64,000 bases of DNA from contig NZ_ATTE01000001.1 of the NCBI RefSeq assembly GCF_000419525.1, positions 3,842,501 to 3,906,500 on the forward strand, given 5' to 3'. The position numbers were made by a program, and so were the translations under genes. The notes beneath the pieces were generated by a model that made no database searches, was not told the DNA's origin, and saw nothing but the letters and a program-made list of their open reading frames with translations. Shown here one piece after another: positions 1-64,000 of the stretch (the stretch's first letter is position 1; each line of letters starts with the position of its first letter). The stretch is from Leucothrix mucor DSM 2157. Lineage in GTDB: Bacteria > Pseudomonadota > Gammaproteobacteria > Thiotrichales > Thiotrichaceae.

Positions 1-792
1 AATTGACAGCATTTTGGGCTCGGTCTCCCCTTCGGCATACAGCACATCAAAGGAATCCCGCAGATAACTAAAGAATTGCTCTCCACTATTAAAGCCTTGA
101 GGTGTGGCAAAGCGCATATCATTAGTGTCTAAGGTATATGGAACCACCAGATGCGGCTTTGTGCCATCCGCAGTAGTTTCAACTTCCGTCCAGAATGGCA
201 AATCATCACCATAATAGTCGGAGTCGTAACTAAACCCACCCTGCTCAACCAATAGGCGGCGGGTATTTGGACTATCGCGGCCGGTGTACCAACCTTTAGG
301 TTTGCTACCGGTTAGCGACTCAATAATCTCAATCGCCTGCTGCATATGCTCCCGCTCTTGCTCTTCGGGCATTTCCTGATAATGAATCCAGCGCAAACCG
401 TGGCAGGCAATCTCATGGCCTTGCTCGACAAATGCCTTAGTCAGTTCAGGGTGACGTTGCAAAGCCATCGCAACCCCAAAAATAGTTAGCGGTAATTCAC
501 GCTTTTCAAACTCTTTCAGGATTCGCCAGACACCAGCCCGCGAGCCATACTCATAGATAGACTCCATACTTAAGTGTCGATCGGGATAAGACTGCGCACC
601 AATGATCTCCGACAGAAACTGCTCCGAGCCCTTATCGCCATGCAATACACAGTTCTCGCCACCCTCTTCGTAGTTCAGCACAAACTGCACTGCAATTCGG
701 GCATTGCCAGGCCAATTTGCCTGTGGCGGCTTGCCTCCATAACCGATCAGATCGCGGGGATAATCATTACCAGGGTTCGCTTGTTGGCTCAT
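1..792 (-). CDS. puuE: Allantoinase PuuE / polysaccharide-deacetylase family (3' end cut by window)
   Basis: This is a partial gene: 264 codons are visible from an ATG at 790-792 and the frame is still open at base 1. The translation starts MSQQANPGNDYPRDLIGYGG and contains the NodB-like segments GHEIACHGLRW and GWYTGRDSPNTRRLL typical of the PuuE group of polysaccharide-deacetylase-fold proteins. Members act as cofactor-independent allantoinases (allantoin to allantoate) in urate breakdown. It is divergent from uraH (890-1240), which makes a urate/ureide assignment consistent. The usual third partner, OHCU decarboxylase (uraD), is not in the window; it may lie to the left. Confidence 0.88.
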   Translation of the reverse strand, partial: MSQQANPGNDYPRDLIGYGGKPPQANWPGNARIAVQFVLNYEEGGENCVLHGDKGSEQFLSEIIGAQSYPDRHLSMESIYEYGSRAGVWRILKEFEKRELPLTIFGVAMALQRHPELTKAFVEQGHEIACHGLRWIHYQEMPEEQEREHMQQAIEIIESLTGSKPKGWYTGRDSPNTRRLLVEQGGFSYDSDYYGDDLPFWTEVETTADGTKPHLVVPYTLDTNDMRFATPQGFNSGEQFFSYLRDSFDVLYAEGETEPKMLSI

Positions 793-889
793 TGCTCAGG
801 CTCCTTAAAGTATCCGGCTCAATTGAGCGCGGGTTTTCGTTGATATTACAAAGTCGCAGCGTTAAATTGAATTAAAAGGAGAAATAAAT
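793..889. promoter_or_regulatory. Divergent puuE/uraH control region
   Basis: This 97-bp gap separates two divergent urate-catabolism genes, so it must hold both start signals. A purine-rich ribosome site (AAAAGGAGA, about 877-885) precedes the uraH ATG, and on the other strand AAGGAG about 10 bases upstream serves puuE. I could not pick out convincing -35/-10 pairs or an operator. Confidence 0.4.
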
Positions 890-1240
890 ATGGGTAAGTT
901 AACCACGCACATTTTAGATACTGCACATGGCAAGCCGGCGACTGGCGTTGCGGTTCGACTATTCAGCATCGGCAGCGAACGAGTTTTACTGAAATCTGAT
1001 ACGACTAACTCTGATGGCAGACTGGATACTCCCTTATTAGAGGGCGACACCATGGCTAAAGGCACGTTCGAGATCGAGTTTGATATCGGTGAGTATTTTC
1101 GTAAATTGAAGGTCCCCATGGATGATCCTGCATTTGTCGATGAAGTGGTTCTGAGATTCGGGATTGCCAATGTGGACCAGCATTATCATGTGCCACTAGT
1201 GGCAACGCCTTGGAGTTATTCCACCTATCGTGGGAGTTAA
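890..1240 (+). CDS. uraH: 5-hydroxyisourate hydrolase (transthyretin-like)
   Basis: The protein has 116 residues, normal for the family. It starts MGKLTTHILDTAHGKPATGV, the N-terminal signature with the catalytic His, and ends in YRGS, the diagnostic C-terminal tetrapeptide of HIU hydrolases. The family converts 5-hydroxyisourate, the urate oxidase product, to OHCU on the way to S-allantoin in the cytosol. No signal peptide is present. It is divergent from the allantoinase gene puuE and is followed by a strong hairpin plus T-run at 1265-1308. It looks complete. Confidence 0.95.
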   Translation: MGKLTTHILDTAHGKPATGVAVRLFSIGSERVLLKSDTTNSDGRLDTPLLEGDTMAKGTFEIEFDIGEYFRKLKVPMDDPAFVDEVVLRFGIANVDQHYHVPLVATPWSYSTYRGS

Positions 1241-1264
1241 GCCTTAAAGGCTAAATACCCACGA

Positions 1265-1308
1265 TGGCTGTAAGCACTACGCACCTGCCGCGCTTACAGC
1301 CAGTTTTT
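1265..1308 (+). terminator. Intrinsic terminator after uraH
   Basis: An 11-bp perfect inverted repeat (TGGCTGTAAGC at 1265-1275, GCTTACAGCCA at 1292-1302, 16-base loop) is followed by GTTTTTG. It overlaps the last codons of the convergent corA gene. Confidence 0.75.
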
Positions 1309-2355
1309 GCGCCGGAACAGCCATACCATCACTGCGACAATCCCAATCATCACCCCCCATAGTACGGGATAGGCATAGGGCCACTGTAACTCGGGCATAT
1401 TAGCGAAGTTCATCCCGTAAACGCCCGCCAGAAAAGTCAGAGGAATAAAGATGGTTGAGATAATCGTTAGTAGGCGCATGACATCATTCATACGGTTACT
1501 GGCGCTGGATAAGTAAACATCAAGCAAACCACCCAGCATTTCCCGATAGGTCTCAATGAGATCAATAATCTGAATGGCATGATCATAGCAATCACTAAAA
1601 TACGGGCGATGTTCTTGGTCTAGCTTGCCCTCATCATCCCGTAATAGATGACTCAGTACTTCCCGATGTGGCCATAAGCCGCGTCGAAGCAGTAATAAAT
1701 CACGGCGAACCCGATGCAACTCTGTCAGCACTTCTTTATCCGGCACCTCCAGAATACGCGCCTCCAAATCCTCAACCGCCTCGCCGAGTTCTTCCAATAT
1801 CGGAAATGCAGCATCAATGACCGAGTCCATCAATGCATACAACAGATAATTAGCATCTTGTTTACGCAAGCGCCCTACGGGGTCCTTCAACCGTTTGCGC
1901 ACCGGATCGAAAATTGCGCCATCGCCCTGACAAAAACTTAAAACACCGTGCTTGCCGACAAATAAACTAATTTGCTCCAGCTCAATATCATCACCGACCA
2001 TTTTGGGTAAGTTAAGCACGATGAAGAGATGCTTTTCATGTACATCCAGCTTAGGCCGCTGCCCGGCGTTTAATACATCTTCCAGTGCCAGTTTATGCAG
2101 ACCAAATGACTCCCCTAATTGTTGCATCCGTGAAGTAGACTGATTACCGATCGTATCCAGCCACGTAATATGATCAACCTCATCCGCCGGTTTAAAACTG
2201 ATTACATCTGCCTCGGTATTCGGCACATAACTAATGATCGCACCATTGTAAGTCCAAAGCGTGGAATGTGCCTGAATATCCGCCCCTTCCTCAGACTCCA
2301 CTAACGTACCCGGCGCCGTTCCCGGCAGATGATAAAACTTGTTAAATGGCTTCAT
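1294..2355 (-). CDS. corA: CorA-family magnesium/divalent cation transporter
   Basis: From the ATG at 2353-2355 the protein has 353 residues. A long N-terminal cytoplasmic domain rich in acidic helices is followed by two membrane segments near residues 294-313 and 328-346. The family's filter motif GMN follows the first (about 314-316) in the context VYGMNFANMPEL, and the C-terminus is basic (RRKNWL). CorA forms a pentameric inner-membrane channel for Mg2+, and related forms carry Co2+, Ni2+ or Zn2+. The frame stays open to a TTG at 2401-2403, which would add 16 residues, but homology-like sequence begins after the ATG (KFYHLPG). It is a single gene, convergent with uraH. Confidence 0.9.
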   Translation of the reverse strand: MKPFNKFYHLPGTAPGTLVESEEGADIQAHSTLWTYNGAIISYVPNTEADVISFKPADEVDHITWLDTIGNQSTSRMQQLGESFGLHKLALEDVLNAGQRPKLDVHEKHLFIVLNLPKMVGDDIELEQISLFVGKHGVLSFCQGDGAIFDPVRKRLKDPVGRLRKQDANYLLYALMDSVIDAAFPILEELGEAVEDLEARILEVPDKEVLTELHRVRRDLLLLRRGLWPHREVLSHLLRDDEGKLDQEHRPYFSDCYDHAIQIIDLIETYREMLGGLLDVYLSSASNRMNDVMRLLTIISTIFIPLTFLAGVYGMNFANMPELQWPYAYPVLWGVMIGIVAVMVWLFRRKNWL

Positions 2356-2549
2356 ACGCGAGCGATACTCTTCAGGCAGTTTAGGAATTACAGCAAGGTG
2401 CAAAATAACAGATAAATTTCTTGGGCTAAACTGTCATGGCATCCGTTGAACGCCACCATCACTCGCAATAAGGCAGATCATGGCTACCACCCACTGATAA
2501 CTTATGTCAGTATGCCTTCATTAACAACACAGTTCTGGAGGAGTCCTTT

Positions 2550-3065
2550 ATGCAAATGTCACTCGTTTTAACGGTTTTAAGTGATGACCGTCCGGGTTTG
2601 GTAAAAATGCTATCCGATGTCCTAAAAGAATATCAGGGCAACTGGACCGAAAGCCGCATGATTCATTTGGCTGGAAAGTTTGCTGGCCTACTGATGGTGT
2701 CGGTACCGGAGTCAGAATTTGATGATTTGGTTTCTGCGTTGCACGATCTGGAAGATGACGGACTGGAAATCAGCGTCGATGCGACTGCCAGCGAAATTGC
2801 TGCTGACACGGTTGAAACGCTGGAATTGGAAGTACTAGGCCAAGACTCACCCGGCATTATCAACCGCATGACCAATCAGCTACTGACCTTATCCGTCAAT
2901 ATTGAAGAGCTGAGCTCTGAGCAACGCAGCGCGCCCATGTCTGCCGAGCTATTGTTTTATGCCAAGCTAAGTTTAGGGCTGCCAAAAGACGTGACTGCAC
3001 AACAGGTTCAGGATGCTTTGGAAGAATTGCCCAATCAGCTAATGGTTGATATCAACTTCAGCTAA
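2550..3065 (+). CDS. GcvR-like protein with tandem ACT domains
   Basis: The 171-residue protein has two ACT domains, roughly residues 3-80 (LVLTVLSDDRPGLVKMLSDV) and 92-168 (LEVLGQDSPGIINRMTNQL). There is no catalytic domain and no DNA-binding domain. This is the layout of GcvR, the glycine-responsive antagonist of the activator GcvA. A GGAGGAG-type ribosome site (about 2536-2543) precedes the ATG. No gcv genes are nearby, so the exact ligand and partner are uncertain. It could be a general amino-acid-sensing ACT protein. Confidence 0.8.
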   Translation: MQMSLVLTVLSDDRPGLVKMLSDVLKEYQGNWTESRMIHLAGKFAGLLMVSVPESEFDDLVSALHDLEDDGLEISVDATASEIAADTVETLELEVLGQDSPGIINRMTNQLLTLSVNIEELSSEQRSAPMSAELLFYAKLSLGLPKDVTAQQVQDALEELPNQLMVDINFS

Positions 3066-3076
3066 AGCAAACCCGC

Positions 3077-3805
3077 TTACATAAAACCGATTACATCCAG
3101 TAGCCACGGCAAAATCACCGCCGTGGCGAACGCAGATAGCGCCATCGCCAAGCCAGAGAATGCACCCATCTCAGGGCTAACTTGGAATGCTCGTGCGGTA
3201 CCAATACCATGAGCAGTGACACCCATCGCAATTCCCTTCACGCTATCATCCTTAATACCCATAAGCGCCAGTATTTTGGTGCCAAACACAGCACCCAGAA
3301 TACCAGTCACAATAACCAGTACCGCAGTTAATGAAGGCAGGCCTCCAATTTGCTTGGAAATACCCATAGCGACCGGCGCAGTCACTGACTTGGGTGCCAG
3401 CGATAGTTGCGTCTGCAAACTGGCTCCCAGCCAGCGCGCGATGTAAACAGAGCTTAATATGCCAATGGTAACACCGGACAATAAGCCCACGGCTACCGGA
3501 AACCATAATCTCTTAAGCTTGGAAAATTGCTGATACAAAGGAACTGCCAGCGCAACCGTGGCAGGCCCCAATAGGAAATGCACGTATTGTCCACCAGCAA
3601 AGTAGGCTTCGTAAGTGGTCCCTGTGAGCATTAAAAAACTAATCAGCACCGCAACAGAAATGACCACCGGGTTTAATAAGGGATGCATATTGGTCAGAAC
3701 GTATAACCGGTACGCCAGACTATAAGCCACCATGGTGACAGTTAACCCCAATAGTGGCGAAGCTGATAAATAAACCCAGAGTGTTGCTAAATCCGTTTCT
3801 GGCAT
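3077..3805 (-). CDS. LrgB/CidB/YohK family membrane protein
   Basis: The 242-residue protein is very hydrophobic, with about six membrane segments. It carries LrgB-type stretches such as NPVVISVAVLI, GPATVALAVPLY and the glycine-rich HGIGTARAFQ near the C-terminus. In Gram-positives LrgB pairs with LrgA in control of murein hydrolase activity and programmed lysis; recent work on plant and bacterial homologues points to glycolate/pyruvate-type transport. Its ATG abuts the lrgA-like stop at 3805, so the two are translationally coupled. It ends 11 bp from the convergent ACT gene. Confidence 0.88.
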   Translation of the reverse strand: MPETDLATLWVYLSASPLLGLTVTMVAYSLAYRLYVLTNMHPLLNPVVISVAVLISFLMLTGTTYEAYFAGGQYVHFLLGPATVALAVPLYQQFSKLKRLWFPVAVGLLSGVTIGILSSVYIARWLGASLQTQLSLAPKSVTAPVAMGISKQIGGLPSLTAVLVIVTGILGAVFGTKILALMGIKDDSVKGIAMGVTAHGIGTARAFQVSPEMGAFSGLAMALSAFATAVILPWLLDVIGFM

Positions 3806-4167
3806 TATTTAGGTTCCGGCTTAGAGATCAAGCGATTGCAAGCCACCATAATACCGGCAGTGGCTGCGAAGGTAATAATGGCACTTAGCAAGATTGCCAC
3901 ACTGATTGGCAGCCACTCATTACCGATGCGCTCAAAGTGAACCATAATGCCAACGCCCGCAGGCACAAATAGCAGGGATAAGTGACTCAATAAATTACCA
4001 GAGGCAGTCGCCAGCGAGTCAGGCGTGCCGCGACGCACTAATAAAGTGATAAACAGTAAAATCATTCCCATCACCGGGCCGGGTACAGGAAGCTTCAGGT
4101 AAAGTACCGTAAACTCCCCCACTAGCTGATAAATCAGCAATAGCGTTAACCCGTTCAGAAATATCAT
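3805..4167 (-). CDS. LrgA/CidA/YohJ family holin-like membrane protein
   Basis: The 120-residue protein has four predicted membrane segments. It includes the conserved LrgA stretch LKLPVPGPVMGMILLF and FVPAGVGIMVHF. It overlaps the LrgB-like gene by one base and begins 4 bp after the stop of the unknown membrane gene at 4171-5082, so the three form one operon. The family works as the partner of LrgB in the inner membrane. Whether it affects lysis or exports a small acid here is not visible from sequence. Confidence 0.88.
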   Translation of the reverse strand: MIFLNGLTLLLIYQLVGEFTVLYLKLPVPGPVMGMILLFITLLVRRGTPDSLATASGNLLSHLSLLFVPAGVGIMVHFERIGNEWLPISVAILLSAIITFAATAGIMVACNRLISKPEPK

Positions 4168-4170
4168 GAC

Positions 4171-5082
4171 CTATTCCTTATCGTTACTACGCCCGAGTAT
4201 CCGGTTCCAAGCCAATTTGCTTGAGCCTTTACTCAAGGCATACGCCAATACACCAATCACGAATAAAATTGGCAAGTAGTACCAGAAGAACGCCATTAAC
4301 GCTGACCAACTCTCCCAGCCCCAAACATTCGTTGCGCCCTGATAAGCGAATACGGAGCCTAACCCAGGCATCAAACCGATCACAAAAGCCGCCGGTGCGG
4401 CTAACAATCCGTGCCAGTCAAAACCATCGGCCAACCAAGCGTAGATTGCAAACATCTCAATGGTTGCCATCAAGAAGTAAATCGACACCCAAGCACATCC
4501 CGAGCGGCTCTTCCATTTACTGTTACGACGCTCATGCAGTAATTGCATCGCATACAGAATCCGGCCGCTATCCCCACGCTTTAGCGAAGGAAACACTTCC
4601 AGCAGGATTTCAGCGCCTTTCAGCACGCCGTCATCCCCACCTTTCAGGCACTCAGCCATCGTTTTTGGAAATAAGGGGCGCAGTACTTCCATGTCTTCGG
4701 AGGTAGACTCTTTAGCCAGAAACGCCTGTAACGACTCACCGGCAGCCTCTACCCGCAAACGCTCTTCACGCCACATCTTGCGGCCTTTTTTCAAGCGCTC
4801 AGAGTAGTCAGCAACTTCTTTCCATTGATCACCAAAGCGCTGGCGAAACACAGTGAACTGCAAACCTTTGCGTGAAAGCTCCGAGAACGCTTGGCTCAGG
4901 TCCTGATACTCATCTTCAAAAAATAATTCACCATCACGCTCAGGCTCCCAAATGATCAGTACTTCACGCTGATCATAAGCCTGTCGATACGTCGTCTCAT
5001 CTACCCCAAATTGCGCATGCACTAACTCATAAGCGTTATCCGCCTGAAGTAGTCCACCCACCTTAATTCCATATACAAACAT
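4171..5082 (-). CDS. Unknown protein with C-terminal membrane segments (lrgAB operon)
   Basis: I do not recognise this 303-residue protein. Residues 1-190 are soluble and charged, with a helical Arg/Lys/Glu-rich stretch around 95-125. The C-terminal third contains three hydrophobic segments (about 198-217, 224-248 and 265-287). No signal peptide, catalytic motif or metal site stands out. Its stop lies 3 bp before the lrgA-like ATG and its start is just downstream of dbpA, so co-transcription is likely. The link with the LrgA/LrgB pair suggests a membrane accessory role, but that is inference. Confidence 0.7.
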   Translation of the reverse strand: MFVYGIKVGGLLQADNAYELVHAQFGVDETTYRQAYDQREVLIIWEPERDGELFFEDEYQDLSQAFSELSRKGLQFTVFRQRFGDQWKEVADYSERLKKGRKMWREERLRVEAAGESLQAFLAKESTSEDMEVLRPLFPKTMAECLKGGDDGVLKGAEILLEVFPSLKRGDSGRILYAMQLLHERRNSKWKSRSGCAWVSIYFLMATIEMFAIYAWLADGFDWHGLLAAPAAFVIGLMPGLGSVFAYQGATNVWGWESWSALMAFFWYYLPILFVIGVLAYALSKGSSKLAWNRILGRSNDKE

Positions 5083-5105
5083 ATAGGATTATTTTCCCGA
5101 ACCGT

Positions 5106-6491
5106 TTAGTCCCGCACTGCGCGCGCGCGGAAGGTACGGCCTTTTAGTTTTCCAGTACTCAACTTTTTAAGTGCCGGTTGTAATGCCTCACATGCAACTG
5201 CAACATAAGCCCAATTATCAAACAAATGAATTTTACCCACTTGCTTACCGGCAATCCCCTGCTCGCCGGTTAATGCGCCAAGGATATCACCCGGCCGCAC
5301 TTTTTGCTTTTTACCCCCATCAATCAAAATCGTACTCATATTTGGCTGAATAGGTGCCTGATCCAACAAGTTCATTGGCGGTAACTCTTCAGCGCCATTG
5401 ATAGGGTCAATATCACCATCGATGAGCGCTACACGATGCGCTTCATCTTCGCTGTATAAAGAGCAAGCAATACCTTTACTGCCCGCACGGCCCGTGCGTC
5501 CGATGCGGTGTAAGTGAATTTCAGGATCGAAAGCAATGCGGTAGTTAACCACCATATCAATGCCATCAATATCCAAACCACGCGCCGCGACATCCGTTGC
5601 AATCAATACCGATACGCTCTTATTCGCAAAGCGCACCAGTGTTTTATCACGGTCACGCTGCTCAAGGTCACCATGCAAAGCCACCACACTAAAGCCGTTT
5701 TGATGCAAAGCATCCGCCACATCTTGAGTTTCACGTTTAGTATTACAAAACACCACCGTCGACTCAGGGCGGAAATGCTGCAATAGCAAACGCAACGCCA
5801 TCAGTCGATAAGCATCTTCAGTTCGGTAAAAGTGTTGAGTAATCACTGAGTTTTCGTGAATGGATGGTGCTTTAACCATAACTGGCTTCTGCATAATCCG
5901 ATTGGCGATCTTTTTGATCTGACTAGGAAAGGTTGCGCTAAATAGCATCGTTTGACGCTGCTCTGGCATCTTTTCAATAATCGCGTCGATGGTATCCTGA
6001 AAGCCCATTTCCAACATACGATCGGCTTCATCCAACACTAATGTGTGTACATGGTCCAGATTAAGCGTGCCACGGCGCAGATGATCATCAATACGACCTG
6101 GCGTTCCAACGATAATGTGCGCGCCATGCTCTAGCGAACCCGCTTGAGGGCCGAACGGCATACCGCCACATAAGGTCAGGATTTTAATATTGTGAATCGA
6201 ACGCGCCAACCGGCGAATTTCTTTAGCGACCTGATCGGCCAACTCGCGAGTCGGGCACATAATCAACGCCTGAATCCGAAAGCGTTTAACCTCTAAACGC
6301 TCCAGCAGGCCAAGACCAAACGCAGCGGTTTTTCCGGAGCCGGTTTTACCCTGAGCGATAATGTCTTTGCCTTCCAGAATGTCTGGCAAGCTCAGCGCCT
6401 GAATCGGCGTCATCTCCTTGTATTCAAGAGAATTAAGATTCTCCAGTAATTCGGGTTGTAGTCGTAGAGATGAAAAAGCTGTCTGGCTCAC
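5106..6491 (-). CDS. dbpA: ATP-dependent RNA helicase DbpA
   Basis: From a GTG at 6489-6491 the protein is 461 residues, close to the E. coli length. I chose it because AGGA lies 7 bases upstream and the product begins MSQTAFSSLRL, matching the MTAFSTLN start of E. coli DbpA. An upstream TTG at 6533 has no ribosome site. Helicase motifs are intact: GKTGSGKT (about 48-55), DEAD (153-156), SAT (184-186) and HRIGRTGRAG in the second RecA domain. Residues about 390-461 form the DbpA RNA-binding domain, which targets hairpin 92 of 23S rRNA during 50S assembly. Confidence 0.92.
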   Translation of the reverse strand: MSQTAFSSLRLQPELLENLNSLEYKEMTPIQALSLPDILEGKDIIAQGKTGSGKTAAFGLGLLERLEVKRFRIQALIMCPTRELADQVAKEIRRLARSIHNIKILTLCGGMPFGPQAGSLEHGAHIIVGTPGRIDDHLRRGTLNLDHVHTLVLDEADRMLEMGFQDTIDAIIEKMPEQRQTMLFSATFPSQIKKIANRIMQKPVMVKAPSIHENSVITQHFYRTEDAYRLMALRLLLQHFRPESTVVFCNTKRETQDVADALHQNGFSVVALHGDLEQRDRDKTLVRFANKSVSVLIATDVAARGLDIDGIDMVVNYRIAFDPEIHLHRIGRTGRAGSKGIACSLYSEDEAHRVALIDGDIDPINGAEELPPMNLLDQAPIQPNMSTILIDGGKKQKVRPGDILGALTGEQGIAGKQVGKIHLFDNWAYVAVACEALQPALKKLSTGKLKGRTFRARAVRD

Positions 6492-6611
6492 AATAGTATC
6501 CTGATAAATAGCGGAGCCAATTGACTCCGACAATAGTTTACATCGTTTTAGTCACTAGCTAGGATCAAAATTGAGAATTTATGATCAATACATTAGGTAA
6601 GCCAAACACGC

Positions 6612-7826
6612 TTAGTAGTTCAGATTAATCAGCTTAGTACTGGCATCGGATACCAATTGGTGCTGCTCCTGCAAGCTATAACGACCATATAACAACGCTT
6701 CTATGACTGTTAAATCAATGACTTGCTTATGCTCATCAATTGCAGTTAGCAAGCGAGTCAGCAGTGAAAAGTCGATATCCCGAATATAATCCGGCTTCTT
6801 CTCCAGCTTCCAGAGCTTGGTATCCCGAGCAGCCCCATCGCTTTTCAGTGACAGGTTGAACAAACCTGACTTCATAAACACCGTCAGACTGTGATGAATC
6901 AAATCGCGAGAGACGTGACGATTAAGGTTTGCCGCAAGGCGATTTTCCAAATCCACCATCGACATGGCTTCCAAAGCCGCAGTCGCATGATAGATACGAA
7001 CCAAAACGCTTTTACTAACTGGGTGCCAACGCTCGTTACGTAAATAGCGCTGATATTGTTCCAGTGTAGTCTCGTTCTTTTCAGTACTTTCAGAGCTTGT
7101 TTCAGGTGCAGCCGGTTTCGGTGTTTCCAGCTTCATATCAATGTAAGCCACCATCTCATGGCTGTCGGTGATCGGCGTTAAGCGAATGGCATTAATCCGC
7201 TCAAGAAACGCTTTAAAGGTTGGGAAACCGTGCTTTTTCTCATCAAACTCCGGATCAATCAGCAGCATGCGTTTTTTCAGCTCAGAGCAATGCGCATAAC
7301 CGTTTAAGTTACGTAGCGTATTGCGAGCTAATGCCATAGCCTTATTAAATCCGGAGCTGGTCAGGCGTTGCGGCTTTTCGCGGACAATATCGGTATACAC
7401 ATAGCGTGAGCAGGAAGATTCCACACTTTTGCTTAATGGAGACTTTGGCCCTACACCAATGACTTCTTTACCCATTGCCCTCAGCGCGCGAAACAGCGGA
7501 GAAAAGTCAGAATCACCCGTGGCTAGCACAAAGCAGGTCAACTCCGGCATCCGCCATGCATAGTCCATTACATCAATAGTGAGTTGAATATCGGCCGAGT
7601 TTTTACCACTGACCGGATGAAAATTGTGAGATAAATCAAAGCCGAAGCGATCAAGGCTTACTTGTAGTGAACTAATAGCGTTATTTGACCAGTTGCCATA
7701 CGCTTTTCGTACCGTTACCGAACCCTGATCGTGCAGGGTTTCCATGAGATATTCGGGACCACAGTGTTTAACCCAATTCGTCAGGTTTTCCACATCCACG
7801 AAGATCGCAATATTTTTAGCAGTCAT
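6612..7826 (-). CDS. NYN-domain (PIN-like) putative RNase with C-terminal OST-HTH/LOTUS-like region
   Basis: The 404-residue protein opens with a LabA/DUF88-type NYN domain (about 1-150). The acidic metal-binding residues are present: D11 in FVDVEN, D79 in NSADIQ, and D105/D107 in ATGDSDFSPL. The region about 165-235 (SELKKRMLLIDPEFDEKKHG, then FPTFKAFLE) resembles an OST-HTH/LOTUS RNA-binding module. The remaining C-terminus is not recognised. The family is predicted to cut or bind RNA in the cytosol. It is encoded just upstream of dbpA on the same strand, a plausible RNA-metabolism pairing, although a 120-bp gap separates them. Confidence 0.82.
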   Translation of the reverse strand: MTAKNIAIFVDVENLTNWVKHCGPEYLMETLHDQGSVTVRKAYGNWSNNAISSLQVSLDRFGFDLSHNFHPVSGKNSADIQLTIDVMDYAWRMPELTCFVLATGDSDFSPLFRALRAMGKEVIGVGPKSPLSKSVESSCSRYVYTDIVREKPQRLTSSGFNKAMALARNTLRNLNGYAHCSELKKRMLLIDPEFDEKKHGFPTFKAFLERINAIRLTPITDSHEMVAYIDMKLETPKPAAPETSSESTEKNETTLEQYQRYLRNERWHPVSKSVLVRIYHATAALEAMSMVDLENRLAANLNRHVSRDLIHHSLTVFMKSGLFNLSLKSDGAARDTKLWKLEKKPDYIRDIDFSLLTRLLTAIDEHKQVIDLTVIEALLYGRYSLQEQHQLVSDASTKLINLNY

Positions 7827-8015
7827 GTCTTATCCCCTGTTGTTAGCCGGTTTTAGAATATTATTGATTTCAATTGGCTGTAGCGGACTTTCAGATCATT
7901 CATTCACCTCCGTTAATCAATTTTTATAAAAGAGAGATGTTTTTAGAATATACAGCAGAATCGCTGAAGAACAAGCCCTAAAAGCTAAACATTGGTTCAG
8001 GTTCGAAGAGTGGCT

Positions 8016-8636
8016 TTAAGTGCGGCGAAAGACATCCACACGAGCTGGTGGCAAATTGGCCCAGATCAATTGTTTATGCTTTGGTTTGAGCTGCTCATCC
8101 TCATCAATTGAGGTAACGGCTAGGTTATAGCTGAATTGCACGAAAACACCGTCTTTGACTAGCAACTGTTTAATTTGTTGTTTGATGGCAGAGACGACCG
8201 GCTTGGGGAGTGAGCGAAATGGCAAACCAGAAACAACAGCACTAATCTTGTCAACATCCGCTGGGAGCAAGCTGTCCAACACACTGGCATCGCCTTCGAT
8301 CACACGGATTTGTGGGAACTGTTTACGCAGCAAAGCCGCTAAGGTTGGCGAGCGCTCCACGGTAATTAAACGATCTGGCGCAACACCCTGCTCCAACAAC
8401 GCTTTAGTAATAATGCCAGTGCCGCCACCCAGCTCCACCACAAAACCTGATTGCTCACAATCAACCGCAGTCGCCATCGCTGTGGCTAGCTTAGCAGAGC
8501 TCGGACAACAGGCCCCGACTTCCCGTGGATGCATAAGGATTTCTTTAAAGAAAATCAAATTCGGACTGATTTTACGCTGATACTTTCCCGCCTTTTCCGC
8601 AAAAAACTCAACTTGTCGCTGCACCAATGTGATCAT
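8016..8636 (-). CDS. Class I SAM methyltransferase, PmtA-like phospholipid N-methyltransferase
   Basis: From the ATG at 8634-8636 the protein is 206 residues, the normal PmtA length. A TTG at 8738 would add a poorly conserved hydrophobic leader. The SAM-binding motif I is VVELGGGTGIITK (about 66-78), and the preceding MHPREVGACCPSS matches the N-terminal signature of the PmtA/Rhodobacter-type group. That group methylates phosphatidylethanolamine; some relatives are rRNA-methyltransferase-like, so the substrate is not certain. It lies downstream of mprF on the same strand, pointing to lipid head-group modification. Confidence 0.75.
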   Translation of the reverse strand: MITLVQRQVEFFAEKAGKYQRKISPNLIFFKEILMHPREVGACCPSSAKLATAMATAVDCEQSGFVVELGGGTGIITKALLEQGVAPDRLITVERSPTLAALLRKQFPQIRVIEGDASVLDSLLPADVDKISAVVSGLPFRSLPKPVVSAIKQQIKQLLVKDGVFVQFSYNLAVTSIDEDEQLKPKHKQLIWANLPPARVDVFRRT

Positions 8637-8730
8637 AAGGTTTAATTTTCTATTCGTCGTTGGTAAGAAATTATCTATTATTATTAGTGATTTTCCCCAG
8701 AGGCCAACCAAGGCCAGAGCGGTGATCAAT

Positions 8731-8785
8731 GCTATCAAAAGAACTCAGTTGATAGCAAAATAAACCAACAACTATTCAGTTGGTT
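8731..8785 (-). terminator. Two tandem hairpins between mprF and the methyltransferase gene
   Basis: GCTATCAA (8731-8738) pairs with TTGATAGC (8749-8756), and AACCAAC (8763-8769) pairs with GTTGGTT (8779-8785). Read on the minus strand, the second hairpin is followed by TATTTTG. It may be a weak terminator or a processing site after mprF. Confidence 0.45.
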
Positions 8786-8807
8786 CTAAGCGCTATCTAT
8801 TCTGTCT

Positions 8808-9974
8808 CTATTTTTTCAATGCGCCTTTTAAGCTACCCGAAATCAGTACTGCTGCATCCAGTAAGCCACGCGGCGCATATAAATTACTGCGTACGGCCAG
8901 ATAGCTTGGCTGCCATACTGGGTTAAACTTTTCTTTGTAGCGCCGCAAACCTTCGAAATTATAGAACTGTTCACCGTGCTGGAACATTAAATTACCAATC
9001 TGATGCCACACGGGTGCTAAGCGATGCTTTTCCAGCCCTGATAATGGAGACATTCCTAAATTAAACCAGTGGTAGCCCTGCGCTTTCGCCCACAAAATGG
9101 ATTCCACAAACAAGTAATCCATTACACCTTTTGGTGCATCACTGTGATAACGCATTAAATCAATCGCTACCTCTTGCTGCTGACCACTGCACCAGAGATT
9201 ACCAAAGCCAACCACTTTCCCTTCAAAACGCACCACGGCACAAGGAAAGTGATGTAAGTAGTCGGTATTAAACGAGCCAATCGAAAAGCTTTTCTCACGC
9301 GTATTTTTGCTGCCCATCCAGTTTTCAGAAATCTGCTGAAGCTCGGGCAGTAACGGCGCTAGCTGTTCGGCTGATAATACCTCAAAGCTCAGATTCTCAC
9401 GCTTACCTTTACTTAATGCTTGGCGTAAGTCGGCCTGTTTTTTACCTTCCAGTGTGAAGTTAGGGAGCTCAACCAAGGCACTCTCACCTAACTTTAATAA
9501 CGCCATCCCCATATCGATATATAGCGGTAACCACTGAGTTGAGACCTGATAAAAAACGGTTTGCCCGCCTTGCAGGTCACATTGCTCGCGGAAGGTCCAT
9601 AGCAACTCTTCAAAATCCAACTCATCGCCGACCGGATCACCCATTGTAATCCAGCTCTTACCCTGAATTTGATACATCAGAAAACTGCGGCCGCTGTCGC
9701 TAAACAGAATGAACTTATCCGCCAGCAATACCAAAGCAGCATGCGCACACTGGCTATTGACTAGAATCGCAGCGGCTTTATCGAGACTTTCCTGATCAGG
9801 TAATTCCGGTGTGATGCAGCTCGGCCGCAACAAACGATATAGCGCAAAACCAATTCCCAGCACAATCAAAACGACACTGGCCCGTAAAAAGCGTGAGACA
9901 TTGCCATCTAATGCAAAAGACCACCAAAGGTCCGCTCGGTATTCAACATGCTTAAAGGCAAAAAACCAAGCCAT
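8808..9974 (-). CDS. mprF: MprF C-terminal half: DUF2156 aminoacyl-phosphatidylglycerol synthase domain
   Basis: The frame is open from a GTG at 10013, but the MprF-like sequence begins near the ATG at 9972-9974 (MAWFFAFKHVE). It contains the last membrane segment (about residues 33-50, VVLIVLGIGFALYRLL) and then the GNAT-like DUF2156 fold. Landmarks include SWITMGDPVG, RENLSFEVL, EVAIDLMRYHSDAPKGVMDYL and WFNLGMSPLSGL. This part transfers an amino acid from aminoacyl-tRNA to phosphatidylglycerol on the inner leaflet. If translated alone it could still act as a stand-alone synthase with one anchor. There is no strong ribosome site before the ATG. Confidence 0.85.
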   Translation of the reverse strand: MAWFFAFKHVEYRADLWWSFALDGNVSRFLRASVVLIVLGIGFALYRLLRPSCITPELPDQESLDKAAAILVNSQCAHAALVLLADKFILFSDSGRSFLMYQIQGKSWITMGDPVGDELDFEELLWTFREQCDLQGGQTVFYQVSTQWLPLYIDMGMALLKLGESALVELPNFTLEGKKQADLRQALSKGKRENLSFEVLSAEQLAPLLPELQQISENWMGSKNTREKSFSIGSFNTDYLHHFPCAVVRFEGKVVGFGNLWCSGQQQEVAIDLMRYHSDAPKGVMDYLFVESILWAKAQGYHWFNLGMSPLSGLEKHRLAPVWHQIGNLMFQHGEQFYNFEGLRRYKEKFNPVWQPSYLAVRSNLYAPRGLLDAAVLISGSLKGALKK

Positions 9975-11365
9975 AAGCTGCCGCCAACGATCACGCCTGT
10001 CAGCAGCAACCACTCAGGTGTCATTGCCTGTGCCATGAGCGAGGTTTTACGGTAAAACGCGCGTCGTCCGCTCCAAAGCAACGCCAGCATAGTTAATGAC
10101 AATAGTGCTATTTCGTAATCTAAGCCTTTGAATAGGCACGTTACGGCACTTAACATTAGCAGCCAAGCCGTAATATGCCATGCGCCATCCAAACGATTAA
10201 ACAGTCCATGCGCCAGAATTAACAAGCAAAATCCCGTGGCGCTGGCTAACAAATGAGAGGCTTCAATCAAGCTTAATGGGATAAATTCACCCAATAAAGT
10301 TTCCCGAGCGGGATCATTGGGTATTGAACCGGAGAATAGTAAAAACGCTCCCAACATAAACACTAGCGTTCCCAGTACTTGCGGGAAGAAGCGATTAATC
10401 CAGCGCTGCGCTTTATCACCCCAGCTTTGCACGGTACTGCGATGCTGTCCCCATTCGTGGACCAATAACAGCACGATGGTCACCAGAAACGGCAGGATGT
10501 AATAAAACAGTCTAAACACTAACAAAGTCGCCAGCATAATATCCTGCGGGACTTGTGGCAGCGCCAAGGTCATTGACGCTTCAAACACGCCCAAGCCACC
10601 CGGTACATGACTGATAATGCCAATCACCATAGACAGCACAAAAGCGGTGAGAATTTCGGTATAAGTGACTTGCACACTGTCCGGCAGCAGCAAATGCAGC
10701 ATGTATACGATGACAAAAATATCCAGCACAACCAGAATGATTTGCTGCAAGATCATCGAGCCTGATGGCAAGGCGAGTTGCCAATGCCGGAGCGTAATCA
10801 GCCGGCCATTCTTTCCAGTCCACAGCATAATGCCCGCTAGCGCCAGCAAGATTGCTACACCAGAAGCGCGTAGTTCTGTTTCCGACAGCATCGACAATTC
10901 AGTCAGTACAACCGGCTCCACCGCTAAGGCAATACCCAGCATGGCGGAGATACCAAAGGTAAACGTCAGTGAGGTCAGCAGGATGACATTCGCGATTTGC
11001 GAAGTATTGAGCCCCGCCAGTGAATACAAACGATAGCGAATGGAGCCACCAGATAATGCCGCTAGCCCCACGTTATGACCAACCGAATAAGCCGTAAATG
11101 AAGTCAGCGCCACTTTAGAGTACGGGATTTTCACCTTCATATAGCACAATGCCAGCACGTCGTAACAAGTCAGCATGAGGTAGGCAACCACAGTCACTAA
11201 CCCCGCCAATACGAGCTGCCAAGGCGAAATGGCATGTAGGGCCGCGAGCACATCGCCGGGGTTGATCGACTTGGCAATCTTCGATAAGCCAAACAAAGCC
11301 ATGCCAAAAATGCCGAGGCTGAGGAGTGCGACCAGCCAATGCCAGTTAAATTGCGGTAATTTCAT
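9908..11365 (-). CDS. mprF: MprF N-terminal half: lysylphosphatidylglycerol flippase-type membrane domain
   Basis: This 485-residue frame has about 12-13 membrane segments, including the conserved UPF0104-like part SGGSIRYRLYSLAGL and SHVPGGLGVFEASM that marks the flippase domain. The last 17 residues (from about LPLSM) fall after the T6 run and look unrelated to MprF, as expected when reading out of frame to a chance stop at 9908. The domain moves aminoacylated phosphatidylglycerol to the outer leaflet. Its ATG is divergent from the AstE/AspA-like gene at 11446. Confidence 0.88.
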   Translation of the reverse strand: MKLPQFNWHWLVALLSLGIFGMALFGLSKIAKSINPGDVLAALHAISPWQLVLAGLVTVVAYLMLTCYDVLALCYMKVKIPYSKVALTSFTAYSVGHNVGLAALSGGSIRYRLYSLAGLNTSQIANVILLTSLTFTFGISAMLGIALAVEPVVLTELSMLSETELRASGVAILLALAGIMLWTGKNGRLITLRHWQLALPSGSMILQQIILVVLDIFVIVYMLHLLLPDSVQVTYTEILTAFVLSMVIGIISHVPGGLGVFEASMTLALPQVPQDIMLATLLVFRLFYYILPFLVTIVLLLVHEWGQHRSTVQSWGDKAQRWINRFFPQVLGTLVFMLGAFLLFSGSIPNDPARETLLGEFIPLSLIEASHLLASATGFCLLILAHGLFNRLDGAWHITAWLLMLSAVTCLFKGLDYEIALLSLTMLALLWSGRRAFYRKTSLMAQAMTPEWLLLTGVIVGGSLWLGFLPLSMLNTERTFGGLLH

Positions 11366-11445
11366 TCGCTACCTTATGAAAATAAATGTAACTTTTAGGA
11401 GTGTCTACGCGTCATATAGATGGTTAATCATAAACATGAGCTATT

Positions 11446-12495
11446 ATGAAAGAAAAAAATCAAAATGATATGCTAACGTTTGGGGAACATGTCATTGCTC
11501 CCGGCGAGCGAAAAAGCATTGAACTGCCGGTCACTGACCTTTACACCCACACCACGCTGACCATGCCGATTCAGGTTATTCGCGGTAAGCGCCCCGGCCC
11601 TATCTTGTTCGTCAGCGCAGCGATTCACGGCGATGAAATCAATGGTATTGAGATTGTTCGGCGCGTACTGGACTATAAGGGCTTGGAGAAACTACGTGGA
11701 ACCTTAATCGCAGTTCCCATTGTGAATGTGCAGGGCTTTTTAGCGCAAACCCGCTACACGCCAGACCGTCGAGACCTCAACCGTAGCTTTCCCGGTAATA
11801 GCAAAGGTTCAGTTGCTGGCCGCTTGGCTCATCTATTTGTTGAAGAAATCGTTTCTAAATCAGACTGCGGCATCGACTTACATACTGCCGCAATTCACCG
11901 CGATAACCTCCCTCAGATTCGCGCCAAACTAGACAACCCTGAAACGCAGGCACTGGCTGAAGCCTTTGGCGCGGCGGTTATCATGAATGCTAATTTACGC
12001 GATGGTTCACTACGCCATTATGCGGCAGAAAATGGCATTCCTATGTTGTTGTTTGAAGCCGGTGAAGCATTGCGTTTTGATGAGTCCTGCATTCGTATCG
12101 GTATGCGCGGTGTGCTGAATGTCATGCGCCAACTGGGTATGTTGCCTAAGAAAAAATCTAAAAAACAGATCAGCTCGGTGATTGCGCATTCCTCGCATTG
12201 GGTGCGGGCACAGAGTAGCGGTATTTTGCGTGCCAAAGCTGAGCTTGGTACCCACGTTAAGAAGGGGCAGTTCTTAGGGACTATTTCCGACCCGTTTGGC
12301 ATGCAGGAAGAAACCATTAGCTCGCCCTATCGCGGCATTATCATTGGTTGTACCAATCTACCCCTATTGCACGAAGGCGATGCGGTCTTTCATATCGCGC
12401 ACTTTGATGATGAGCATGGAGCAATCGAAAGCATCGAAGCGCTGCACACTGAAACGGCAGAATGGGAAAATCCAATGTGGGCTGAAGTAAACTAA
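11446..12495 (+). CDS. Succinylglutamate desuccinylase/aspartoacylase family zinc hydrolase
   Basis: The 349-residue protein belongs to the M14-like AstE/AspA group. Zinc ligands are in AAIHGDE (H61, E64) and GIDLHTA (H146). The substrate-site stretch DLNRSFPG (110-117) and the catalytic-type glutamate in LLFEAGE (204-207) are present. The C-terminal part (about 250-330) is a beta-rich, biotinyl-like tail. The true substrate of this branch is often unknown: no astABCD genes are near, so N-succinylglutamate is unlikely. Some relatives sit with RimK-type ligases, which I do not see here. It is followed by a strong terminator. Confidence 0.85.
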   Translation: MKEKNQNDMLTFGEHVIAPGERKSIELPVTDLYTHTTLTMPIQVIRGKRPGPILFVSAAIHGDEINGIEIVRRVLDYKGLEKLRGTLIAVPIVNVQGFLAQTRYTPDRRDLNRSFPGNSKGSVAGRLAHLFVEEIVSKSDCGIDLHTAAIHRDNLPQIRAKLDNPETQALAEAFGAAVIMNANLRDGSLRHYAAENGIPMLLFEAGEALRFDESCIRIGMRGVLNVMRQLGMLPKKKSKKQISSVIAHSSHWVRAQSSGILRAKAELGTHVKKGQFLGTISDPFGMQEETISSPYRGIIIGCTNLPLLHEGDAVFHIAHFDDEHGAIESIEALHTETAEWENPMWAEVN

Positions 12496-12525
12496 GCCGA
12501 TACTACTCACCTGGCAATCGCACTT

Positions 12526-12565
12526 AAACAGCCATAGCCTAAGCCCTATGGCTGTTTCATTTTCA
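12526..12565 (+). terminator. Intrinsic terminator after the AstE/AspA-like gene
   Basis: A 12-bp stem (AAACAGCCATAG at 12526-12537 with CTATGGCTGTTT at 12546-12557) and an 8-base loop are followed by a T-rich tail (CATTTTC). Confidence 0.8.
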
Positions 12566-12606
12566 GTGATTGATTTAGTCGAATGTAACGTCCGGTATTA
12601 TCAATT

Positions 12607-12622
12607 TCACTTTCTAAAGTGA
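12607..12622. promoter_or_regulatory. Short palindrome upstream of dps
   Basis: TCACTTT-CT-AAAGTGA is a perfect 7-bp palindrome about 90 bp upstream of the dps start. It could be an operator. I do not recognise it as OxyR or Fur. Confidence 0.3.
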
Positions 12623-12710
12623 GCCTCCTACACTGTGTTCATTGATTTGAGGCGGCTCCAATCGGAGGCCACCATTCATTCTTTCACGACTATTCTTGGA
12701 GAATATCGCA

Positions 12711-13181
12711 ATGAGCACAATCGACATTGGCATTAATGAAACGGATCGTACAAATATCGCCAACGGCCTCAAGCGTCTACTGGCAGACTCTTATACGCTC
12801 TACTTGCAAACCCATAATTTCCACTGGAATGTTACCGGTATGCAGTTCCGCGAATTGCACCTGATGTTTGAAGAGCAATACACCGAGATGGCGATTGCGG
12901 TGGATGATGTGGCAGAACGTATTCGTACACTGGGCGTTGCTGCACCGGGTACTTACAAAGCCTTCGCAGAGCTGAGTTCAATTAAAGAAGTCGATGGCGT
13001 ACCAGAGGCAACTGAAATGGTTGCACTGCTAACCAAAGGCCATGAGCAGGTGGTGAGAACTTGCCGCGAAGTACTGAAAATCGCACAAGCTGCGGATGAT
13101 GAGTCTACTGCATCACTGGTTTCTGACCGGATGCGTCTGCATGAGAAAACAGCGTGGATGCTGCGAGCTATTCAGAAGTAA
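12711..13181 (+). CDS. dps: Dps family DNA-binding ferritin-like protein
   Basis: The protein is 156 residues from the ATG at 12711, with TTGGAGA a few bases upstream. An in-frame TTG at 12696 is less likely. The Dps ferroxidase ligands are in HNFHWNVTG and, one helix later, in [21 protein letters not shown]. Dps forms a 12-subunit cytosolic cage that oxidises Fe2+ with peroxide and protects DNA in starvation and oxidative stress. The N-terminal extension is short and poor in lysine, so DNA binding may be weak. The gene is isolated and ends at the bidirectional terminator at 13196-13225. Confidence 0.93.
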
Positions 13182-13195
13182 GCTCAAACGTTATG

Positions 13196-13225
13196 AAAAA
13201 GCCGGGACTTGCTCCCGGCTTTTTA
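13196..13225. terminator. Bidirectional terminator between dps and the META lipoprotein gene
   Basis: GCCGGGA (13201-13207) pairs with TCCCGGC (13213-13219) across a 5-base loop. It is flanked by an A run on the left and TTTTT on the right, so it can serve both convergent genes. Confidence 0.9.
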
Positions 13226-13232
13226 TTGTCTA

Positions 13233-13736
13233 TTACTTTTTAATGACCGCAGGTGTGCCTTTAAAATTCATCACGCGAGCATCGTCGGTTAACAAAGCCA
13301 GCGAAGTGCCATCTACTCTGTAGGATGTTACTTTTGATAAGTAATCGCTGACTTCACCATCTGCCTGCATCAAAGTACCTGGGCAAGCACGACGCGTACC
13401 CATCATTGGGCCGATTTTGATCTTATGCGCTGCCTCTAAAGTGATGCCACCGCCCATAATATTACAGCCGCCACGCACGCCGATTCGGTTATCGACCAAA
13501 GTCACTGAATAACGGTTTGCCGCATCGCCTGACTTCAGAGTCGGAGACGCTGTTTTCCCAACCATGCCGACACTGCTTAATTGCCAAGTCATCGCAGCAA
13601 GCGCTTCACTTAAATCAGCCGGTTTAGCTGTTACAGGGGTCGCTTTAGGGGCCGTTGCAGAGGTTCCGACACAGGCAGTGAGTAGCACAGTGCTCAAAAC
13701 AGTCGCAATATAGGCACTTAGTGGTCTTGTTTTCAT
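13233..13736 (-). CDS. META-domain (HslJ-like) lipoprotein
   Basis: From the ATG at 13734-13736 (CGGAG 8 bases upstream) the protein is 167 residues. The longer frame to 13772 adds 12 unlikely residues. It has a lipoprotein signal with lipobox LTAC (Cys22), then a short Ala/Thr/Pro-rich linker. A META domain covers about 45-160: MTWQLSSV, GVRGGCNIMGGG, and IKIGPMMGTRRACPG with the typical paired cysteines. META proteins such as HslJ are linked to envelope stress and novobiocin resistance. Its role here is unknown, and it is expected to be membrane-anchored. Confidence 0.82.
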   Translation of the reverse strand: MKTRPLSAYIATVLSTVLLTACVGTSATAPKATPVTAKPADLSEALAAMTWQLSSVGMVGKTASPTLKSGDAANRYSVTLVDNRIGVRGGCNIMGGGITLEAAHKIKIGPMMGTRRACPGTLMQADGEVSDYLSKVTSYRVDGTSLALLTDDARVMNFKGTPAVIKK

Positions 13737-13874
13737 TATTACTACTCCGGTAAATTTAGTGATTTTAACCATTCATATCCGGCTGTAAACCCTAATGTCG
13801 ACTTTTTACGCTCGCTTAACCTTAACTCAAATCCAGAAAGCAAAAATTAATCCCCCTCATTCGCGCCCAAGCCG

Positions 13875-13880
13875 TATAAT
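13875..13880 (+). promoter_or_regulatory. Candidate -10 box for rph
   Basis: A perfect TATAAT lies 33 bases before the rph ATG. I see no clear -35 at the right spacing. Confidence 0.35.
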
Positions 13881-13913
13881 TCATCCCATTTAGATTTTCC
13901 CTCAGGAGCTCCT

Positions 13914-14633
13914 ATGAGACCAAGCGGTCGTGCCACCGATGAAATGCGTAAGATAAGCTTTACCCGTGACTTTACGTGTCATGCAGAGGGCTCAGTATTG
14001 GTTGAGTTTGGCAACACCAAAGTGCTGTGCACTGCCAGTGTTGAAGAAAACGTACCCGGCTGGATGCGCGGCAAAGGTAAAGGCTGGGTGACTGCAGAAT
14101 ACGGCATGCTACCTCGCTCTACGCACTCTCGCATGGGACGTGAAGCAGCGCGCGGTAAGCAAACCGGTCGTACTCAGGAAATTCAACGCCTGATCGGACG
14201 TTCTTTACGGGCTGTGATGAATTTAGAAGCACTGGGCGAGCGTCAGGTTATTATCGACTGTGATGTGATTCAGGCTGATGGCGGCACCCGTACTGCATCA
14301 ATCAGTGGCGCTTATGTGGCCCTGCATGATGCGATGACCAAGCTAATGAAAAAGCGCAACCTGAAGCGCAATCCACTGCATGCCCAACTGGCCTCTGTTT
14401 CTGTGGGTATTTTCAATGGCGCGCCAGTATTGGATCTGGACTACCCTGAAGATTCCAATGCCGAAACGGATATGAATGTGGTTATGAATTCTGGTGGTCA
14501 TTTCATCGAAGTTCAGGGCACGGCGGAAGGCCACGCCTTTACTCGGACAGAAATGAACGACATGCTGGCCTTGGCAGAAAAAGGCATTAACGAGATTATG
14601 GCGGCACAAAACACAGTGTTAGGCCTGGAGTAA
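13914..14633 (+). CDS. rph: Ribonuclease PH
   Basis: The 239-residue protein is full length. It starts MRPSGR and carries the RNase PH signatures [30 protein letters not shown] and [18 protein letters not shown]. The enzyme trims the 3' ends of tRNA precursors by phosphorolysis. A CAGGAGC ribosome site precedes the ATG. It heads a co-directional group with rdgB 24 bp downstream, and the rph-rdgB pairing is conserved in many Proteobacteria. Confidence 0.97.
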
Positions 14634-14657
14634 CGACCGGTTAAGAGGACCAATGAA

Positions 14658-15242
14658 ATGCAAGTAGTACTCGCAAGCAGCAACGCCGGCAAGGTGCGTG
14701 AATTCATGCAACTGCTGGCCGGTGTCGGGATGGATGTGCGTCCGCAGTCTGAATTTAATGTGCCAGATGCGGATGAGACCGGCCTCACCTTTGTCGAAAA
14801 TGCCATTCTAAAAGCACGAAACGCGGCAGAGCTAACTGGCTTACCGGCAATTGCCGATGACTCAGGAATCGAAGTGGATTCGCTGCAAGGCCAGCCCGGC
14901 ATTTACTCAGCGCGTTATGCGGGCATTGGTGCGGGTGCTGCGGCTTGCAATCAAAAGCTGCTGTATGAGTTGAAAGGTGTTCCGGAAGCTCGGCGTACTG
15001 CACGCTTTCGTTGCTGCATTGTGATGCTGTTGCATGCCAATGATCCATCCCCCATTATTGCCGAAGGTACTTGGGAAGGTCGGATTTTGGAACAACTGAG
15101 TGGTGATCAGGGTTTTGGCTACGATCCCTTGTTCTTTGTGCCAACTCACAATATGGCAGCAGCACAAATGGACCCTCAGGAAAAAAACCGCATTAGCCAC
15201 CGAGGACAGGCTTTACAACACTTACTGGAGCGCTTGTCATGA
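14658..15242 (+). CDS. rdgB: XTP/dITP diphosphatase (RdgB/HAM1)
   Basis: The 194-residue protein starts with the family signature VLASSNAGKVREF and has DETGLTFVENAILKAR, IADDSGIEVD, GDQGFGYDPLF and the C-terminal SHRGQALQ. It hydrolyses deaminated purine triphosphates (XTP, ITP, dITP) to monophosphates, keeping them out of DNA and RNA. AGAGGA precedes the ATG. The stop overlaps the plsC start by 4 bp (ATGA), indicating translational coupling. Confidence 0.97.
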   Translation: MQVVLASSNAGKVREFMQLLAGVGMDVRPQSEFNVPDADETGLTFVENAILKARNAAELTGLPAIADDSGIEVDSLQGQPGIYSARYAGIGAGAAACNQKLLYELKGVPEARRTARFRCCIVMLLHANDPSPIIAEGTWEGRILEQLSGDQGFGYDPLFFVPTHNMAAAQMDPQEKNRISHRGQALQHLLERLS

Positions 15243-15985
15243 AACGATCTCCAATAATGACGGCTTGGTTGGGTTTTCGCTCGCTGTTACTGCTGGCAGG
15301 ATTTTTTCTGATTACCGGCGTGATGGGCGTGTTTTCACCCTTTCTCGGTATTTTCCCTTACCCATGGCGAGTGAAATACCTGCAAACCTGGGCAGGCTTG
15401 AGTATTGGCTGGGCGCGCCTGACCTGTGGCATCAAGTGGAAGGTGCAGGGCTTTGAGAATCTGGATCTTAATGAGCCAGCGATTATCTTGCCAAATCATC
15501 AGTCGACTTGGGAAACCATGTTTCTGCTGAACTTCATGCCTTCTATGTCATTTGTGATAAAGCAGGAGTTGTTGAGCATTCCATTTTTCGGTTGGGGCAT
15601 GGCCAAGTCACGCCCGATCGCAATTGATCGTAAGGCTGGTGGCTCAGCTGTTGAACAGATCAATGTGAATGGTAAAGAGCGCTTAGATGGCGGTAACTGG
15701 GTGTGTATTTTTCCGGAAGGCACTCGCGTAATGCCACAAGGAAAACCACTACGCTTCAAGCAAGGTGGAGCGTTACTGGCGCTTCACAGTGGTCGTCCAG
15801 TGTATCCGGTCGCTCACAATGCCGGTGAATGCTGGCCGCGTAATGGTCTGATCAAAACACCGGGAACGATTACGGTGAGCTTTGGCCCACGCATTGAAAC
15901 TACGGGAAAAACTTCAGAACAAATTATTAAAGAAGTTGAAGCTTGGATTAAAGCGGAGCGCGCGAATTTGCCACCGGTTCGCTAA
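15239..15985 (+). CDS. plsC: 1-acyl-sn-glycerol-3-phosphate acyltransferase (PlsC/LPLAT family)
   Basis: The 248-residue protein has an N-terminal membrane segment (about 15-33). The acyltransferase motif is NHQSTWET (86-93), where the usual HX4D is HX4E, a variant seen in several Proteobacteria. The second motif FPEGTR lies near 154-159. It adds the second acyl chain to lysophosphatidic acid at the inner membrane. It overlaps rdgB by 4 bp, in the co-directional group rph-rdgB-plsC-M48-ttcA-pip-dtd. Confidence 0.92.
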   Translation: MKRSPIMTAWLGFRSLLLLAGFFLITGVMGVFSPFLGIFPYPWRVKYLQTWAGLSIGWARLTCGIKWKVQGFENLDLNEPAIILPNHQSTWETMFLLNFMPSMSFVIKQELLSIPFFGWGMAKSRPIAIDRKAGGSAVEQINVNGKERLDGGNWVCIFPEGTRVMPQGKPLRFKQGGALLALHSGRPVYPVAHNAGECWPRNGLIKTPGTITVSFGPRIETTGKTSEQIIKEVEAWIKAERANLPPVR

Positions 15986-16041
15986 TCCTTGCGTATTTGT
16001 AACGCCCGCACCGATAAAACAAGAAAAACGGAGAGGACATC

Positions 16042-17238
16042 ATGAAACCAGAAGCCATTCGTTGCCAAAACGATCTTCAGCTATATAACACGCTGCTGAC
16101 TTATCCCGACGTGATCAAAGTGAATGAGATGATCGCGCGTCATGAAGAAAAAGGCCCGACCGGATTGCGGCGTCATTTACTCGCCACGTCGGTGCGTTTG
16201 AGTAAAGGCATGGCACCGGATGTGCATCGCATGGCGGATGAGTGCATCGAAACGCTGCAAATGGATATCCCTCTGGAGTTGTATGTTTACCCTAGCCCAC
16301 AGTTTAACGCCATGTGCTTTAAACCGGAGGAAGGTCGACTGCATGTGATGTTCTCCTCCAGCCTGCTGGAAGGCTTTAAGGATGATGAACTGAAGTTTGT
16401 AATCGGCCATGAGCTTGGGCATCACGTTTACAAGCATCATGATATTCCCATCGGTTATTTGCTCAAAGGTGAAGCGCCGGTTGGTCCTCGCTTAGCGCTG
16501 GAGTTGTTTGCCTGGTCTCGCTACGCTGAAATCTCTGCAGACCGTGCCGGTGCTCATTGCGCACAAAATCTGGATGCCGTGGCACGGGCTTTATTTAAAC
16601 TGGCCTCTGGTCTAACCGGCAGCTTGGTGCAATTTGATTTGCAGGACTTCCTAAAACAAGTCAATGAGATGCAGTTAGTCGATGCAGAGCCCGGACAAGG
16701 CGCACCCAAGCAAGACTGGTTCTCAACTCATCCATTTAGCCCCATGCGAGTTAAAGCATTGGATTTGTTTGATCAGTCTGAACTGGGTAATGGCACGCTT
16801 TCCAAAGATGATTTGGAAGTGGCGGTTCAGGGCGTCATGAGCCTGATGGAGCCTAGCTATCTGGAAGGCCAAACTAAAACCGCCATTCATATGCGCCGCT
16901 TATTATTTGCAGCCAGCTTGTGTGTTGCCGATGCCAGTGACGGTATTTCTGAGGAAGAAATCAAAGCGTTTGAAGCGTTCTTCGGCAAGGGTGAATTTGA
17001 TAAGAATCTCAATATTGAACAACTAAAAGTCACCCTAGATGAGCGCATTAAAACCGCTAAAGAACTGGCCTCAACACCACAATTGATGCAGGTCATGCGC
17101 GACTTATGTACTATGTCACGCGCCAGTGGCCACACCACTGAGGCAGAACGTGATGTGATGAATGAAATCGCTGATAAATTAGGTGTCCCGCGCAGTTTTA
17201 TCTGTCAGGCACTTGCTCAAGCTGTAGAACCGGATTAA
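16042..17238 (+). CDS. M48 family zinc metallopeptidase with C-terminal TerB-like domain
   Basis: The 398-residue protein has an M48 peptidase core. The zinc site HELGHH gives H123, E124 and H127, and the third ligand is E163 in [12 protein letters not shown]. Unlike HtpX it has no clear membrane spans and no signal peptide, so it looks cytosolic. Residues about 285-395 form an acidic helical region ([20 protein letters not shown] and a later [16 protein letters not shown]) resembling a TerB domain. The substrate is unknown. It sits between plsC and ttcA (4-bp gap to ttcA). Confidence 0.85.
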
Positions 17239-17242
17239 TACC

Positions 17243-18139
17243 ATGAACCAACCACAAGCCACTGCTTCCATCGAATTTTCCAAGTTGCAAAAGCGCCTGC
17301 GCAAAGCAAGCGGTGAAGCCATTGTGGATTACAATATGATTGAGCCCGGCGACCGGATTATGGTTTGCCTGTCCGGCGGTGCCGACAGCTACACCATGTT
17401 GGATATACTGCTACACATGCAGCAAAAAGCGCCGATTGAATTCTCAATCGTTGCGGTAAATCTGGACCAAAAACAGCCCGGTTTCCCTGAGCATGTGCTG
17501 CCTGCCTATTTAGAAAAACTAGGCGTTGAATATAAGATTTTAGAGGAAGATACCTACAGTATTGTGGTGGATAAAGTACCCGAAGGTAAAACCACCTGCG
17601 CGCTGTGTTCACGTTTACGACGCGGTATTCTCTATAATGCGGCACAGGAACTGGGCGCAACTAAAATTGCCCTTGGCCACCATCGCGAAGATATTTTAGA
17701 AACTGTGCTGCTGAATATGTTCTATGCCGGTAGCTTGAAAACCATGCCACCTAAATTGGTGTCGGATGATGGCCGCAATATTGTGATTCGCCCATTGGCT
17801 TATTGCAAAGAAGCGGATATCAAAGCCTACTCCCAAGCTCAGGCGTTCCCAATTATTCCCTGTAATTTATGCGGCTCACAGCCAAACCTTCAGCGCCAGG
17901 CCATGAAGCAATTGCTCAGTGAGTGGGATCGTGATTTTCCCGGCCGCTTATCAAGCATGATGAGTGCGCTTGGCAAGGTCAGCCCATCCCATCTGCTCGA
18001 TCGTAATTTATACGATTTTGTGGGCATTCAAACTCAGGATAAGCCCTTGGAAGATGGCGATACCTTGTTTGATGCACCACAGATTCCCATGCCAGTATCA
18101 CCAAGCACTCAATCCGTGATACCTATCTGGAAAAAATAA
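17243..18139 (+). CDS. ttcA: tRNA 2-thiocytidine(32) synthetase TtcA
   Basis: The 298-residue protein has the PP-loop SGGADS (44-49) that adenylates C32. The cysteine pair C119/C122 ([10 protein letters not shown]) and the C207/C210 pair ([12 protein letters not shown]) include the ligands of its [4Fe-4S] cluster. It makes 2-thiocytidine at position 32 of some tRNAs, using persulfide sulfur. It begins 4 bp after the M48 gene. The C-terminal tail (from about 270) is poorly conserved, as usual. Confidence 0.96.
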
Positions 18140-18179
18140 GCTATTATCAAAGGCTGTTTACTGAGCAATTGAGTGGTAT

Positions 18180-19130
18180 ATGTCAGACTTGTATCCAGCG
18201 ATCCACCCGAATCATCACTTTATGCTTAAGGTCGATGATATTCATACCTTATATGTAGAAGAAAGCGGCTCCGAGGATGGGATTCCGGTGATCTATCTGC
18301 ATGGTGGACCGGGAACAGGCTCAATGCCTTATCAGCGCTGCCTGTTTGATCCCGAAGAATATCGCATTATCCTGTTTGATCAGCGTGGCTGCGGACACTC
18401 CACGCCACATGCTGACTTGCGCAATAACACCACTCAGGATTTGATCAGCGATATTGAGAAAGTCCGTGAAAAACTGGGTATTGAGCGCTGGGTCGTCACC
18501 GGTGGTTCTTGGGGTGCAACGCTTGCACTGGCTTATGCTCAAGCGCATCCTGATCGAGTGTCTGGCTTGATTGTGCGGGGTATTTTCCTCGGCACTAAAT
18601 CAGAAGTGAATTGGTTTTACCAGCAAGGTGCCAACCAATTCTATCCCGATTATTGGCAAGATTACATTGCACCGATTCCCGAAGCGGAACGTGGCGATAT
18701 GCTCAAGGCTTACCATAAGCGATTAAATGGCGATAATGAGATTGCACGCATGGGTGCTGCAAAAGCCTGGGCAGTTTGGGAAGCGCGTGCGGCCACGCTT
18801 AACCCGCACCCTTCGCTGATGGAACAGTTCTCAACGCCGCATCGCGCGTTAAGTTTGGCAACCATTGAAGCGCACTACTTTATGAACAACTGCTTCTTTG
18901 AAGACAATCAATTACTGAACAATGCGGACAAGCTAAAAGACATTCCAGGCTACATTATTCATGGCCGCTATGACATGATTTGCCCGCTGAAACAGGCTTA
19001 TGACCTACATAAGAAATGGCCATTGGCTGATCTGTTTATTGTGCAAGGCGTTGGCCATGCAGCGAATGAGCCAGCCATCAGCGCTGCCTTGGTAAATGCC
19101 AGCAAAGGCATGCTAGGAAAGCTTTCATGA
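18180..19130 (+). CDS. pip: Proline iminopeptidase (alpha/beta hydrolase)
   Basis: The 316-residue protein has the S33 family layout: oxyanion-hole stretch HGGPGTG (41-47), FDQRGCGHSTP (66-76) and nucleophile elbow GGSWG with Ser110. The Asp is in IIHGRYDMICP and the catalytic His in GVGHAANEP near the C-terminus. It removes N-terminal proline from peptides in the cytosol. The stop overlaps the dtd start by 4 bp; pip-dtd neighbours are common in Gammaproteobacteria. Confidence 0.95.
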   Translation: MSDLYPAIHPNHHFMLKVDDIHTLYVEESGSEDGIPVIYLHGGPGTGSMPYQRCLFDPEEYRIILFDQRGCGHSTPHADLRNNTTQDLISDIEKVREKLGIERWVVTGGSWGATLALAYAQAHPDRVSGLIVRGIFLGTKSEVNWFYQQGANQFYPDYWQDYIAPIPEAERGDMLKAYHKRLNGDNEIARMGAAKAWAVWEARAATLNPHPSLMEQFSTPHRALSLATIEAHYFMNNCFFEDNQLLNNADKLKDIPGYIIHGRYDMICPLKQAYDLHKKWPLADLFIVQGVGHAANEPAISAALVNASKGMLGKLS

Positions 19131-19567
19131 TTGGTTTGATCCAACGGGTACAAGCGTCGCAGGTTGAGGTTGATCAGCAAGTCGTTGGTAAAATTAATCG
19201 TGGAATTTTACTGCTGCTTGGCGTGCAAAAAGGCGATACCCAAGCACATGCCGACAAATTGCTACATAAAGTCATCAATTATCGAATTTTTCAAGATGAT
19301 GCAGACAAGATGAATCTGTCACTGCTGGATATTGGTTGCGAGTTGCTGGTCGTCTCGCAATTCACCTTGCCTGCGGATACCCGTAAAGGCCTGCGCCCAA
19401 GCTTTACTCCAGCCGCCGACCCACAAACCGGTCGTGAATTGTATGATTATTTTACGGAAAAAGCAGCTACCAGCTTAACTACAGGTGTTCAAACCGGTGA
19501 GTTTGGTGCTGATATGCAAGTGAGTCTGATCAATGACGGGCCTGTCACTTTCTGGCTGGAAGTGTAA
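19127..19567 (+). CDS. dtd: D-aminoacyl-tRNA deacylase
   Basis: The 146-residue protein, normal length, starts MIGLIQRVQASQVEVD. It has the two active-site motifs SQFTLPADTRKGLRPSF and the C-terminal NDGPVTFWLEV (the NXGPVT motif). It hydrolyses D-amino acids from mischarged tRNA. It is translationally coupled to pip and is the last gene of this plus-strand group. It converges with the DsrE-like gene, and the 38-bp gap shows no clear terminator. Confidence 0.97.
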   Translation: MIGLIQRVQASQVEVDQQVVGKINRGILLLLGVQKGDTQAHADKLLHKVINYRIFQDDADKMNLSLLDIGCELLVVSQFTLPADTRKGLRPSFTPAADPQTGRELYDYFTEKAATSLTTGVQTGEFGADMQVSLINDGPVTFWLEV

Positions 19568-19605
19568 ATACTACCAGCCACCTCTAGAGAGTATTCGTTC
19601 AGCGA

Positions 19606-20070
19606 TTAAGGACGTACGTAGGAATAACCTTCTTCCTGCAACTCGATAATTCTGGCAACACCGGTTTGCGTCATACCGACATTTTTAATTAATTCAGGCC
19701 GCTTACCGGTTTCTGACTCAATCGTATCCATAGTGTTACCGCAGGCAGTAAATGTCACTTCTTGCTGCAACAAGCTGGTAATTCGCTCCAGTGATTTGCT
19801 TTCCTTCGTCAACATGCTCAAGCCCGGACCATAAGCCACTAGCTCAATCGTAATATCATCAATGCCGTAGTGCTTTTGCAGGTTAACGATATTATTCAGC
19901 GCCATTGCTTGTATATCCGGATCAGCAGTATTCACCTGCATCACTAAGCGATGTTCGATATCTTCCATGGCGCTATCATCTGCGACCACCGGATTACTGG
20001 TTAGCGCAGCGCCTCCGGCCAGCAACAAACCACTCAGTAATAAAGCCGTGCTCAATAATTTCAATGTCAT
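19606..20070 (-). CDS. Secreted DsrE-family protein
   Basis: The 154-residue protein has a Sec signal peptide (hydrophobic 4-22, probable cleavage near VVA-DD around 30). The DsrE/YchN-like domain follows, with the conserved cysteine in FTACGNTM (Cys110). Cytosolic DsrE proteins relay sulfur. This exported form is of unknown function, and a persulfide or redox role is inference. It is divergent from the exported rhodanese-like gene at 20244, and the two make a likely functional pair in periplasmic sulfur handling. Confidence 0.8.
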   Translation of the reverse strand: MTLKLLSTALLLSGLLLAGGAALTSNPVVADDSAMEDIEHRLVMQVNTADPDIQAMALNNIVNLQKHYGIDDITIELVAYGPGLSMLTKESKSLERITSLLQQEVTFTACGNTMDTIESETGKRPELIKNVGMTQTGVARIIELQEEGYSYVRP

Positions 20071-20243
20071 GGTATTCCTTCCTTTTTTATCTCGTGTTTA
20101 TTCCTTGGCTATCGGCCAGAGCCACGCTCCAGCGCCATCTTCAAAGAAATATTGACGGCATCCAAGCGGATATGCAACTAATACAGGGGGCAAGCCTGAG
20201 AAATGGCTTATATCTAATTTAGGATTTATCCGGAGGCGATCAC

Positions 20244-20960
20244 ATGAAAGCAATACAATCACTCAGCGCGCTAAGTCTGGTACTTGGCATCGGCTTTAGC
20301 ACTGCAGCACTAGCCGAGAGTCATGGCGGTAAGCCAGTAGGAATTACCGCCGACTTAATGAGCCTTTCAGTAATGCACAATGGCAAGCCCGTCACCATCC
20401 AGCGCAATCAAGATAATGAAGCGGTGATTAATCCTGACTTTGCTAAAACCTCTCGCGCCTGCCCGCCGTTTTGTATCCAACCGATGAGCGTAGCTGAGGG
20501 TGTAGAAACCTTGGGTGAGTCAGAAGTCATTGATTATATTGCCAAGATGAGTGCGGGAGACTCCAATATTATGGTTGTTGATTCACGCACGCCAGACTGG
20601 GTGAAGAAAGGTACGATTCCCGGCTCCGTGAATGTTCCATGGACGAGTTTGGTACCAGCGCAAGGGGCAACCACGGAAGGCATTATCAAGGTGATGATGG
20701 ATAGTTTTGAGGTAACGCTAGCCAATGATGCCGATGTAATGGATGTTGATGAAGCCATTACCGATGGCGACCCTGCCGAAGTATTTGACTACTCCCGCGC
20801 CAAAACGCTGGTGCTGTTTTGTAATGGCATGTGGTGCGGACAATCACCCGCCAGTATTAAAACCTTACTGAAGTATGGCTACCCGACTGAGAAACTTAAA
20901 TATTATCGAGGCGGTATGCAGACTTGGGAAATTCTGGGCTTAACGACAGTAAAACCCTGA
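20244..20960 (+). CDS. Exported rhodanese-like protein
   Basis: The 238-residue protein has a signal peptide (1-24, ending ALA-ES). The C-terminal rhodanese domain (about 95-235) starts at VVDSRTPDWVKKGTIPGSVN and has the active-site loop CNGMWCGQS with candidate nucleophile Cys193 and Cys198. A second cysteine pair (CPPFC, 73-77) precedes the domain. Rhodaneses move sulfane sulfur. Its export and its divergence from a secreted DsrE-like protein point to periplasmic sulfur chemistry. It ends at the bidirectional terminator at 20981-21020. Confidence 0.83.
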   Translation: MKAIQSLSALSLVLGIGFSTAALAESHGGKPVGITADLMSLSVMHNGKPVTIQRNQDNEAVINPDFAKTSRACPPFCIQPMSVAEGVETLGESEVIDYIAKMSAGDSNIMVVDSRTPDWVKKGTIPGSVNVPWTSLVPAQGATTEGIIKVMMDSFEVTLANDADVMDVDEAITDGDPAEVFDYSRAKTLVLFCNGMWCGQSPASIKTLLKYGYPTEKLKYYRGGMQTWEILGLTTVKP

Positions 20961-20980
20961 TTGTTGATTGCTTAAAACGA

Positions 20981-21020
20981 AAAACGCGGGCCGTTACTTT
21001 ACGTAAGGCCCGCGTTTTTA
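20981..21020. terminator. Bidirectional terminator between the rhodanese gene and yggT
   Basis: AAAACGCGGGCC (20981-20992) pairs perfectly with GGCCCGCGTTTT (21007-21018). The flanking A and T runs let it serve both convergent genes. Confidence 0.93.
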
Positions 21021-21037
21021 TGGATTACTTTAGCGAG

Positions 21038-21583
21038 TTAAAACAGTCCGCTTAGAATAATCTGTAGGATATATAAACCCAACATTGCCACCATCGGCGA
21101 TAGGTCCAGCATACCAACCGGCGGCATTACCCGACGGATTGGAGCCAGCAACGGTGCAGTCAGACTATTGATCAAAGGCACAACCGGATTACCATTTGCG
21201 CTACCAATCCAGCTAATCACCGCCATCAGGATCAAAGCGATAATATAAACCCAGATCACGCCATTTAGCAGATCACGCAGCGCGATAATCAACACACCAA
21301 ATACATTCGCGCTCTGCCCGACAATTGCCAGCATTAGCAGCATTTTAACCACTGTCAGCGCATAGGCCAGCACCACCGCTGAGGTATCCAGCTTACCCAT
21401 CGACGGAATAAAACGGCGCATGGGAACCAGTACCGGATTGGTAATCTTAACCAGAAACTGAGATAAGGGATTATAAAAATCGGCCCGCGCATACCCCAGT
21501 AAAAACCGTAAGATGACCGCTGTGATATACAGCGATAGCAAGGTTTCGACCAGAAAAAGACCGATTTGCTGAATGACTGACAT
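21038..21583 (-). CDS. yggT: YggT family membrane protein
   Basis: The 181-residue protein has two YggT repeats, each with membrane segments: ARADFYNPLSQFLVKITNPVL and NPVVPLINSLTAPLLAPIRR. YggT proteins are small inner-membrane proteins linked to osmotic tolerance and envelope or division processes, with no defined enzyme activity. It is the last gene of yggS-proC-yggT on the minus strand, 12 bp after proC, an order conserved across Gammaproteobacteria. Confidence 0.93.
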   Translation of the reverse strand: MSVIQQIGLFLVETLLSLYITAVILRFLLGYARADFYNPLSQFLVKITNPVLVPMRRFIPSMGKLDTSAVVLAYALTVVKMLLMLAIVGQSANVFGVLIIALRDLLNGVIWVYIIALILMAVISWIGSANGNPVVPLINSLTAPLLAPIRRVMPPVGMLDLSPMVAMLGLYILQIILSGLF

Positions 21584-21595
21584 AGTAAATTATCC

Positions 21596-22441
21596 TTATG
21601 ATTTTTCGATAGCGGTTTTAGAACCACTCAGTGCAACAGAACGTAACGCTGCGGCTTGCAGGGCTTTGTCAAAAATGTCTTCCAGACCTGCACCTTGTAA
21701 CTGAGCGATAGCCGCTTCAGTCGTGCCACCTTTAGAGGTTACTTTTACGCGTAACTCGCCTGCATCATCCGGACTTTCCAGTGCTAACTTAGCCGCACCA
21801 AAAGCGGTTTGCACAACCAGTAAACGCGACTCTTCTTTGGTTAAACCAAAGCGCTCAGCCGAAGCTTGCATGGCTTCCATCACCAAGAAAAAGTACGCTG
21901 GGCCAGAGCCTGAAATGGCAGTCACGGCATGCAGTTTTTCTTCGTCATCAAACCACAAGGTCATACCGACAGCACGCATAATGCTCTCAGCCAGACTGCG
22001 CTGTTCATCGCTGACATTAGCGTTTGCATATAAACCTGTCATGCCGGACTGTACTAAGGCAGGCGTATTCGGCATGCAACGCACAACCGGCAATAAACCA
22101 CCCAACCAACGGCTTAAGCTAGACTCACTGACACCCGCTGCAATCGAGATAATTAACGGCTTTTTCTTTTGTACGGTTTCCGCCAAGCTTTCGCACACGG
22201 CTTGCATGACCTGTGGCTTGACCGCCAGGATAATGACTTGCGCATTGCTAATCGCATTCAAGTTATCGGTCGTGGTATGACAAGCGGGCCATTTACCACG
22301 AATCATATCCAACTGATCTTCAGTCGGATCGGAGACGGTCACTTCAACCGCGGCGTTATCTTCTACTAAACCGGCAATCAGGCTGCGCGCCATGTTTCCG
22401 GCACCAATAAACGTAATTTGTGTTTTCATTTCAGTATTCAT
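21596..22441 (-). CDS. proC: Pyrroline-5-carboxylate reductase
   Basis: The 281-residue protein has the N-terminal Rossmann motif FIGAGNMARSLIAGL and the C-terminal signature AITAISGSGPAYFFLVMEAM with VTSKGGTTEAAIAQL. It reduces pyrroline-5-carboxylate to proline with NAD(P)H. The ATG at 22439-22441 gives the longest form. A second ATG four codons later (MKTQITFIGAG) is an equally good start, and neither has a strong ribosome site. It lies between yggS and yggT. Confidence 0.95.
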   Translation of the reverse strand: MNTEMKTQITFIGAGNMARSLIAGLVEDNAAVEVTVSDPTEDQLDMIRGKWPACHTTTDNLNAISNAQVIILAVKPQVMQAVCESLAETVQKKKPLIISIAAGVSESSLSRWLGGLLPVVRCMPNTPALVQSGMTGLYANANVSDEQRSLAESIMRAVGMTLWFDDEEKLHAVTAISGSGPAYFFLVMEAMQASAERFGLTKEESRLLVVQTAFGAAKLALESPDDAGELRVKVTSKGGTTEAAIAQLQGAGLEDIFDKALQAAALRSVALSGSKTAIEKS

Positions 22442-22464
22442 CGTTTGATTGTATCAATTTCCGA

Positions 22465-23148
22465 TCAGTTTCGGGCACCAAAGATGGCCGTTCCAATGCG
22501 AACCATGGTTGCGCCTTCAGCAATGGCGGCTTCCATATCGTCACTCATACCCATTGACAAGGTATCCAAATCATAACCCGCTGCATTTAAATCAGCCTGA
22601 GCTTTGGCTAATATCGCAAAGTTGGCGCGTTGCTGGACGGGATCATGAGTTGCTTCCGGAATCGCCATTAAGCCTCGCAACTTAATACCCGGCAATTCGC
22701 TCACTTGTGCGGCTAACTCTGGTAGCTCTGCAACACTCACACCAGACTTACTGGCTTCATCGTTCACATTCACTTGTAAACACACCTTCAGCGCAGGCAA
22801 ATCGGATGGGCGTTGTTCACTTAATCTGCGGGCAATTTTCAAGCGATCAATAGCGTGTACCCAATGTGCAGTTGCTGCGACATCCTTGGTTTTATTGGAT
22901 TGCAGCGGACCAATGAAGTGCCACTCAATTTCCAGCGCTGACAACTCCTCCGCCTTTTCCAACATCTCCTGAGCATAATTCTCACCGAAGGCACGCTGAC
23001 CGCAATCATAAGCTTCGCGAATAGCATCTGCAGGGTGGCGTTTACTCACGGCCAAAAGCCGGACACTGTGAGCGGGACGGTGATAGCGTTCGGAGTATTG
23101 TGCAATCTCCGCGCCAATTGTCTGAAGGTTTTGAGGGATTTTAGACAT
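22465..23148 (-). CDS. yggS: YggS/PLPBP pyridoxal-phosphate homeostasis protein
   Basis: The 227-residue protein is an alanine-racemase-fold, single-domain PLP protein. It has the PLP-lysine stretch LLAVSKRHPADAI (Lys about 35) and the C-terminal signature LSMGMSDDMEAAIAEGATMVRIG. It carries and balances PLP in the cytosol rather than catalysing a known reaction. It is the first gene of yggS-proC-yggT and diverges from pilT with a 46-bp gap, a widely conserved arrangement. Confidence 0.95.
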   Translation of the reverse strand: MSKIPQNLQTIGAEIAQYSERYHRPAHSVRLLAVSKRHPADAIREAYDCGQRAFGENYAQEMLEKAEELSALEIEWHFIGPLQSNKTKDVAATAHWVHAIDRLKIARRLSEQRPSDLPALKVCLQVNVNDEASKSGVSVAELPELAAQVSELPGIKLRGLMAIPEATHDPVQQRANFAILAKAQADLNAAGYDLDTLSMGMSDDMEAAIAEGATMVRIGTAIFGARN

Positions 23149-23194
23149 TTGTGGTAGGGTCGGATTGTATTCTCAATAATAAAAAAACATCATC

Positions 23195-24229
23195 ATGGAT
23201 ATTACACAACTGCTGGCATTTTCGGTAAAAAATAACGCGTCTGATCTGCACATTTCAGCAGGTCAACCTCCTATTATTCGTGTTGATGGCGACATGCGCC
23301 GCGTCAATCTACCCATTCTGGAACATAAAGATGTTCACAGCATGGTGTATGACATCATGAATGACAAACAACGTAAAGACTTTGAAGAAAACTGGGAAAC
23401 TGACTTTTCCTTTGAGATTCCGGGTGTCGCACGCTTTCGTGTTAACGCATTTAACCAAAACCGTGGTGCGGGCGCCGTATTCAGAACCATCCCGAGTAAG
23501 ATTCTCTCGCTGGAAGATTTGAATGCACCATCTATTTTTAAAAAGATCACAGATAACCCGCGTGGACTCGTACTAGTAACCGGCCCGACCGGCTCGGGTA
23601 AGTCGACCACGCTAGCCGCAATGATCGATTATAAAAACAAAACGGATTATGGCCATATTCTGACACTGGAAGATCCAATCGAATTTGTTCACGAGAGCAA
23701 AAAATGTCTGGTCAACCAACGAGAAGTGCATCGCGACACCAAGAGCTTTGAAGCCTCATTGCGCTCAGCGTTGCGTGAAGATCCGGATACTATTCTGGTT
23801 GGAGAGATGCGTGACCTTGAAACCATTCGCTTGGCGCTAACGGCAGCAGAAACCGGTCACTTAGTATTCGGTACGTTGCATACTACCAGCGCACCAAAAA
23901 CCATTGACCGTATTGTGGATGTGTTCCCAGCAGCGGAAAAAGACATGGTTCGCTCAATGATTTCAGAATCCCTGCAAGCCATTATCTCGCAAACATTATT
24001 GAAGAAAACCGGCGGCGGACGTGTTGCCGCACATGAAATTCTAATCGGAACCCGAGCCATTCGCTCGATGATCCGTGAAAACAAAATTGCTCAAATGAAA
24101 TCAACACTGCAAACCAGCTCTGGCGAAGGTATGCAGACATTAGATCAGTCATTGCAGAAGTTAATGTCCCAAGGCCTGATCTCCCGTGAAGTTGCTATGT
24201 CCAAAGCAGACAGCGCTGCATCCATCTAA
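23195..24229 (+). CDS. pilT: Type IV pilus retraction ATPase PilT
   Basis: The 344-residue protein has the Walker A motif GPTGSGKST (130-138), the Asp box ILTLEDPIEFVHESKK, the His box GTLHTTSAPKTIDRI, and the PilT-specific C-terminal AIRSMIRE stretch. These hexameric motors depolymerise type IV pili at the inner membrane and drive twitching and DNA uptake. It is followed closely by two further PilT-class ATPase genes (25-bp gap, then a 4-bp overlap), and is divergent from yggS. Confidence 0.96.
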   Translation: MDITQLLAFSVKNNASDLHISAGQPPIIRVDGDMRRVNLPILEHKDVHSMVYDIMNDKQRKDFEENWETDFSFEIPGVARFRVNAFNQNRGAGAVFRTIPSKILSLEDLNAPSIFKKITDNPRGLVLVTGPTGSGKSTTLAAMIDYKNKTDYGHILTLEDPIEFVHESKKCLVNQREVHRDTKSFEASLRSALREDPDTILVGEMRDLETIRLALTAAETGHLVFGTLHTTSAPKTIDRIVDVFPAAEKDMVRSMISESLQAIISQTLLKKTGGGRVAAHEILIGTRAIRSMIRENKIAQMKSTLQTSSGEGMQTLDQSLQKLMSQGLISREVAMSKADSAASI

Positions 24230-24254
24230 ATAATAAAAATAATACCCGGAGTGA

Positions 24255-25424
24255 ATGAGCGGTATGGATAAAGAAGGTGCAATGGCATATGTGCATAGCC
24301 TGCTACATAATGTCTTAAAACAAAAAGGCTCGGATCTGTTTGTGACCGCAGGCGCACCGCCTAGTGTCAAAATTAATGGCTTAATGACACCACTATCGAG
24401 CCAAGGCTTGAGCGAAGAGCAGGCAAGAATGTTGGTTCGTTCAATCATGAATGACAAACAACTGCGAGCGTTTGAAGAGTATATGGAAGGGAACTTTTCC
24501 ATTAGCCTGCCCGGTTCCGACCGCTTTCGTGTGAATGCGTTTACGCAGCGTGGTTGCTCCGGCATGGTGTTGCGACATATTCCCAGTGAAATTCCGAGCT
24601 TTAAGAAGTTGGGCGTGCCGCCGGTATTGAAAGACATCACGATGGCAACGCGTGGCTTAGTGATTATGGTTGGTGCAACCGGCTCAGGTAAGTCGACCAC
24701 CCTCGCCTCCATGGTTGATCTTCGAAATGAATCAACCCAAGGACATATCATCACGATTGAAGATCCGATCGAATTCACGCATCCCCATAAGAAATGCTTG
24801 GTGACTCAGCGAGAAGTTGGTTTGGATACCGACAACTACGCGATCGCCATGAAAAATACCCTGCGACAAGCACCGGATGTCATTCTGGTGGGAGAGGTAC
24901 GTGATCGTGAAGCGATGGAGTATGCAATTTCCTATGCGGAAACCGGCCACCTATGCCTGACAACGTTGCACGCCAATAGCACCAACCAAGCCATTGACCG
25001 GATTATCAACTTCTTCCCGGAAGAGCGTCGCCCACAACTATTAATGGATTTATCGCTTAACCTAAAAGCCATTGTCTCACAGCGACTGACTCGTCGACGC
25101 GATGGCAAAGGTCGTTTCCCAGCCGTTGAAGTCATGATCAATACACCGATGATGGCAGACCTGATTCTGAAAGGTGACATCTCTGGTATGAAAGAGCTGA
25201 TGGCCAAATCTAACCAGCTCGGCATGTGTACTTTTGACCAGGCACTCTTCCAAATGATTGATGCCGGAATTATCAGCGTGCAAGAAGGCATGCGTAATGC
25301 CGACTCCATCAACGACCTGCGCTTACAACTAAAACTCGGTAGCCGTAACTCTAAGAGTAATGACTTCTTTAAAGGCACTGAAGAGTTGTCGATCGAAGCA
25401 ATTAGTGACGAGGCTGCCTTATGA
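24255..25424 (+). CDS. pilU: PilU-type retraction ATPase (first paralogue)
   Basis: The 389-residue protein matches PilU better than PilT. It has MVGATGSGKSTTLASM (Walker A about 140-148), TIEDPIEFTHPHKKC, TQREVGLDTDNYAIAMKNTLRQAPDVI, TTLHANSTNQAIDRI, and the PilU-like tail GMRNADSINDLRLQLKLGS. PilU assists PilT in forceful retraction and usually needs it. The ATG at 24255 lies 3 bases after GGAG; another ATG at 24264 has better spacing and would shorten it by three residues. The stop overlaps the next gene by 4 bp. Confidence 0.92.
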   Translation: MSGMDKEGAMAYVHSLLHNVLKQKGSDLFVTAGAPPSVKINGLMTPLSSQGLSEEQARMLVRSIMNDKQLRAFEEYMEGNFSISLPGSDRFRVNAFTQRGCSGMVLRHIPSEIPSFKKLGVPPVLKDITMATRGLVIMVGATGSGKSTTLASMVDLRNESTQGHIITIEDPIEFTHPHKKCLVTQREVGLDTDNYAIAMKNTLRQAPDVILVGEVRDREAMEYAISYAETGHLCLTTLHANSTNQAIDRIINFFPEERRPQLLMDLSLNLKAIVSQRLTRRRDGKGRFPAVEVMINTPMMADLILKGDISGMKELMAKSNQLGMCTFDQALFQMIDAGIISVQEGMRNADSINDLRLQLKLGSRNSKSNDFFKGTEELSIEAISDEAAL

Positions 25425-26569
25425 GCGATCCGAATCAGTTACAAATCACCGCATTTTTGGCGGCCATGGTTAAGCACGAAGCATCCGATTTATACCTTAC
25501 GACGGGCGCACGAGCCTCCATCAAAGTCATGGGTGGCTTCAAACATCTCACTAAAGAATCACTAAAACCTGGCGTGGTGGCGGCTTTAGCCAAAGGCATG
25601 ATGAGTGATGTCGAGTGGGAAAACTTCCGTACTAGCAAAGAAATGAACAAAGGCATGGCCATCCGCGATGTCGGCCGCTTTCGTTTAAATGCCTACCATC
25701 AGCGCGGTGAAGTATCGATGGTGATACGCCATGTACGCTCGGATATTTTAACGCCGGAGCAATTGGGATTACCTGAAGTCCTGAAAGAACTGGTGATGAA
25801 AAAAGACGGGCTAGTCTTGTTCGTCGGTTCAACCGGTGCCGGAAAGTCGACATCAATGGCTTCGCTAATTCAATATCGTAATGAGCGCCATGCCGGACAT
25901 ATCCTGACGATAGAAGACCCTATCGAGTTTGTATTTACTCACAGTAAATCGATTATCGGTCAGCGGGAAGTCGGGTTCGATACGTTATCCTATAAAAACG
26001 CAATGCGTGAGGCGATGCGCGAAGCACCCGATGTGGTGATGATTGGAGAGGTACGGGACACTGAAACAGTGGACTCTGCAATGGGCTTTGCAGATACCGG
26101 TCACTTAGTGATTACAACCCTGCATGCGACCAATACCACACAGGCGTTAGACCGTCTGCTGTACTTATTTCCACCCGATCAGAAGCAACGCATTCTGATG
26201 GATTTATCGCTTAATTTAAGGGGTATTGTGGCACAACGCTTGATTCCTGATGTTAATGGAAAACGGGTACTGGCGAGTGAAGTACTGGTTAACACACCAT
26301 TCGTTGCGGAGATCATTCGTAAAGGTGCCACGCATGAGTTAGCACAAATCATGGAAAAGGGCTCAACGGACGGTATGCATACCTTTGACCAGTCTTTAGC
26401 GATGCTGTGCACCACGGGCAGAATCAGTAAAGAAGAGGCATTAAGTAACGCAACCTCCAAGAATAATCTGGAGTGGCGTCTTAACTTTGAACAAAAAGCT
26501 GGTGATGATAAGCCAGATTCGGTAGCCTCCGCGCCGGGCTCCACCGCATTGCCCACATTAGAAATGTAA
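25421..26569 (+). CDS. PilT/PilU-type ATPase (third tandem paralogue)
   Basis: The 382-residue protein is an intact third retraction-type ATPase. Walker A is GSTGAGKST (136-144), with TIEDPIEFVFTHSKS, GQREVGFDTLSYKNAMREAM, MIGEVRDTETVD and TTLHATNTTQALDRL. It resembles PilU more than PilT (LMDLSLNLRGIVAQRL, EEALSNATSKNNLEWRL) but differs in the His and Asp boxes. The C-terminus from about 360 is low-complexity (DSVASAPGSTALPT). It overlaps pilU by 4 bp. Most Gammaproteobacteria have only pilT-pilU, so this may be a specialised duplicate. Confidence 0.88.
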   Translation: MSDPNQLQITAFLAAMVKHEASDLYLTTGARASIKVMGGFKHLTKESLKPGVVAALAKGMMSDVEWENFRTSKEMNKGMAIRDVGRFRLNAYHQRGEVSMVIRHVRSDILTPEQLGLPEVLKELVMKKDGLVLFVGSTGAGKSTSMASLIQYRNERHAGHILTIEDPIEFVFTHSKSIIGQREVGFDTLSYKNAMREAMREAPDVVMIGEVRDTETVDSAMGFADTGHLVITTLHATNTTQALDRLLYLFPPDQKQRILMDLSLNLRGIVAQRLIPDVNGKRVLASEVLVNTPFVAEIIRKGATHELAQIMEKGSTDGMHTFDQSLAMLCTTGRISKEEALSNATSKNNLEWRLNFEQKAGDDKPDSVASAPGSTALPTLEM

Positions 26570-26588
26570 ACTATTCAGGACAATAATA

Positions 26589-26831
26589 ATGAAACAACTA
26601 ACCATACTTGCTTTACTGAGCAGCACTATATTGATCACAGGCTGTTCCGGTCAGCAAGTAGCCGATGGGGCAATTGGCGTCGCAAAACTTCCTTTTAAAG
26701 TCGCGGGCGTTGCAGTAACCGCAGCAGCCGGAACCGCAGGCGCTTTAGCTGGAACAGCAGTAGGCGGCCCTATTGGCGGCGCAATTGGTGGCGCGGTCGG
26801 TAGTGCTGTAGTTGGCGCAGTCGTTAACTAA
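26589..26831 (+). CDS. Small glycine-zipper lipoprotein
   Basis: The 80-residue protein has a lipoprotein signal with lipobox ITGC (Cys19). A Gly/Ala-rich segment from about 42 to 80 follows, with repeated GG-x3-G spacing (GGPIGGAIGGAVGSAV), a glycine-zipper pattern that can insert in or pack against the outer membrane. No specific family is recognised. It begins 19 bp after the third pilus ATPase gene, so it may be co-transcribed with it. Confidence 0.75.
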   Translation: MKQLTILALLSSTILITGCSGQQVADGAIGVAKLPFKVAGVAVTAAAGTAGALAGTAVGGPIGGAIGGAVGSAVVGAVVN

Positions 26832-26882
26832 ATTAAAATATCCTAATAAAGGACTATCAGATTTTGTATAAAAGTCTGCTAT

Positions 26883-26932
26883 AGTTATTGCCGTAATGTA
26901 CCGGATTTCACTATGGACCGCGGCAATAATTA
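26883..26932. repeat. Inverted repeat (hairpin or operator) before the envelope cluster
   Basis: TTATTGCCG (26885-26893) and CGGCAATAA (26921-26929) form a perfect 9-bp inverted repeat with a 27-base spacer. It lies in the 158-bp gap upstream of the GTG at 26990. No T-run follows, so it is not a clear terminator; an operator or leader hairpin is possible. Confidence 0.45.
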
Positions 26933-26989
26933 TTATAATCTGACCACCTCTGGCAAATTTTCTCAAGCAAGTAACGGCGAGGTTTTTTC

Positions 26990-28513
26990 GTGAAAAAAAC
27001 CGAGACCGATCCTCAGAGTCAATATCAAGAAGCCGAAGCTCTACGTAAAGCGCATCGTAATGATGAGGCCCGTGCTCGCTACCAACAAGCGATTAACAGC
27101 AGCGATACTCGTACTCAAGAACGTGGCGAACGCGCACTGACCCGGCTTGAGGGTGTCAATCGCCGTTTAGGTTGGCGCATCTATCCCTATGTATTACTGC
27201 CCTTTGTATTAGGTGGCGTGCTGTATGCCGGTTACCACTTATTAAATGAGCGCTTTGAAACGCAGCGCGCCGAAACAGACCCAAAAAACTTTGTATTTAT
27301 TGAATGGCTAGCCGAGCAACAAACTCGTGAAATTGTCAGCAATTTAATGCAAGCCAACCCAGAATTACAGTTCAGTTTTAATCGTGCGACCTCCGACTCA
27401 GCAATGAGCCCACTGGAGGCCATGCAGACATTAATGAGCCAACGCCTGCAAGACCAAATTCGTGAAGGTAATCAGCCCGGCGATGACAGTGCCGCTGGTG
27501 ACGGCGAAGGAGATGGCGAGCCTCCCTTCAGCTGTAGCGTGGACAAACCGGTCGCCTGCTCTAGCGTGGATAAGCCAACCGCTCCTGGAGAAAGGCGTGA
27601 GGATATTGCCTTGTTGGTCCGTTCTTACCGTACCGTTTTGGATAATGAAAAAGACTGCAGCAAAATCGAAACAGCCATTCAATCACTCGCCGAACAAATC
27701 CAATGGCGTAGTAGTGAGTCCACCGTTAAAGCAGAACTTGAGCATCTGGCACTGAGTTGTTATTCACGCCAGAAAGATAATGAAAAAGTCATTGAGCATG
27801 CCCGTAAACTGCAATGCGCAGGCGACACCAACTCGGTTAATACCAGTTACTGGTACCTGACCGCCAGCTATCATCAAACGGGTGACTTAGCGGCCGCTCA
27901 ACGCATGTATACCTGCTTCAATGAAACCGTAGACCATCTAGCCAAATATAAATTTGAGCCTTCAAATATTGCCTCGCGTCATCGTGAATCGGGTGCTTTA
28001 GCCTGGTTGTACTTTAACGACCTTAATGCGGCTGTCGGCGAACTGGAAAAAGCCCGTAATATTCTGCAGAAAGCTAAAACCAATAATTTGAGTCTTGAGT
28101 ATGTCGCCTCCGAGGTGGACTTGGATTTGATGGAAACCTACGTCACCGCCAATATTGATTTACCAACGTTTATCGCACTGCATGAAGACATCAATAGTAG
28201 TGGTCTACTGACCGATGGCTATAAACAAATCAAAGATACGCTAGCCGGTATTTACTACCTGCAAAATAAGCAAAATGAAAAAGCCGTGATTGCACTGGAT
28301 AATGTCGCTACCCGTTTTGAACAGCTGCCAGAATACATTTGTAGCTGGGATTGGTCTGGTTTTCAGCGCGCGCTAACTGACTCAATTGCTGACCCGCAAT
28401 TGCGCCAAAAGGCTGATCAGTTGGTTGTCGCCACCGATTGCTATGTGCCTCAAAGCATCGACCAGCGTATTCAAAAAGTGCGCGAGGTTGTTCAATGGCT
28501 ACAAAGGCCTTAG
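26990..28513 (+). CDS. Unknown membrane-anchored TPR-like protein
   Basis: The 507-residue protein starts at a GTG. Residues 1-60 are cytosolic with a TPR-like helix pair (YQEAEALRKAHRNDEARARY), followed by one membrane span (about 64-84). The large C-terminal part is then expected in the periplasm. It has a low-complexity acidic linker (about 164-180, DDSAAGDGEGDGE), two VDKP repeats with cysteines, and helical TPR/SEL-like repeats (about 205-500) with several cysteines that could form disulfides. I do not recognise the family. It is 13 bp upstream of the gene at 28527, whose ribosome site overlaps this stop, so they are coupled. Confidence 0.75.
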   Translation: MKKTETDPQSQYQEAEALRKAHRNDEARARYQQAINSSDTRTQERGERALTRLEGVNRRLGWRIYPYVLLPFVLGGVLYAGYHLLNERFETQRAETDPKNFVFIEWLAEQQTREIVSNLMQANPELQFSFNRATSDSAMSPLEAMQTLMSQRLQDQIREGNQPGDDSAAGDGEGDGEPPFSCSVDKPVACSSVDKPTAPGERREDIALLVRSYRTVLDNEKDCSKIETAIQSLAEQIQWRSSESTVKAELEHLALSCYSRQKDNEKVIEHARKLQCAGDTNSVNTSYWYLTASYHQTGDLAAAQRMYTCFNETVDHLAKYKFEPSNIASRHRESGALAWLYFNDLNAAVGELEKARNILQKAKTNNLSLEYVASEVDLDLMETYVTANIDLPTFIALHEDINSSGLLTDGYKQIKDTLAGIYYLQNKQNEKAVIALDNVATRFEQLPEYICSWDWSGFQRALTDSIADPQLRQKADQLVVATDCYVPQSIDQRIQKVREVVQWLQRP

Positions 28514-28526
28514 GAGCGTTTACCGC

Positions 28527-30362
28527 ATGATTGATAGTCTCTTATATCAGCTGATTACGGCTGAAACAGACAGCAAGCACATCGACCCAATGCAAGCGGA
28601 TGACTTTGAGCGTCCGGCGTTCTATGCGCACTGGATATCACCGGTACGCTACCTCTTGGCTCGACGCTACATTAAGCACAAGAAAGCCATTCTGGAGCAG
28701 TTTAACAAACAAGGGATTTATCCTGTATTCAACCGCGATTTCACACCTGAGCTACTCGCACGTTTGCACAAAAAGTCATGGTTTTCCTGGCTGAAGCAAC
28801 CGAAGCACTGCTTTTTTCCATTTTATATCACCATTTTTTATCCCTTATTAGCTGCCGTTATTATATTCGGTAGCTGGCAAGCTCATATTTGGTATGAGAA
28901 TAAAACACTGCATCAGGCATTAGCGGATCGGATGCCTTATCACTCAGAGTTACTCCACCGTACGCTGGTTGCGAAGCAATATCAGAACATCCCGCTAATG
29001 GAGCAATATCAGCAGAAAGCAGATGAGGAAGCGCGCAATATTATTGCGGCGGTTCCGGATAAAGGTAACGTCAGAAACTTAATGCAGTTGGCACTCGACA
29101 ACCTATCAAATGTCAGCATGACTAATGCCCAAATCATGGTGCTTTTTAAAAACCTGAATGCCGAAATGGACAGTCAGGGAATCCCTTATTATTTATCGCC
29201 CAAACTATTTAATAGTAGCTGCTCAAGCTTTGCGCCCGGCCTTGATAAAGGCAACGCTGACATGTTCAATACCTTGGCTGACCTGTTTAATCAGTATAAA
29301 GAAGACGGAAAAGCTGATGCATCTAAAGCACCAGCAATCACTGGCTGCAGAACGGGTATCGTCACCGTTTACAATGTGACCGAGCGTAATAAGCTTGATT
29401 ACGTCATGACCGAAGCGGATAAAGTCAGCCTGCCATTGTTTCATGTGAAACGTGCGGACCGCGTTCCTGCAGCCGATGGCGCTTTAGGTCTGACCTTTAA
29501 AAGTCAGGGTATTGGCTCGCTGATCCTATTGGATCAGATTGACCGTTTTGCCGAGGAATCCATCCTTCCTGCACTCACCTTTCAAGGGCGCTCCTTTATC
29601 ATTCCGTATTGGCTTCAGGGCTACTACGATATCGAAGAAAGCATTACTAAGAATTACCAATCTGAGCTAGGCGAGTTGTTTAGCAATCCTGAATCTCTGC
29701 GCTTACTGCGCGAAGCTGCTAAGGAAATGCTGCGGGATAGGCAACACTTGTCGGCTTCTCGTATGCAGCAAACATTGCAGCGCTCAACACCCGGCGCAGG
29801 TGATGGTGGCATTTTAAGCGGCAGTTTGGATGTTATCAGCGGCATGATGACTAAGTCGGATAAAGACATAAACCATGCAGCCAGAACAGCCGCCAGCAAA
29901 GAAATCACTGCCCTGTCAGAAAGCTTGCTGCCAAGTATTGAGTATCACGAAGCCTATCACCAAATCGAGAAAGAAGACTGGAAGCAGCCCTATTGGGTAC
30001 CCACTTTACTTGAAGGCCTCAGTGAAAATGGCATTGAAAGCAGCTTAGAAGAACTCGGTGCTTACCTGACTCAAATGGTTTATACACCGGATGGGCAGAA
30101 AGTTTGGCTAACTAAATTGCTGCTGTTCTCGCTCAACTCAATGACCCGGGATCAGCCTGAGTTTTATGCCTCCTCCATGATTTTTTCAGCCATGCGGGAT
30201 GAGTATTTATTGCAAGACATTCGGGCGGATTTTAGTTTAGATGTGGATGAGAAAGTGCGTATTTACAAAACACTATCCACGATGGAACCAGCAGAGTTAC
30301 AACGCATGGCAGCCAAAGTCTTCACGCATTTATTTGCGCGTCCGGTGGTGGTATTGCAGTAA
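28527..30362 (+). CDS. Unknown single-span membrane protein with HExxH motif (possible zincin)
   Basis: From the ATG at 28527, behind TAGGAG, the protein is 611 residues. An N-terminal cytosolic part (1-95) is followed by one membrane span (about 97-118) and then a large domain. It has an HExxH motif, H474-E475-A-Y-H478 (IEYHEAYHQIE), and 30 residues on LEELGAYL with E508/E509. That is a gluzincin-like layout: two His, a catalytic Glu and a downstream Glu. I do not recognise the overall family, so peptidase activity is inference. It overlaps regulatory space with the upstream TPR-like gene, and the OmpA-like lipoprotein follows 48 bp later. Confidence 0.75.
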   Translation: MIDSLLYQLITAETDSKHIDPMQADDFERPAFYAHWISPVRYLLARRYIKHKKAILEQFNKQGIYPVFNRDFTPELLARLHKKSWFSWLKQPKHCFFPFYITIFYPLLAAVIIFGSWQAHIWYENKTLHQALADRMPYHSELLHRTLVAKQYQNIPLMEQYQQKADEEARNIIAAVPDKGNVRNLMQLALDNLSNVSMTNAQIMVLFKNLNAEMDSQGIPYYLSPKLFNSSCSSFAPGLDKGNADMFNTLADLFNQYKEDGKADASKAPAITGCRTGIVTVYNVTERNKLDYVMTEADKVSLPLFHVKRADRVPAADGALGLTFKSQGIGSLILLDQIDRFAEESILPALTFQGRSFIIPYWLQGYYDIEESITKNYQSELGELFSNPESLRLLREAAKEMLRDRQHLSASRMQQTLQRSTPGAGDGGILSGSLDVISGMMTKSDKDINHAARTAASKEITALSESLLPSIEYHEAYHQIEKEDWKQPYWVPTLLEGLSENGIESSLEELGAYLTQMVYTPDGQKVWLTKLLLFSLNSMTRDQPEFYASSMIFSAMRDEYLLQDIRADFSLDVDEKVRIYKTLSTMEPAELQRMAAKVFTHLFARPVVVLQ

Positions 30363-30410
30363 ACTCGTTAGTATGCACCACTCAGTTCATTGCCTCGGGG
30401 AGGGCAAATT

Positions 30411-31235
30411 ATGCAGCGTAATAATTTAAAAAAATCAGCAAAGTCACTCCTATTAATCAGTGTGATTAGCTTTACTGCAGCCTGTAGTAATCAATCTATT
30501 TCAATACCGGGTAGCCAACTCTTCCAGCAGAATGAGCCTGACTGTGTTGATAAAAAAACTGGCAAGCCAATCGCTGGCTGTAAAACAGAAAATAAACCCG
30601 CAAGCAAAACAACGTCTGCTGCCACTCCAGCTGAGAATAAACGTGCACCTCTGATTTTATCTGCCGATAAACCTGTAGCAACAACAGAAACGGCTCCAGC
30701 TGCCGCGAAGTCAGCGGATATTGACCCCAATGCCAAGCTAGTCACTCAAGAGCCTGAGCCAGCAGTTCGTACCAATGCAGAACCAATTGAACCAGTCCTT
30801 GATGTCGCGCCAACAGTGACGGTAATTCCAGCACCCGCTAAAGTAACGACCACTAGCAATGTTACCTTAAGACGCCTGACTCTAAGCGGTGGAACCACAT
30901 TCCAACTCAATAGCTCAAAGCTTAATAAAGCTGGGCGCGATAGCCTTGCCCGTTTGGCAGGCACATTAAAAGCACCCGATACAACCGTGACGCGCATCCT
31001 CATTGAAGGGCATACCGATAGCAGCGGAAACGCCGCTTACAACCAGTCCTTATCACTTAAACGTGCCAATGCGGTTGCTGATTATCTGGCACAACAAGGC
31101 ATCGTACGATCATCCATGGAAACGATTGGCCGAGGTGAAAGCCAGCCAATTGCGGACAACAAAACCAAAGCAGGTCGTGCGCAAAACCGTCGGGTTGAAA
31201 TCACCGCCAGTGGAACCAGACAGAGTACCCGCTAA
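30411..31235 (+). CDS. OmpA-family peptidoglycan-binding lipoprotein
   Basis: From the ATG at 30411, with GGGGAGGG upstream, the protein is 274 residues (a TTG at 30390 is less likely). The signal ends in the lipobox TAAC. A long Pro/Ala/Thr-rich linker (about 45-145) leads to a C-terminal OmpA/MotB domain (about 160-270). The murein-binding signature is IEGHTDSSGNAAYNQSLSLKRANAVADYL (seen as GHTD..N..LS..RA..V), followed by GRGESQPIADN and RAQNRRVEI. Anchored by lipid, it would tether the outer membrane to peptidoglycan. It may be the outer partner of the unknown proteins encoded upstream. priA follows 15 bp later. Confidence 0.88.
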   Translation: MQRNNLKKSAKSLLLISVISFTAACSNQSISIPGSQLFQQNEPDCVDKKTGKPIAGCKTENKPASKTTSAATPAENKRAPLILSADKPVATTETAPAAAKSADIDPNAKLVTQEPEPAVRTNAEPIEPVLDVAPTVTVIPAPAKVTTTSNVTLRRLTLSGGTTFQLNSSKLNKAGRDSLARLAGTLKAPDTTVTRILIEGHTDSSGNAAYNQSLSLKRANAVADYLAQQGIVRSSMETIGRGESQPIADNKTKAGRAQNRRVEITASGTRQSTR

Positions 31236-31250
31236 ACGGTAAATGTTGGA

Positions 31251-33470
31251 ATGCCCAATACATCCAGAGTAGTCCGAGTCGCTATTCCCCGACCGCTCTA
31301 TCAAGCTTTTGATTATCAATGTGATATTGATCCACTACCCGGCCCTGGCTACCGGGTACGGGTTCCTTTGGGCAACCGTTTTAGCATGGTTGGCATCGTG
31401 CTGGAATCTGCCATCGACAGTGAGTTTGATAAGCTAAAGCCAATTGAGGCAGTCCTGGATGAGGAACCATTATTTGATAAGGAACTGCTGGAGCTGTTGC
31501 AATGGGCCAGCCTCTATTATCACCACCCGATTGGTGAAGTTCTGTTTACCGCCCTACCAAAACGCTTGCGTGAAGGTCGGGAGCTAGTTCAAAACTATCG
31601 TTGGGTGCTGAATGATACCGACACGGAAGCTGCGTTAAAACAACTCAAACGTGCCGCCAGACAGCGCGAGCTATTCGAAAAGCTACAACAACATAGTTTG
31701 ACCGAAGCACAACTAAGCAGCCAATTGGGCAACAAGTGGAATAAGCCCATGCAACAGCTGTCGGAATATGGCTTTGCACAGCGTGAGCTGATCAATCCAG
31801 ATGAGCAGCAGCGCCCTGCGATTGAACACCCAAATCAACACCTGATTCACTTAACGGATGAGCAAGAGCAGAGTCTGACGCAACTGGCTGAATGGCAGAC
31901 CGAGTCACAAGTCAGTCCTGTTTTGCTACACGGCATTACCGGCAGCGGCAAAACAGAAATCTATTTGCGAGCGATTAAATCGGTACTGGAAACCGGCGCT
32001 CAGGCTTTGTTGATGATTCCGGAAATCGGCCTAACCCCTCAGCTGTTTCAGCGGTTTTGTGACTTCTTTCCGAATCAAACAGTGGTCGCCCTACACTCTG
32101 GATTGAATGACACCCAACGTGCTCAAAGCTGGCAAAGTGCCTATACCGGCGAAGCGGATGTGGTAGTCGGCACCCGATCCTCTGTATTTTGCGGCTTTAA
32201 AAAGCTTGGTATTATCATTATTGATGAGGAACACGACGCTTCATTTAAACAGCAAGAAGGCTTTCGGTATCACGCCAGAGATTTAGCTGTGAAACGTGCC
32301 CGCCAATTAAATATTCCCATTTTACTGGGAAGCGCCACTCCAGCGCTGGAAACCCTGCTCAATACCGAGCGCCAGCGTTATCACTATTTACAGCTACTCC
32401 AGCGACCAGGCACTCGGCAACGCCCTGCAAGTATTGTGCTGGATATTCGGGCGACAACGCTGGAAGCCGGAGTTGCGCCACGCTTGATGAAAGAAGTTGC
32501 TGCCGAGATTAAAGATGGCAATCAGGTGATGTTATTTCTGAATCGGCGGGGGTTTGCGCCGGTACTAATGTGTAACAACTGTGGCTGGCATGCGGTGTGC
32601 CCTGCTTGTGATACCGAAATGACTTACCACGCTGCGCGCCATATTGTGCTTTGTCATCATTGCGGTCTTCAGCAACGCGTGGGCTCCGACTGCCCTTCTT
32701 GCCATCACCCTCAGCTCAATACTCAGGGACATGGAACAGAACGCGTAGAGCATCTGTTATGTTCTCATTTTCCAGATATACCCGTGGTTAGGGTTGATCG
32801 TGATACGACTAGCCGCAAGGGTGAAATGGCGCGCAAGCTAGATATCGTCCGATCTGGTGAACCTGTAATCCTGATCGGTACACAAATGCTAACAAAGGGG
32901 CATGATTTTCCAAACCTGACTTTGGTCGGTATTTTGGATATAGATCAAGCACTTTTTAGCACAGACTATCGTGCACAGGAACATTTGGCACAACAGATTG
33001 TCCAAGTGAGTGGACGAGCTGGTAGAGGGGATAAACCGGGTCGGGTCTTTTTACAGACCAGTCAGCCTCAACATCCGATGTTGAATCAGCTGATTACTCA
33101 GGGCTATCGCGCTGTTGCGCAGCAGATTTTGTATGAGCGCAAGGCGTGGCACTACCCTCCGTATGGTTTTCAAGCGTTAGTCCGGGCAAATGCACCGGAG
33201 TTCGAAGTGGGGCTACACTTTCTGCAAACGCTCAGGGATGATATTGAAAGCTTACCTGATATTCAGTCTGAAGGGGTGATGTTACTCGGACCGATGCCAT
33301 CTCCCATGGAAAAACGTGCTAACCGTTATCGCTATCAATTGTTGATTAGTGCGCAGCGCCGATCATCGCTACATTGCTTTCTGGATCAATTAATTAGCGT
33401 ATTACGGCAGCAGAAAAAAACGAAAGACCTTCGCTATACAGTTGATGTTGATCCTACAAACTTTATGTAA
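31251..33470 (+). CDS. priA: Primosomal protein N' (replication restart helicase PriA)
   Basis: The 739-residue protein is full length. It has the N-terminal 3'-end-binding domain (ALPRPL-like start AIPRPLYQAFDYQ), Walker A GITGSGKT (228-235) and DEEH box (325-328). A double zinc-binding region follows, with four CxxC pairs between CNNCGWHAVCPAC and CPSC, and then helicase C-terminal motifs (GTQMLTKGHDFPNLTLVG, QVSGRAGRG). It reloads DnaB at stalled forks. It is encoded alone after the OmpA-like lipoprotein gene. Confidence 0.97.
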   Translation: MPNTSRVVRVAIPRPLYQAFDYQCDIDPLPGPGYRVRVPLGNRFSMVGIVLESAIDSEFDKLKPIEAVLDEEPLFDKELLELLQWASLYYHHPIGEVLFTALPKRLREGRELVQNYRWVLNDTDTEAALKQLKRAARQRELFEKLQQHSLTEAQLSSQLGNKWNKPMQQLSEYGFAQRELINPDEQQRPAIEHPNQHLIHLTDEQEQSLTQLAEWQTESQVSPVLLHGITGSGKTEIYLRAIKSVLETGAQALLMIPEIGLTPQLFQRFCDFFPNQTVVALHSGLNDTQRAQSWQSAYTGEADVVVGTRSSVFCGFKKLGIIIIDEEHDASFKQQEGFRYHARDLAVKRARQLNIPILLGSATPALETLLNTERQRYHYLQLLQRPGTRQRPASIVLDIRATTLEAGVAPRLMKEVAAEIKDGNQVMLFLNRRGFAPVLMCNNCGWHAVCPACDTEMTYHAARHIVLCHHCGLQQRVGSDCPSCHHPQLNTQGHGTERVEHLLCSHFPDIPVVRVDRDTTSRKGEMARKLDIVRSGEPVILIGTQMLTKGHDFPNLTLVGILDIDQALFSTDYRAQEHLAQQIVQVSGRAGRGDKPGRVFLQTSQPQHPMLNQLITQGYRAVAQQILYERKAWHYPPYGFQALVRANAPEFEVGLHFLQTLRDDIESLPDIQSEGVMLLGPMPSPMEKRANRYRYQLLISAQRRSSLHCFLDQLISVLRQQKKTKDLRYTVDVDPTNFM

Positions 33471-33574
33471 GTTCATGTTTAATCGGTATTAATTTAATTA
33501 AATAGCTTGCCTGTTGCCATTCGTGGTGGCACTATGCTAGAGAACTATAGACAATTCGGATATTGAATACTGTC

Positions 33575-34228
33575 ATGCAAAAAGACTTTAAAAACGCAAA
33601 GCCTGTTGATTCAGGTTATAAAATGGGCATGGTTTGGATGCTTGCAGGTGTCTTCATGGGCTTGCTTGTGGGCTTAAGCATGTACTTCTACGCCAACCGC
33701 AATGCTCCCCTATTCGCTAGCGCGAGTACGGCGATCGCCGACAAAGATCCGTCGGAGCTGAGCCGCGAAGAAAGAATTTTATTGGCCAACGCTCAGAATA
33801 CTGATGCGTTAGTTGGCAAAGAAACTGCGGAAGGTGTCGTCCCCCTACCGGCTTCTTTGCAAGAGCCAGCGCCGAAAGAGCGAGCGGTGTTTAGCTTTCA
33901 TGCGGTACTTCCGAGTATCGATATGCCAGTTAGCCCTCGTCCGGTAGCACTGACTCAAGCGGCAATGGATGCTGCAGCTCCGCAACGCGAAGCGGTTAGT
34001 GGTGACTTTATTATTCAAGTTGCGTCCTTCCGTACACCAAAGCAAGCTGATCAATCCAGAAGCAAATTGCACGGCCGCGGCGTGACTTCACGCGTTGAAG
34101 AATTCTCCAGCAAAGGCAAGACTTGGTATCGTGTTCTGGCTGGCCCAATCGCCGAAGTACAGCTTCAGGATTGGAAAACACAGATCGTCGGCTTAGGCTA
34201 TGACCCGCTTGTCAGAAAGGTCAGATAG
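33575..34228 (+). CDS. SPOR-domain membrane protein
   Basis: From the ATG at 33575 the protein is 217 residues; a TTG 12 bases earlier is possible. A short cytosolic N-terminus and one membrane span (about 20-40, WMLAGVFMGLLVGLSMYFY) precede a periplasmic linker. A C-terminal SPOR domain covers about 144-215 (GDFIIQVASFRTPKQADQSRSKL and TWYRVLAGPIAEVQLQDW). SPOR domains bind denuded septal glycan, so this is probably an FtsN-like or division-associated protein. The location after priA is where ftsN lies in several relatives. Confidence 0.85.
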   Translation: MQKDFKNAKPVDSGYKMGMVWMLAGVFMGLLVGLSMYFYANRNAPLFASASTAIADKDPSELSREERILLANAQNTDALVGKETAEGVVPLPASLQEPAPKERAVFSFHAVLPSIDMPVSPRPVALTQAAMDAAAPQREAVSGDFIIQVASFRTPKQADQSRSKLHGRGVTSRVEEFSSKGKTWYRVLAGPIAEVQLQDWKTQIVGLGYDPLVRKVR

Positions 34229-34237
34229 TATGCTATG

Positions 34238-34314
34238 ATCGGGACATATGGTTGGCGCGCTGCTCAAGGGGAATGGTGCGCTAACACCCTATAATAATAA
34301 CGAGCCGTCCCGAT
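34238..34314 (+). ncRNA. Candidate structured leader upstream of the diguanylate cyclase
   Basis: Two nested helices are visible. The outer is ATCGGGAC (34238-34245) with GTCCCGAT (34307-34314), 8 bp perfect. The inner is GTTGGCGCGC (34251-34260) with GTGCGCTAAC (34276-34285), 10 pairs including two G-U, closing a 15-base loop. It lies between the SPOR gene and the cyclase. It does not match the conserved core of c-di-GMP riboswitches as I know it. Whether it is a regulatory RNA is a guess. Confidence 0.35.
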
Positions 34315-34380
34315 TATAAATAAACCATCCTTATGCAAGGTTTCGGGTTGGTGGCGTCAACGACCATAGAGGTTTATCCC

Positions 34381-35607
34381 GTGAGTAGTAACACCGTCCA
34401 GTCGGGGGTAATGACGGAAATTAAGCAAGAACAAGTCACTACCTTATATCGACGCACTTCTCTCAGCTTCTGGGGCAACCTGATACTGATAGCGATCGTG
34501 TCGCTAATGTTCTTTAATGTCCACAATTCCGACGGCAGCACTAATCCTTATTTCATTGTCTGGCTAGCTTCGCTGGTTCTGCTGTGCTTTTACCGTTTTC
34601 ATGTCTGTCGACAGTTTAATCCCGGTAGTTACTACGAGCCCGGTAAAATTGTGCTGTGGGCCAATAAATACATCCTGATTACCACCATTATCAATACCAT
34701 CTGGGGCGCCTCGGGTATTATCCTGTTGTCCTCAAATCTAGCCGAGCAAGCCCTGCTCGCGTTAATATTGTTTAGTGTGCTGTTGTTCTCTGTCTCAGTT
34801 CTAGCGATTTCACGGCTATCATTTGCAATTCAAGTGTTAGCGGTACTCGTGCCTCTGTTGATCTCTTTGATTGCCACATCAACTCATCAAGGCCAACACT
34901 TACTGGCCTTCGGTATTGCGATTTTAGCGACGACCTTGTTTGTCGTTTCTGACTACATTCATACCATGTTGATTGAGCTGCGTGATACACAAGCATCGCT
35001 TAGCCGTCAGGCCAACTCCGATGCCTTGACTCAAATTGCCAACCGTCGTTACTTCGACCAAACGTTTAAAAATGAATGGCGTCGTACATTACGTGATGAA
35101 CTACCGATTTCGATGCTGTTAGTTGATATTGATAACTTCAAACAGTTTAATGAACTGCAAGGTGAGCGCGCAGGTGATAAATGCCTGAAAGCAATCGCGT
35201 CATGCATGGAAGTAGTTACTCGTCGTCCGGGCGATTTAGCTGCGCGTTACAGTGGGGAAGAGTTTGCGGTTTTACTGCCGAACACCACCATGGAAAATGC
35301 GGTTATGCTAGCTGAAAAACTTCGCTCTAAAGTAGAGATGTTACAGCTCCCTCACCCCGGTTCTTCTTATAATGTCGTTACTGTTAGTATCGGTGTTTCC
35401 TGCTGTGCACCTCGCACCGACGCCGAAAAAGCGGATGACGCTGAAGAGGAAGTGATGTACCCTGCGATGCTCATGAATGCCGCTGATAATGCGATGTTCC
35501 TAGCTAAACAGCAGGGACAAAACCGAATTGCAGAACAGAAGTGCGGCGAACAACGTCTTGCCCAAGTACTGCAAAAATATGCCGCAAAAGAAGCTTCAAG
35601 AACTTAA
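34381..35607 (+). CDS. Membrane diguanylate cyclase (GGDEF domain)
   Basis: I chose the GTG at 34381 because GAGG lies 8 bases upstream; an ATG at 34333 (16 residues longer) and one at 34411 are alternatives. The protein has 408 residues: about six membrane spans (30-195) forming an unrecognised sensor region, then a GGDEF domain (about 210-400). The active-site motif is SGEEF (291-295), a Ser replacing the first Gly, a variant found in some active enzymes. The inhibitory I-site RPGD (282-285) is intact. It would make c-di-GMP from GTP, promoting attachment. It overlaps hrpA by 29 bp. Confidence 0.88.
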   Translation: MSSNTVQSGVMTEIKQEQVTTLYRRTSLSFWGNLILIAIVSLMFFNVHNSDGSTNPYFIVWLASLVLLCFYRFHVCRQFNPGSYYEPGKIVLWANKYILITTIINTIWGASGIILLSSNLAEQALLALILFSVLLFSVSVLAISRLSFAIQVLAVLVPLLISLIATSTHQGQHLLAFGIAILATTLFVVSDYIHTMLIELRDTQASLSRQANSDALTQIANRRYFDQTFKNEWRRTLRDELPISMLLVDIDNFKQFNELQGERAGDKCLKAIASCMEVVTRRPGDLAARYSGEEFAVLLPNTTMENAVMLAEKLRSKVEMLQLPHPGSSYNVVTVSIGVSCCAPRTDAEKADDAEEEVMYPAMLMNAADNAMFLAKQQGQNRIAEQKCGEQRLAQVLQKYAAKEASRT

Positions 35608-38600
35608 ACATAAATTATCTGAATGTCAGGGGGCTCAGCGTTTCACGTTGAGCCGTCGTCTCAAACGGGTTCAGCGCAAGCCTGATGAGTCTGCTATTTC
35701 AGGACTGCAGGCTGCTATCGAAGCATCCTGCGCACGCCGGCAACATCGCCTGCAAAACCTCCCTACTCCCCGCTACCCCGAAGAGCTCCCAGTTAGCGAA
35801 CGGCGCGAGGACATTCTCGAGTGTATCCGCAATAATCAGGTAACGATTATCTGTGGTGAAACCGGCTCAGGCAAAACCACTCAGCTACCTAAAATGTGTT
35901 TGGAGCTGGGCCGAGGTGTCGACGGTTTAATCGCTCACACCCAGCCGCGACGGATTGCCGCTCGAAGCGTAGCCACCCGAATTGCTGAAGAACTGAACTC
36001 TACACTTGGCGACATCGTTGGCTATAAGGTCCGCTTTAATGAAGAAGGTAGCGAAGATAATTATATTCGCCTACTGACTGACGGGATTTTACTGGCTGAA
36101 ATTCGCAGCGACCGTTACCTCAATCAATACGACACCATCATCATTGATGAGGCTCACGAGCGAAGCCTGAACATCGACTTTCTGCTGGGTTATTTCAAAT
36201 GGCTGTTGCCGCAGCGTAAAGATCTAAAGTTGATCATTACCTCTGCCACCATTGACCCTGAACGCTTCTCGACTCACTTTGGTAATGCGCCTATTATCGA
36301 AGTTTCGGGGCGTACTTATCCGGTAGAGGTTCGCTATCGCCCACTAGTTACCGATGACCCTGATGAGGCTGATCGTAATCAGATTCAGGGCATTATCGAT
36401 GCAACTGATGAGCTAATGCGCATTGCTCCGGGTGGTATTTTGGTGTTCTTATCCGGTGAACGCGAGATTCACGAGACGGCTGAGGCGTTGCGTAAACACC
36501 ACTCGCCTAGCACTGAAATATTACCCTTATTTGCCCGCTTGTCTGCCGGCGAGCAAAATCGTATTTTCCAACCCGGAAGAAATGCCCGTATTGTGCTGGC
36601 TACCAACGTAGCTGAAACCTCTTTGACCGTACCCGGCATTCGCTATGTAGTTGATACCGGTGTTGCCCGTATCTCCCGCTATTCTTGGCGTGCTCGGGTA
36701 CAACGCTTACCGATCGAAGCAGTCTCTCAAGCCTCGGCGAATCAGCGCTCAGGGCGTTGCGGTCGAACCAGTGATGGTATTGCCATTCGCTTATACAGCG
36801 AAGAGGATTATCTCAGCCGACCAGAGTTTACCGACCCCGAAATTCTACGGACTAATCTAGCCTCTGTTATTTTGCAGATGGCGATTATGAAGCTGGGTGA
36901 TGTAGAGAAATTCCCATTCGTAGAAGCGCCGGATATGCGCATGATACGCGATGGTTTCAAACTGCTGTTTGAACTCGGCGCCGTGAATGAAGATTACGAT
37001 ATCACTGAAATTGGGCGACGATTAGCTCATTTACCGATAGATCCTCGTTTTGGGCGCATGTTGCTGGCTGCTGAGGAGTTTCGCTCGTTACAGGAAGTCT
37101 TGGTTATTGTTAGCGCATTAGCCAGTCAGGACCCGCGCGAGCGTCCGCTGGATAAGCAGCAAGCGGCTGATGAAAAGCACTCCCGTTATAAGCATGAGCA
37201 ATCGGACTTCATGGCTTATCTGAACCTGTGGCAATACACTCAGGAACAGAAAAAAGAGCTCACCCAGAACAAGTATCGCCAGCTATGCAAAAAGGAATAT
37301 CTCTCTTACTTACGACTACGTGAATGGGAAGATATTTACCGCCAACTACGCCAGAGTTTGCGCGATCAGAAAATCACTTTCAGTAATGAAGAGTCGAGCT
37401 ATGACCCCATTCACCAGAGCCTACTCACCGGCTTATTGGGGCATGTAGCATTACAGGAAGAGAAACAAGAATACTTGGGCGCGAATGGCCGCAAGCTGTT
37501 TATCTTCCCATCTTCTGGCTTACGTAAAAAAACGCCCAAATGGATTATGGCGGCTGAGCAGGTAGAAACCTCCCGTCTATTTGCACGAACCGTTGCCAAG
37601 ATTCAACCGGAATGGATTGAGAAGCTAGGCGATCATTTAATTCGTCGTACTTACAGCGAACCGCGCTGGGAGAAGCGGCCCGCACAAGTGGCTGCCGATG
37701 AGCGCGCCACACTGTATGGCATTACCGTAACCCCACAACGTCGCGTTAATTTCGGTCCAATTGACCCTGTGCTATCGCGAGAGATATTTATACGTCACGC
37801 ATTGGTCTACAGCGAATTTAATAGTAAAGCCGCCTTTATTAAGCACAACCGTGACTTGATTGAGGAGCTTGAAGAGCTGGAAGCAAAGTCCCGTCGCCGC
37901 GATATTCTGGTCGATGAAGAAATCCTGTTTGAATACTATGAACAACGTATTCCAAAGCATATTTACAATGGCCGTTCCTTTGAGAAATGGGCGAAAAGAC
38001 TGCAACAAGAAGATCCTAACGCACTCAAAATGACGCGTGAAGATCTCATGCAGCGCGATGATTCGCATGTACGCGAAGAGCAATATCCGAATATGCTGGA
38101 AGTGCATGGTATGCGCCTGCCGCTAAGCTATCATTTTGAACCCGGCAACGACACTGATGGCGTTACCCTACAAGTACCCGCTGCCGCGCTACATCAGCTG
38201 AATTCCTGTCGCTTCGATTATCTGGTTCCTGGTATGTTGCAGGATAAAGTGACAGAAATGATCCGTACATTGCCTAAGCAAATTCGTAAACAATTTGTAC
38301 CTGCTCCAGATTACGCGCAAGCCTGTTGTGAAGCAATTCATCCTAGCGATGAGGTCAGTTTAATTGCAGCGGTTGCTCATCAATTGCATCGCATGTCAGG
38401 CACTCAAATTGATAATGAAGTGCTGCAAAAGGTTCGGTTCTCCGACCATCACAGCATGCGTTTCGCGATTATTGATGAAGCCGGTAAGGTGATTAAAGCC
38501 GGACGTGATCTGGCTGCTTTGAAAGGCGGTGTGGCACGAACCACCAGCGAGCAGTTACAACAGCGCGCTACTCAAAGCCTTGAGCGTGAAAACATCACAG

Positions 38601-39436
38601 AATGGGATTTTCGCGACCTACCAGAAAATGCGACGATCAAAACAGCAGGGATGCAAATTAAAGCCTGGCCTGCATTAGTGGATCACACGACCTCAGTTGC
38701 GATTCAACTGTTTGATAATGAAGCCAAAGCAATGCGTCAGCAGGGTTTACGACGCCTGTATATGCTGAGCCTGCGTAAAGAGTCACAGTATTTACTGAAG
38801 AATTTACCCGGCATTCAAAAGCTCTGCCTGAACTACGCCTCTACGGGTAGCTGTGAAGAGCTGAAGAAAAGTATTCATGACAATGCATTCCGACTAACTT
38901 TTGATTGTCAGACAATTCGTACAGAAGCCGGATTTAAAGAGCAAATAGAGTCCAATAAAGCGAAACTCATTCCTACCGCCACGACGATTTGTGAACAGCT
39001 ATCTGTCTTTTTGCCATCGGTTCACGATATCCGTAAGCGCATCAAAGGCAGTATCGACCCGCAATCATTAGAAGCGCTGAGCGATATAAAGCAGCAACTG
39101 GAAACACTGGTATACCCAGGGTTTTTAGATAATCTCGACCTACACACACTGCGCCAGTACCCACGCTACCTGAAAGCCATTCAGCGACGTTTAGATAAAT
39201 TGCGTGAGTCGCCCCTGAAAGACCGTCAGTTGCGTTTGCAAGTCACCAAACATATGGAACAGTACCAACAACTGATTAAGCGGAAGCCGGAGCTACAGAG
39301 CGATGAAAACCTGCAGCAGTATCGCTGGATGATTGAGGAGTTTCGGGTATCGCTATTTGCTCAGGAGCTGGGAACGGCCGCGCCGGTTTCAGATAAGCGC
39401 CTGAGCAAGCAATGGAAGCAGATTGATATCGTTTAG
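35579..39436 (+). CDS. hrpA: ATP-dependent RNA helicase HrpA
   Basis: From the ATG at 35579 the protein is 1285 residues, like E. coli HrpA (1300); an upstream TTG is unlikely. Motif I is GETGSGKTTQLPK (93-105), motif II is IIIDEAHERSLN, and motif VI is QRSGRCGRTSDG. The RecA pair is followed by the HA2 and OB-fold regions and the long HrpA-specific C-terminus (about 650-1285). It is a DEAH-box helicase acting on mRNA processing and on colliding ribosomes. It starts inside the end of the cyclase gene and converges with the ExbD-like operon. Confidence 0.96.
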   Translation: MPQKKLQELKHKLSECQGAQRFTLSRRLKRVQRKPDESAISGLQAAIEASCARRQHRLQNLPTPRYPEELPVSERREDILECIRNNQVTIICGETGSGKTTQLPKMCLELGRGVDGLIAHTQPRRIAARSVATRIAEELNSTLGDIVGYKVRFNEEGSEDNYIRLLTDGILLAEIRSDRYLNQYDTIIIDEAHERSLNIDFLLGYFKWLLPQRKDLKLIITSATIDPERFSTHFGNAPIIEVSGRTYPVEVRYRPLVTDDPDEADRNQIQGIIDATDELMRIAPGGILVFLSGEREIHETAEALRKHHSPSTEILPLFARLSAGEQNRIFQPGRNARIVLATNVAETSLTVPGIRYVVDTGVARISRYSWRARVQRLPIEAVSQASANQRSGRCGRTSDGIAIRLYSEEDYLSRPEFTDPEILRTNLASVILQMAIMKLGDVEKFPFVEAPDMRMIRDGFKLLFELGAVNEDYDITEIGRRLAHLPIDPRFGRMLLAAEEFRSLQEVLVIVSALASQDPRERPLDKQQAADEKHSRYKHEQSDFMAYLNLWQYTQEQKKELTQNKYRQLCKKEYLSYLRLREWEDIYRQLRQSLRDQKITFSNEESSYDPIHQSLLTGLLGHVALQEEKQEYLGANGRKLFIFPSSGLRKKTPKWIMAAEQVETSRLFARTVAKIQPEWIEKLGDHLIRRTYSEPRWEKRPAQVAADERATLYGITVTPQRRVNFGPIDPVLSREIFIRHALVYSEFNSKAAFIKHNRDLIEELEELEAKSRRRDILVDEEILFEYYEQRIPKHIYNGRSFEKWAKRLQQEDPNALKMTREDLMQRDDSHVREEQYPNMLEVHGMRLPLSYHFEPGNDTDGVTLQVPAAALHQLNSCRFDYLVPGMLQDKVTEMIRTLPKQIRKQFVPAPDYAQACCEAIHPSDEVSLIAAVAHQLHRMSGTQIDNEVLQKVRFSDHHSMRFAIIDEAGKVIKAGRDLAALKGGVARTTSEQLQQRATQSLERENITEWDFRDLPENATIKTAGMQIKAWPALVDHTTSVAIQLFDNEAKAMRQQGLRRLYMLSLRKESQYLLKNLPGIQKLCLNYASTGSCEELKKSIHDNAFRLTFDCQTIRTEAGFKEQIESNKAKLIPTATTICEQLSVFLPSVHDIRKRIKGSIDPQSLEALSDIKQQLETLVYPGFLDNLDLHTLRQYPRYLKAIQRRLDKLRESPLKDRQLRLQVTKHMEQYQQLIKRKPELQSDENLQQYRWMIEEFRVSLFAQELGTAAPVSDKRLSKQWKQIDIV

Positions 39437-39451
39437 ACGAGAGGCGTCTAA
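39434..39451. repeat. Small inverted repeat between convergent genes
   Basis: TAGACG and CGTCTA flank a 5-base loop directly after the hrpA stop, in the 23-bp gap before the convergent ExbD-like gene. There is no T-run, so a terminator role is doubtful. Confidence 0.25.
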
Positions 39452-39459
39452 GCGGTTAT

Positions 39460-40116
39460 TTATTGAGTTGGCTGAGGTGCCGGTGCGCTATCAGAAGCCA
39501 AGAATGACGGTAAGTAGCTACAAGCACTCACATAAGTCAGGTCGCAAATAGATGGCGGGTACTCGCCACTGACTGGCTGCCAGCCTGATTTAACTTGGCG
39601 AGTCTTTAGATACTTTCTAGCGTTGCGAAAACTTTCATAACCACTACCCGCCGTACTGCCCAAGTTGGTTTCATCATAGACAAAGAAGTATGCAAAATAC
39701 TGGGATGGATCGATCTGATTCAGCTGCTTCTGTAGCTCGCTATCTCGCTTCTCAAGCTCAGTAAACTTAGACCAGTCTTCAGTATCGCGCGCGTGGAAAG
39801 AAATGCCTTTCTCAGGATCAATCTGTGCAAACAAGCCTTGATACCCAAGATCAAAAATACGCTTATTCGCTGCAGCACCTTTGCTGGTTTGCTGCGCCGC
39901 ATTTAAAAACACCTGCTCCGTATTTAACACCAAAAGCCTGTCGTCTTTACTAATGATATAGGCTGGGCGCAATTCCGTTTCATGCTCGATCGGAATCTCC
40001 AGCTCATAGGTTTTATTGTTATCGTGAATCAAGTTGATCACGGCAAAGATAATCAAAATCCCCACCGAGTTGGATACGATATCCGTCAGTGAATCCACAT
40101 TGATCAGATTTTTCAT
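39460..40116 (-). CDS. ExbD/TolR-like membrane protein (second partner)
   Basis: The 218-residue protein has one N-terminal membrane span (about 13-30). The start MKNLINVDSLTDIVSNSVGI places an Asp (D12) at the edge of the span, as in the proton-carrying Asp of ExbD/TolR. The rest is a periplasmic domain with no recognised motif. It overlaps the preceding gene by 4 bp (ATGA) and is the last of dacB-ExbB-ExbD-ExbD. The ExbD assignment rests on topology and gene order rather than strong similarity. Confidence 0.65.
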   Translation of the reverse strand: MKNLINVDSLTDIVSNSVGILIIFAVINLIHDNNKTYELEIPIEHETELRPAYIISKDDRLLVLNTEQVFLNAAQQTSKGAAANKRIFDLGYQGLFAQIDPEKGISFHARDTEDWSKFTELEKRDSELQKQLNQIDPSQYFAYFFVYDETNLGSTAGSGYESFRNARKYLKTRQVKSGWQPVSGEYPPSICDLTYVSACSYLPSFLASDSAPAPQPTQ

Positions 40117-40739
40117 GGTGTTGATCCAGCGCCTGCCTGATTGTGCAGACTCAGTGCCCAGTTGGCATCCAGCGGCTCAAGTCCAACGCTAATGCTGCGT
40201 GCATTAGGTGACTCAGTCATTAGCTGACGCACCTTCTGGTAAGCCTGTCCGCCATTTGGATATACGCCAAACAGCACAAACTCTTCATAAAGAAAATTCG
40301 CTTTTAATGCCATTTCATTAATCTGTCGAATCTCATACATCCACAGCAGTACGTCTTCAGTATCTGGAGGTTGCGCGATCATATCCGGGCTGCTCTGCAA
40401 ATCCATCACACGGTCAACCATCGACTGCCGGCGTAGAATAATCATCGCCAGCAAAGCTTTGGATTCATCATCCACGACCTTTTGCAGCTCTTGAATACGA
40501 CCTACCGGTGGCACCACAATCACGCCATCTGGCATGGTAAAGATCTGGAAAGCAACCTTGTAGCCTTGCTCCAACTCCATGGTGAGTTTCACTTTTTGCG
40601 GTGTCGAAATACTGCTCAGAATATTGATAAATGACAACACACCCATCACGCACAGGAAAATACTAAGAAATGGAAATAAGCTTATCTCCAGTTTCTCCTG
40701 AGGCAGATAACGGGCGTAACGGGACGCTTTACTTGTCAT
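40113..40739 (-). CDS. ExbD-like membrane protein (first partner)
   Basis: From the ATG at 40737-40739 the protein is 208 residues; a longer frame reaches 40769. A basic N-terminus leads to one span (about 20-42) with the stretch ISLFPFLSIFLCVMGVLSF. This resembles the ExbD-like FPFL(D/S)...C..G group, but Ser stands where the proton-relay Asp would be. The periplasmic part (about 45-208) is unrecognised. It overlaps the ExbB-like gene by 11 bp and the next ExbD-like gene by 4 bp, showing tight coupling. Confidence 0.65.
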   Translation of the reverse strand: MTSKASRYARYLPQEKLEISLFPFLSIFLCVMGVLSFINILSSISTPQKVKLTMELEQGYKVAFQIFTMPDGVIVVPPVGRIQELQKVVDDESKALLAMIILRRQSMVDRVMDLQSSPDMIAQPPDTEDVLLWMYEIRQINEMALKANFLYEEFVLFGVYPNGGQAYQKVRQLMTESPNARSISVGLEPLDANWALSLHNQAGAGSTP

Positions 40740-41754
40740 GCTTTTTAAAGTCAGACAGACGCGATTCAAAGATCATTTCATACAGATCTTCCATCGTTTC
40801 TTGCAGCGCTGAAATTTGCGTGCTGAGCAATTTAATTTCATTAGCGACCGACTGCACCGGTGCCATGCTTGATGCAACAGAACCGTTCTCGCCAGTCATT
40901 GCAGTAGTAGATAGATTACCCACTTCAGCTACTAAGCTAGGCTTCACTTCGTGAAACCACTGCTGGTCTAATTGAATCAGATAAGCTTCTTCGCGCTTTT
41001 CCAACCAAATCATGGTCATCATCAACGGTACGCTAAGCAACAAAGCCAGCAAGGTCGTATCAAATGCAGTTGCGAGTGAATTGGTGACTAATGGTAGGTT
41101 ATCTTTCAGCATTGAAGAAACATCAGTCACTGAGTTGGTGGATGTCATCGCATCGGAGAAATGCGCGATACCATTACTGATTCCCCACACCGTACCGATG
41201 AAACCTAAGATCGGAATAGCCCAAACCATAAAGCGTGACAAGGCAAAAGAACCACGCATGTATTCACGCTCGGTAATTCCAAAGCCTTCATCAACCTGCG
41301 CATCCGTTTGCGATTGACCGAGATAGAGCTGCAAACGAGTCAGCAATAAATTGTCATTACCAACCAGCTTTAGCGGTACGCTTTGACGCAATCTCTGCCA
41401 TAAATCGCTGCCACCAACACCAATATTGGCTTCTTTAAGCATTGCTGGTAACGCTTTTGATACCAGCAAATGACTCTGTAATTGCTCACGACGTAACTTG
41501 CCGCGCTTCAACCATAGGTGCATTAAACTGGTCACAAAAAACCAAAGAATCAACGGTGAAATCCAGTTACCAAACAGGATTTTCAACACGCGATGCATGC
41601 TGCTCACATCGAGCATAAAATGCACGAACAATGCTGGAATTAAGACCAGTATCGCCCCCAATAACAGCGGTTGGAAAAATGCTTGTTCAATAGGGTACTG
41701 CCGGGTCATGGCTGCAGGAGCCAATGAAACCCGGGAATCAGCTTGTTGTGTCAC
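40729..41754 (-). CDS. MotA/TolQ/ExbB family proton-channel protein
   Basis: The 341-residue protein starts at a GTG with GAGAG 8 bases upstream. It has membrane segments at about 29-48, 64-82, 176-198 and 228-251, one more than standard ExbB. The third contains the family motif GFIGTVWGI (184-192) and the fourth the Thr-rich stretch ATAFDTTLLALLLS. The C-terminus (about 290-335) is a predicted coiled coil (IKLLSTQISALQETMEDLYEM). Such proteins form proton channels with ExbD/TolR/MotB partners and power envelope machines. It lies between dacB (36 bp upstream) and two ExbD-like genes. Confidence 0.85.
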   Translation of the reverse strand: MTQQADSRVSLAPAAMTRQYPIEQAFFQPLLLGAILVLIPALFVHFMLDVSSMHRVLKILFGNWISPLILWFFVTSLMHLWLKRGKLRREQLQSHLLVSKALPAMLKEANIGVGGSDLWQRLRQSVPLKLVGNDNLLLTRLQLYLGQSQTDAQVDEGFGITEREYMRGSFALSRFMVWAIPILGFIGTVWGISNGIAHFSDAMTSTNSVTDVSSMLKDNLPLVTNSLATAFDTTLLALLLSVPLMMTMIWLEKREEAYLIQLDQQWFHEVKPSLVAEVGNLSTTAMTGENGSVASSMAPVQSVANEIKLLSTQISALQETMEDLYEMIFESRLSDFKKHDK

Positions 41755-41790
41755 AGTGTATTCTCTCAGCGTTATTTAGATGGCGAAAGC

Positions 41791-43254
41791 TTAGTAGCCC
41801 TTAGCCAGTTGTTGTCCACTTTTACCCCAGAACACCCACTCGATAAAGTTATCATGGATGCTGCGGGCACGGGTGCGGGCTGCAGGGTCGTTATGCAAAA
41901 TAGAGACGACATAAGTACGACCATCTGCGGCATTCACATAACCCGCAATACCACGTACGTCACGTAGCGTTCCGGTTTTAAAGAATCCACGACCACGAAC
42001 GGCAGACTTTTTGAAGCGACCCTTCATGGTGCCATCAACGCCAGCAACGGCCATTGAACGCAACCAAACATCACGGTTAGGACCGTAGTAAGCCTTGCTT
42101 AGTAGGTGAGCAATACTTGCGGTGCTAACGCGTGCATAACGGCTCAAACCAGAACCATTCTCGATACGCAGCTCGGGGAATTGTAATCCCTGACTACGCA
42201 AGTAATCATCAATCCCTTCCGCGCCTTTTTGTGGTGTACCGGGTGCGCCATAGCGCTTAGCACCAATTGCACGCATTAACTGACGAGCCATCACGTTATT
42301 ACTATCTTTAACAACCGTTGGCAGTAATTCACCTAAAGTTTTGGAGTAATGCGTGTGAATCAATCGAGCATTGGCAGGAGTTGCACCGACCATGAACTGA
42401 GCGTTGATGCGGCCTTTAAGCTCTTTAGTCCAGATAGTATTAATCGCAGAATACATAGTATTGGCCGGATCAGTCACCGCCATACTAAAACCACGCGCAC
42501 GACAACGACGCGCCATATAGCCACTAAAGGTTACGGTGACTGCATCACCTCTGCCACGCGAAACACTGGTTCTGACTGAACAGCTCTTCTTCGCGCGCTT
42601 AACCTTATTTACAATTCTTAAGTTGTGCGCAGGCGTTGAAGTGCTGGCATGAATCTTATTGCCACTGCGCCATACGCGAAACTTTGAGAGACGCTCATTA
42701 AACATCAGCGCATCTGGCTGTGCGTTGTAAGCGCTATACGGTTTACCATCAAAAGCACCCGGATCAATTTTCGGACCATTAAAGAACGTGTCATCGAAAA
42801 TCAGGCGACCCTGAATCGTGTGAATCCCTTTGCGGCGCAGTTGCGAGAGCATTTCACGCAAACCTTTCGTATCAAAGTCTGGCGCACCATAACCTTTAAT
42901 ATAAACATTGCCGGATAACACGCCAGCCTGCAGTTGACCATTGGTTGAGATTTCAATCGGCCAGCGATAATTGGGCCCTAATGACCCTAGCGCAACGTAG
43001 GAGGTCAGTAGCTTCATCACCGAAGCTGGGTTACGTGCAATCTCAGCATTGTGTGAAATCAGCGGTCTTGGCGAGCCAATGGCTTGCACATAGGCGCTCA
43101 TTCCCCACGGAGACATACCGGAGGAACGTAATAGCTTCTGGATTTCAGGAGGAAGTTGCGGATATATCGGCTCTGCGGCCGTTGCATTACTGCTGATCGT
43201 TAGCGAGAGTGCGCTTGCACAGAGTAATGTTTTTAAAATAGCCCTAAATTTCAT
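41791..43254 (-). CDS. dacB: D-alanyl-D-alanine carboxypeptidase/endopeptidase (PBP4, DacB)
   Basis: The 487-residue protein has a signal peptide (1-27, ATA-AE). The S13 active-site motifs are SVMK (78-81), SNN (318-320) and KTG (426-428), separated by the large insert typical of PBP4. It trims D-Ala from stem peptides and cuts cross-links in the periplasm. It precedes the ExbB/ExbD-like genes by 36 bp on the same strand, so co-transcription is likely, and lies 57 bp after ubiD. The basic region near 218-255 (KRAKKSC, ARRCRARG) is an unusual patch. Confidence 0.94.
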   Translation of the reverse strand: MKFRAILKTLLCASALSLTISSNATAAEPIYPQLPPEIQKLLRSSGMSPWGMSAYVQAIGSPRPLISHNAEIARNPASVMKLLTSYVALGSLGPNYRWPIEISTNGQLQAGVLSGNVYIKGYGAPDFDTKGLREMLSQLRRKGIHTIQGRLIFDDTFFNGPKIDPGAFDGKPYSAYNAQPDALMFNERLSKFRVWRSGNKIHASTSTPAHNLRIVNKVKRAKKSCSVRTSVSRGRGDAVTVTFSGYMARRCRARGFSMAVTDPANTMYSAINTIWTKELKGRINAQFMVGATPANARLIHTHYSKTLGELLPTVVKDSNNVMARQLMRAIGAKRYGAPGTPQKGAEGIDDYLRSQGLQFPELRIENGSGLSRYARVSTASIAHLLSKAYYGPNRDVWLRSMAVAGVDGTMKGRFKKSAVRGRGFFKTGTLRDVRGIAGYVNAADGRTYVVSILHNDPAARTRARSIHDNFIEWVFWGKSGQQLAKGY

Positions 43255-43311
43255 TTCAACGAGTACCTTATACTTTCATGTGTTTATTTTTATTTTATAT
43301 TTTCGACACAA

Positions 43312-44781
43312 TTACAGATCAAGTCCCAAATCCGACCACATATCATCGACTTTAGCTTTGACGTCTGCCTGCATTGTAATTGGTTCGCCCCACTCGCGGG
43401 TTGTTTCCCCAGCCCACTTGTTCGTTGCATCAAACCCCATCTTCGAGCCCAATCCTGACACTGGCGATGCAAAATCCAGATAGTCGATTGGTGTATTCTC
43501 TACCATCATCGTATCACGAGCCGGGTCCATTCGGGTAGTCATTGCCCAAATTACGTCCGTCCAGTCTCGCGTATTTATATCATCATCAACCACAATGACG
43601 AACTTAGTATACATAAATTGTCTTAAAAAAGACCAGACTCCCATCATTACCCTTTTGGCATGTCCTGGGTATTGCTTCTTCATACTCACCACCGCCATGC
43701 GGTATGAGCAGCCTTCTGGTGGCAGGTAAAAATCGACAATCTCCGGAAATTGCTTCTGTAAAATCGGTACGAATACCTCATTTAGCGCAACCCCGAGTAT
43801 TGCAGGCTCATCCGGTGGACGGCCGGTGTAGGTACTGTGATAAATCGGATCAACACGATGTGTGATGCGCTCGACCGTAAAGACCGGAAAGCTATCCACT
43901 TCATTGTAGTAACCCGTGTGATCACCATACGGCCCTTCTGGCGCCATATCATCCGGATAAATAAATCCTTCCAATACAAACTCAGCCGATGCCGGCACCT
44001 GTAAATCATTTCCTAAACATTGCGCTAACTCAGTTCTCGAGCCCCGCAATAAACCGGCAAACGCATATTCCGATAAGGTATCCGGTACGGGTGTCACCGC
44101 ACCTAAAATGGTTGCAGGATCAGCACCCAATGCCACGCTCACTGGAAATGGCTCGCCCGGATGCTCTTGCTGCCATTCCCTAAAATCTAATGCCCCACCA
44201 CGATGTGATAACCAACGCATAATCAGACGGTTACGCCCTAATACTTGCTGGCGGTAGATCCCAAGATTTTGCCGCTTTTTATGCGGCCCTTTGGTAATCA
44301 CCAAGCCCCAAGTTATCAATGGTGCCACATCACCGGGCCAACAATGCTGAACAGGAATTTTTCCAAGGTCAACTTGGTCGCCTTCTATCACCACAGCTTG
44401 GCAGGCTGGCTTACTGATTTTCTTAGGCGCCATGTCCAATACTTTGCGGTATTTTGGAATCAGATTGAGCGCATCCCGAAAGCCTTTTGGTGGCTCAGGC
44501 TCTTTCAGCATGGCGAGTAGTTGACCCACGCCACGCAAGGCTTCAACACTTTCTTCGCCCATTCCCATGGCAACCCGCTTAGGGGTACCAAACAAGTTGG
44601 TTAGCACTGGCGTGTTATAGCCTTTGGGGTTTTCAAATAACAATGCAGGCCCGCCAGCCCGCAGCACCCGATCAGAAATTTCAGTCATTTCCAAATGGGT
44701 ATCGACCTCAGCCGCAATCCGTTTTAGCTCACCCTGCTTTTCCAGCTGTTCGATGAAGTCTCTGAGGTCCTTGTATTTCAT
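43312..44781 (-). CDS. ubiD: 4-hydroxy-3-polyprenylbenzoate decarboxylase UbiD
   Basis: The 489-residue protein starts [20 protein letters not shown] and has the UbiD prenyl-FMN/metal-site stretches [46 protein letters not shown] and [11 protein letters not shown]. It decarboxylates the ubiquinone precursor in the cytosol, using prenylated FMN made by UbiX (not in this window). It follows fur by 9 bp, so the two may share a transcript. Confidence 0.96.
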
Positions 44782-44790
44782 GCTTATCCT

Positions 44791-45192
44791 TTATTTGAAT
44801 TCGCCATAGAGAATCAGGCTGTGGTCAGCTAGCTCAAAGCCATATTCTTCTGCGATTTCACGCTGGCGTTGTTCGATAATGTCATCGTGAAACTCAACGA
44901 TTTTGCCGCTTTTCAGGCAAACCATGTGATCGTGATGCTCGCCATTATCCAACTCAAACACGGCTTGGCCGCCTTCAAAGTTATGGCGAATCACCAAGCC
45001 AGCCGCTTCAAATTGCGTCAAAACCCGATACACAGTTGCTAATGCAATATTACTGTCACTGTCATTCAACAAGATGCGATAGACATCCTCAGCACTCATA
45101 TGGCGCTCTTTTGAGGTCTCTAATATCTGCAAAATTCTGGTGCGTGGCAGCGTTACTTTAAGTCCCGCCAGTTTGATTTCGTTCGTACCCAT
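44791..45192 (-). CDS. fur: Ferric uptake regulator Fur
   Basis: The 133-residue protein has an N-terminal winged-helix DNA-binding domain (about 1-80: TLPRTRILQILE, AEDVYR, ALATVYRVLTQFE). The metal-binding dimer domain contains GEHHDHMVC. The structural CxxC of E. coli Fur is replaced (CLKSGKIVEF), as in P. aeruginosa Fur, so the zinc-cysteine site is absent. It is an iron-responsive repressor. It lies between bioF and ubiD on the minus strand rather than in the usual recN/omlA context. Confidence 0.95.
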   Translation of the reverse strand: MGTNEIKLAGLKVTLPRTRILQILETSKERHMSAEDVYRILLNDSDSNIALATVYRVLTQFEAAGLVIRHNFEGGQAVFELDNGEHHDHMVCLKSGKIVEFHDDIIEQRQREIAEEYGFELADHSLILYGEFK

Positions 45193-45251
45193 GTTTGCTC
45201 CTGTCTCATCTTTATCAGTGTGCCCGAGACACCTGACCGATACAATTATCC

Positions 45252-46430
45252 TTACTCTATCGGTTTACTTATCTGCAAGCTCTCCAGTGCATTAAGCAGC
45301 TGGTCTATCTGTACTTCGCTGTGCCCCGCCGTAATCGTAATACGTAGCCGCGCTTCACCATCCGGCACCGTCGGTGGTCGAATAGCTGTTACTAAAATTC
45401 CTTGCTCCAGCAATTGCAGGCTATAGCGCATCGCCTGATCACTGCCACCCACCAATAATGGTTGAATGGGCGTGTCTGATGGCATTATTGGCAAACCCAA
45501 CTGTGCAGCGCCCTGCTTAAATCGTTGAATCAGTGATTGTAACTGTTCCCGCCGCCAGGTTTCTTCCTGAATCACCTTTAAGCTGTAATGCGTTGCCGCT
45601 GCAACCGCAGGTGGCATGGCCGTGGTGAATATGTAAGTGCGCGCAGATTGTATCAGGTATTCAATCAGATCATCGTTTCCGGCAACAAATGCGCCAGCTG
45701 TGCCGATGGCTTTGCCAAGCGTGGCCATTAACACCGGTACTTGGTCGCTATTCAAGCCTTCTTGTTCGACTAAACCCGCACCATGCTTTCCGAGTACGCC
45801 AAAGCCGTGTGCATCATCCACCATCAACCAACCTTGATGCTGCTGAGTGAGTGTAGCTAACTCAGTTAACGGCGCACAATCGCCATCCATACTAAACACG
45901 CCATCAGTGACAACTAACTTATTCTCAGCCTCGCTTTTCGCCATACGCCTGGATAGATCAGCGATATCGTTATGCCGGTAGCGCCACATAGTCGCATCGC
46001 TTAAGCGGCCACCATCAATTAACGAAGCATGATTTAAGCGATCCTGAAAGATGACGTCGCCTTTCTCGGTCAGTGCATTAATAACGCCTAGATTGGCCAT
46101 GTAACCGGTTGAGAACAGCAAAGCTCGCTGCCGGCCCGTGAACTCTGCTAACGCCTCTTCTAGTCGCTGATGCTCGATATGATGACCATTAACTAGATGG
46201 GCAGCACCACTACCAACGCCATACTTTTCTGCCGAGCATTGTAGTGCACCAACAATTCCGGGATGGTTGGCCAGCCCCAAATAATCATTACTGCAAAACG
46301 CTAATACTTGGCGGCCATCAATCTGCATCAACGGCTGCTGCGCTGACTCATTTAAGCGAGGCTTTCGATAAAGGTGCTGTTCCTGCTGACTTTGGAGGTA
46401 AGCACGCAGCTGTTCAGGATTATTTCTCAT
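45252..46430 (-). CDS. bioF: 8-amino-7-oxononanoate synthase
   Basis: From the ATG at 46428-46430 the protein is 392 residues; a TTG at 46445 is less likely. It is an alpha-oxoamine synthase, with FCSNDYLGLANHP, GSGAAHLVNGHHIEHQRLEEALA, VDDAHGFGVLG, and the PLP lysine in LMATLGKAIGTAGAF. It condenses pimeloyl-ACP with alanine in biotin synthesis. No other bio genes are near. A perfect TATAAT (minus strand, 46437-46442) sits only 6 bases before the ATG, which would give a nearly leaderless message if used. Confidence 0.95.
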   Translation of the reverse strand: MRNNPEQLRAYLQSQQEQHLYRKPRLNESAQQPLMQIDGRQVLAFCSNDYLGLANHPGIVGALQCSAEKYGVGSGAAHLVNGHHIEHQRLEEALAEFTGRQRALLFSTGYMANLGVINALTEKGDVIFQDRLNHASLIDGGRLSDATMWRYRHNDIADLSRRMAKSEAENKLVVTDGVFSMDGDCAPLTELATLTQQHQGWLMVDDAHGFGVLGKHGAGLVEQEGLNSDQVPVLMATLGKAIGTAGAFVAGNDDLIEYLIQSARTYIFTTAMPPAVAAATHYSLKVIQEETWRREQLQSLIQRFKQGAAQLGLPIMPSDTPIQPLLVGGSDQAMRYSLQLLEQGILVTAIRPPTVPDGEARLRITITAGHSEVQIDQLLNALESLQISKPIE

Positions 46431-46446
46431 CGCCTCATTATACAAA

Positions 46447-46473
46447 TAAAAAAGACACCCGAAGGTGCCTTTT
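46447..46473 (-). terminator. Terminator after tusA
   Basis: On the minus strand GGCACC-TTCG-GGTGTC forms a 6-bp stem with a stable TTCG loop and is followed by TTTTTT. It lies between tusA and bioF. Confidence 0.8.
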
Positions 46474-46489
46474 ACGCATTGTTGATGAT

Positions 46490-46720
46490 CTAGTTTTTCT
46501 TGATCATAAAGACGGACTTACCATCTTCATCGCCACTACTGAGTAGCTCGTGACCGGTCTGATTACAGTAGGCTTCAAAATCTTTAGCTGCGCCCGGATC
46601 TGTAGCAATCACCTTAATGGTTTGACCTGCCTCCATGCCGTTCATGGCTTTCTTACAACGTAAAATTGGCAAAGGGCAATTTAAACCGGTGGCATCCAGT
46701 TCCTGATCGTACTCACTCAT
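46490..46720 (-). CDS. tusA: Sulfur carrier protein TusA
   Basis: From the ATG at 46718-46720, with GGAG upstream, the protein is 76 residues; a GTG at 46732 would add four. It has the TusA signature LDATGLNCPLPILRCKKAM with the active-site Cys, and the TDPGAAKDFEAYC stretch. TusA carries persulfide sulfur for tRNA thiolation (mnm5s2U) and molybdenum cofactor synthesis. In sulfur oxidisers it also joins the rDsr/Hdr relay. tusB, tusC and tusD are not in the window. Confidence 0.93.
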   Translation of the reverse strand: MSEYDQELDATGLNCPLPILRCKKAMNGMEAGQTIKVIATDPGAAKDFEAYCNQTGHELLSSGDEDGKSVFMIKKN

Positions 46721-46929
46721 CGTCTTCTCCACTACATTAGTAAAATCTTATATTTATCACCACATCGGTAAAAAACAGGCTCGCCAGTAATGATGAATTC
46801 GGGTTGCCGTTAATACCAAACACTCTATATCATGCTATATATAATTGATTATCGCCAATTAATGGCATAATAGAACCAAATTTCGTAACCCTTTTTAGAT
46901 AGCCGTTGCTGCGGCTTATGGCACTTTCT

Positions 46930-47760
46930 ATGCAACTCGAATTTACAAAAATGCACGGCCTTGGTAATGACTTTGTTGTGATCAATGCTGTTACTCATCC
47001 CGTTACACTTAGTACTGAAATGGTTCGCCAAATTGCAGATCGCCATTTGGGTATTGGCTGCGATCAGTTGCTTATGGTTGAGCCTTCTCCTGTTGCAGAT
47101 TGTGATTTTCGCTACCGAATTTTTAATGCGGACGGTGGCGAAGTAGAGCAATGCGGTAATGGTGCGCGTTGCTTTGCCCGCTTTGTAGTCGATCAGGGCT
47201 TAACTGATAAAACAGAAATTCCGGTGCTCACAGCCGGTGGCCGGATTGTGCTTAAGCTGGAAAGTGATAGGCAAGTTACCGTTGATATGGGCTTACCGAT
47301 ACTGGAGCCTGCGAAGATTCCCCTGAACCAAGACAGCCAGCAGACGACTTATCAAGCACGGCTTGCCGATCAGGATATTTCCTTTGCCGCCGTCTCAATG
47401 GGTAATCCGCACGCCGTAATGTTAGTTGATGATGTGGCTACTGCTTCAGTTACGGAGATTGGCCAAGCTTTTCAGGAAATGCCACTGTTTCCGCAGCAAG
47501 TGAATGCTGGGTTTATGCAGATTATCGACCGCAATCAAGTGCGCCTGAGAGTCTATGAGCGGGGCGCTGGGGAAACCATGGCCTGCGGGACCGGCGCTTG
47601 TGCGGCAATCGTGGCCGGCCGTCTCCAAGGCTTATTAGACACTCCGGTAACTGTTATACTGCCGGCTGGCAATTTGCTGATTCACTGGGCAGGTGAAAAC
47701 ACCCCTGTCATGATGACAGGCCCTGTCGCAACCGTATTCCATGGAACCATAACAATATGA
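46930..47760 (+). CDS. dapF: Diaminopimelate epimerase
   Basis: From the ATG at 46930 the protein is 276 residues, the usual size; an in-frame start 24 bases earlier is possible. Its start FTKMHGLGNDFVVINAV is diagnostic, and the two catalytic cysteines are in EQCGNGARC (Cys75) and MACGTGAC (about 219). It converts LL- to meso-diaminopimelate for lysine and peptidoglycan. It heads dapF-DUF484-xerC, a conserved gammaproteobacterial order; its stop overlaps the next start by 4 bp. Confidence 0.97.
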   Translation: MQLEFTKMHGLGNDFVVINAVTHPVTLSTEMVRQIADRHLGIGCDQLLMVEPSPVADCDFRYRIFNADGGEVEQCGNGARCFARFVVDQGLTDKTEIPVLTAGGRIVLKLESDRQVTVDMGLPILEPAKIPLNQDSQQTTYQARLADQDISFAAVSMGNPHAVMLVDDVATASVTEIGQAFQEMPLFPQQVNAGFMQIIDRNQVRLRVYERGAGETMACGTGACAAIVAGRLQGLLDTPVTVILPAGNLLIHWAGENTPVMMTGPVATVFHGTITI

Positions 47761-48455
47761 ATACTTCGGCTCAACCGGTACTTCCATCGACACTCAATGA
47801 CGAGCTTGTCAGAGACTATTTGCAACAACACCCTGATTTTCTAATCGACCACAGCGACTTGCTGGAATCGCTAAAAGTTAGTCAGGGAGTTATCGGTGCG
47901 ACGTCCATGTTGGAACGTCAGGCAACCGTATTACGGGATAAAAATAAGCACCTTGAACAACAGCTAGATGAGTTGATTCGTGCCGCACGCAGCAATGAGC
48001 AAATCATGAAGCGTTTGCAGCACCTAACATTGGAGTTGTTACGGGCCGATAACCTGGATGGATTACTCAGCACCACGCAGGATGTGTTGCGCGATGATTT
48101 CAACGCAGACTTTGTCGCTTTTCGACTGTTTCATGACAGTACAGAAGTCGACTTACCGGGCTTACATCACGTAAAAACATCCCATCCGATCATGAAAGAA
48201 TTTGATGGTCTGTTCCGCACGCTTAAACCCGTTTGTGGCCCTTGCAAAGATACCCAGCTAAATTTTCTGTTTCGCGAAAATGGTCCACGGATCAAATCGG
48301 TTGCGCTGATTCCATTGCAAGGCAATCACAGTATTGGCTTACTGGCATTAGGTAGCCTGGAAGCCGAACGCTTTCACAAAGGCATGGGCACCGTATTTTT
48401 AAGTCTCCTCGGTGAGCTAATCGCAACAGCGATCGCACAACACATTGAGCACTGA
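47757..48455 (+). CDS. DUF484 family protein
   Basis: The 232-residue protein has the DUF484 layout: a N-terminal helical part (LVRDYLQQHPDFLIDHSDLL), a coiled coil (about 60-80), and a GAF-like domain (about 90-230; SVALIPLQGNHSIGLLALGS). Its function is unknown, but it is almost always encoded between dapF and xerC in Gammaproteobacteria, as here. Both junctions overlap (4 bp with dapF and 11 bp with xerC). Confidence 0.93.
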   Translation: MNTSAQPVLPSTLNDELVRDYLQQHPDFLIDHSDLLESLKVSQGVIGATSMLERQATVLRDKNKHLEQQLDELIRAARSNEQIMKRLQHLTLELLRADNLDGLLSTTQDVLRDDFNADFVAFRLFHDSTEVDLPGLHHVKTSHPIMKEFDGLFRTLKPVCGPCKDTQLNFLFRENGPRIKSVALIPLQGNHSIGLLALGSLEAERFHKGMGTVFLSLLGELIATAIAQHIEH

Positions 48456-49353
48456 GAACCCACTACAGGATTTTCTGGAGTACCTTCGCTATGAGCGTCG
48501 CTACTCCCCGCATACCTCAGAAAACTATGAGCGGGATTTGTTACAGTTTTCTGCATGGCTGGCAAAACAGGAAACACCTGTCGTATTAGATGCTGTGTTG
48601 GAATATCAGGTACGGCAATGGATTACCCAGCTACATCGCCAAGGAATCAGCTCTTCGACCATCCAACGCAAACTGTCATCGCTACGCAGTTATTACAACT
48701 ACCGCATTAAGCACAAGTTGCAGAGCGTCAACCCAGCCATTGACATTCGTGCGCCCAAAGATACTAAGCACCTTCCTCAAACGCTGGATATTGAACAAGT
48801 CACCCAGTTACTGAACATTCAGGGCGATGACTTCATCAGTGTGCGCGACAAGGCCATTTTGGAGCTGTTCTATTCCTCCGGACTACGACTTGCGGAACTT
48901 GCCAGCTTGCAGATTGGCAGCGTGAATCTGGATGAAGCGAGCGTGATGGTTGTCGGTAAAGGAAACAAAGCGCGTCAGGTTCCAGTCGGCAGCCATGCCA
49001 TTACCGCATTAAGGCACTGGTTAGACATGCGTGCGCAATATGCTGCCCAGCAAAGCAATGATCTATTTACCAGCAAACAAGGAAAGGGGATTGGTCACCG
49101 GAATATTCAATTGCGAATTAATCACTGGCAAAAGAAGCAAGGCATTCCGCAGAGTATTCATCCGCATAAGCTACGACATAGTTTTGCCTCTCATTTGCTG
49201 CAGTCATCCGGTGATTTAAGAGCCGTGCAGGAGTTTTTAGGGCACAGCGATATCAGCTCAACCCAGATCTATACACACCTTGATTATCAGCACTTAGCAT
49301 CGGTGTATGATAAGGCGCATCCAAGAGCCCGAAAAAAGCCGGAAAAAGGCTAA
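48445..49353 (+). CDS. xerC: Tyrosine recombinase XerC
   Basis: The 302-residue protein starts at a TTG overlapping DUF484; no ATG gives a full N-terminus. It has the core-binding domain (about 1-90) and the catalytic domain with the tyrosine-recombinase residues: Arg in YSSGLRLAELASL, Lys in VVGKGNKAR, HKLRHSFASHLL, LGHSDISSTQIYTH and the Tyr nucleophile near position 282. With XerD it resolves chromosome dimers at dif. No dif-like site was found in this origin-proximal window, as expected. Confidence 0.95.
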   Translation: MSTENPLQDFLEYLRYERRYSPHTSENYERDLLQFSAWLAKQETPVVLDAVLEYQVRQWITQLHRQGISSSTIQRKLSSLRSYYNYRIKHKLQSVNPAIDIRAPKDTKHLPQTLDIEQVTQLLNIQGDDFISVRDKAILELFYSSGLRLAELASLQIGSVNLDEASVMVVGKGNKARQVPVGSHAITALRHWLDMRAQYAAQQSNDLFTSKQGKGIGHRNIQLRINHWQKKQGIPQSIHPHKLRHSFASHLLQSSGDLRAVQEFLGHSDISSTQIYTHLDYQHLASVYDKAHPRARKKPEKG

Positions 49354-49392
49354 AACTTCCTTATTTACCCTATATTTAGCGAAAAAAGCAGT

Positions 49393-49421
49393 TTGCATGA
49401 AAAGCCGCTCTCTGATAGAAT
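49393..49421 (+). promoter_or_regulatory. Sigma-70 promoter for rpmE2
   Basis: TTGCAT (49393-49398) and TAGAAT (49416-49421) are separated by 17 bp, the ideal spacing. Transcription would start about 38 bases before the rpmE2 ATG. No Zur-like palindrome was seen. Confidence 0.65.
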
Positions 49422-49466
49422 TTCGCGTCTTTAGATTTATTCACCAAATTTTTGAGGATCTTCACT

Positions 49467-49709
49467 ATGAAGGCCGGTATTCACCCAGATTACAGAGAAG
49501 TTGTGTTTCAAGACATGACTAGCGGATTCACTTTCCTGACACGTTCTACAGCTTCATCAAAAGAAACGATCACATGGGAAGACGGTAACGAGTACCCAGT
49601 TATTAAGCTGGATATCACTAGTGAATCACACCCTTTCTACACCGGTAAGCAGTCAGTAAATACTTCTGCAGGCCAGGTAGACAAGTTCAACAAGCGTTAC
49701 GCACGATAA
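49467..49709 (+). CDS. rpmE2: 50S ribosomal protein L31 type B (zinc-independent)
   Basis: The 80-residue protein from the ATG at 49467, with GAGGA upstream, starts [16 protein letters not shown] and has HPFYTGKQ near position 61. No cysteine is present, so it is the C-minus (type B) L31, usually made when zinc is scarce and repressed by Zur. An ordinary L31 (rpmE) is not in the window, so it may be the only form or an alternate one. A terminator follows at 49732-49756. Confidence 0.95.
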
Positions 49710-49731
49710 TTACATCTTACGTTGCTTGTAG

Positions 49732-49756
49732 AAAAGGCACCTTAGGGTGCCTTTTT
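49732..49756. terminator. Bidirectional terminator after rpmE2
   Basis: AAAAGGCACC pairs with GGTGCCTTTT across a TTAG loop, flanked by a T run. It can serve rpmE2 and the convergent lipoprotein gene. Confidence 0.9.
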
Positions 49757-49794
49757 GTTGTCTGCGATTTGTGTTTGCCTAAGGCAAGCCTGAA

Positions 49795-50445
49795 TTAGTT
49801 ATTCAGGCTAATCGACTCTTCACGAAGCGGTGCTTCAAACTTCTTAACGAATAGAGTCATGTAATAACGATCCAGACCATTAGATGGGAAATCCAGGTTA
49901 GTCTGCTCCCCCGCTGGAGAAAGAAAGGTTTTCTCAAGAATGGTGACTTCCTGCTGATCAGTGCCCATATCTTTTCGTACAGACTCTTTGCCAATCTCTT
50001 GGTAACCAACTTTCTGTAATGCCTGATTCATCTGATCATAGCTAAACAGTATTTCACCGGTGTTTCTATTTTTTACCAGTACATCGGTAGTACAACCATC
50101 AACTTCTGGCGATACTGCGTAACTGATGCCGTCTACCTTCGTCTCGTAGACGCCAATGAAGCCTTTGGCTGGCTGGAAGCGCGAATCGCTGTCTAGCGCT
50201 GATACCAGGCTTTCACGAGAGGTAAATGTTTTCTCACAAAACTCACTGTGTAGCTTCATGAACATCGATAAGCCTTTGGCTGATCGAGGCTTCGCCTGCA
50301 CTTCAACAGCAGCCGTTTTTACCGGCTCTTGGTGTTCGGCCTGACTAACTTTTGAGACATCCGCCGCCTCCTCTGAACCGCAACCGACCAGAGTAATTGA
50401 GAGTGCAGCAAACAATGCTGCTTTGGATAGAGTTGAGCCTTTCAT
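49795..50445 (-). CDS. Unknown lipoprotein
   Basis: The 216-residue protein has a lipoprotein signal with lipobox LVGC (Cys22), then a charged linker and a C-terminal globular region (about 60-216). Two further cysteines (in EFCEKTF and VDGCTTD) could form a disulfide. I do not recognise the family. It ends LREESISLNN. The ATG at 50443-50445 is clear. It lies between the rpmE2 terminator and a thioredoxin-like gene on the same strand. Confidence 0.75.
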   Translation of the reverse strand: MKGSTLSKAALFAALSITLVGCGSEEAADVSKVSQAEHQEPVKTAAVEVQAKPRSAKGLSMFMKLHSEFCEKTFTSRESLVSALDSDSRFQPAKGFIGVYETKVDGISYAVSPEVDGCTTDVLVKNRNTGEILFSYDQMNQALQKVGYQEIGKESVRKDMGTDQQEVTILEKTFLSPAGEQTNLDFPSNGLDRYYMTLFVKKFEAPLREESISLNN

Positions 50446-50572
50446 CTGACTACCTTTATATTTGTTGTTATTGTTTTTATATTATTAATATAACGTTTGC
50501 GTGTTTCGCAAAACAAATAAACTTGGATAAAGTGGATTTTCTGCCCCTCCACGTTATCCAATGTTCTATTGT

Positions 50573-51145
50573 TTAGTATCCGGGTTCGTTATCCGGTTTC
50601 CACTTTATGCCACAACCTAATGAGGCTTTTTGCTCAGTTGGCGCAGGCAATTTATTCAGCAAGCTTTCAACCGCAAAGCGCATATCCGCACCACTTGCTT
50701 TAATGCCATTACCTGGGCGTGAATCATCATACTGCCCACGATAATATAAGTGATGATTAGCATCAAACAGGAAGAAGTCTGGCGTACATGCCGCTTGATA
50801 AGCTTTCGCGACCGCTTGAGTTTCATCAAACAGATAAGGATACGTGAGTCCGTACTCTTGTACTTCCTCAATCATTTTCTCCGGACTGTCATCGGGAAAA
50901 CGCTCTACATCATTGGCATTAATCGCCACCACTGCCAACCCCTTCTGTTCAAAATGCTTCACAAATTCTGTGAAAGATTCCCGAAGGTTAATCACGAACG
51001 GGCAGTGATTGCAGGTAAACATGATCAATAAGGGCTTATCTGCAAAATCACTTAATGAGACGAGCTTACCGCTTAGCGGTTCGATCAGTGAAAAGTCCGG
51101 AGCCTTAGTCCCTAGCTCCAGCATGGTAGAGGGTGTTCTTGCCAT
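50573..51145 (-). CDS. Thioredoxin-fold redox protein (AhpC/TSA-like)
   Basis: From the ATG at 51143-51145 the protein is 190 residues; a longer frame to 51190 is unlikely. The start APDFSLIEPLSGKLVSL is peroxiredoxin-like. The redox motif is CNHC (Cys45, Cys48) in MFTCNHCPFV, and the C-terminal GCGIKW is conserved in a bacterial thioredoxin-like subfamily. No signal peptide is present, so it acts in the cytosol. It is probably a thiol reductase or peroxiredoxin-like enzyme; the substrate is unknown. Confidence 0.85.
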   Translation of the reverse strand: MARTPSTMLELGTKAPDFSLIEPLSGKLVSLSDFADKPLLIMFTCNHCPFVINLRESFTEFVKHFEQKGLAVVAINANDVERFPDDSPEKMIEEVQEYGLTYPYLFDETQAVAKAYQAACTPDFFLFDANHHLYYRGQYDDSRPGNGIKASGADMRFAVESLLNKLPAPTEQKASLGCGIKWKPDNEPGY

Positions 51146-51237
51146 GGTTTTAAATCCTACTGCGAAAGACGATCCCGCCAGTGTATGCACATTAGCGGGA
51201 TCTCACAAGCCACCTGGAGTGGCGTTATCTTTGTTTA

Positions 51238-52566
51238 TTATTTACCCATCAACAACAGTGCTGCATCTAACTGCGCCAACTGGATCGGGCGAGCCGTTTT
51301 AGTCGCTGCCTGAATCAATGGTGGCTTTGCTGGTGTTGTTTTAGCCTTTGGAGCAGGCTTTCCTATCAGGTACTTACTCGCCTCTACCAACTGCGCATAA
51401 GTCGCCGCACTGGTTTGTTGCTTCTTACGTACAGAAGCTGGTGGCGGTGTTTTTGCAAAGTGCTGCGCCGGATTAACCGTACGGTGCTTTGGTGTATATC
51501 GGTAATGCCCAGTCATTGGGAAGCTAAATAAAATATCTTCAATTTGTGGACCACGACCGATATTGTGCGAAATCATCAAACGATTTGGATCAGCTTTTGA
51601 TGGCACATTGACGACCACACCGATGTGTGGAAACTGAGGACCAACCATCCAGGTTACCAGATCACCCGGCTTATAATCGCGCGGATTTTTAGAGCGTGGA
51701 AGCTCTGCTTTATGACGCTTAAAGAAAGCCTGTAAATTGTAAACTCTGCGATGATCAATGTTCGGATCAGGACGCTCAAGTCCCCACTTTGTTAAGTTAG
51801 GATAAGCATAGAAATCCGACTTAATGTCTTTATGAACTTCCTGCTGTAGATCGATTCCCAGCTTGCGGTAAGAGCGAATAACAACGTCTGTACAAACGCC
51901 AATCGACTTTGGTACATCACCCCAAGGGTAACCGATCTTCAAGTATTTACCGTCATAACGAACATTGTGACGAGTACGTTCAATTGCAGCATTTGATAAG
52001 GCATAACCAAATGATGAGTTTGGATCGATGCGTTGCACTCTGGATTTTTGAATCGCTTTTTGAATGCGTGGTTTTGCAGCTCGATTATTTGATGCCAGCA
52101 TTGGACGAACCGTTGGTCTAACCACAGCAGCTCGTTTAATGACGGGAGCAGGTGCTGCACGTGTTGCAACTCTCACTGCTGGAGCACGTTTCGCAACGAC
52201 TGTAGGAGCGCGCTTTATAACTCGTTTAACCGGAGCCTTGGCAACCACTCTTTTAGCAGGCGTTCTGAGAACTGCTCTTGGTGCTGGTGCCTTAGCAACC
52301 ACGACTGGCTTAGCCTGAGTAGCTCCACCGAATGATGCTTGCTTAGCGGCTACATTTGTTTTTCCAAGTGCTGCAATCGCTAATTTTTTTTCTGCTGCTT
52401 GCTTACTACTTAATGTAGCGGATTTCGAGGTAGTGCTTACTGGATTGCTTTTTTTAGCACCTGCCACAAGGTTTTCTTCTTCAACCGGATTTCCTGAGCA
52501 TGCCGACAAAACCACTGCGATTGCAGCGCACCCAGCAAAGCTACCAACTTGCCTGATTCTTTTCAT
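51238..52566 (-). CDS. DUF1287 lipoprotein with long basic Ala/Pro/Arg/Lys-rich linker
   Basis: The 442-residue protein has a lipoprotein signal (lipobox LSAC, Cys23). A low-complexity region covers about 85-177, rich in Ala, Lys, Arg, Pro and Val with AKAPA/KRAP-like repeats. A DUF1287 domain (about 180-360) carries candidate catalytic Cys225 (SIGVCTDVVIRSYRKLG) and His314 (FPHIGVVVN) in a papain-like/NlpC-P60-like arrangement. A second Ala/Pro-rich tail closes it. DUF1287 is predicted to act on cell-wall peptides. The basic linker may bind teichoic-like acids, DNA or LPS. Confidence 0.8.
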   Translation of the reverse strand: MKRIRQVGSFAGCAAIAVVLSACSGNPVEEENLVAGAKKSNPVSTTSKSATLSSKQAAEKKLAIAALGKTNVAAKQASFGGATQAKPVVVAKAPAPRAVLRTPAKRVVAKAPVKRVIKRAPTVVAKRAPAVRVATRAAPAPVIKRAAVVRPTVRPMLASNNRAAKPRIQKAIQKSRVQRIDPNSSFGYALSNAAIERTRHNVRYDGKYLKIGYPWGDVPKSIGVCTDVVIRSYRKLGIDLQQEVHKDIKSDFYAYPNLTKWGLERPDPNIDHRRVYNLQAFFKRHKAELPRSKNPRDYKPGDLVTWMVGPQFPHIGVVVNVPSKADPNRLMISHNIGRGPQIEDILFSFPMTGHYRYTPKHRTVNPAQHFAKTPPPASVRKKQQTSAATYAQLVEASKYLIGKPAPKAKTTPAKPPLIQAATKTARPIQLAQLDAALLLMGK

Positions 52567-52685
52567 TGTAATTTCCCTAGCGATTATTAGGTAGTTTTGA
52601 GGTACTGCTTACCCAATCACAAGCAGTACCACAACATCACTATCACTACCCCGGACTCCTCCCTGTCCTTTCCATTATGAACAGA

Positions 52686-55112
<2,427 letters not shown>

Positions 55113-55169
55113 TTATACTCTCAGGATTATACCACTTTGTCCCTTTTAGAACACGCTAAATGACTGTTT

Positions 55170-56252
55170 TCATAGCGTTGTAACCTTTCCCCGTTTCACG
55201 TGAAACATGCGATCAGTATCTAATAATGGGATCAATTCTGCTTGTGTAGTGGTCAGTAATAATTGCTGCTCAAGACCTCGCAAAGTGGTTAACAATGACT
55301 GCTTATTTTCACCATCCAATTCAGCAGCCAGGTCATCAATAGCGATAATCCCTTTGCGTAAATCATCAGGGTCAATACTTCGGCTTTGTGCCAGCAGCAT
55401 GGCAATGGCAATTAATTTGAGTTGTCCACGAGAAGCACTCTGTTGGGCTAAATGACCATTGAATATAACTTGTAACTCCGCTCGATGAGAGCCCGATAAT
55501 GTTCGTGCGGACTTGATATCCGTTTCTCGTTTTTGCTGGTAGAACGCTTTTTGAGACTCTGGCGACAAATCCATTCCCTGAGCGAATCCTGTGGTCAGCT
55601 CAATATCAAGCTTCTGCCCTTCCAACAACTGCTCACTTAATAAAGCAAGCTGAGGCTTTAAAACCTCCAAAGAATGTTGGCGGTAATTTTGAATAACTAT
55701 CTGCGACTTGATTAACTCATCGGTCCAAATTGGTAGCGCAGATAAATAAGAAGAAACACGCAAACACAAATTACGCTGCTTCAGCACTCGCTGATAGTTC
55801 TGCCAGATCTTGTGAAATTCAGGGAATAAGTAAAAAGCAATCCAGTCAATAAATGCCCTGCGGATAGAAGGAGAACCAGTGATTAAATCGATGGAATTTG
55901 GATGAATAATCGTCACGGGTAAGTAACGACTGAGTGCAGCCTGAGAATTGATATCCTGTTGATTCACCCGGATACGAGTAGTGCTTTTGCTTTTTTGAAT
56001 ACCGATACGGTAGTGATGATCTTGCTCGGTACACACAGCACGAACTAACAAAGACTCTTCAGTACTACGAATAACATCAACAATTCGGGAGGAGCGAAAA
56101 GAGCGACCACGAGAGAGAATGGAGACGGCTTCAAGAATACTGGACTTTCCAGAGCCGTTGTCACCACAGATCAGATTGACCTGCGGTGACAAGCTTAATT
56201 CAGCGCTTTCAATAATTCGGCAATGACTAACTGAAAGCTGCTCAAGCAACAT
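55170..56252 (-). CDS. recF: DNA replication and repair protein RecF
   Basis: The 360-residue protein is an SMC-like ATPase. Its P-loop is CGDNGSGKSSILEA near residues 29-42, and the signature LSRGQ-like region reads ASRGQLKLIAIAMLL. The D-loop region is IIAIDDLAAELD. It loads RecA at gaps with RecOR. The last codons (MFHVKRGKVTTL) overlap a parS-like site at 55192-55207. It follows dnaN by 10 bp. Confidence 0.97.
   Translation of the reverse strand: MLLEQLSVSHCRIIESAELSLSPQVNLICGDNGSGKSSILEAVSILSRGRSFRSSRIVDVIRSTEESLLVRAVCTEQDHHYRIGIQKSKSTTRIRVNQQDINSQAALSRYLPVTIIHPNSIDLITGSPSIRRAFIDWIAFYLFPEFHKIWQNYQRVLKQRNLCLRVSSYLSALPIWTDELIKSQIVIQNYRQHSLEVLKPQLALLSEQLLEGQKLDIELTTGFAQGMDLSPESQKAFYQQKRETDIKSARTLSGSHRAELQVIFNGHLAQQSASRGQLKLIAIAMLLAQSRSIDPDDLRKGIIAIDDLAAELDGENKQSLLTTLRGLEQQLLLTTTQAELIPLLDTDRMFHVKRGKVTTL
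55192..55207. other. parS centromere-like site inside the recF 3' end
   Basis: CGTTTCACGTGAAACA matches 15 of 16 bases of the consensus TGTTTCACGTGAAACA. It overlaps the recF codons for FHVKR and lies about 3.7 kb from the DnaA boxes. ParB binds such sites near oriC. Confidence 0.85.
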
Positions 56253-56262
56253 GTTGAGACGA

Positions 56263-57375
56263 TTACAGACGAACCGGCATCACCACATAACGCACACCAT
56301 CGTCATCATCGGATGACAACAAAGCACTAGCGGCAGAGCTAGTGAAATTGAAGTTAACCGTTTCACCGTCCAAATGATTGACCGCCTCTAAGAGGTAGTT
56401 AACGTTAAAACCAATCTCAAAGACTTCACCACTGTAGTTCACATCGATCTCTTCCTCCGCACTCTCCTGTTCTGGGTTATTCGACATAAGTGTCAGCAAA
56501 CCATCAGTCAGGCGCAGACGAATTCCACGGAATTTTTCATTCGACAAAATAGCAACACGCGCTAAGGTGTCACGAAAGACCATACGGTCTAATTGGATTT
56601 TTAGCGTGGTGTTGGCAGGTACCGCTGCTTTGTAATCAGGGTACTTTCCATCGATTAGTTTTGATGTGAAACGGACATTATCTTTTTCAACACGAATATG
56701 GTTTTCACTAAGTTGAACCCGTACTGACACATCAGAACTGGATTCTAGGATACGCGACAATTCTAAAGCACCTTTACGCGGAACAATAATACCGACACGC
56801 TCTGCAATCGCAATTGACTCATCACGGCAATCAGCCAGTGCCAAACGATGACCATCGGTTGATACACTGGACACCATGCCGGTCGTGATATCGAGTAACA
56901 GACCATTCAAGTAGTAGCGCACATCTTGGTTTGCCATACAAAAAGCTGTTTTATCCAACAAACGCTTAAACTGACTTTCCATCAACACCAGTTCATTGCT
57001 TAATGGAATCTCATCCAACTCCGGGAAATCTTCAGCAGGCAATGTGGCCAATTCAAAACGGCTTCGTCCGCCCTTAATCAGTAAGCGTGAACTGTTTTCA
57101 TCTTGCTCGACTAAAATAAAGGAGTCGGATGGCAACGCTTTGGTGATATCTAACAGTTTACGAGCGGGTGCAGTAACCGCCCCTTCCCTGTCAACCTGAA
57201 TATTAATACTGGCACTTAACTCGATTTCAAGATCAGTACCAACCAGACGTAAACGTTCGTTCTCAACACTCAGCAGGACATTCTCAAGAATTTTAGTGGT
57301 ATGCTTTTTTTCAACGGCACCCACAACATTGGCAAGCAGTTCTACAAGGGTGTCTCTGGCAACTGTAAATTTCAT
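56263..57375 (-). CDS. dnaN: DNA polymerase III beta subunit (sliding clamp)
   Basis: From the ATG at 57373-57375 the protein is 370 residues, near the E. coli length (366); the frame is open to 57405. It has the three-domain clamp layout, starts MKFTVARDTLVELLANVVG and ends with the hydrophobic-groove stretch YVVMPVRL. It forms the dimeric ring that tethers polymerase III and other clamp binders. It lies 30 bp from dnaA, and recF follows. Confidence 0.97.
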   Translation of the reverse strand: MKFTVARDTLVELLANVVGAVEKKHTTKILENVLLSVENERLRLVGTDLEIELSASINIQVDREGAVTAPARKLLDITKALPSDSFILVEQDENSSRLLIKGGRSRFELATLPAEDFPELDEIPLSNELVLMESQFKRLLDKTAFCMANQDVRYYLNGLLLDITTGMVSSVSTDGHRLALADCRDESIAIAERVGIIVPRKGALELSRILESSSDVSVRVQLSENHIRVEKDNVRFTSKLIDGKYPDYKAAVPANTTLKIQLDRMVFRDTLARVAILSNEKFRGIRLRLTDGLLTLMSNNPEQESAEEEIDVNYSGEVFEIGFNVNYLLEAVNHLDGETVNFNFTSSAASALLSSDDDDGVRYVVMPVRL

Positions 57376-57405
57376 AGCGGTTTCATTATCCGTGTAGCAG
57401 CACAA

Positions 57406-58863
57406 TTAGCTGCGCAAGGTTCTAGACAAAATTCGATGAGCCTCTTCAAGGCGACTATCCGATTGTAACAGCTCCCGTACTTTTCGACAGGCATGCAAAA
57501 CGGTTGTGTGATCGCGTCCACCAAACTTCTCACCAATTTCCGGCAAACTGTGATTGGTCAATTCTTTGGCCAATGCCATGGCTAGCTGTCTTGGACGAGT
57601 AACGGTTCGGGTACGACTTTTAGAATCCAAATCCGAGATACGGATATTGAAATACTCGGCGACCAGTTTTTTGATGCTGTCGATGGTAACCATCTTATCC
57701 ATCACGGCCAATTGATCACGCAGCGCATCCTGAACGAAGTCCATTGTGATATTGGTCGTATTGCGCAGTCGTAAAATCGCCAATACGCGAAGTAGTGCAC
57801 CTTCCAAGTCACGAATATTGGAGCGGAAGCGACGTGCAATAAAGAAAGCCACATCATTTGGAATATCCAAACCAAGGTGCTCAACCTTTTTGCGCAAAAT
57901 CGCGACACGTGTTTCAACATCGGGCGGCTCAACTTCTACCGACAGACCCCAGACCAATCTGGACTGCAAGCGATCATCAAGATTTTCAACCTCACGAGGT
58001 AAGCGGTCACCTGTCATGATAATTTGCTTCTGGCATTCCAACAACACGTTAAAGGTATGGAAAAACTCTTCCATACTTCGCGTTTTGTTGGCAAAAAATT
58101 GAATATCATCAATCAGTAATGCATCAGCCGAGCGGTAGTGGTTTTTAAATTCTTCAATTCGATTGTGACGCAAGGCCGCAACCATACCATTTACAAATCG
58201 CTCCGAATGCACATACACCACATTAGCAGCCGGATTGTGCGCCAATATATGATTACCAACAGCGTGCATCAAGTGAGTCTTACCCAACCCTACACCACCA
58301 AAAATAAACAATGGGTTGTAGGAAAAGCCTGGATTTTCACCCACCTGCATTGCAGAGGCGCGTGCTAGTTGATTGGACTTACCCTCAACAAAGTTATCAA
58401 AGGTCAGTGCAGGATTTAAGTTGTTAGCGAAAATCGTTTGATTGTCGACACTCGACAATCCGTTATTTTCAACAGGCCGGTGAACCGGTGGTGCTTGAGT
58501 AGGTTGGCTTGGCGGTCTGGGTGCAGGGTAGCGATCCGCTTGAATATGCGGCTCCGATGAGGACTGCAAACCGGAAGCATTCAATGACTCAGGCACGGGA
58601 ACGGTGCTCACCACCCGCATCACAGGTTCAGCGCTACCAATTTGTAGTCGCACCTGAAAGTTTTCATTGGCTTTGATTTTACGAACAATTGAAACAATCC
58701 GATCCAGAAAATAGGTCTGAACGTGCTTCATGACGTAGTCATTGGGCGCCAGCAACAGCAAAATCTCATCATGCTCTTGGCCATGCAACGTTCGCAACCA
58801 GGTATTGAGGTCATGATCGAGTAAATCGTTTTCCAACATTTTGAGGCAATCAGACCAAAGCAT
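57406..58863 (-). CDS. dnaA: Chromosomal replication initiator DnaA
   Basis: The 485-residue protein has domain I (1-85), a Pro/Gln-rich linker (about 100-150) and an AAA+ domain III with Walker A GGVGLGKT (189-196) and IDDIQFF. The DNA-binding domain IV has the signature [15 protein letters not shown] near 445-459. It binds TTATCCACA boxes and melts oriC. The ATG at 58861-58863 has no strong ribosome site, and the upstream frame is closed by a stop. The upstream gap holds several consensus DnaA boxes. Confidence 0.98.
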
Positions 58864-58929
58864 AAGACGGACACTTTTCGCAGTAATGAGTTATCAAGCA
58901 GGGCGAGTAAGTTTACTAGAAACCTGTTT

Positions 58930-58938
58930 TTATCCACA
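58930..58938 (+). promoter_or_regulatory. Consensus DnaA box
   Basis: Exact TTATCCACA, 67 bases upstream of the dnaA start. It could also serve in autoregulation of dnaA. Confidence 0.85.
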
Positions 58939-59215
58939 ACTAAATTATTTTTATTTTTTTACTTAGTGTGAAATAAAACCATAAGTGATTGTTTAATAAA
59001 AACAAATCACACTCATCAACAAGCCAAGGCAGCACGCTGCTTATTTTTTAATCTATTTTTATTCACAAAATTATTTTTCCCTACTGTTAATCAGAAATAT
59101 ATTAAGCAGATCAATGGATTGGAGTGGAAAGCCAGATCCAGAAATGCCCAACTGATGACGGACGAATTCCATGTATAAGCTAGTGAATCCCAGACAGAAC
59201 AACAACTGAATACTT

Positions 59216-59248
59216 TGTGGATAACTATCAACCATATACTTATCCACA
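59216..59248. promoter_or_regulatory. Pair of opposed consensus DnaA boxes
   Basis: TGTGGATAA (59216-59224, minus orientation) and TTATCCACA (59240-59248, plus orientation) are exact boxes 15 bp apart. Both lie between the AT-rich stretch and rpmH. Confidence 0.85.
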
Positions 59249-59462
59249 TTTCTCTCACATCTTATCATTCAGATAAACAGCGTTCATACAGAAGAGTAGT
59301 GATTGCTAAGTCTCTGTAACAAAATGCAAAATATCAGTCATCCACAAAAATGACGCTGCATTATTATTGTTATTAGCTTTTAATATAAAAGATACTAACT
59401 ACAATCATAAGCACCTTGGTCAGCCTCTCAGGAAACCAAAAGCGTTTTGAAATAAAATATAT

Positions 59463-59491
59463 TTGACATTTGGATTGCATTGCATTATTTT
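59463..59491 (+). promoter_or_regulatory. Candidate rpmH promoter
   Basis: A perfect -35 TTGACA (59463-59468) is followed at 17 bp by a weak -10 TATTTT (59486-59491). It would transcribe rpmH-rnpA-yidC-mnmE. Confidence 0.45.
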
Positions 59492-59566
59492 CTTCGCCCT
59501 TCCCGCTACACTGACGAAAATTTTCAGTGTGCAAAGCTAAATAACGTTGATTGTAGGTCTACTACC

Positions 59567-59701
59567 ATGAAAAGAACATTCCAACCCAGCAACCTGAAGC
59601 GTGCACGCACCCATGGTTTTCGTCAGCGCATGAGCACAACTGGCGGACGTAAAGTCATAAAAGCACGTCGTGCCAAAGGCCGCGCATTGCTTTGTCCTTA
59701 A
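59567..59701 (+). CDS. rpmH: 50S ribosomal protein L34
   Basis: The 44-residue basic protein starts [19 protein letters not shown] and ends with KGRALLCP; the usual L34 ends in a Lys/Ser tail. The frame is open upstream to 59480, but the ATG at 59567 matches all known L34 starts. It is divergent from dnaA across oriC and precedes rnpA by 54 bp. Confidence 0.97.
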
Positions 59702-59712
59702 TTTCCGGATCC

Positions 59713-59738
59713 GGACTGAGTGTTTACTAACTCAGTCC
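59713..59738 (+). repeat. Hairpin between rpmH and rnpA
   Basis: GGACTGAG (59713-59720) and CTCAGTCC (59731-59738) form a perfect 8-bp stem with a 10-base loop. No T-run follows. It may set the rpmH:rnpA ratio by attenuation or RNA processing, as in other rpmH-rnpA operons. Confidence 0.5.
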
Positions 59739-59755
59739 CTTCCCGGAGGTTAACA

Positions 59756-60136
59756 ATGACAGGGCAAGCATTTAGCAGACAGTACCGACTGACCAAAGCC
59801 GAAGAGTACCAATACGTTTTCGACAATGCGCGGCGGTTTGGTAATCCTGCGTTTACCCTGTTAGTTAGACCCAATAACCTCGGATACCCCAGGTTAGGCT
59901 TAGCTATAAGCAAAAAAAACGTCAAGTTAGCAGTTAATCGCAACCGTATTAAGCGATTGATTCGCGAAAGCTTTCGACATCAGTTATCTGAACTCCCCTC
60001 TGTTGACATCATTGCCATGTGTCGTACCGGCGCGGTAGTATTACCTAGCGCTGAAATTCTCAAGCAACTGGACTCTCAGTGGCACTACATGCGCAAGAAA
60101 CTGGATACCCACTCAACGACAGATAGATCATCCTAA
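59756..60136 (+). CDS. rnpA: Ribonuclease P protein component
   Basis: From the ATG at 59756, with CGGAGG upstream, the protein is 126 residues. It has the RNR motif in KLAVNRNRIKRLIRESFR, the family signature. It binds the M1 RNA to process tRNA 5' ends. yidC begins only 10 bp after its stop. The small yidD gene that normally lies between rnpA and yidC is absent. Confidence 0.96.
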   Translation: MTGQAFSRQYRLTKAEEYQYVFDNARRFGNPAFTLLVRPNNLGYPRLGLAISKKNVKLAVNRNRIKRLIRESFRHQLSELPSVDIIAMCRTGAVVLPSAEILKQLDSQWHYMRKKLDTHSTTDRSS

Positions 60137-60145
60137 GGATAATCC

Positions 60146-61795
60146 ATGGAACAACAACGCCCCCTTCTTTACCTGATGCTGGCCTTCATCGCCTTTATGA
60201 TTTGGTCCAGCTGGCAAGAAAGAAATGCCCCACCTGTAAGCTCTGCCCCAACGACGCAAGTAACCACAGCCGGTAATGTCGCCAATCAAGCTGATGTCCC
60301 ACAGTCTCCTAATTTGACTTCTGCATCTGTTGCTGGTGTACCGACGACGAATGCGGTCACGGGTAAAAATATCCGTGTTAAAACAGATGTATTGGATTTG
60401 CAGATCAGCTTAACTGGTGGAACAGTACTTCAAGCAGACTTGTTGACTTACCCTGTCAGCTTGGACGAGCCTGAAAACCCTGTACGGGTACTGGATGTTG
60501 CTAAAACTTATGCAGCGCAGTCTGGCTTAGTTGCAAGCGAAGGGGACCCTAAACTGGCACCTAATCACTATGCAGAGTTCTCTACTGAAAAAAGTGAGTA
60601 CATCTTAGAAGGTGATACGCTGGAAGTACCATTGGTATGGCGTGGTGAGAACGGCTTAACGGTTACCAAAACATTTACCTTCAAACGGGGTAAGTTCTTG
60701 GTTGATGTCCAGCAAACACTGAATAACCAATCTGGTAATGCCTGGAATGGAATTGAATATCATCAAATAACGCATGGTACTCCAGAGAGTCAGGGCATAG
60801 GTTTGGGTACAGTTTCCTATGTTGGTGGTGCGTATTATGATGATAAGTACGTAAAAGTTGATTTTGGTGATATTGAAAGCGAAAATCTTAAAAAGCAGAT
60901 CAAAGGTGGCTGGGCCGCCATGCTCGAGCATTATTTTATTAGTGCTTGGATTCCTGGTCCTGATTCATTAAACACCTATGAAACACTGTTCATCCCAGAG
61001 CGTAGCAGTCACATATTGCGTGTGAGCTCTCCATCATTGTCTGTTCCAGACGGTAAAGCAGGTATTTTCAAGAGTCAGTTTTACGTTGGCCCTAAGATTC
61101 AGAAAAATCTGGAAGCCATGTCACCAGGTCTGGATCTGACTGTGGATTATGGTATTTTCAGCTTTGTTTCTAAGCCTATTTTCTGGATTATGAATCGCAT
61201 TCAATCAGTCGTTTCCAACTGGGGTTGGACGATTATTCTGATGACGATTTTGATCAAGTTATTCTTTTTCTGGCCTTCAGCGATCAGCTATCGCTCAATG
61301 GCGAAAATGAAGAAACTGGGCCCCAAGATCAAAGAAATCAACGAAAAGCATAAAGCTGATCCTCAAGCGAAGCAAAAGGCAACAATGGACTTTTACCGTA
61401 AGGAAAAGATCAATCCATTGGGTGGTTGTTTGCCAATCCTGATTCAGATGCCTGTGTTTATGGGGCTGTACTGGGTGCTGCTTGAGAGTGTGGAATTACG
61501 TCAAGCACCTTGGATTATGTGGTTTAAAGATCTGTCGGTTATGGATCCATACTACGTACTTCCACTGTTAATGGGTGCAAGTATGTACATTCAGCAACGC
61601 CTGAATCCGCCACAAATGACAGATCCTATGCAGCAGAAGATCTTCCAGTTCTTACCGGTTGTATTCACTGTAATGTTCTTGTTCTTCCCTGCTGGTCTTG
61701 TACTGTACTGGGTTGTGAACAACGTTCTGTCTATTGCTCAGCAGTATGTGATTACCAAACGAATTGTGGGTGATGATGCCCCCGTTCTGAGTTAA
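60146..61795 (+). CDS. yidC: Membrane protein insertase YidC
   Basis: The 549-residue protein has an N-terminal anchor (about 5-24) and a Gram-negative type periplasmic domain (about 60-350, with YYDDKYVKVDF). The conserved insertase core has four spans at the C-terminus (NWGWTIILMTILIKLFFF, GGCLPILIQMPVFMGLYW, and two later). It inserts inner-membrane proteins alone or with SecYEG. It follows rnpA by 10 bp and precedes mnmE by 17 bp. Confidence 0.97.
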   Translation: MEQQRPLLYLMLAFIAFMIWSSWQERNAPPVSSAPTTQVTTAGNVANQADVPQSPNLTSASVAGVPTTNAVTGKNIRVKTDVLDLQISLTGGTVLQADLLTYPVSLDEPENPVRVLDVAKTYAAQSGLVASEGDPKLAPNHYAEFSTEKSEYILEGDTLEVPLVWRGENGLTVTKTFTFKRGKFLVDVQQTLNNQSGNAWNGIEYHQITHGTPESQGIGLGTVSYVGGAYYDDKYVKVDFGDIESENLKKQIKGGWAAMLEHYFISAWIPGPDSLNTYETLFIPERSSHILRVSSPSLSVPDGKAGIFKSQFYVGPKIQKNLEAMSPGLDLTVDYGIFSFVSKPIFWIMNRIQSVVSNWGWTIILMTILIKLFFFWPSAISYRSMAKMKKLGPKIKEINEKHKADPQAKQKATMDFYRKEKINPLGGCLPILIQMPVFMGLYWVLLESVELRQAPWIMWFKDLSVMDPYYVLPLLMGASMYIQQRLNPPQMTDPMQQKIFQFLPVVFTVMFLFFPAGLVLYWVVNNVLSIAQQYVITKRIVGDDAPVLS

Positions 61796-61811
61796 CTATT
61801 AGGTAACAACC

Positions 61812-63149
61812 ATGCTTCAAAACGACACCATCGCGGCCATCGCTACCCCGGCAGGTCGCGGTGGTGTTGGCATTATCCGCCTCTCAGGCCCACGTGTTCA
61901 GCACATTGCAGAGCAGATGCTGGGTCAACTCACAAAACCTCATCGTGCTGCACACCGACAATTTCTTGGAAATGATGGGCGTGTGTTGGATGACGGTGTT
62001 GCTATTTATTTCCCCGGACCTCACTCCTTTACTGGCGAAGACGTGCTTGAGTTACAAGGACACGGCGGCAAAATTGTCTTGGATATGTTGCTGCAGGCTT
62101 GCTTACAGTTTGGGGCCCGTTTAGCCCGCCCTGGTGAGTTTTCAGAACGCGCATTTCTAAATGACAAGTTGGACCTGGCTCAAGCCGAAGCCATTGCCGA
62201 CTTGATTGATAGCAGTAGTGAACAAGCAGCACGCTCTGCACTGCGCTCCCTTCAAGGTGACTTCTCGGCTGCGATCAACTCCCTACTCACTCAAATCACT
62301 GAGCTTCGAATGTATGTCGAGGCAGCTCTGGATTTTCCGGAAGAAGAGATAGATTTCCTCGCTGATCAACGAGTCTTAGATAGGCTCAGCAATATTCAAC
62401 AGCAGCTAAAAACCATCTTCGATAAAGCTCGTCAAGGCAGCCTATTGCGCGAAGGTATGCAGCTAGTAATTGTTGGCAAACCCAATGCGGGTAAGTCTAG
62501 TTTGCTCAATGCTTTAGCCGGTCAAGATACTGCCATTGTCACCGAGTACGCAGGTACTACCCGTGATGTGCTTCGTGAGTCAATTAACTTAGATGGCATG
62601 CCTTTGCATGTGATTGATACGGCAGGCTTGCGAGATAGTGATGACCCCGTGGAACAAATCGGTATTCAGCGTGCTTGGCAAGCAGTCGAAAAAGCAGATC
62701 TGATTTTGTTTTTAGTGGATGATACTGAAGCGGCTGATCAGAGCCATCATAGTCTGTTGGAAAGAATGCCCTCGCACCTACCTCGAATTACAGTACACAA
62801 TAAGATCGATAAGAGCGGTCATGCTGTTGGACAGCATGGCGAACATCTTTATATCTCAGCTAAAGAGCAAATCGGAATTGATAACCTACGTGAGGCGTTG
62901 AAACAGCGTATGGGCTATCAGGCTGATAGTGAAGATCTGTTTATCGCAAGGCGTCGACATCTACAAGCATTAGAGGATACGCAGCAGGCAGTTGATCGTG
63001 CCTCCGAGCAGCTACAAACATTTAATGCTGGCGAGTTAATGGCGGAAGAGCTTCGCTTGGCGCAAGACTCATTAGGACAGATTACAGGTCGATTTACTCC
63101 AGATGATTTGCTTGGGGAAATCTTTAGTTCGTTCTGTATTGGTAAGTAG
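61812..63149 (+). CDS. mnmE: tRNA modification GTPase MnmE
   Basis: The 445-residue protein has the N-terminal formyl-THF-binding domain ([22 protein letters not shown]), a helical domain and an inserted G domain with [19 protein letters not shown] and NKID. It ends in the FCIGK motif carrying the catalytic Cys. With MnmG it makes the cmnm5/mnm5 group at U34. mnmG, often next downstream with rsmG, parA and parB, is not there; a GH26-like gene faces it instead. The stop touches a parS-like site. Confidence 0.97.
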
Positions 63150-63163
63150 TTCCACGTGAAACA
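63148..63163. other. parS centromere-like site at the mnmE stop
   Basis: AGTTCCACGTGAAACA matches 15 of 16 bases of the variant TGTTCCACGTGAAACA. It begins on the mnmE stop codon. An extra half-site (ATGTTTCA, 63168-63175) creates a hairpin TGAAACAT-TGC-ATGTTTCA with its right half. Confidence 0.82.
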
Positions 63164-63203
63164 TTGCATGTTTCAGGAATAAAAAATCGTAAGAAATATT
63201 TCT

Positions 63204-63240
63204 AAAAGGCATTACACTGTCAAAGTGCGATGCCTTTTTT
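63204..63240 (+). terminator. Intrinsic terminator after mnmE
   Basis: AAAAGGCAT (63204-63212) pairs with ATGCCTTTT (63230-63238), with an inner CACT/AGTG pairing and a T-run. It lies between mnmE and the convergent glycosidase gene. Confidence 0.85.
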
Positions 63241-63250
63241 ATTGGGCTAT

Positions 63251-64000
63251 TTACTGGTTACGCTTATCTACATCCGCAGGAAGAATGCTCTCCAAGCGCC
63301 ATTTTTTAAGTAGCTTGCGATTCATTTTACGAAGACCAGCGGCTTCTTTTTTGAGCTTGGAAACACCTTTGATCTCAGGCCTTTTACTAAGACCGTAAGC
63401 ATTACCCTTAGAAGATGAGTCCGCAATTTTCACTGGTCTATTATTGTCTGACTTAGCTTGTAGAAGCTTTTCTGTTGTAGCTGTATCTCCAGCTCTTGCT
63501 TGCAAGCTTGGCTCAGACAGACTACTGGCTTCAGTTTCAATAAGCTCTGGATTCATTGTCCCTGCGAAATAAGGATCAGAGACTGCATGGTTATAAGCAG
63601 ATAAGCCTGTATTGCCTTCAAGATTTAAACCCCATTTCAGCTCCTTGTTTGTGTTAAACCAAACAATCGATTTAATTGCAGGATAGTAAGATTGAATGCT
63701 TTGCATCATGTTAGCAACCCATTCTTCTTTGCTTTCACCAGCATCGCTGTCATCGCCATTCTGGCCCCAGCTGGCATTAGGAAGATCGTGTGGTTCTGCT
63801 GAACTAACCTCACCCAACATAATTGGTTTGTTGGGGTAGTTGCTGATCATGTTCACATACTGCTGACTGAAGGTTTCATCAAATGACTTCCAGCTACTAA
63901 ACGAATAATTACTGCCCCAGTTATAACCATCCAATGACAGCCAGTCCACCACGTCATCGCCAGGATAGTACTGAGTAATATCATCATAACTGTCGACATC
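63251..64000 (-). CDS. Probable GH26-type glycosyl hydrolase, C-terminal part (cut by window)
   Basis: 250 codons are visible, open through base 64000, so the N-terminus lies outside. The stretch YYPGDDVVDWLSLDGYNWGS and the later PIMLGEVSSAE (probable catalytic Glu) and IVWFNTNKELKWGL follow the GH26 (beta-mannanase/endoglucanase-like) pattern. The last 100 residues are a Ser/Lys/Arg-rich tail (KLKKEAAGLRKMNRKLLKKWR) with no recognised domain. It converges with mnmE. The activity could be on a mannan or other beta-glycan, possibly in exopolysaccharide turnover. Confidence 0.72.
   Translation of the reverse strand, partial: DVDSYDDITQYYPGDDVVDWLSLDGYNWGSNYSFSSWKSFDETFSQQYVNMISNYPNKPIMLGEVSSAEPHDLPNASWGQNGDDSDAGESKEEWVANMMQSIQSYYPAIKSIVWFNTNKELKWGLNLEGNTGLSAYNHAVSDPYFAGTMNPELIETEASSLSEPSLQARAGDTATTEKLLQAKSDNNRPVKIADSSSKGNAYGLSKRPEIKGVSKLKKEAAGLRKMNRKLLKKWRLESILPADVDKRNQ

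Follow-up and report, generated by a model that had tools for sequence, protein, structure and literature searches.

A putative motor-linked metalloprotein of the cell envelope in Leucothrix mucor

Do the four genes that follow the pilus ATPases of Leucothrix mucor DSM 2157 form one envelope machine, or do some of them have other partners? The window (the whole stretch of 64,000 nucleotides that was analysed) contains four open reading frames at 26589-31235, which a first-pass annotation had read as a single trans-envelope device associated with pili, gliding or filament formation. The described layout was confirmed: all four genes lie on the plus strand at these positions, their upstream neighbours are three PilT/PilU-type ATPases (PF00437), the gap between the TPR gene and the gene of the 611-aa protein is 13 bp, and the product of the last gene is an OmpA-type lipoprotein (PF00691, E 8.7e-25). 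In the product of the first gene, we take LITGC to be the lipobox. The cluster had been described as unrecognised, and neither the TPR protein (P0002) nor the 611-aa protein (P0003, encoded by what we call the HExxH gene) matched a Pfam or NCBIfam family above cut-off. The features are listed in Table 1.

Table 1. Features of the two gene clusters and their surroundings (positions in the window).
Feature	Position	Strand	Description
Glycine-zipper lipoprotein	26589..26831	+	80 aa; pilU2 neighbour in genus g1; context, outside the system
TCTGnTAYAVT block	26875..26885	+	extended -10-like; conserved in an alignment of 6 Leucothrix-genus genomes
Short upstream ORF (MDRGNNYYN...)	26913..26993	+	its TGA overlaps the TPR start codon
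TPR protein P0002	26990..28513	+	507 aa; GTG start
P0003	28527..30362	+	611 aa; single-span; N-terminal part ~1-95, span ~96-119, then predicted DPP III-like fold
OmpA-type lipoprotein	30411..31235	+	274 aa; neighbour in genus g1; context, outside the system
exD2	39460..40116	-	small, single-span, presumably ExbD-like; 4-nt overlap with exD1; Cys invariant at two places
exD1	40113..40739	-	small, single-span, presumably ExbD-like, judged from gene position and the register of the span; 11-nt overlap with exB
exB	40729..41754	-	341 aa; channel subunit of the MotA/TolQ/ExbB family with four hydrophobic regions and a conserved C-terminal tail
dacB/PBP4	41791..43254	-	D-Ala-D-Ala carboxypeptidase/endopeptidase; context; 36 bp upstream of exB

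Gene neighbourhoods and co-occurrence

The gene-neighbourhood check that the first-pass annotation had proposed was run. The pair of TPR and HExxH genes recurs with exB-exD1-exD2, and of the four genes these two belong together. In this genome the five genes are split over two clusters on opposite strands, about 9 kb apart; the partner genes (39460-41754, minus strand) had been overlooked. Homologues of all four genes occur in the same order at three loci (L025, L026, L029), and two others (L027, L028) carry the last three of them, with the TPR gene fragmentary in L027; glycine-zipper ORFs were read at L028 and L035. Among the loci examined, the two lipoproteins accompany the pair in Leucothrix only, and outside genus g1 the pair has no adjacent pil, glycine-zipper or OmpA genes. 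As neighbours in genus g1 alone, the lipoproteins were rejected as members of the system.

A close pilU2 (at least 62% identity, own genome included) was present in 10 of 12 genomes searched; the best matches in the other two, G008 and G012, had 39% and 33% identity. Seven pil regions outside genus g1, taken from seven of the eight non-g1 genomes with a close pilU2 (G016 was left out, and L111 covers 0.7 kb past pilU2), contained no glycine-zipper, TPR or HExxH gene in a BLAST search at E 1e-4 with ORFs of at least 60 aa, by which a short glycine-rich protein could be missed. Two of the seven regions had OmpA-domain ORFs on the opposite strand, at distances of 3 and 6 kb past pilU2. The gene order from the pilus ATPases to the OmpA gene, conserved in those g1 loci that span it, would suit a single pilus or filament machine made of the ATPases, both lipoproteins, P0002 and P0003. 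Against it stand the PilT/PilU-type tandems of all seven non-g1 regions, which lack the TPR, HExxH and glycine-zipper genes, the bare TPR-HExxH loci examined from other genera, the pair in G008 despite the absence of a close pilU2, and the promoter-like block conserved before the TPR gene. Such a machine is thus extremely improbable, and the pil link was rejected on the non-g1 regions and on G008. What survives of the proposed trans-envelope device is an envelope module for the P0002-P0003 pair, shorn of both lipoproteins and of the pilus.

The TCTGnTAYAVT block hints at a putative promoter of the pair's own. The stop of the short upstream ORF lies at +4 in four of six genomes and at +8 in one, and the ORF is absent from one. 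Promoter and terminator scans remained at shuffle level. The clusters are presumably transcribed as operons.

All five genes (exB, exD1, exD2, TPR and HExxH) occurred together on one strand in 8 of 19 loci, from related genera. In four of the other 11 loci (L061, L067, L075, L079) the examined DNA ends at or within the TPR or HExxH gene, and in seven (L062-L066, L070, L073) the TPR gene has no exB upstream in the DNA examined, with the HExxH gene of L070 incomplete at the end. Of the 63 family genomes, 22 had a detected HExxH gene, and each of these also carries exD2; 36 have neither gene, and in the remaining five (completeness 56, 58, 84, 90 and 93%) exD2 was detected but the HExxH gene was not. 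Several genomes and loci are the same assemblies, and hence the 19 loci and 63 genomes are not independent. The HExxH gene was scanned for on contigs with two short peptide patterns (EYHEAYH and [ST]LEELGAYL), which may omit the own genome and miss distant relatives. For the 12-genome searches for exB and exD2, genomes were picked with their HExxH status already known. The genome G393 carries exD2 in two copies. Both genes were present in 10 of 12 genomes of genus g5 and absent from two; in genus g3, one of six had both and five had neither. In 13 genomes with all five genes, the trees of the two gene halves had 9 of 10 splits in common.

These patterns also bear on the reading that the halves have nothing to do with each other and are lineage-specific genes with merely a common ancestry. 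The carriers are related, so that co-occurrence and similar trees are partly expected by vertical descent, and three exD2-positive genomes of genus g8 (84-93% complete) have no detected HExxH gene. The five-gene loci and the parallel absences within g5 and g3 argue against this reading, which we regard as very improbable. In class-wide samples the own genome was the sole carrier (HExxH gene in 1 of 369, exD1 in 1 of 274). In the searches made here, the five-gene set appears confined to one lineage.

The motor-type genes

The exB product exceeded the curated cut-off of PF01618 (29 bits versus 22.9), as a Cocleimonas copy did with 27.7 bits, and matched the ordinary ExbB/TolQ proteins of this genome in hhalign (E 2.5e-7). 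Its profile reached ExbB in the PDB at E 0.49, which is not significant. At the level of sequence, exB is established as a MotA/ExbB homologue. The dacB/PBP4 gene was seen beside exB in genus g1 only.

The small proteins are more divergent. The start of exD1 is an ATG, chosen from homologues. None of 13 exD1 and none of 13 exD2 members matched PF02472 (ExbD/TolR) at E 1, and neither protein was among the three PF02472 matches of the own genome. Each has one N-terminal span. An Asp in the span of exD2 (D12) is invariant in 13 of 13 sequences; exD1 has Ser36 in 13 of 13, and no Asp at the matching place. In the best alignments with ExbD/TolR profiles, D12 and S36 both fell on the ExbD Asp, at non-significant E-values of 0.052 and 0.17, respectively. 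Compared as profiles, exD1 and exD2 did not match each other. Position, span and these alignments are consistent with an ExbD-like identity of both.

A rival reading is an Agl/Glt-type motor for gliding or surface motility, in which a TolQ/MotA-like ring, a pair of TolR-like axles and an adaptor with TPRs move an adhesion complex. Myxococcus has a similar parts list, with AglR, AglQ, AglS and the TPR protein GltC (PMC3169522, available text). According to the available text of PMC9389320, it is not known if AglQ and AglS pair with each other or each with itself; the Asp/Ser pair found here touches this question of a mixed axle dimer. However, the same excerpts describe AglQ and AglS as PF02472 members (PMC3169522) and predict the Asp to be kept in both (PMC9389320), whereas exD1 and exD2 lie outside PF02472 and exD1 has no such Asp. 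Moreover, 41 of the 63 family genomes have no HExxH gene, yet gonidia of Thiothrix winogradskyi glide (PMC9319827, available text); genus g2, which has no HExxH gene, is probably Thiothrix. We therefore consider a gliding motor quite unlikely.

The TPR protein and the metalloprotein

P0002 has a short N-terminal TPR-like segment, a probable membrane span at about 61-85, a low-confidence acidic linker and a helical-repeat domain at 204-505. We drew the span from the family alignment because the hydropathy scan of the copy in this genome had no 19-residue window above 1.6. TPR profiles matched P0002 below cut-off only, and in Foldseek the matches listed for its model were TPR and other helical-repeat proteins, with no specific relative. 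Eight Cys of the helical-repeat domain are invariant in the 16 sequences aligned. In P0003, C232 and C274 are invariant (20 aligned). The invariant Cys of P0002, exD2 and P0003 fit a periplasmic location.

P0003 carries HEAYH (474-478) and EE (508-509), both invariant in 20 of 20 aligned sequences; no His beyond H478 is invariant. The first-pass annotation had passed over this metal motif. Peptidase family M49, that of dipeptidyl peptidase III (DPP III), is defined by a zinc motif HExxGH or HExxH and a second motif EExR(K)AE(D) (PMC9820243, available text). P0003 has the HExxH form of the first and half of the second: its EELGAY retains E, E and A, with Gly for Arg/Lys and Tyr for Glu/Asp. The spacing from H474 to E508 is 34, compared with 33 in Corallococcus DPP III, from H384 and E417 (PMC9820243, available text), and 30, counted by hand, in the M49 protein of L101.

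The P0003 model (pLDDT 77.6) resembled DPP III in two structure searches. The best three Foldseek matches were DPP III (E 0.055-0.081), at TM-scores of 0.21-0.25 and an rmsd near 19 Å. The best 14 rows of VIA-align were DPP III (nine rows, Z up to 10.9) or DPP III-like PolE (five rows, Z 10.8-11.3), with Z from 7.2 to 11.3 and an rmsd of about 5 Å; with this tool, values under 8, or under about 13 where the fold is helical, may reflect a common arrangement. Sequence comparisons gave no such relationship: P0003 was unmatched at E 0.001 in a PF03571 (M49) search of the own genome, none of the 20 family members had an M49 Pfam match, and hhalign against two M49 proteins was negative (probability 0.1%). 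The best Pfam match in the family was 7TMR-HDED (E 6.4e-5, two of 20 members), and nothing usable came from sequence searches of the PDB, whether the query was a single protein or a profile of P0003, exD1 or exD2. Membership in M49 by sequence was rejected on these negative comparisons. The predicted model favours a DPP III-like fold of P0003.

P0003 might instead be a PolE-like non-haem-iron oxidase, or a structural metal-site protein, that the motor uses as a scaffold. The PolE rows are level with DPP III in VIA-align, EELGAY has neither the Arg/Lys nor the Asp/Glu of M49, and PolE-family proteins, which work with Fe and pterin, are similar to DPP III in structure (PMC12614342, available text). 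The EE pair of the second motif is kept in P0003, however, and between its second His (478) and E508 lie 29 residues, a third-ligand spacing that fits M49 rather than the PolE-family HE/DxxH-x21-23-E (PMC12614342, available text). On this evidence a PolE-like or scaffold protein is a serious but rather unlikely alternative to a peptidase. A further point against PolE is that free pterin in the periplasm would be unusual.

Proposed system and comparison with known systems

We propose that the five genes encode one inner-membrane ion-motor complex that acts on a periplasmic assembly of TPR protein and metalloprotein, a reading to which we give even chances. In this complex exB would form the ring of a MotA/ExbB-like motor powered by ions, and exD1 and exD2 would form its axle, probably as a mixed dimer with the ion-binding Asp in exD2 alone. 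Movement of the axle may be passed through periplasmic contacts to P0002 and the anchored P0003, which would hold a single metal in a DPP III-like fold and most likely cleave periplasmic peptides or proteins. The motor would bring P0003 to its substrate or open its two lobes. With its one Asp, from exD2, a mixed dimer would contain just one ion site, and this makes the exD2 Asp/exD1 Ser pair a natural test of whether paralogous axles pair in one motor. Only tentatively, and with doubts that outweigh our confidence, do we go further: an obligatory mixed axle with one ion site, working an anchored DPP III-fold metalloenzyme, would be an ion-powered envelope peptidase and a new motor class.

The literature searched joined dipeptidyl peptidase III with ExbB nowhere, Leucothrix was unnamed among the matches listed, and the available texts gave no Leucothrix or Cocleimonas phenotypes beyond taxonomy and table entries. 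Set against this literature, the genes suggest that the cell envelope contains a metal enzyme linked to a motor and not described before. Flagella, import, upkeep of the outer membrane, gliding and phage defence are all driven by motors of the MotA/ExbB type; if the output here is indeed a metalloenzyme, the ion gradient would be put to a new use.

Compared with known systems, the five genes resemble the 5:2 ion-driven motors (MotAB, ExbBD, TolQR, AglRQS) in a ring subunit that belongs to PF01618, in small single-span proteins encoded beside the ring gene, and, by a tentative alignment, in the Asp with which the exD2 span begins. Unlike in these motors, the small subunits are of two kinds, both outside PF02472 and one of them lacking the Asp, and in relatives the genes are joined to those of a TPR protein and a metalloprotein. 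In AglRQS/Glt both axles belong to PF02472 and are predicted to keep the Asp; exD1 and exD2 lie outside that family, and exD1 has Ser instead. Zorya consists of ZorB plus ZorC/ZorD beside ZorA. In PADLOC exB matched ZorA2 (E 1.3e-5) and ZorA1 (3e-5); exD1, exD2, P0002 and P0003 had no match, and Zorya identity was rejected since exB was the only one of the five proteins scanned to match.

On the enzyme side, P0003 resembles PolE and the DUF6421 Fe-pterin oxidases in predicted fold (Z 10.8-11.3), but its third-ligand spacing lies outside their pattern (PMC12614342, available text). DPP III, in particular the pentapeptide HExxH subgroup of M49 (Caldithrix, Corallococcus), resembles P0003 in HExxH, in the EE motif of the third ligand and its spacing and, on the predicted model, probably in fold. 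To our knowledge, PolE and DUF6421 proteins have no motor partners. In contrast to DPP III, P0003 is membrane-anchored, its gene is joined to those of a motor, half of its second motif is changed, and its sequence relationship to M49 is undetectable.

Gene neighbours of the TPR-HExxH pair

The four ORFs that the first-pass annotation had suggested might form a trans-envelope device were confirmed. They are preceded by three T2SSE-family ATPase genes of the PilT/PilU kind and followed by priA and a gene for a SPOR-domain protein, in a genome of 5.19 Mb. Among 39 genomes (own included), the 611-residue HExxH protein had matches in 11 and the TPR protein in 12, and the two genes adjoined each other wherever one piece carried both. 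The extra genome with TPR only, G001, is 56% complete, and its TPR gene is a fragment cut at a contig end. Neither pil genes nor the two lipoprotein genes were found next to the pair in the loci examined from other genera. The idea of a single system was thus supported for the pair but not for the lipoproteins, and neither was the suggested association with pili.

A close pilU2 was found in 10 of the 12 genomes searched; G008 and G012 had none, and G008 carries the pair despite this. In seven pil regions taken from other genera the genes after pilU2 differ from those of this genome (contig L110 begins before pilU, without pilT; L111 covers just 0.7 kb past pilU2). L108 and L109 have OmpA-domain ORFs at distances of 3 and 6 kb, on the opposite strand. 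The ATPase tandem itself recurs in six of the seven regions, and its pilU-pilU2 part is present in the seventh.

A gene-neighbourhood search, which the first-pass annotation had proposed as a check on its four-gene cluster, pointed elsewhere: outside Leucothrix, the recurring neighbours of the pair were exB and two small genes for single-span proteins, exD1 and exD2. In Cocleimonas and other genera, this MotA/ExbB-family gene and the two small genes lie directly upstream of the pair. A scan of genome contigs from 84,980 species, one genome each, yielded 19 loci, of which eight had all five genes together on the same strand. A single transcript of the five genes is at most presumed, because the gaps between the TPR and HExxH genes reach 113 nt in locus L031 and 183 nt in locus L074. 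In this genome, the three partner genes lie within the same window, 36 bp after a PBP4 gene. PBP4 also adjoins them in three other Leucothrix genomes examined (L055-L057); the link is missing in G013 and in six fused loci compared (L031, L060/L078, L068, L071, L074, L077).

In Cocleimonas-type loci, a gene after the HExxH gene encodes a single-span product whose long tail is rich in Ser, Thr and Glu, TonB-like by shape only; its L031 copy had no Pfam match and is separated from the HExxH gene by one rhodanese-like gene.

An alignment of the 158-bp gap before the TPR gene from six Leucothrix genomes showed two conserved features: a TCTGnTAYAVT block and the first part of an upstream ORF. This ORF has 26-30 codons. 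In four of the six genomes its stop codon shares bases with the start codon of TPR, and in one it lies 4 bases further on; in the remaining genome the ORF is absent and TPR starts at that ATG. Translational coupling or a leader function is possible.

Coordinates of the features (window positions unless a locus or contig is named)
Feature	Location	Strand	Remark
Protein with relative in L031	20244-20960		relative 32% identical, rhodanese domain, directly after HExxH gene
Tandem ATPase genes	23195-26569		three, PilT/PilU-type
Glycine-zipper lipoprotein	26589-26831	+	
Extended -10-like block and upstream ORF	26875-26993		block in 6/6 Leucothrix genomes
TPR protein	26990-28513	+	507 aa
HExxH protein	28527-30362	+	611 aa
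OmpA lipoprotein	30411-31235	+	
exD2	39460-40116	-	
exD1	40113-40739	-	
exB	40729-41754	-	
Protein after exD2 gene, G013	L058:4640-5212		190 aa, one hydrophobic stretch, no recognised kind
Locus of G008	L078:7935-9788		
exD2 copies, G393	C7:5660-6286; C77:43927-44553		
Ser/Thr/Glu-rich-tail protein	L031:11327-12583		
Ser/Thr/Glu-rich-tail protein	L074:10046-11416		
Ser/Thr/Glu-rich-tail protein	L075:2270-3628		
Ser/Thr/Glu-rich-tail protein	L079:1595-2890		

Distribution and phylogeny of the two halves

In 12 genomes hand-picked with their HExxH status known, exB and exD2 were present in all nine with HExxH and absent from all three without. Among 63 genomes of the Thiotrichaceae, HExxH occurred in 22 and exD2 in 27, including all 22; 36 had neither. 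The five with exD2 alone were G001 (56% complete), G405 (58%), G406 (84%), G018 (90%) and G408 (93%), and the last three leave room for a true loss of the HExxH gene. By genus, HExxH was found in 6/7 genomes of g1 (Leucothrix), 10/12 of g5, 5/9 of g8 and 1/6 of g3, and in none of the 29 genomes of g2, g4, g6 and g7. Class-wide samples returned the own genome only, for HExxH (1 of 369) as for exD1 (1 of 274). Of the 19 scanned loci, 18 were labelled Thiotrichaceae, Leucothrix or Cocleimonas, and one Proteobacteria bacterium.

Trees of the two halves, built for 13 genomes, had 9 of 10 splits in common; the conflicting branch had a support of 38% in the tree of the first half versus 84% in that of the second. 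Much of this co-distribution and tree agreement would be expected from vertical descent alone. G008, the sole carrier among the six g3 genomes, has a long branch in both trees, which may reflect transfer or relaxed constraint. G393 has two exD2 copies versus one HExxH match, from a mixed assembly or a duplication.

Properties of the encoded proteins

ExB scores above the PF01618 cut-off, aligns by profile with the ordinary ExbB/TolQ proteins of this genome (E 2.5e-7) and is matched by PADLOC ZorA models (E 1.3e-5 and 3e-5). MotA has four spans and ExbB three; the four hydrophobic regions of exB match the former. ExD1 and exD2 each have a single span near the N terminus. Pfam ExbD matched none of the 13 members of either, and their profiles aligned significantly neither with this genome's ExbD/TolR nor with each other. 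In the best ExbD alignments, which were not significant, the span was in register, and D12 of exD2 and S36 of exD1, each invariant in 13/13 members, fell on the ExbD Asp. We therefore infer an ExbD-like nature from where the genes lie and from the size, topology and span register of the products.

From residue 204 through its C terminus, the TPR protein is predicted to form a helical-repeat array, preceded by a low-confidence linker; all eight Cys are invariant across 16 sequences.

In the 611-residue protein, HEAYH (474-478) and EE (508-509) are invariant in 20/20 members, three of them partial sequences that include the motif. In its AlphaFold model (pLDDT 77.6, pTM 0.66), confidence is low in stretches within 231-273 as well as at 354-358 and 412-447. 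The best three Foldseek matches in the PDB were DPP III, not significant (E 0.055-0.081, TM-score 0.21-0.25). With VIA-align, the first 14 rows were DPP III (9) and PolE (5), with Z 7.2-11.3 and rmsd 4.8-5.4 A across 277-312 residues; the next row was an unrelated protein (Z 7.0, 48 residues). In Corallococcus DPP III, zinc is bound by H384ELMH388 and an E417EAKAD motif, at a spacing of 33 versus 34 here (PMC9820243). PolE-type enzymes have x21-23 ahead of the third ligand (PMC12614342) versus 29 here. The M49 protein L101 (HEVAH...LEEGKAD) has a spacing of 30 by hand count versus 34. The lack of a PF03571 match, a negative hhalign result and the altered second motif speak against membership of M49, as does a better Pfam match to another family, 7TMR-HDED (2/20 members, E 6.4e-5).

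Proposed function and comparison with known motors

The analysis shows which parts these genes encode, that they cluster and are inherited together, and that the metal motif is conserved. We propose that the five proteins would form one ion-driven inner-membrane complex, whose presumably mixed axle would act on a periplasmic TPR-metalloprotein assembly and so couple motor to enzyme. This assembly would most likely be a peptidase, with catalysis and a peptide substrate as putative elements. Peptide processing tied to cell-wall or envelope upkeep is weakly favoured, because PBP4 adjoins the partner genes in Leucothrix.

Judged from search results, literature searches returned no description of a motor-linked TPR-metalloprotein output module. 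The Agl/Glt machinery of Myxococcus comprises AglR, AglQ and AglS together with TPR proteins (PMC3169522), and hence parts of the same kind as the five-gene system. The difference is that both AglQ and AglS belong to PF02472 (PMC3169522) and are predicted to retain the Asp (PMC9389320). We read the five-gene system as a variant of known ion-driven motors with an output module that is, as far as searched, new.
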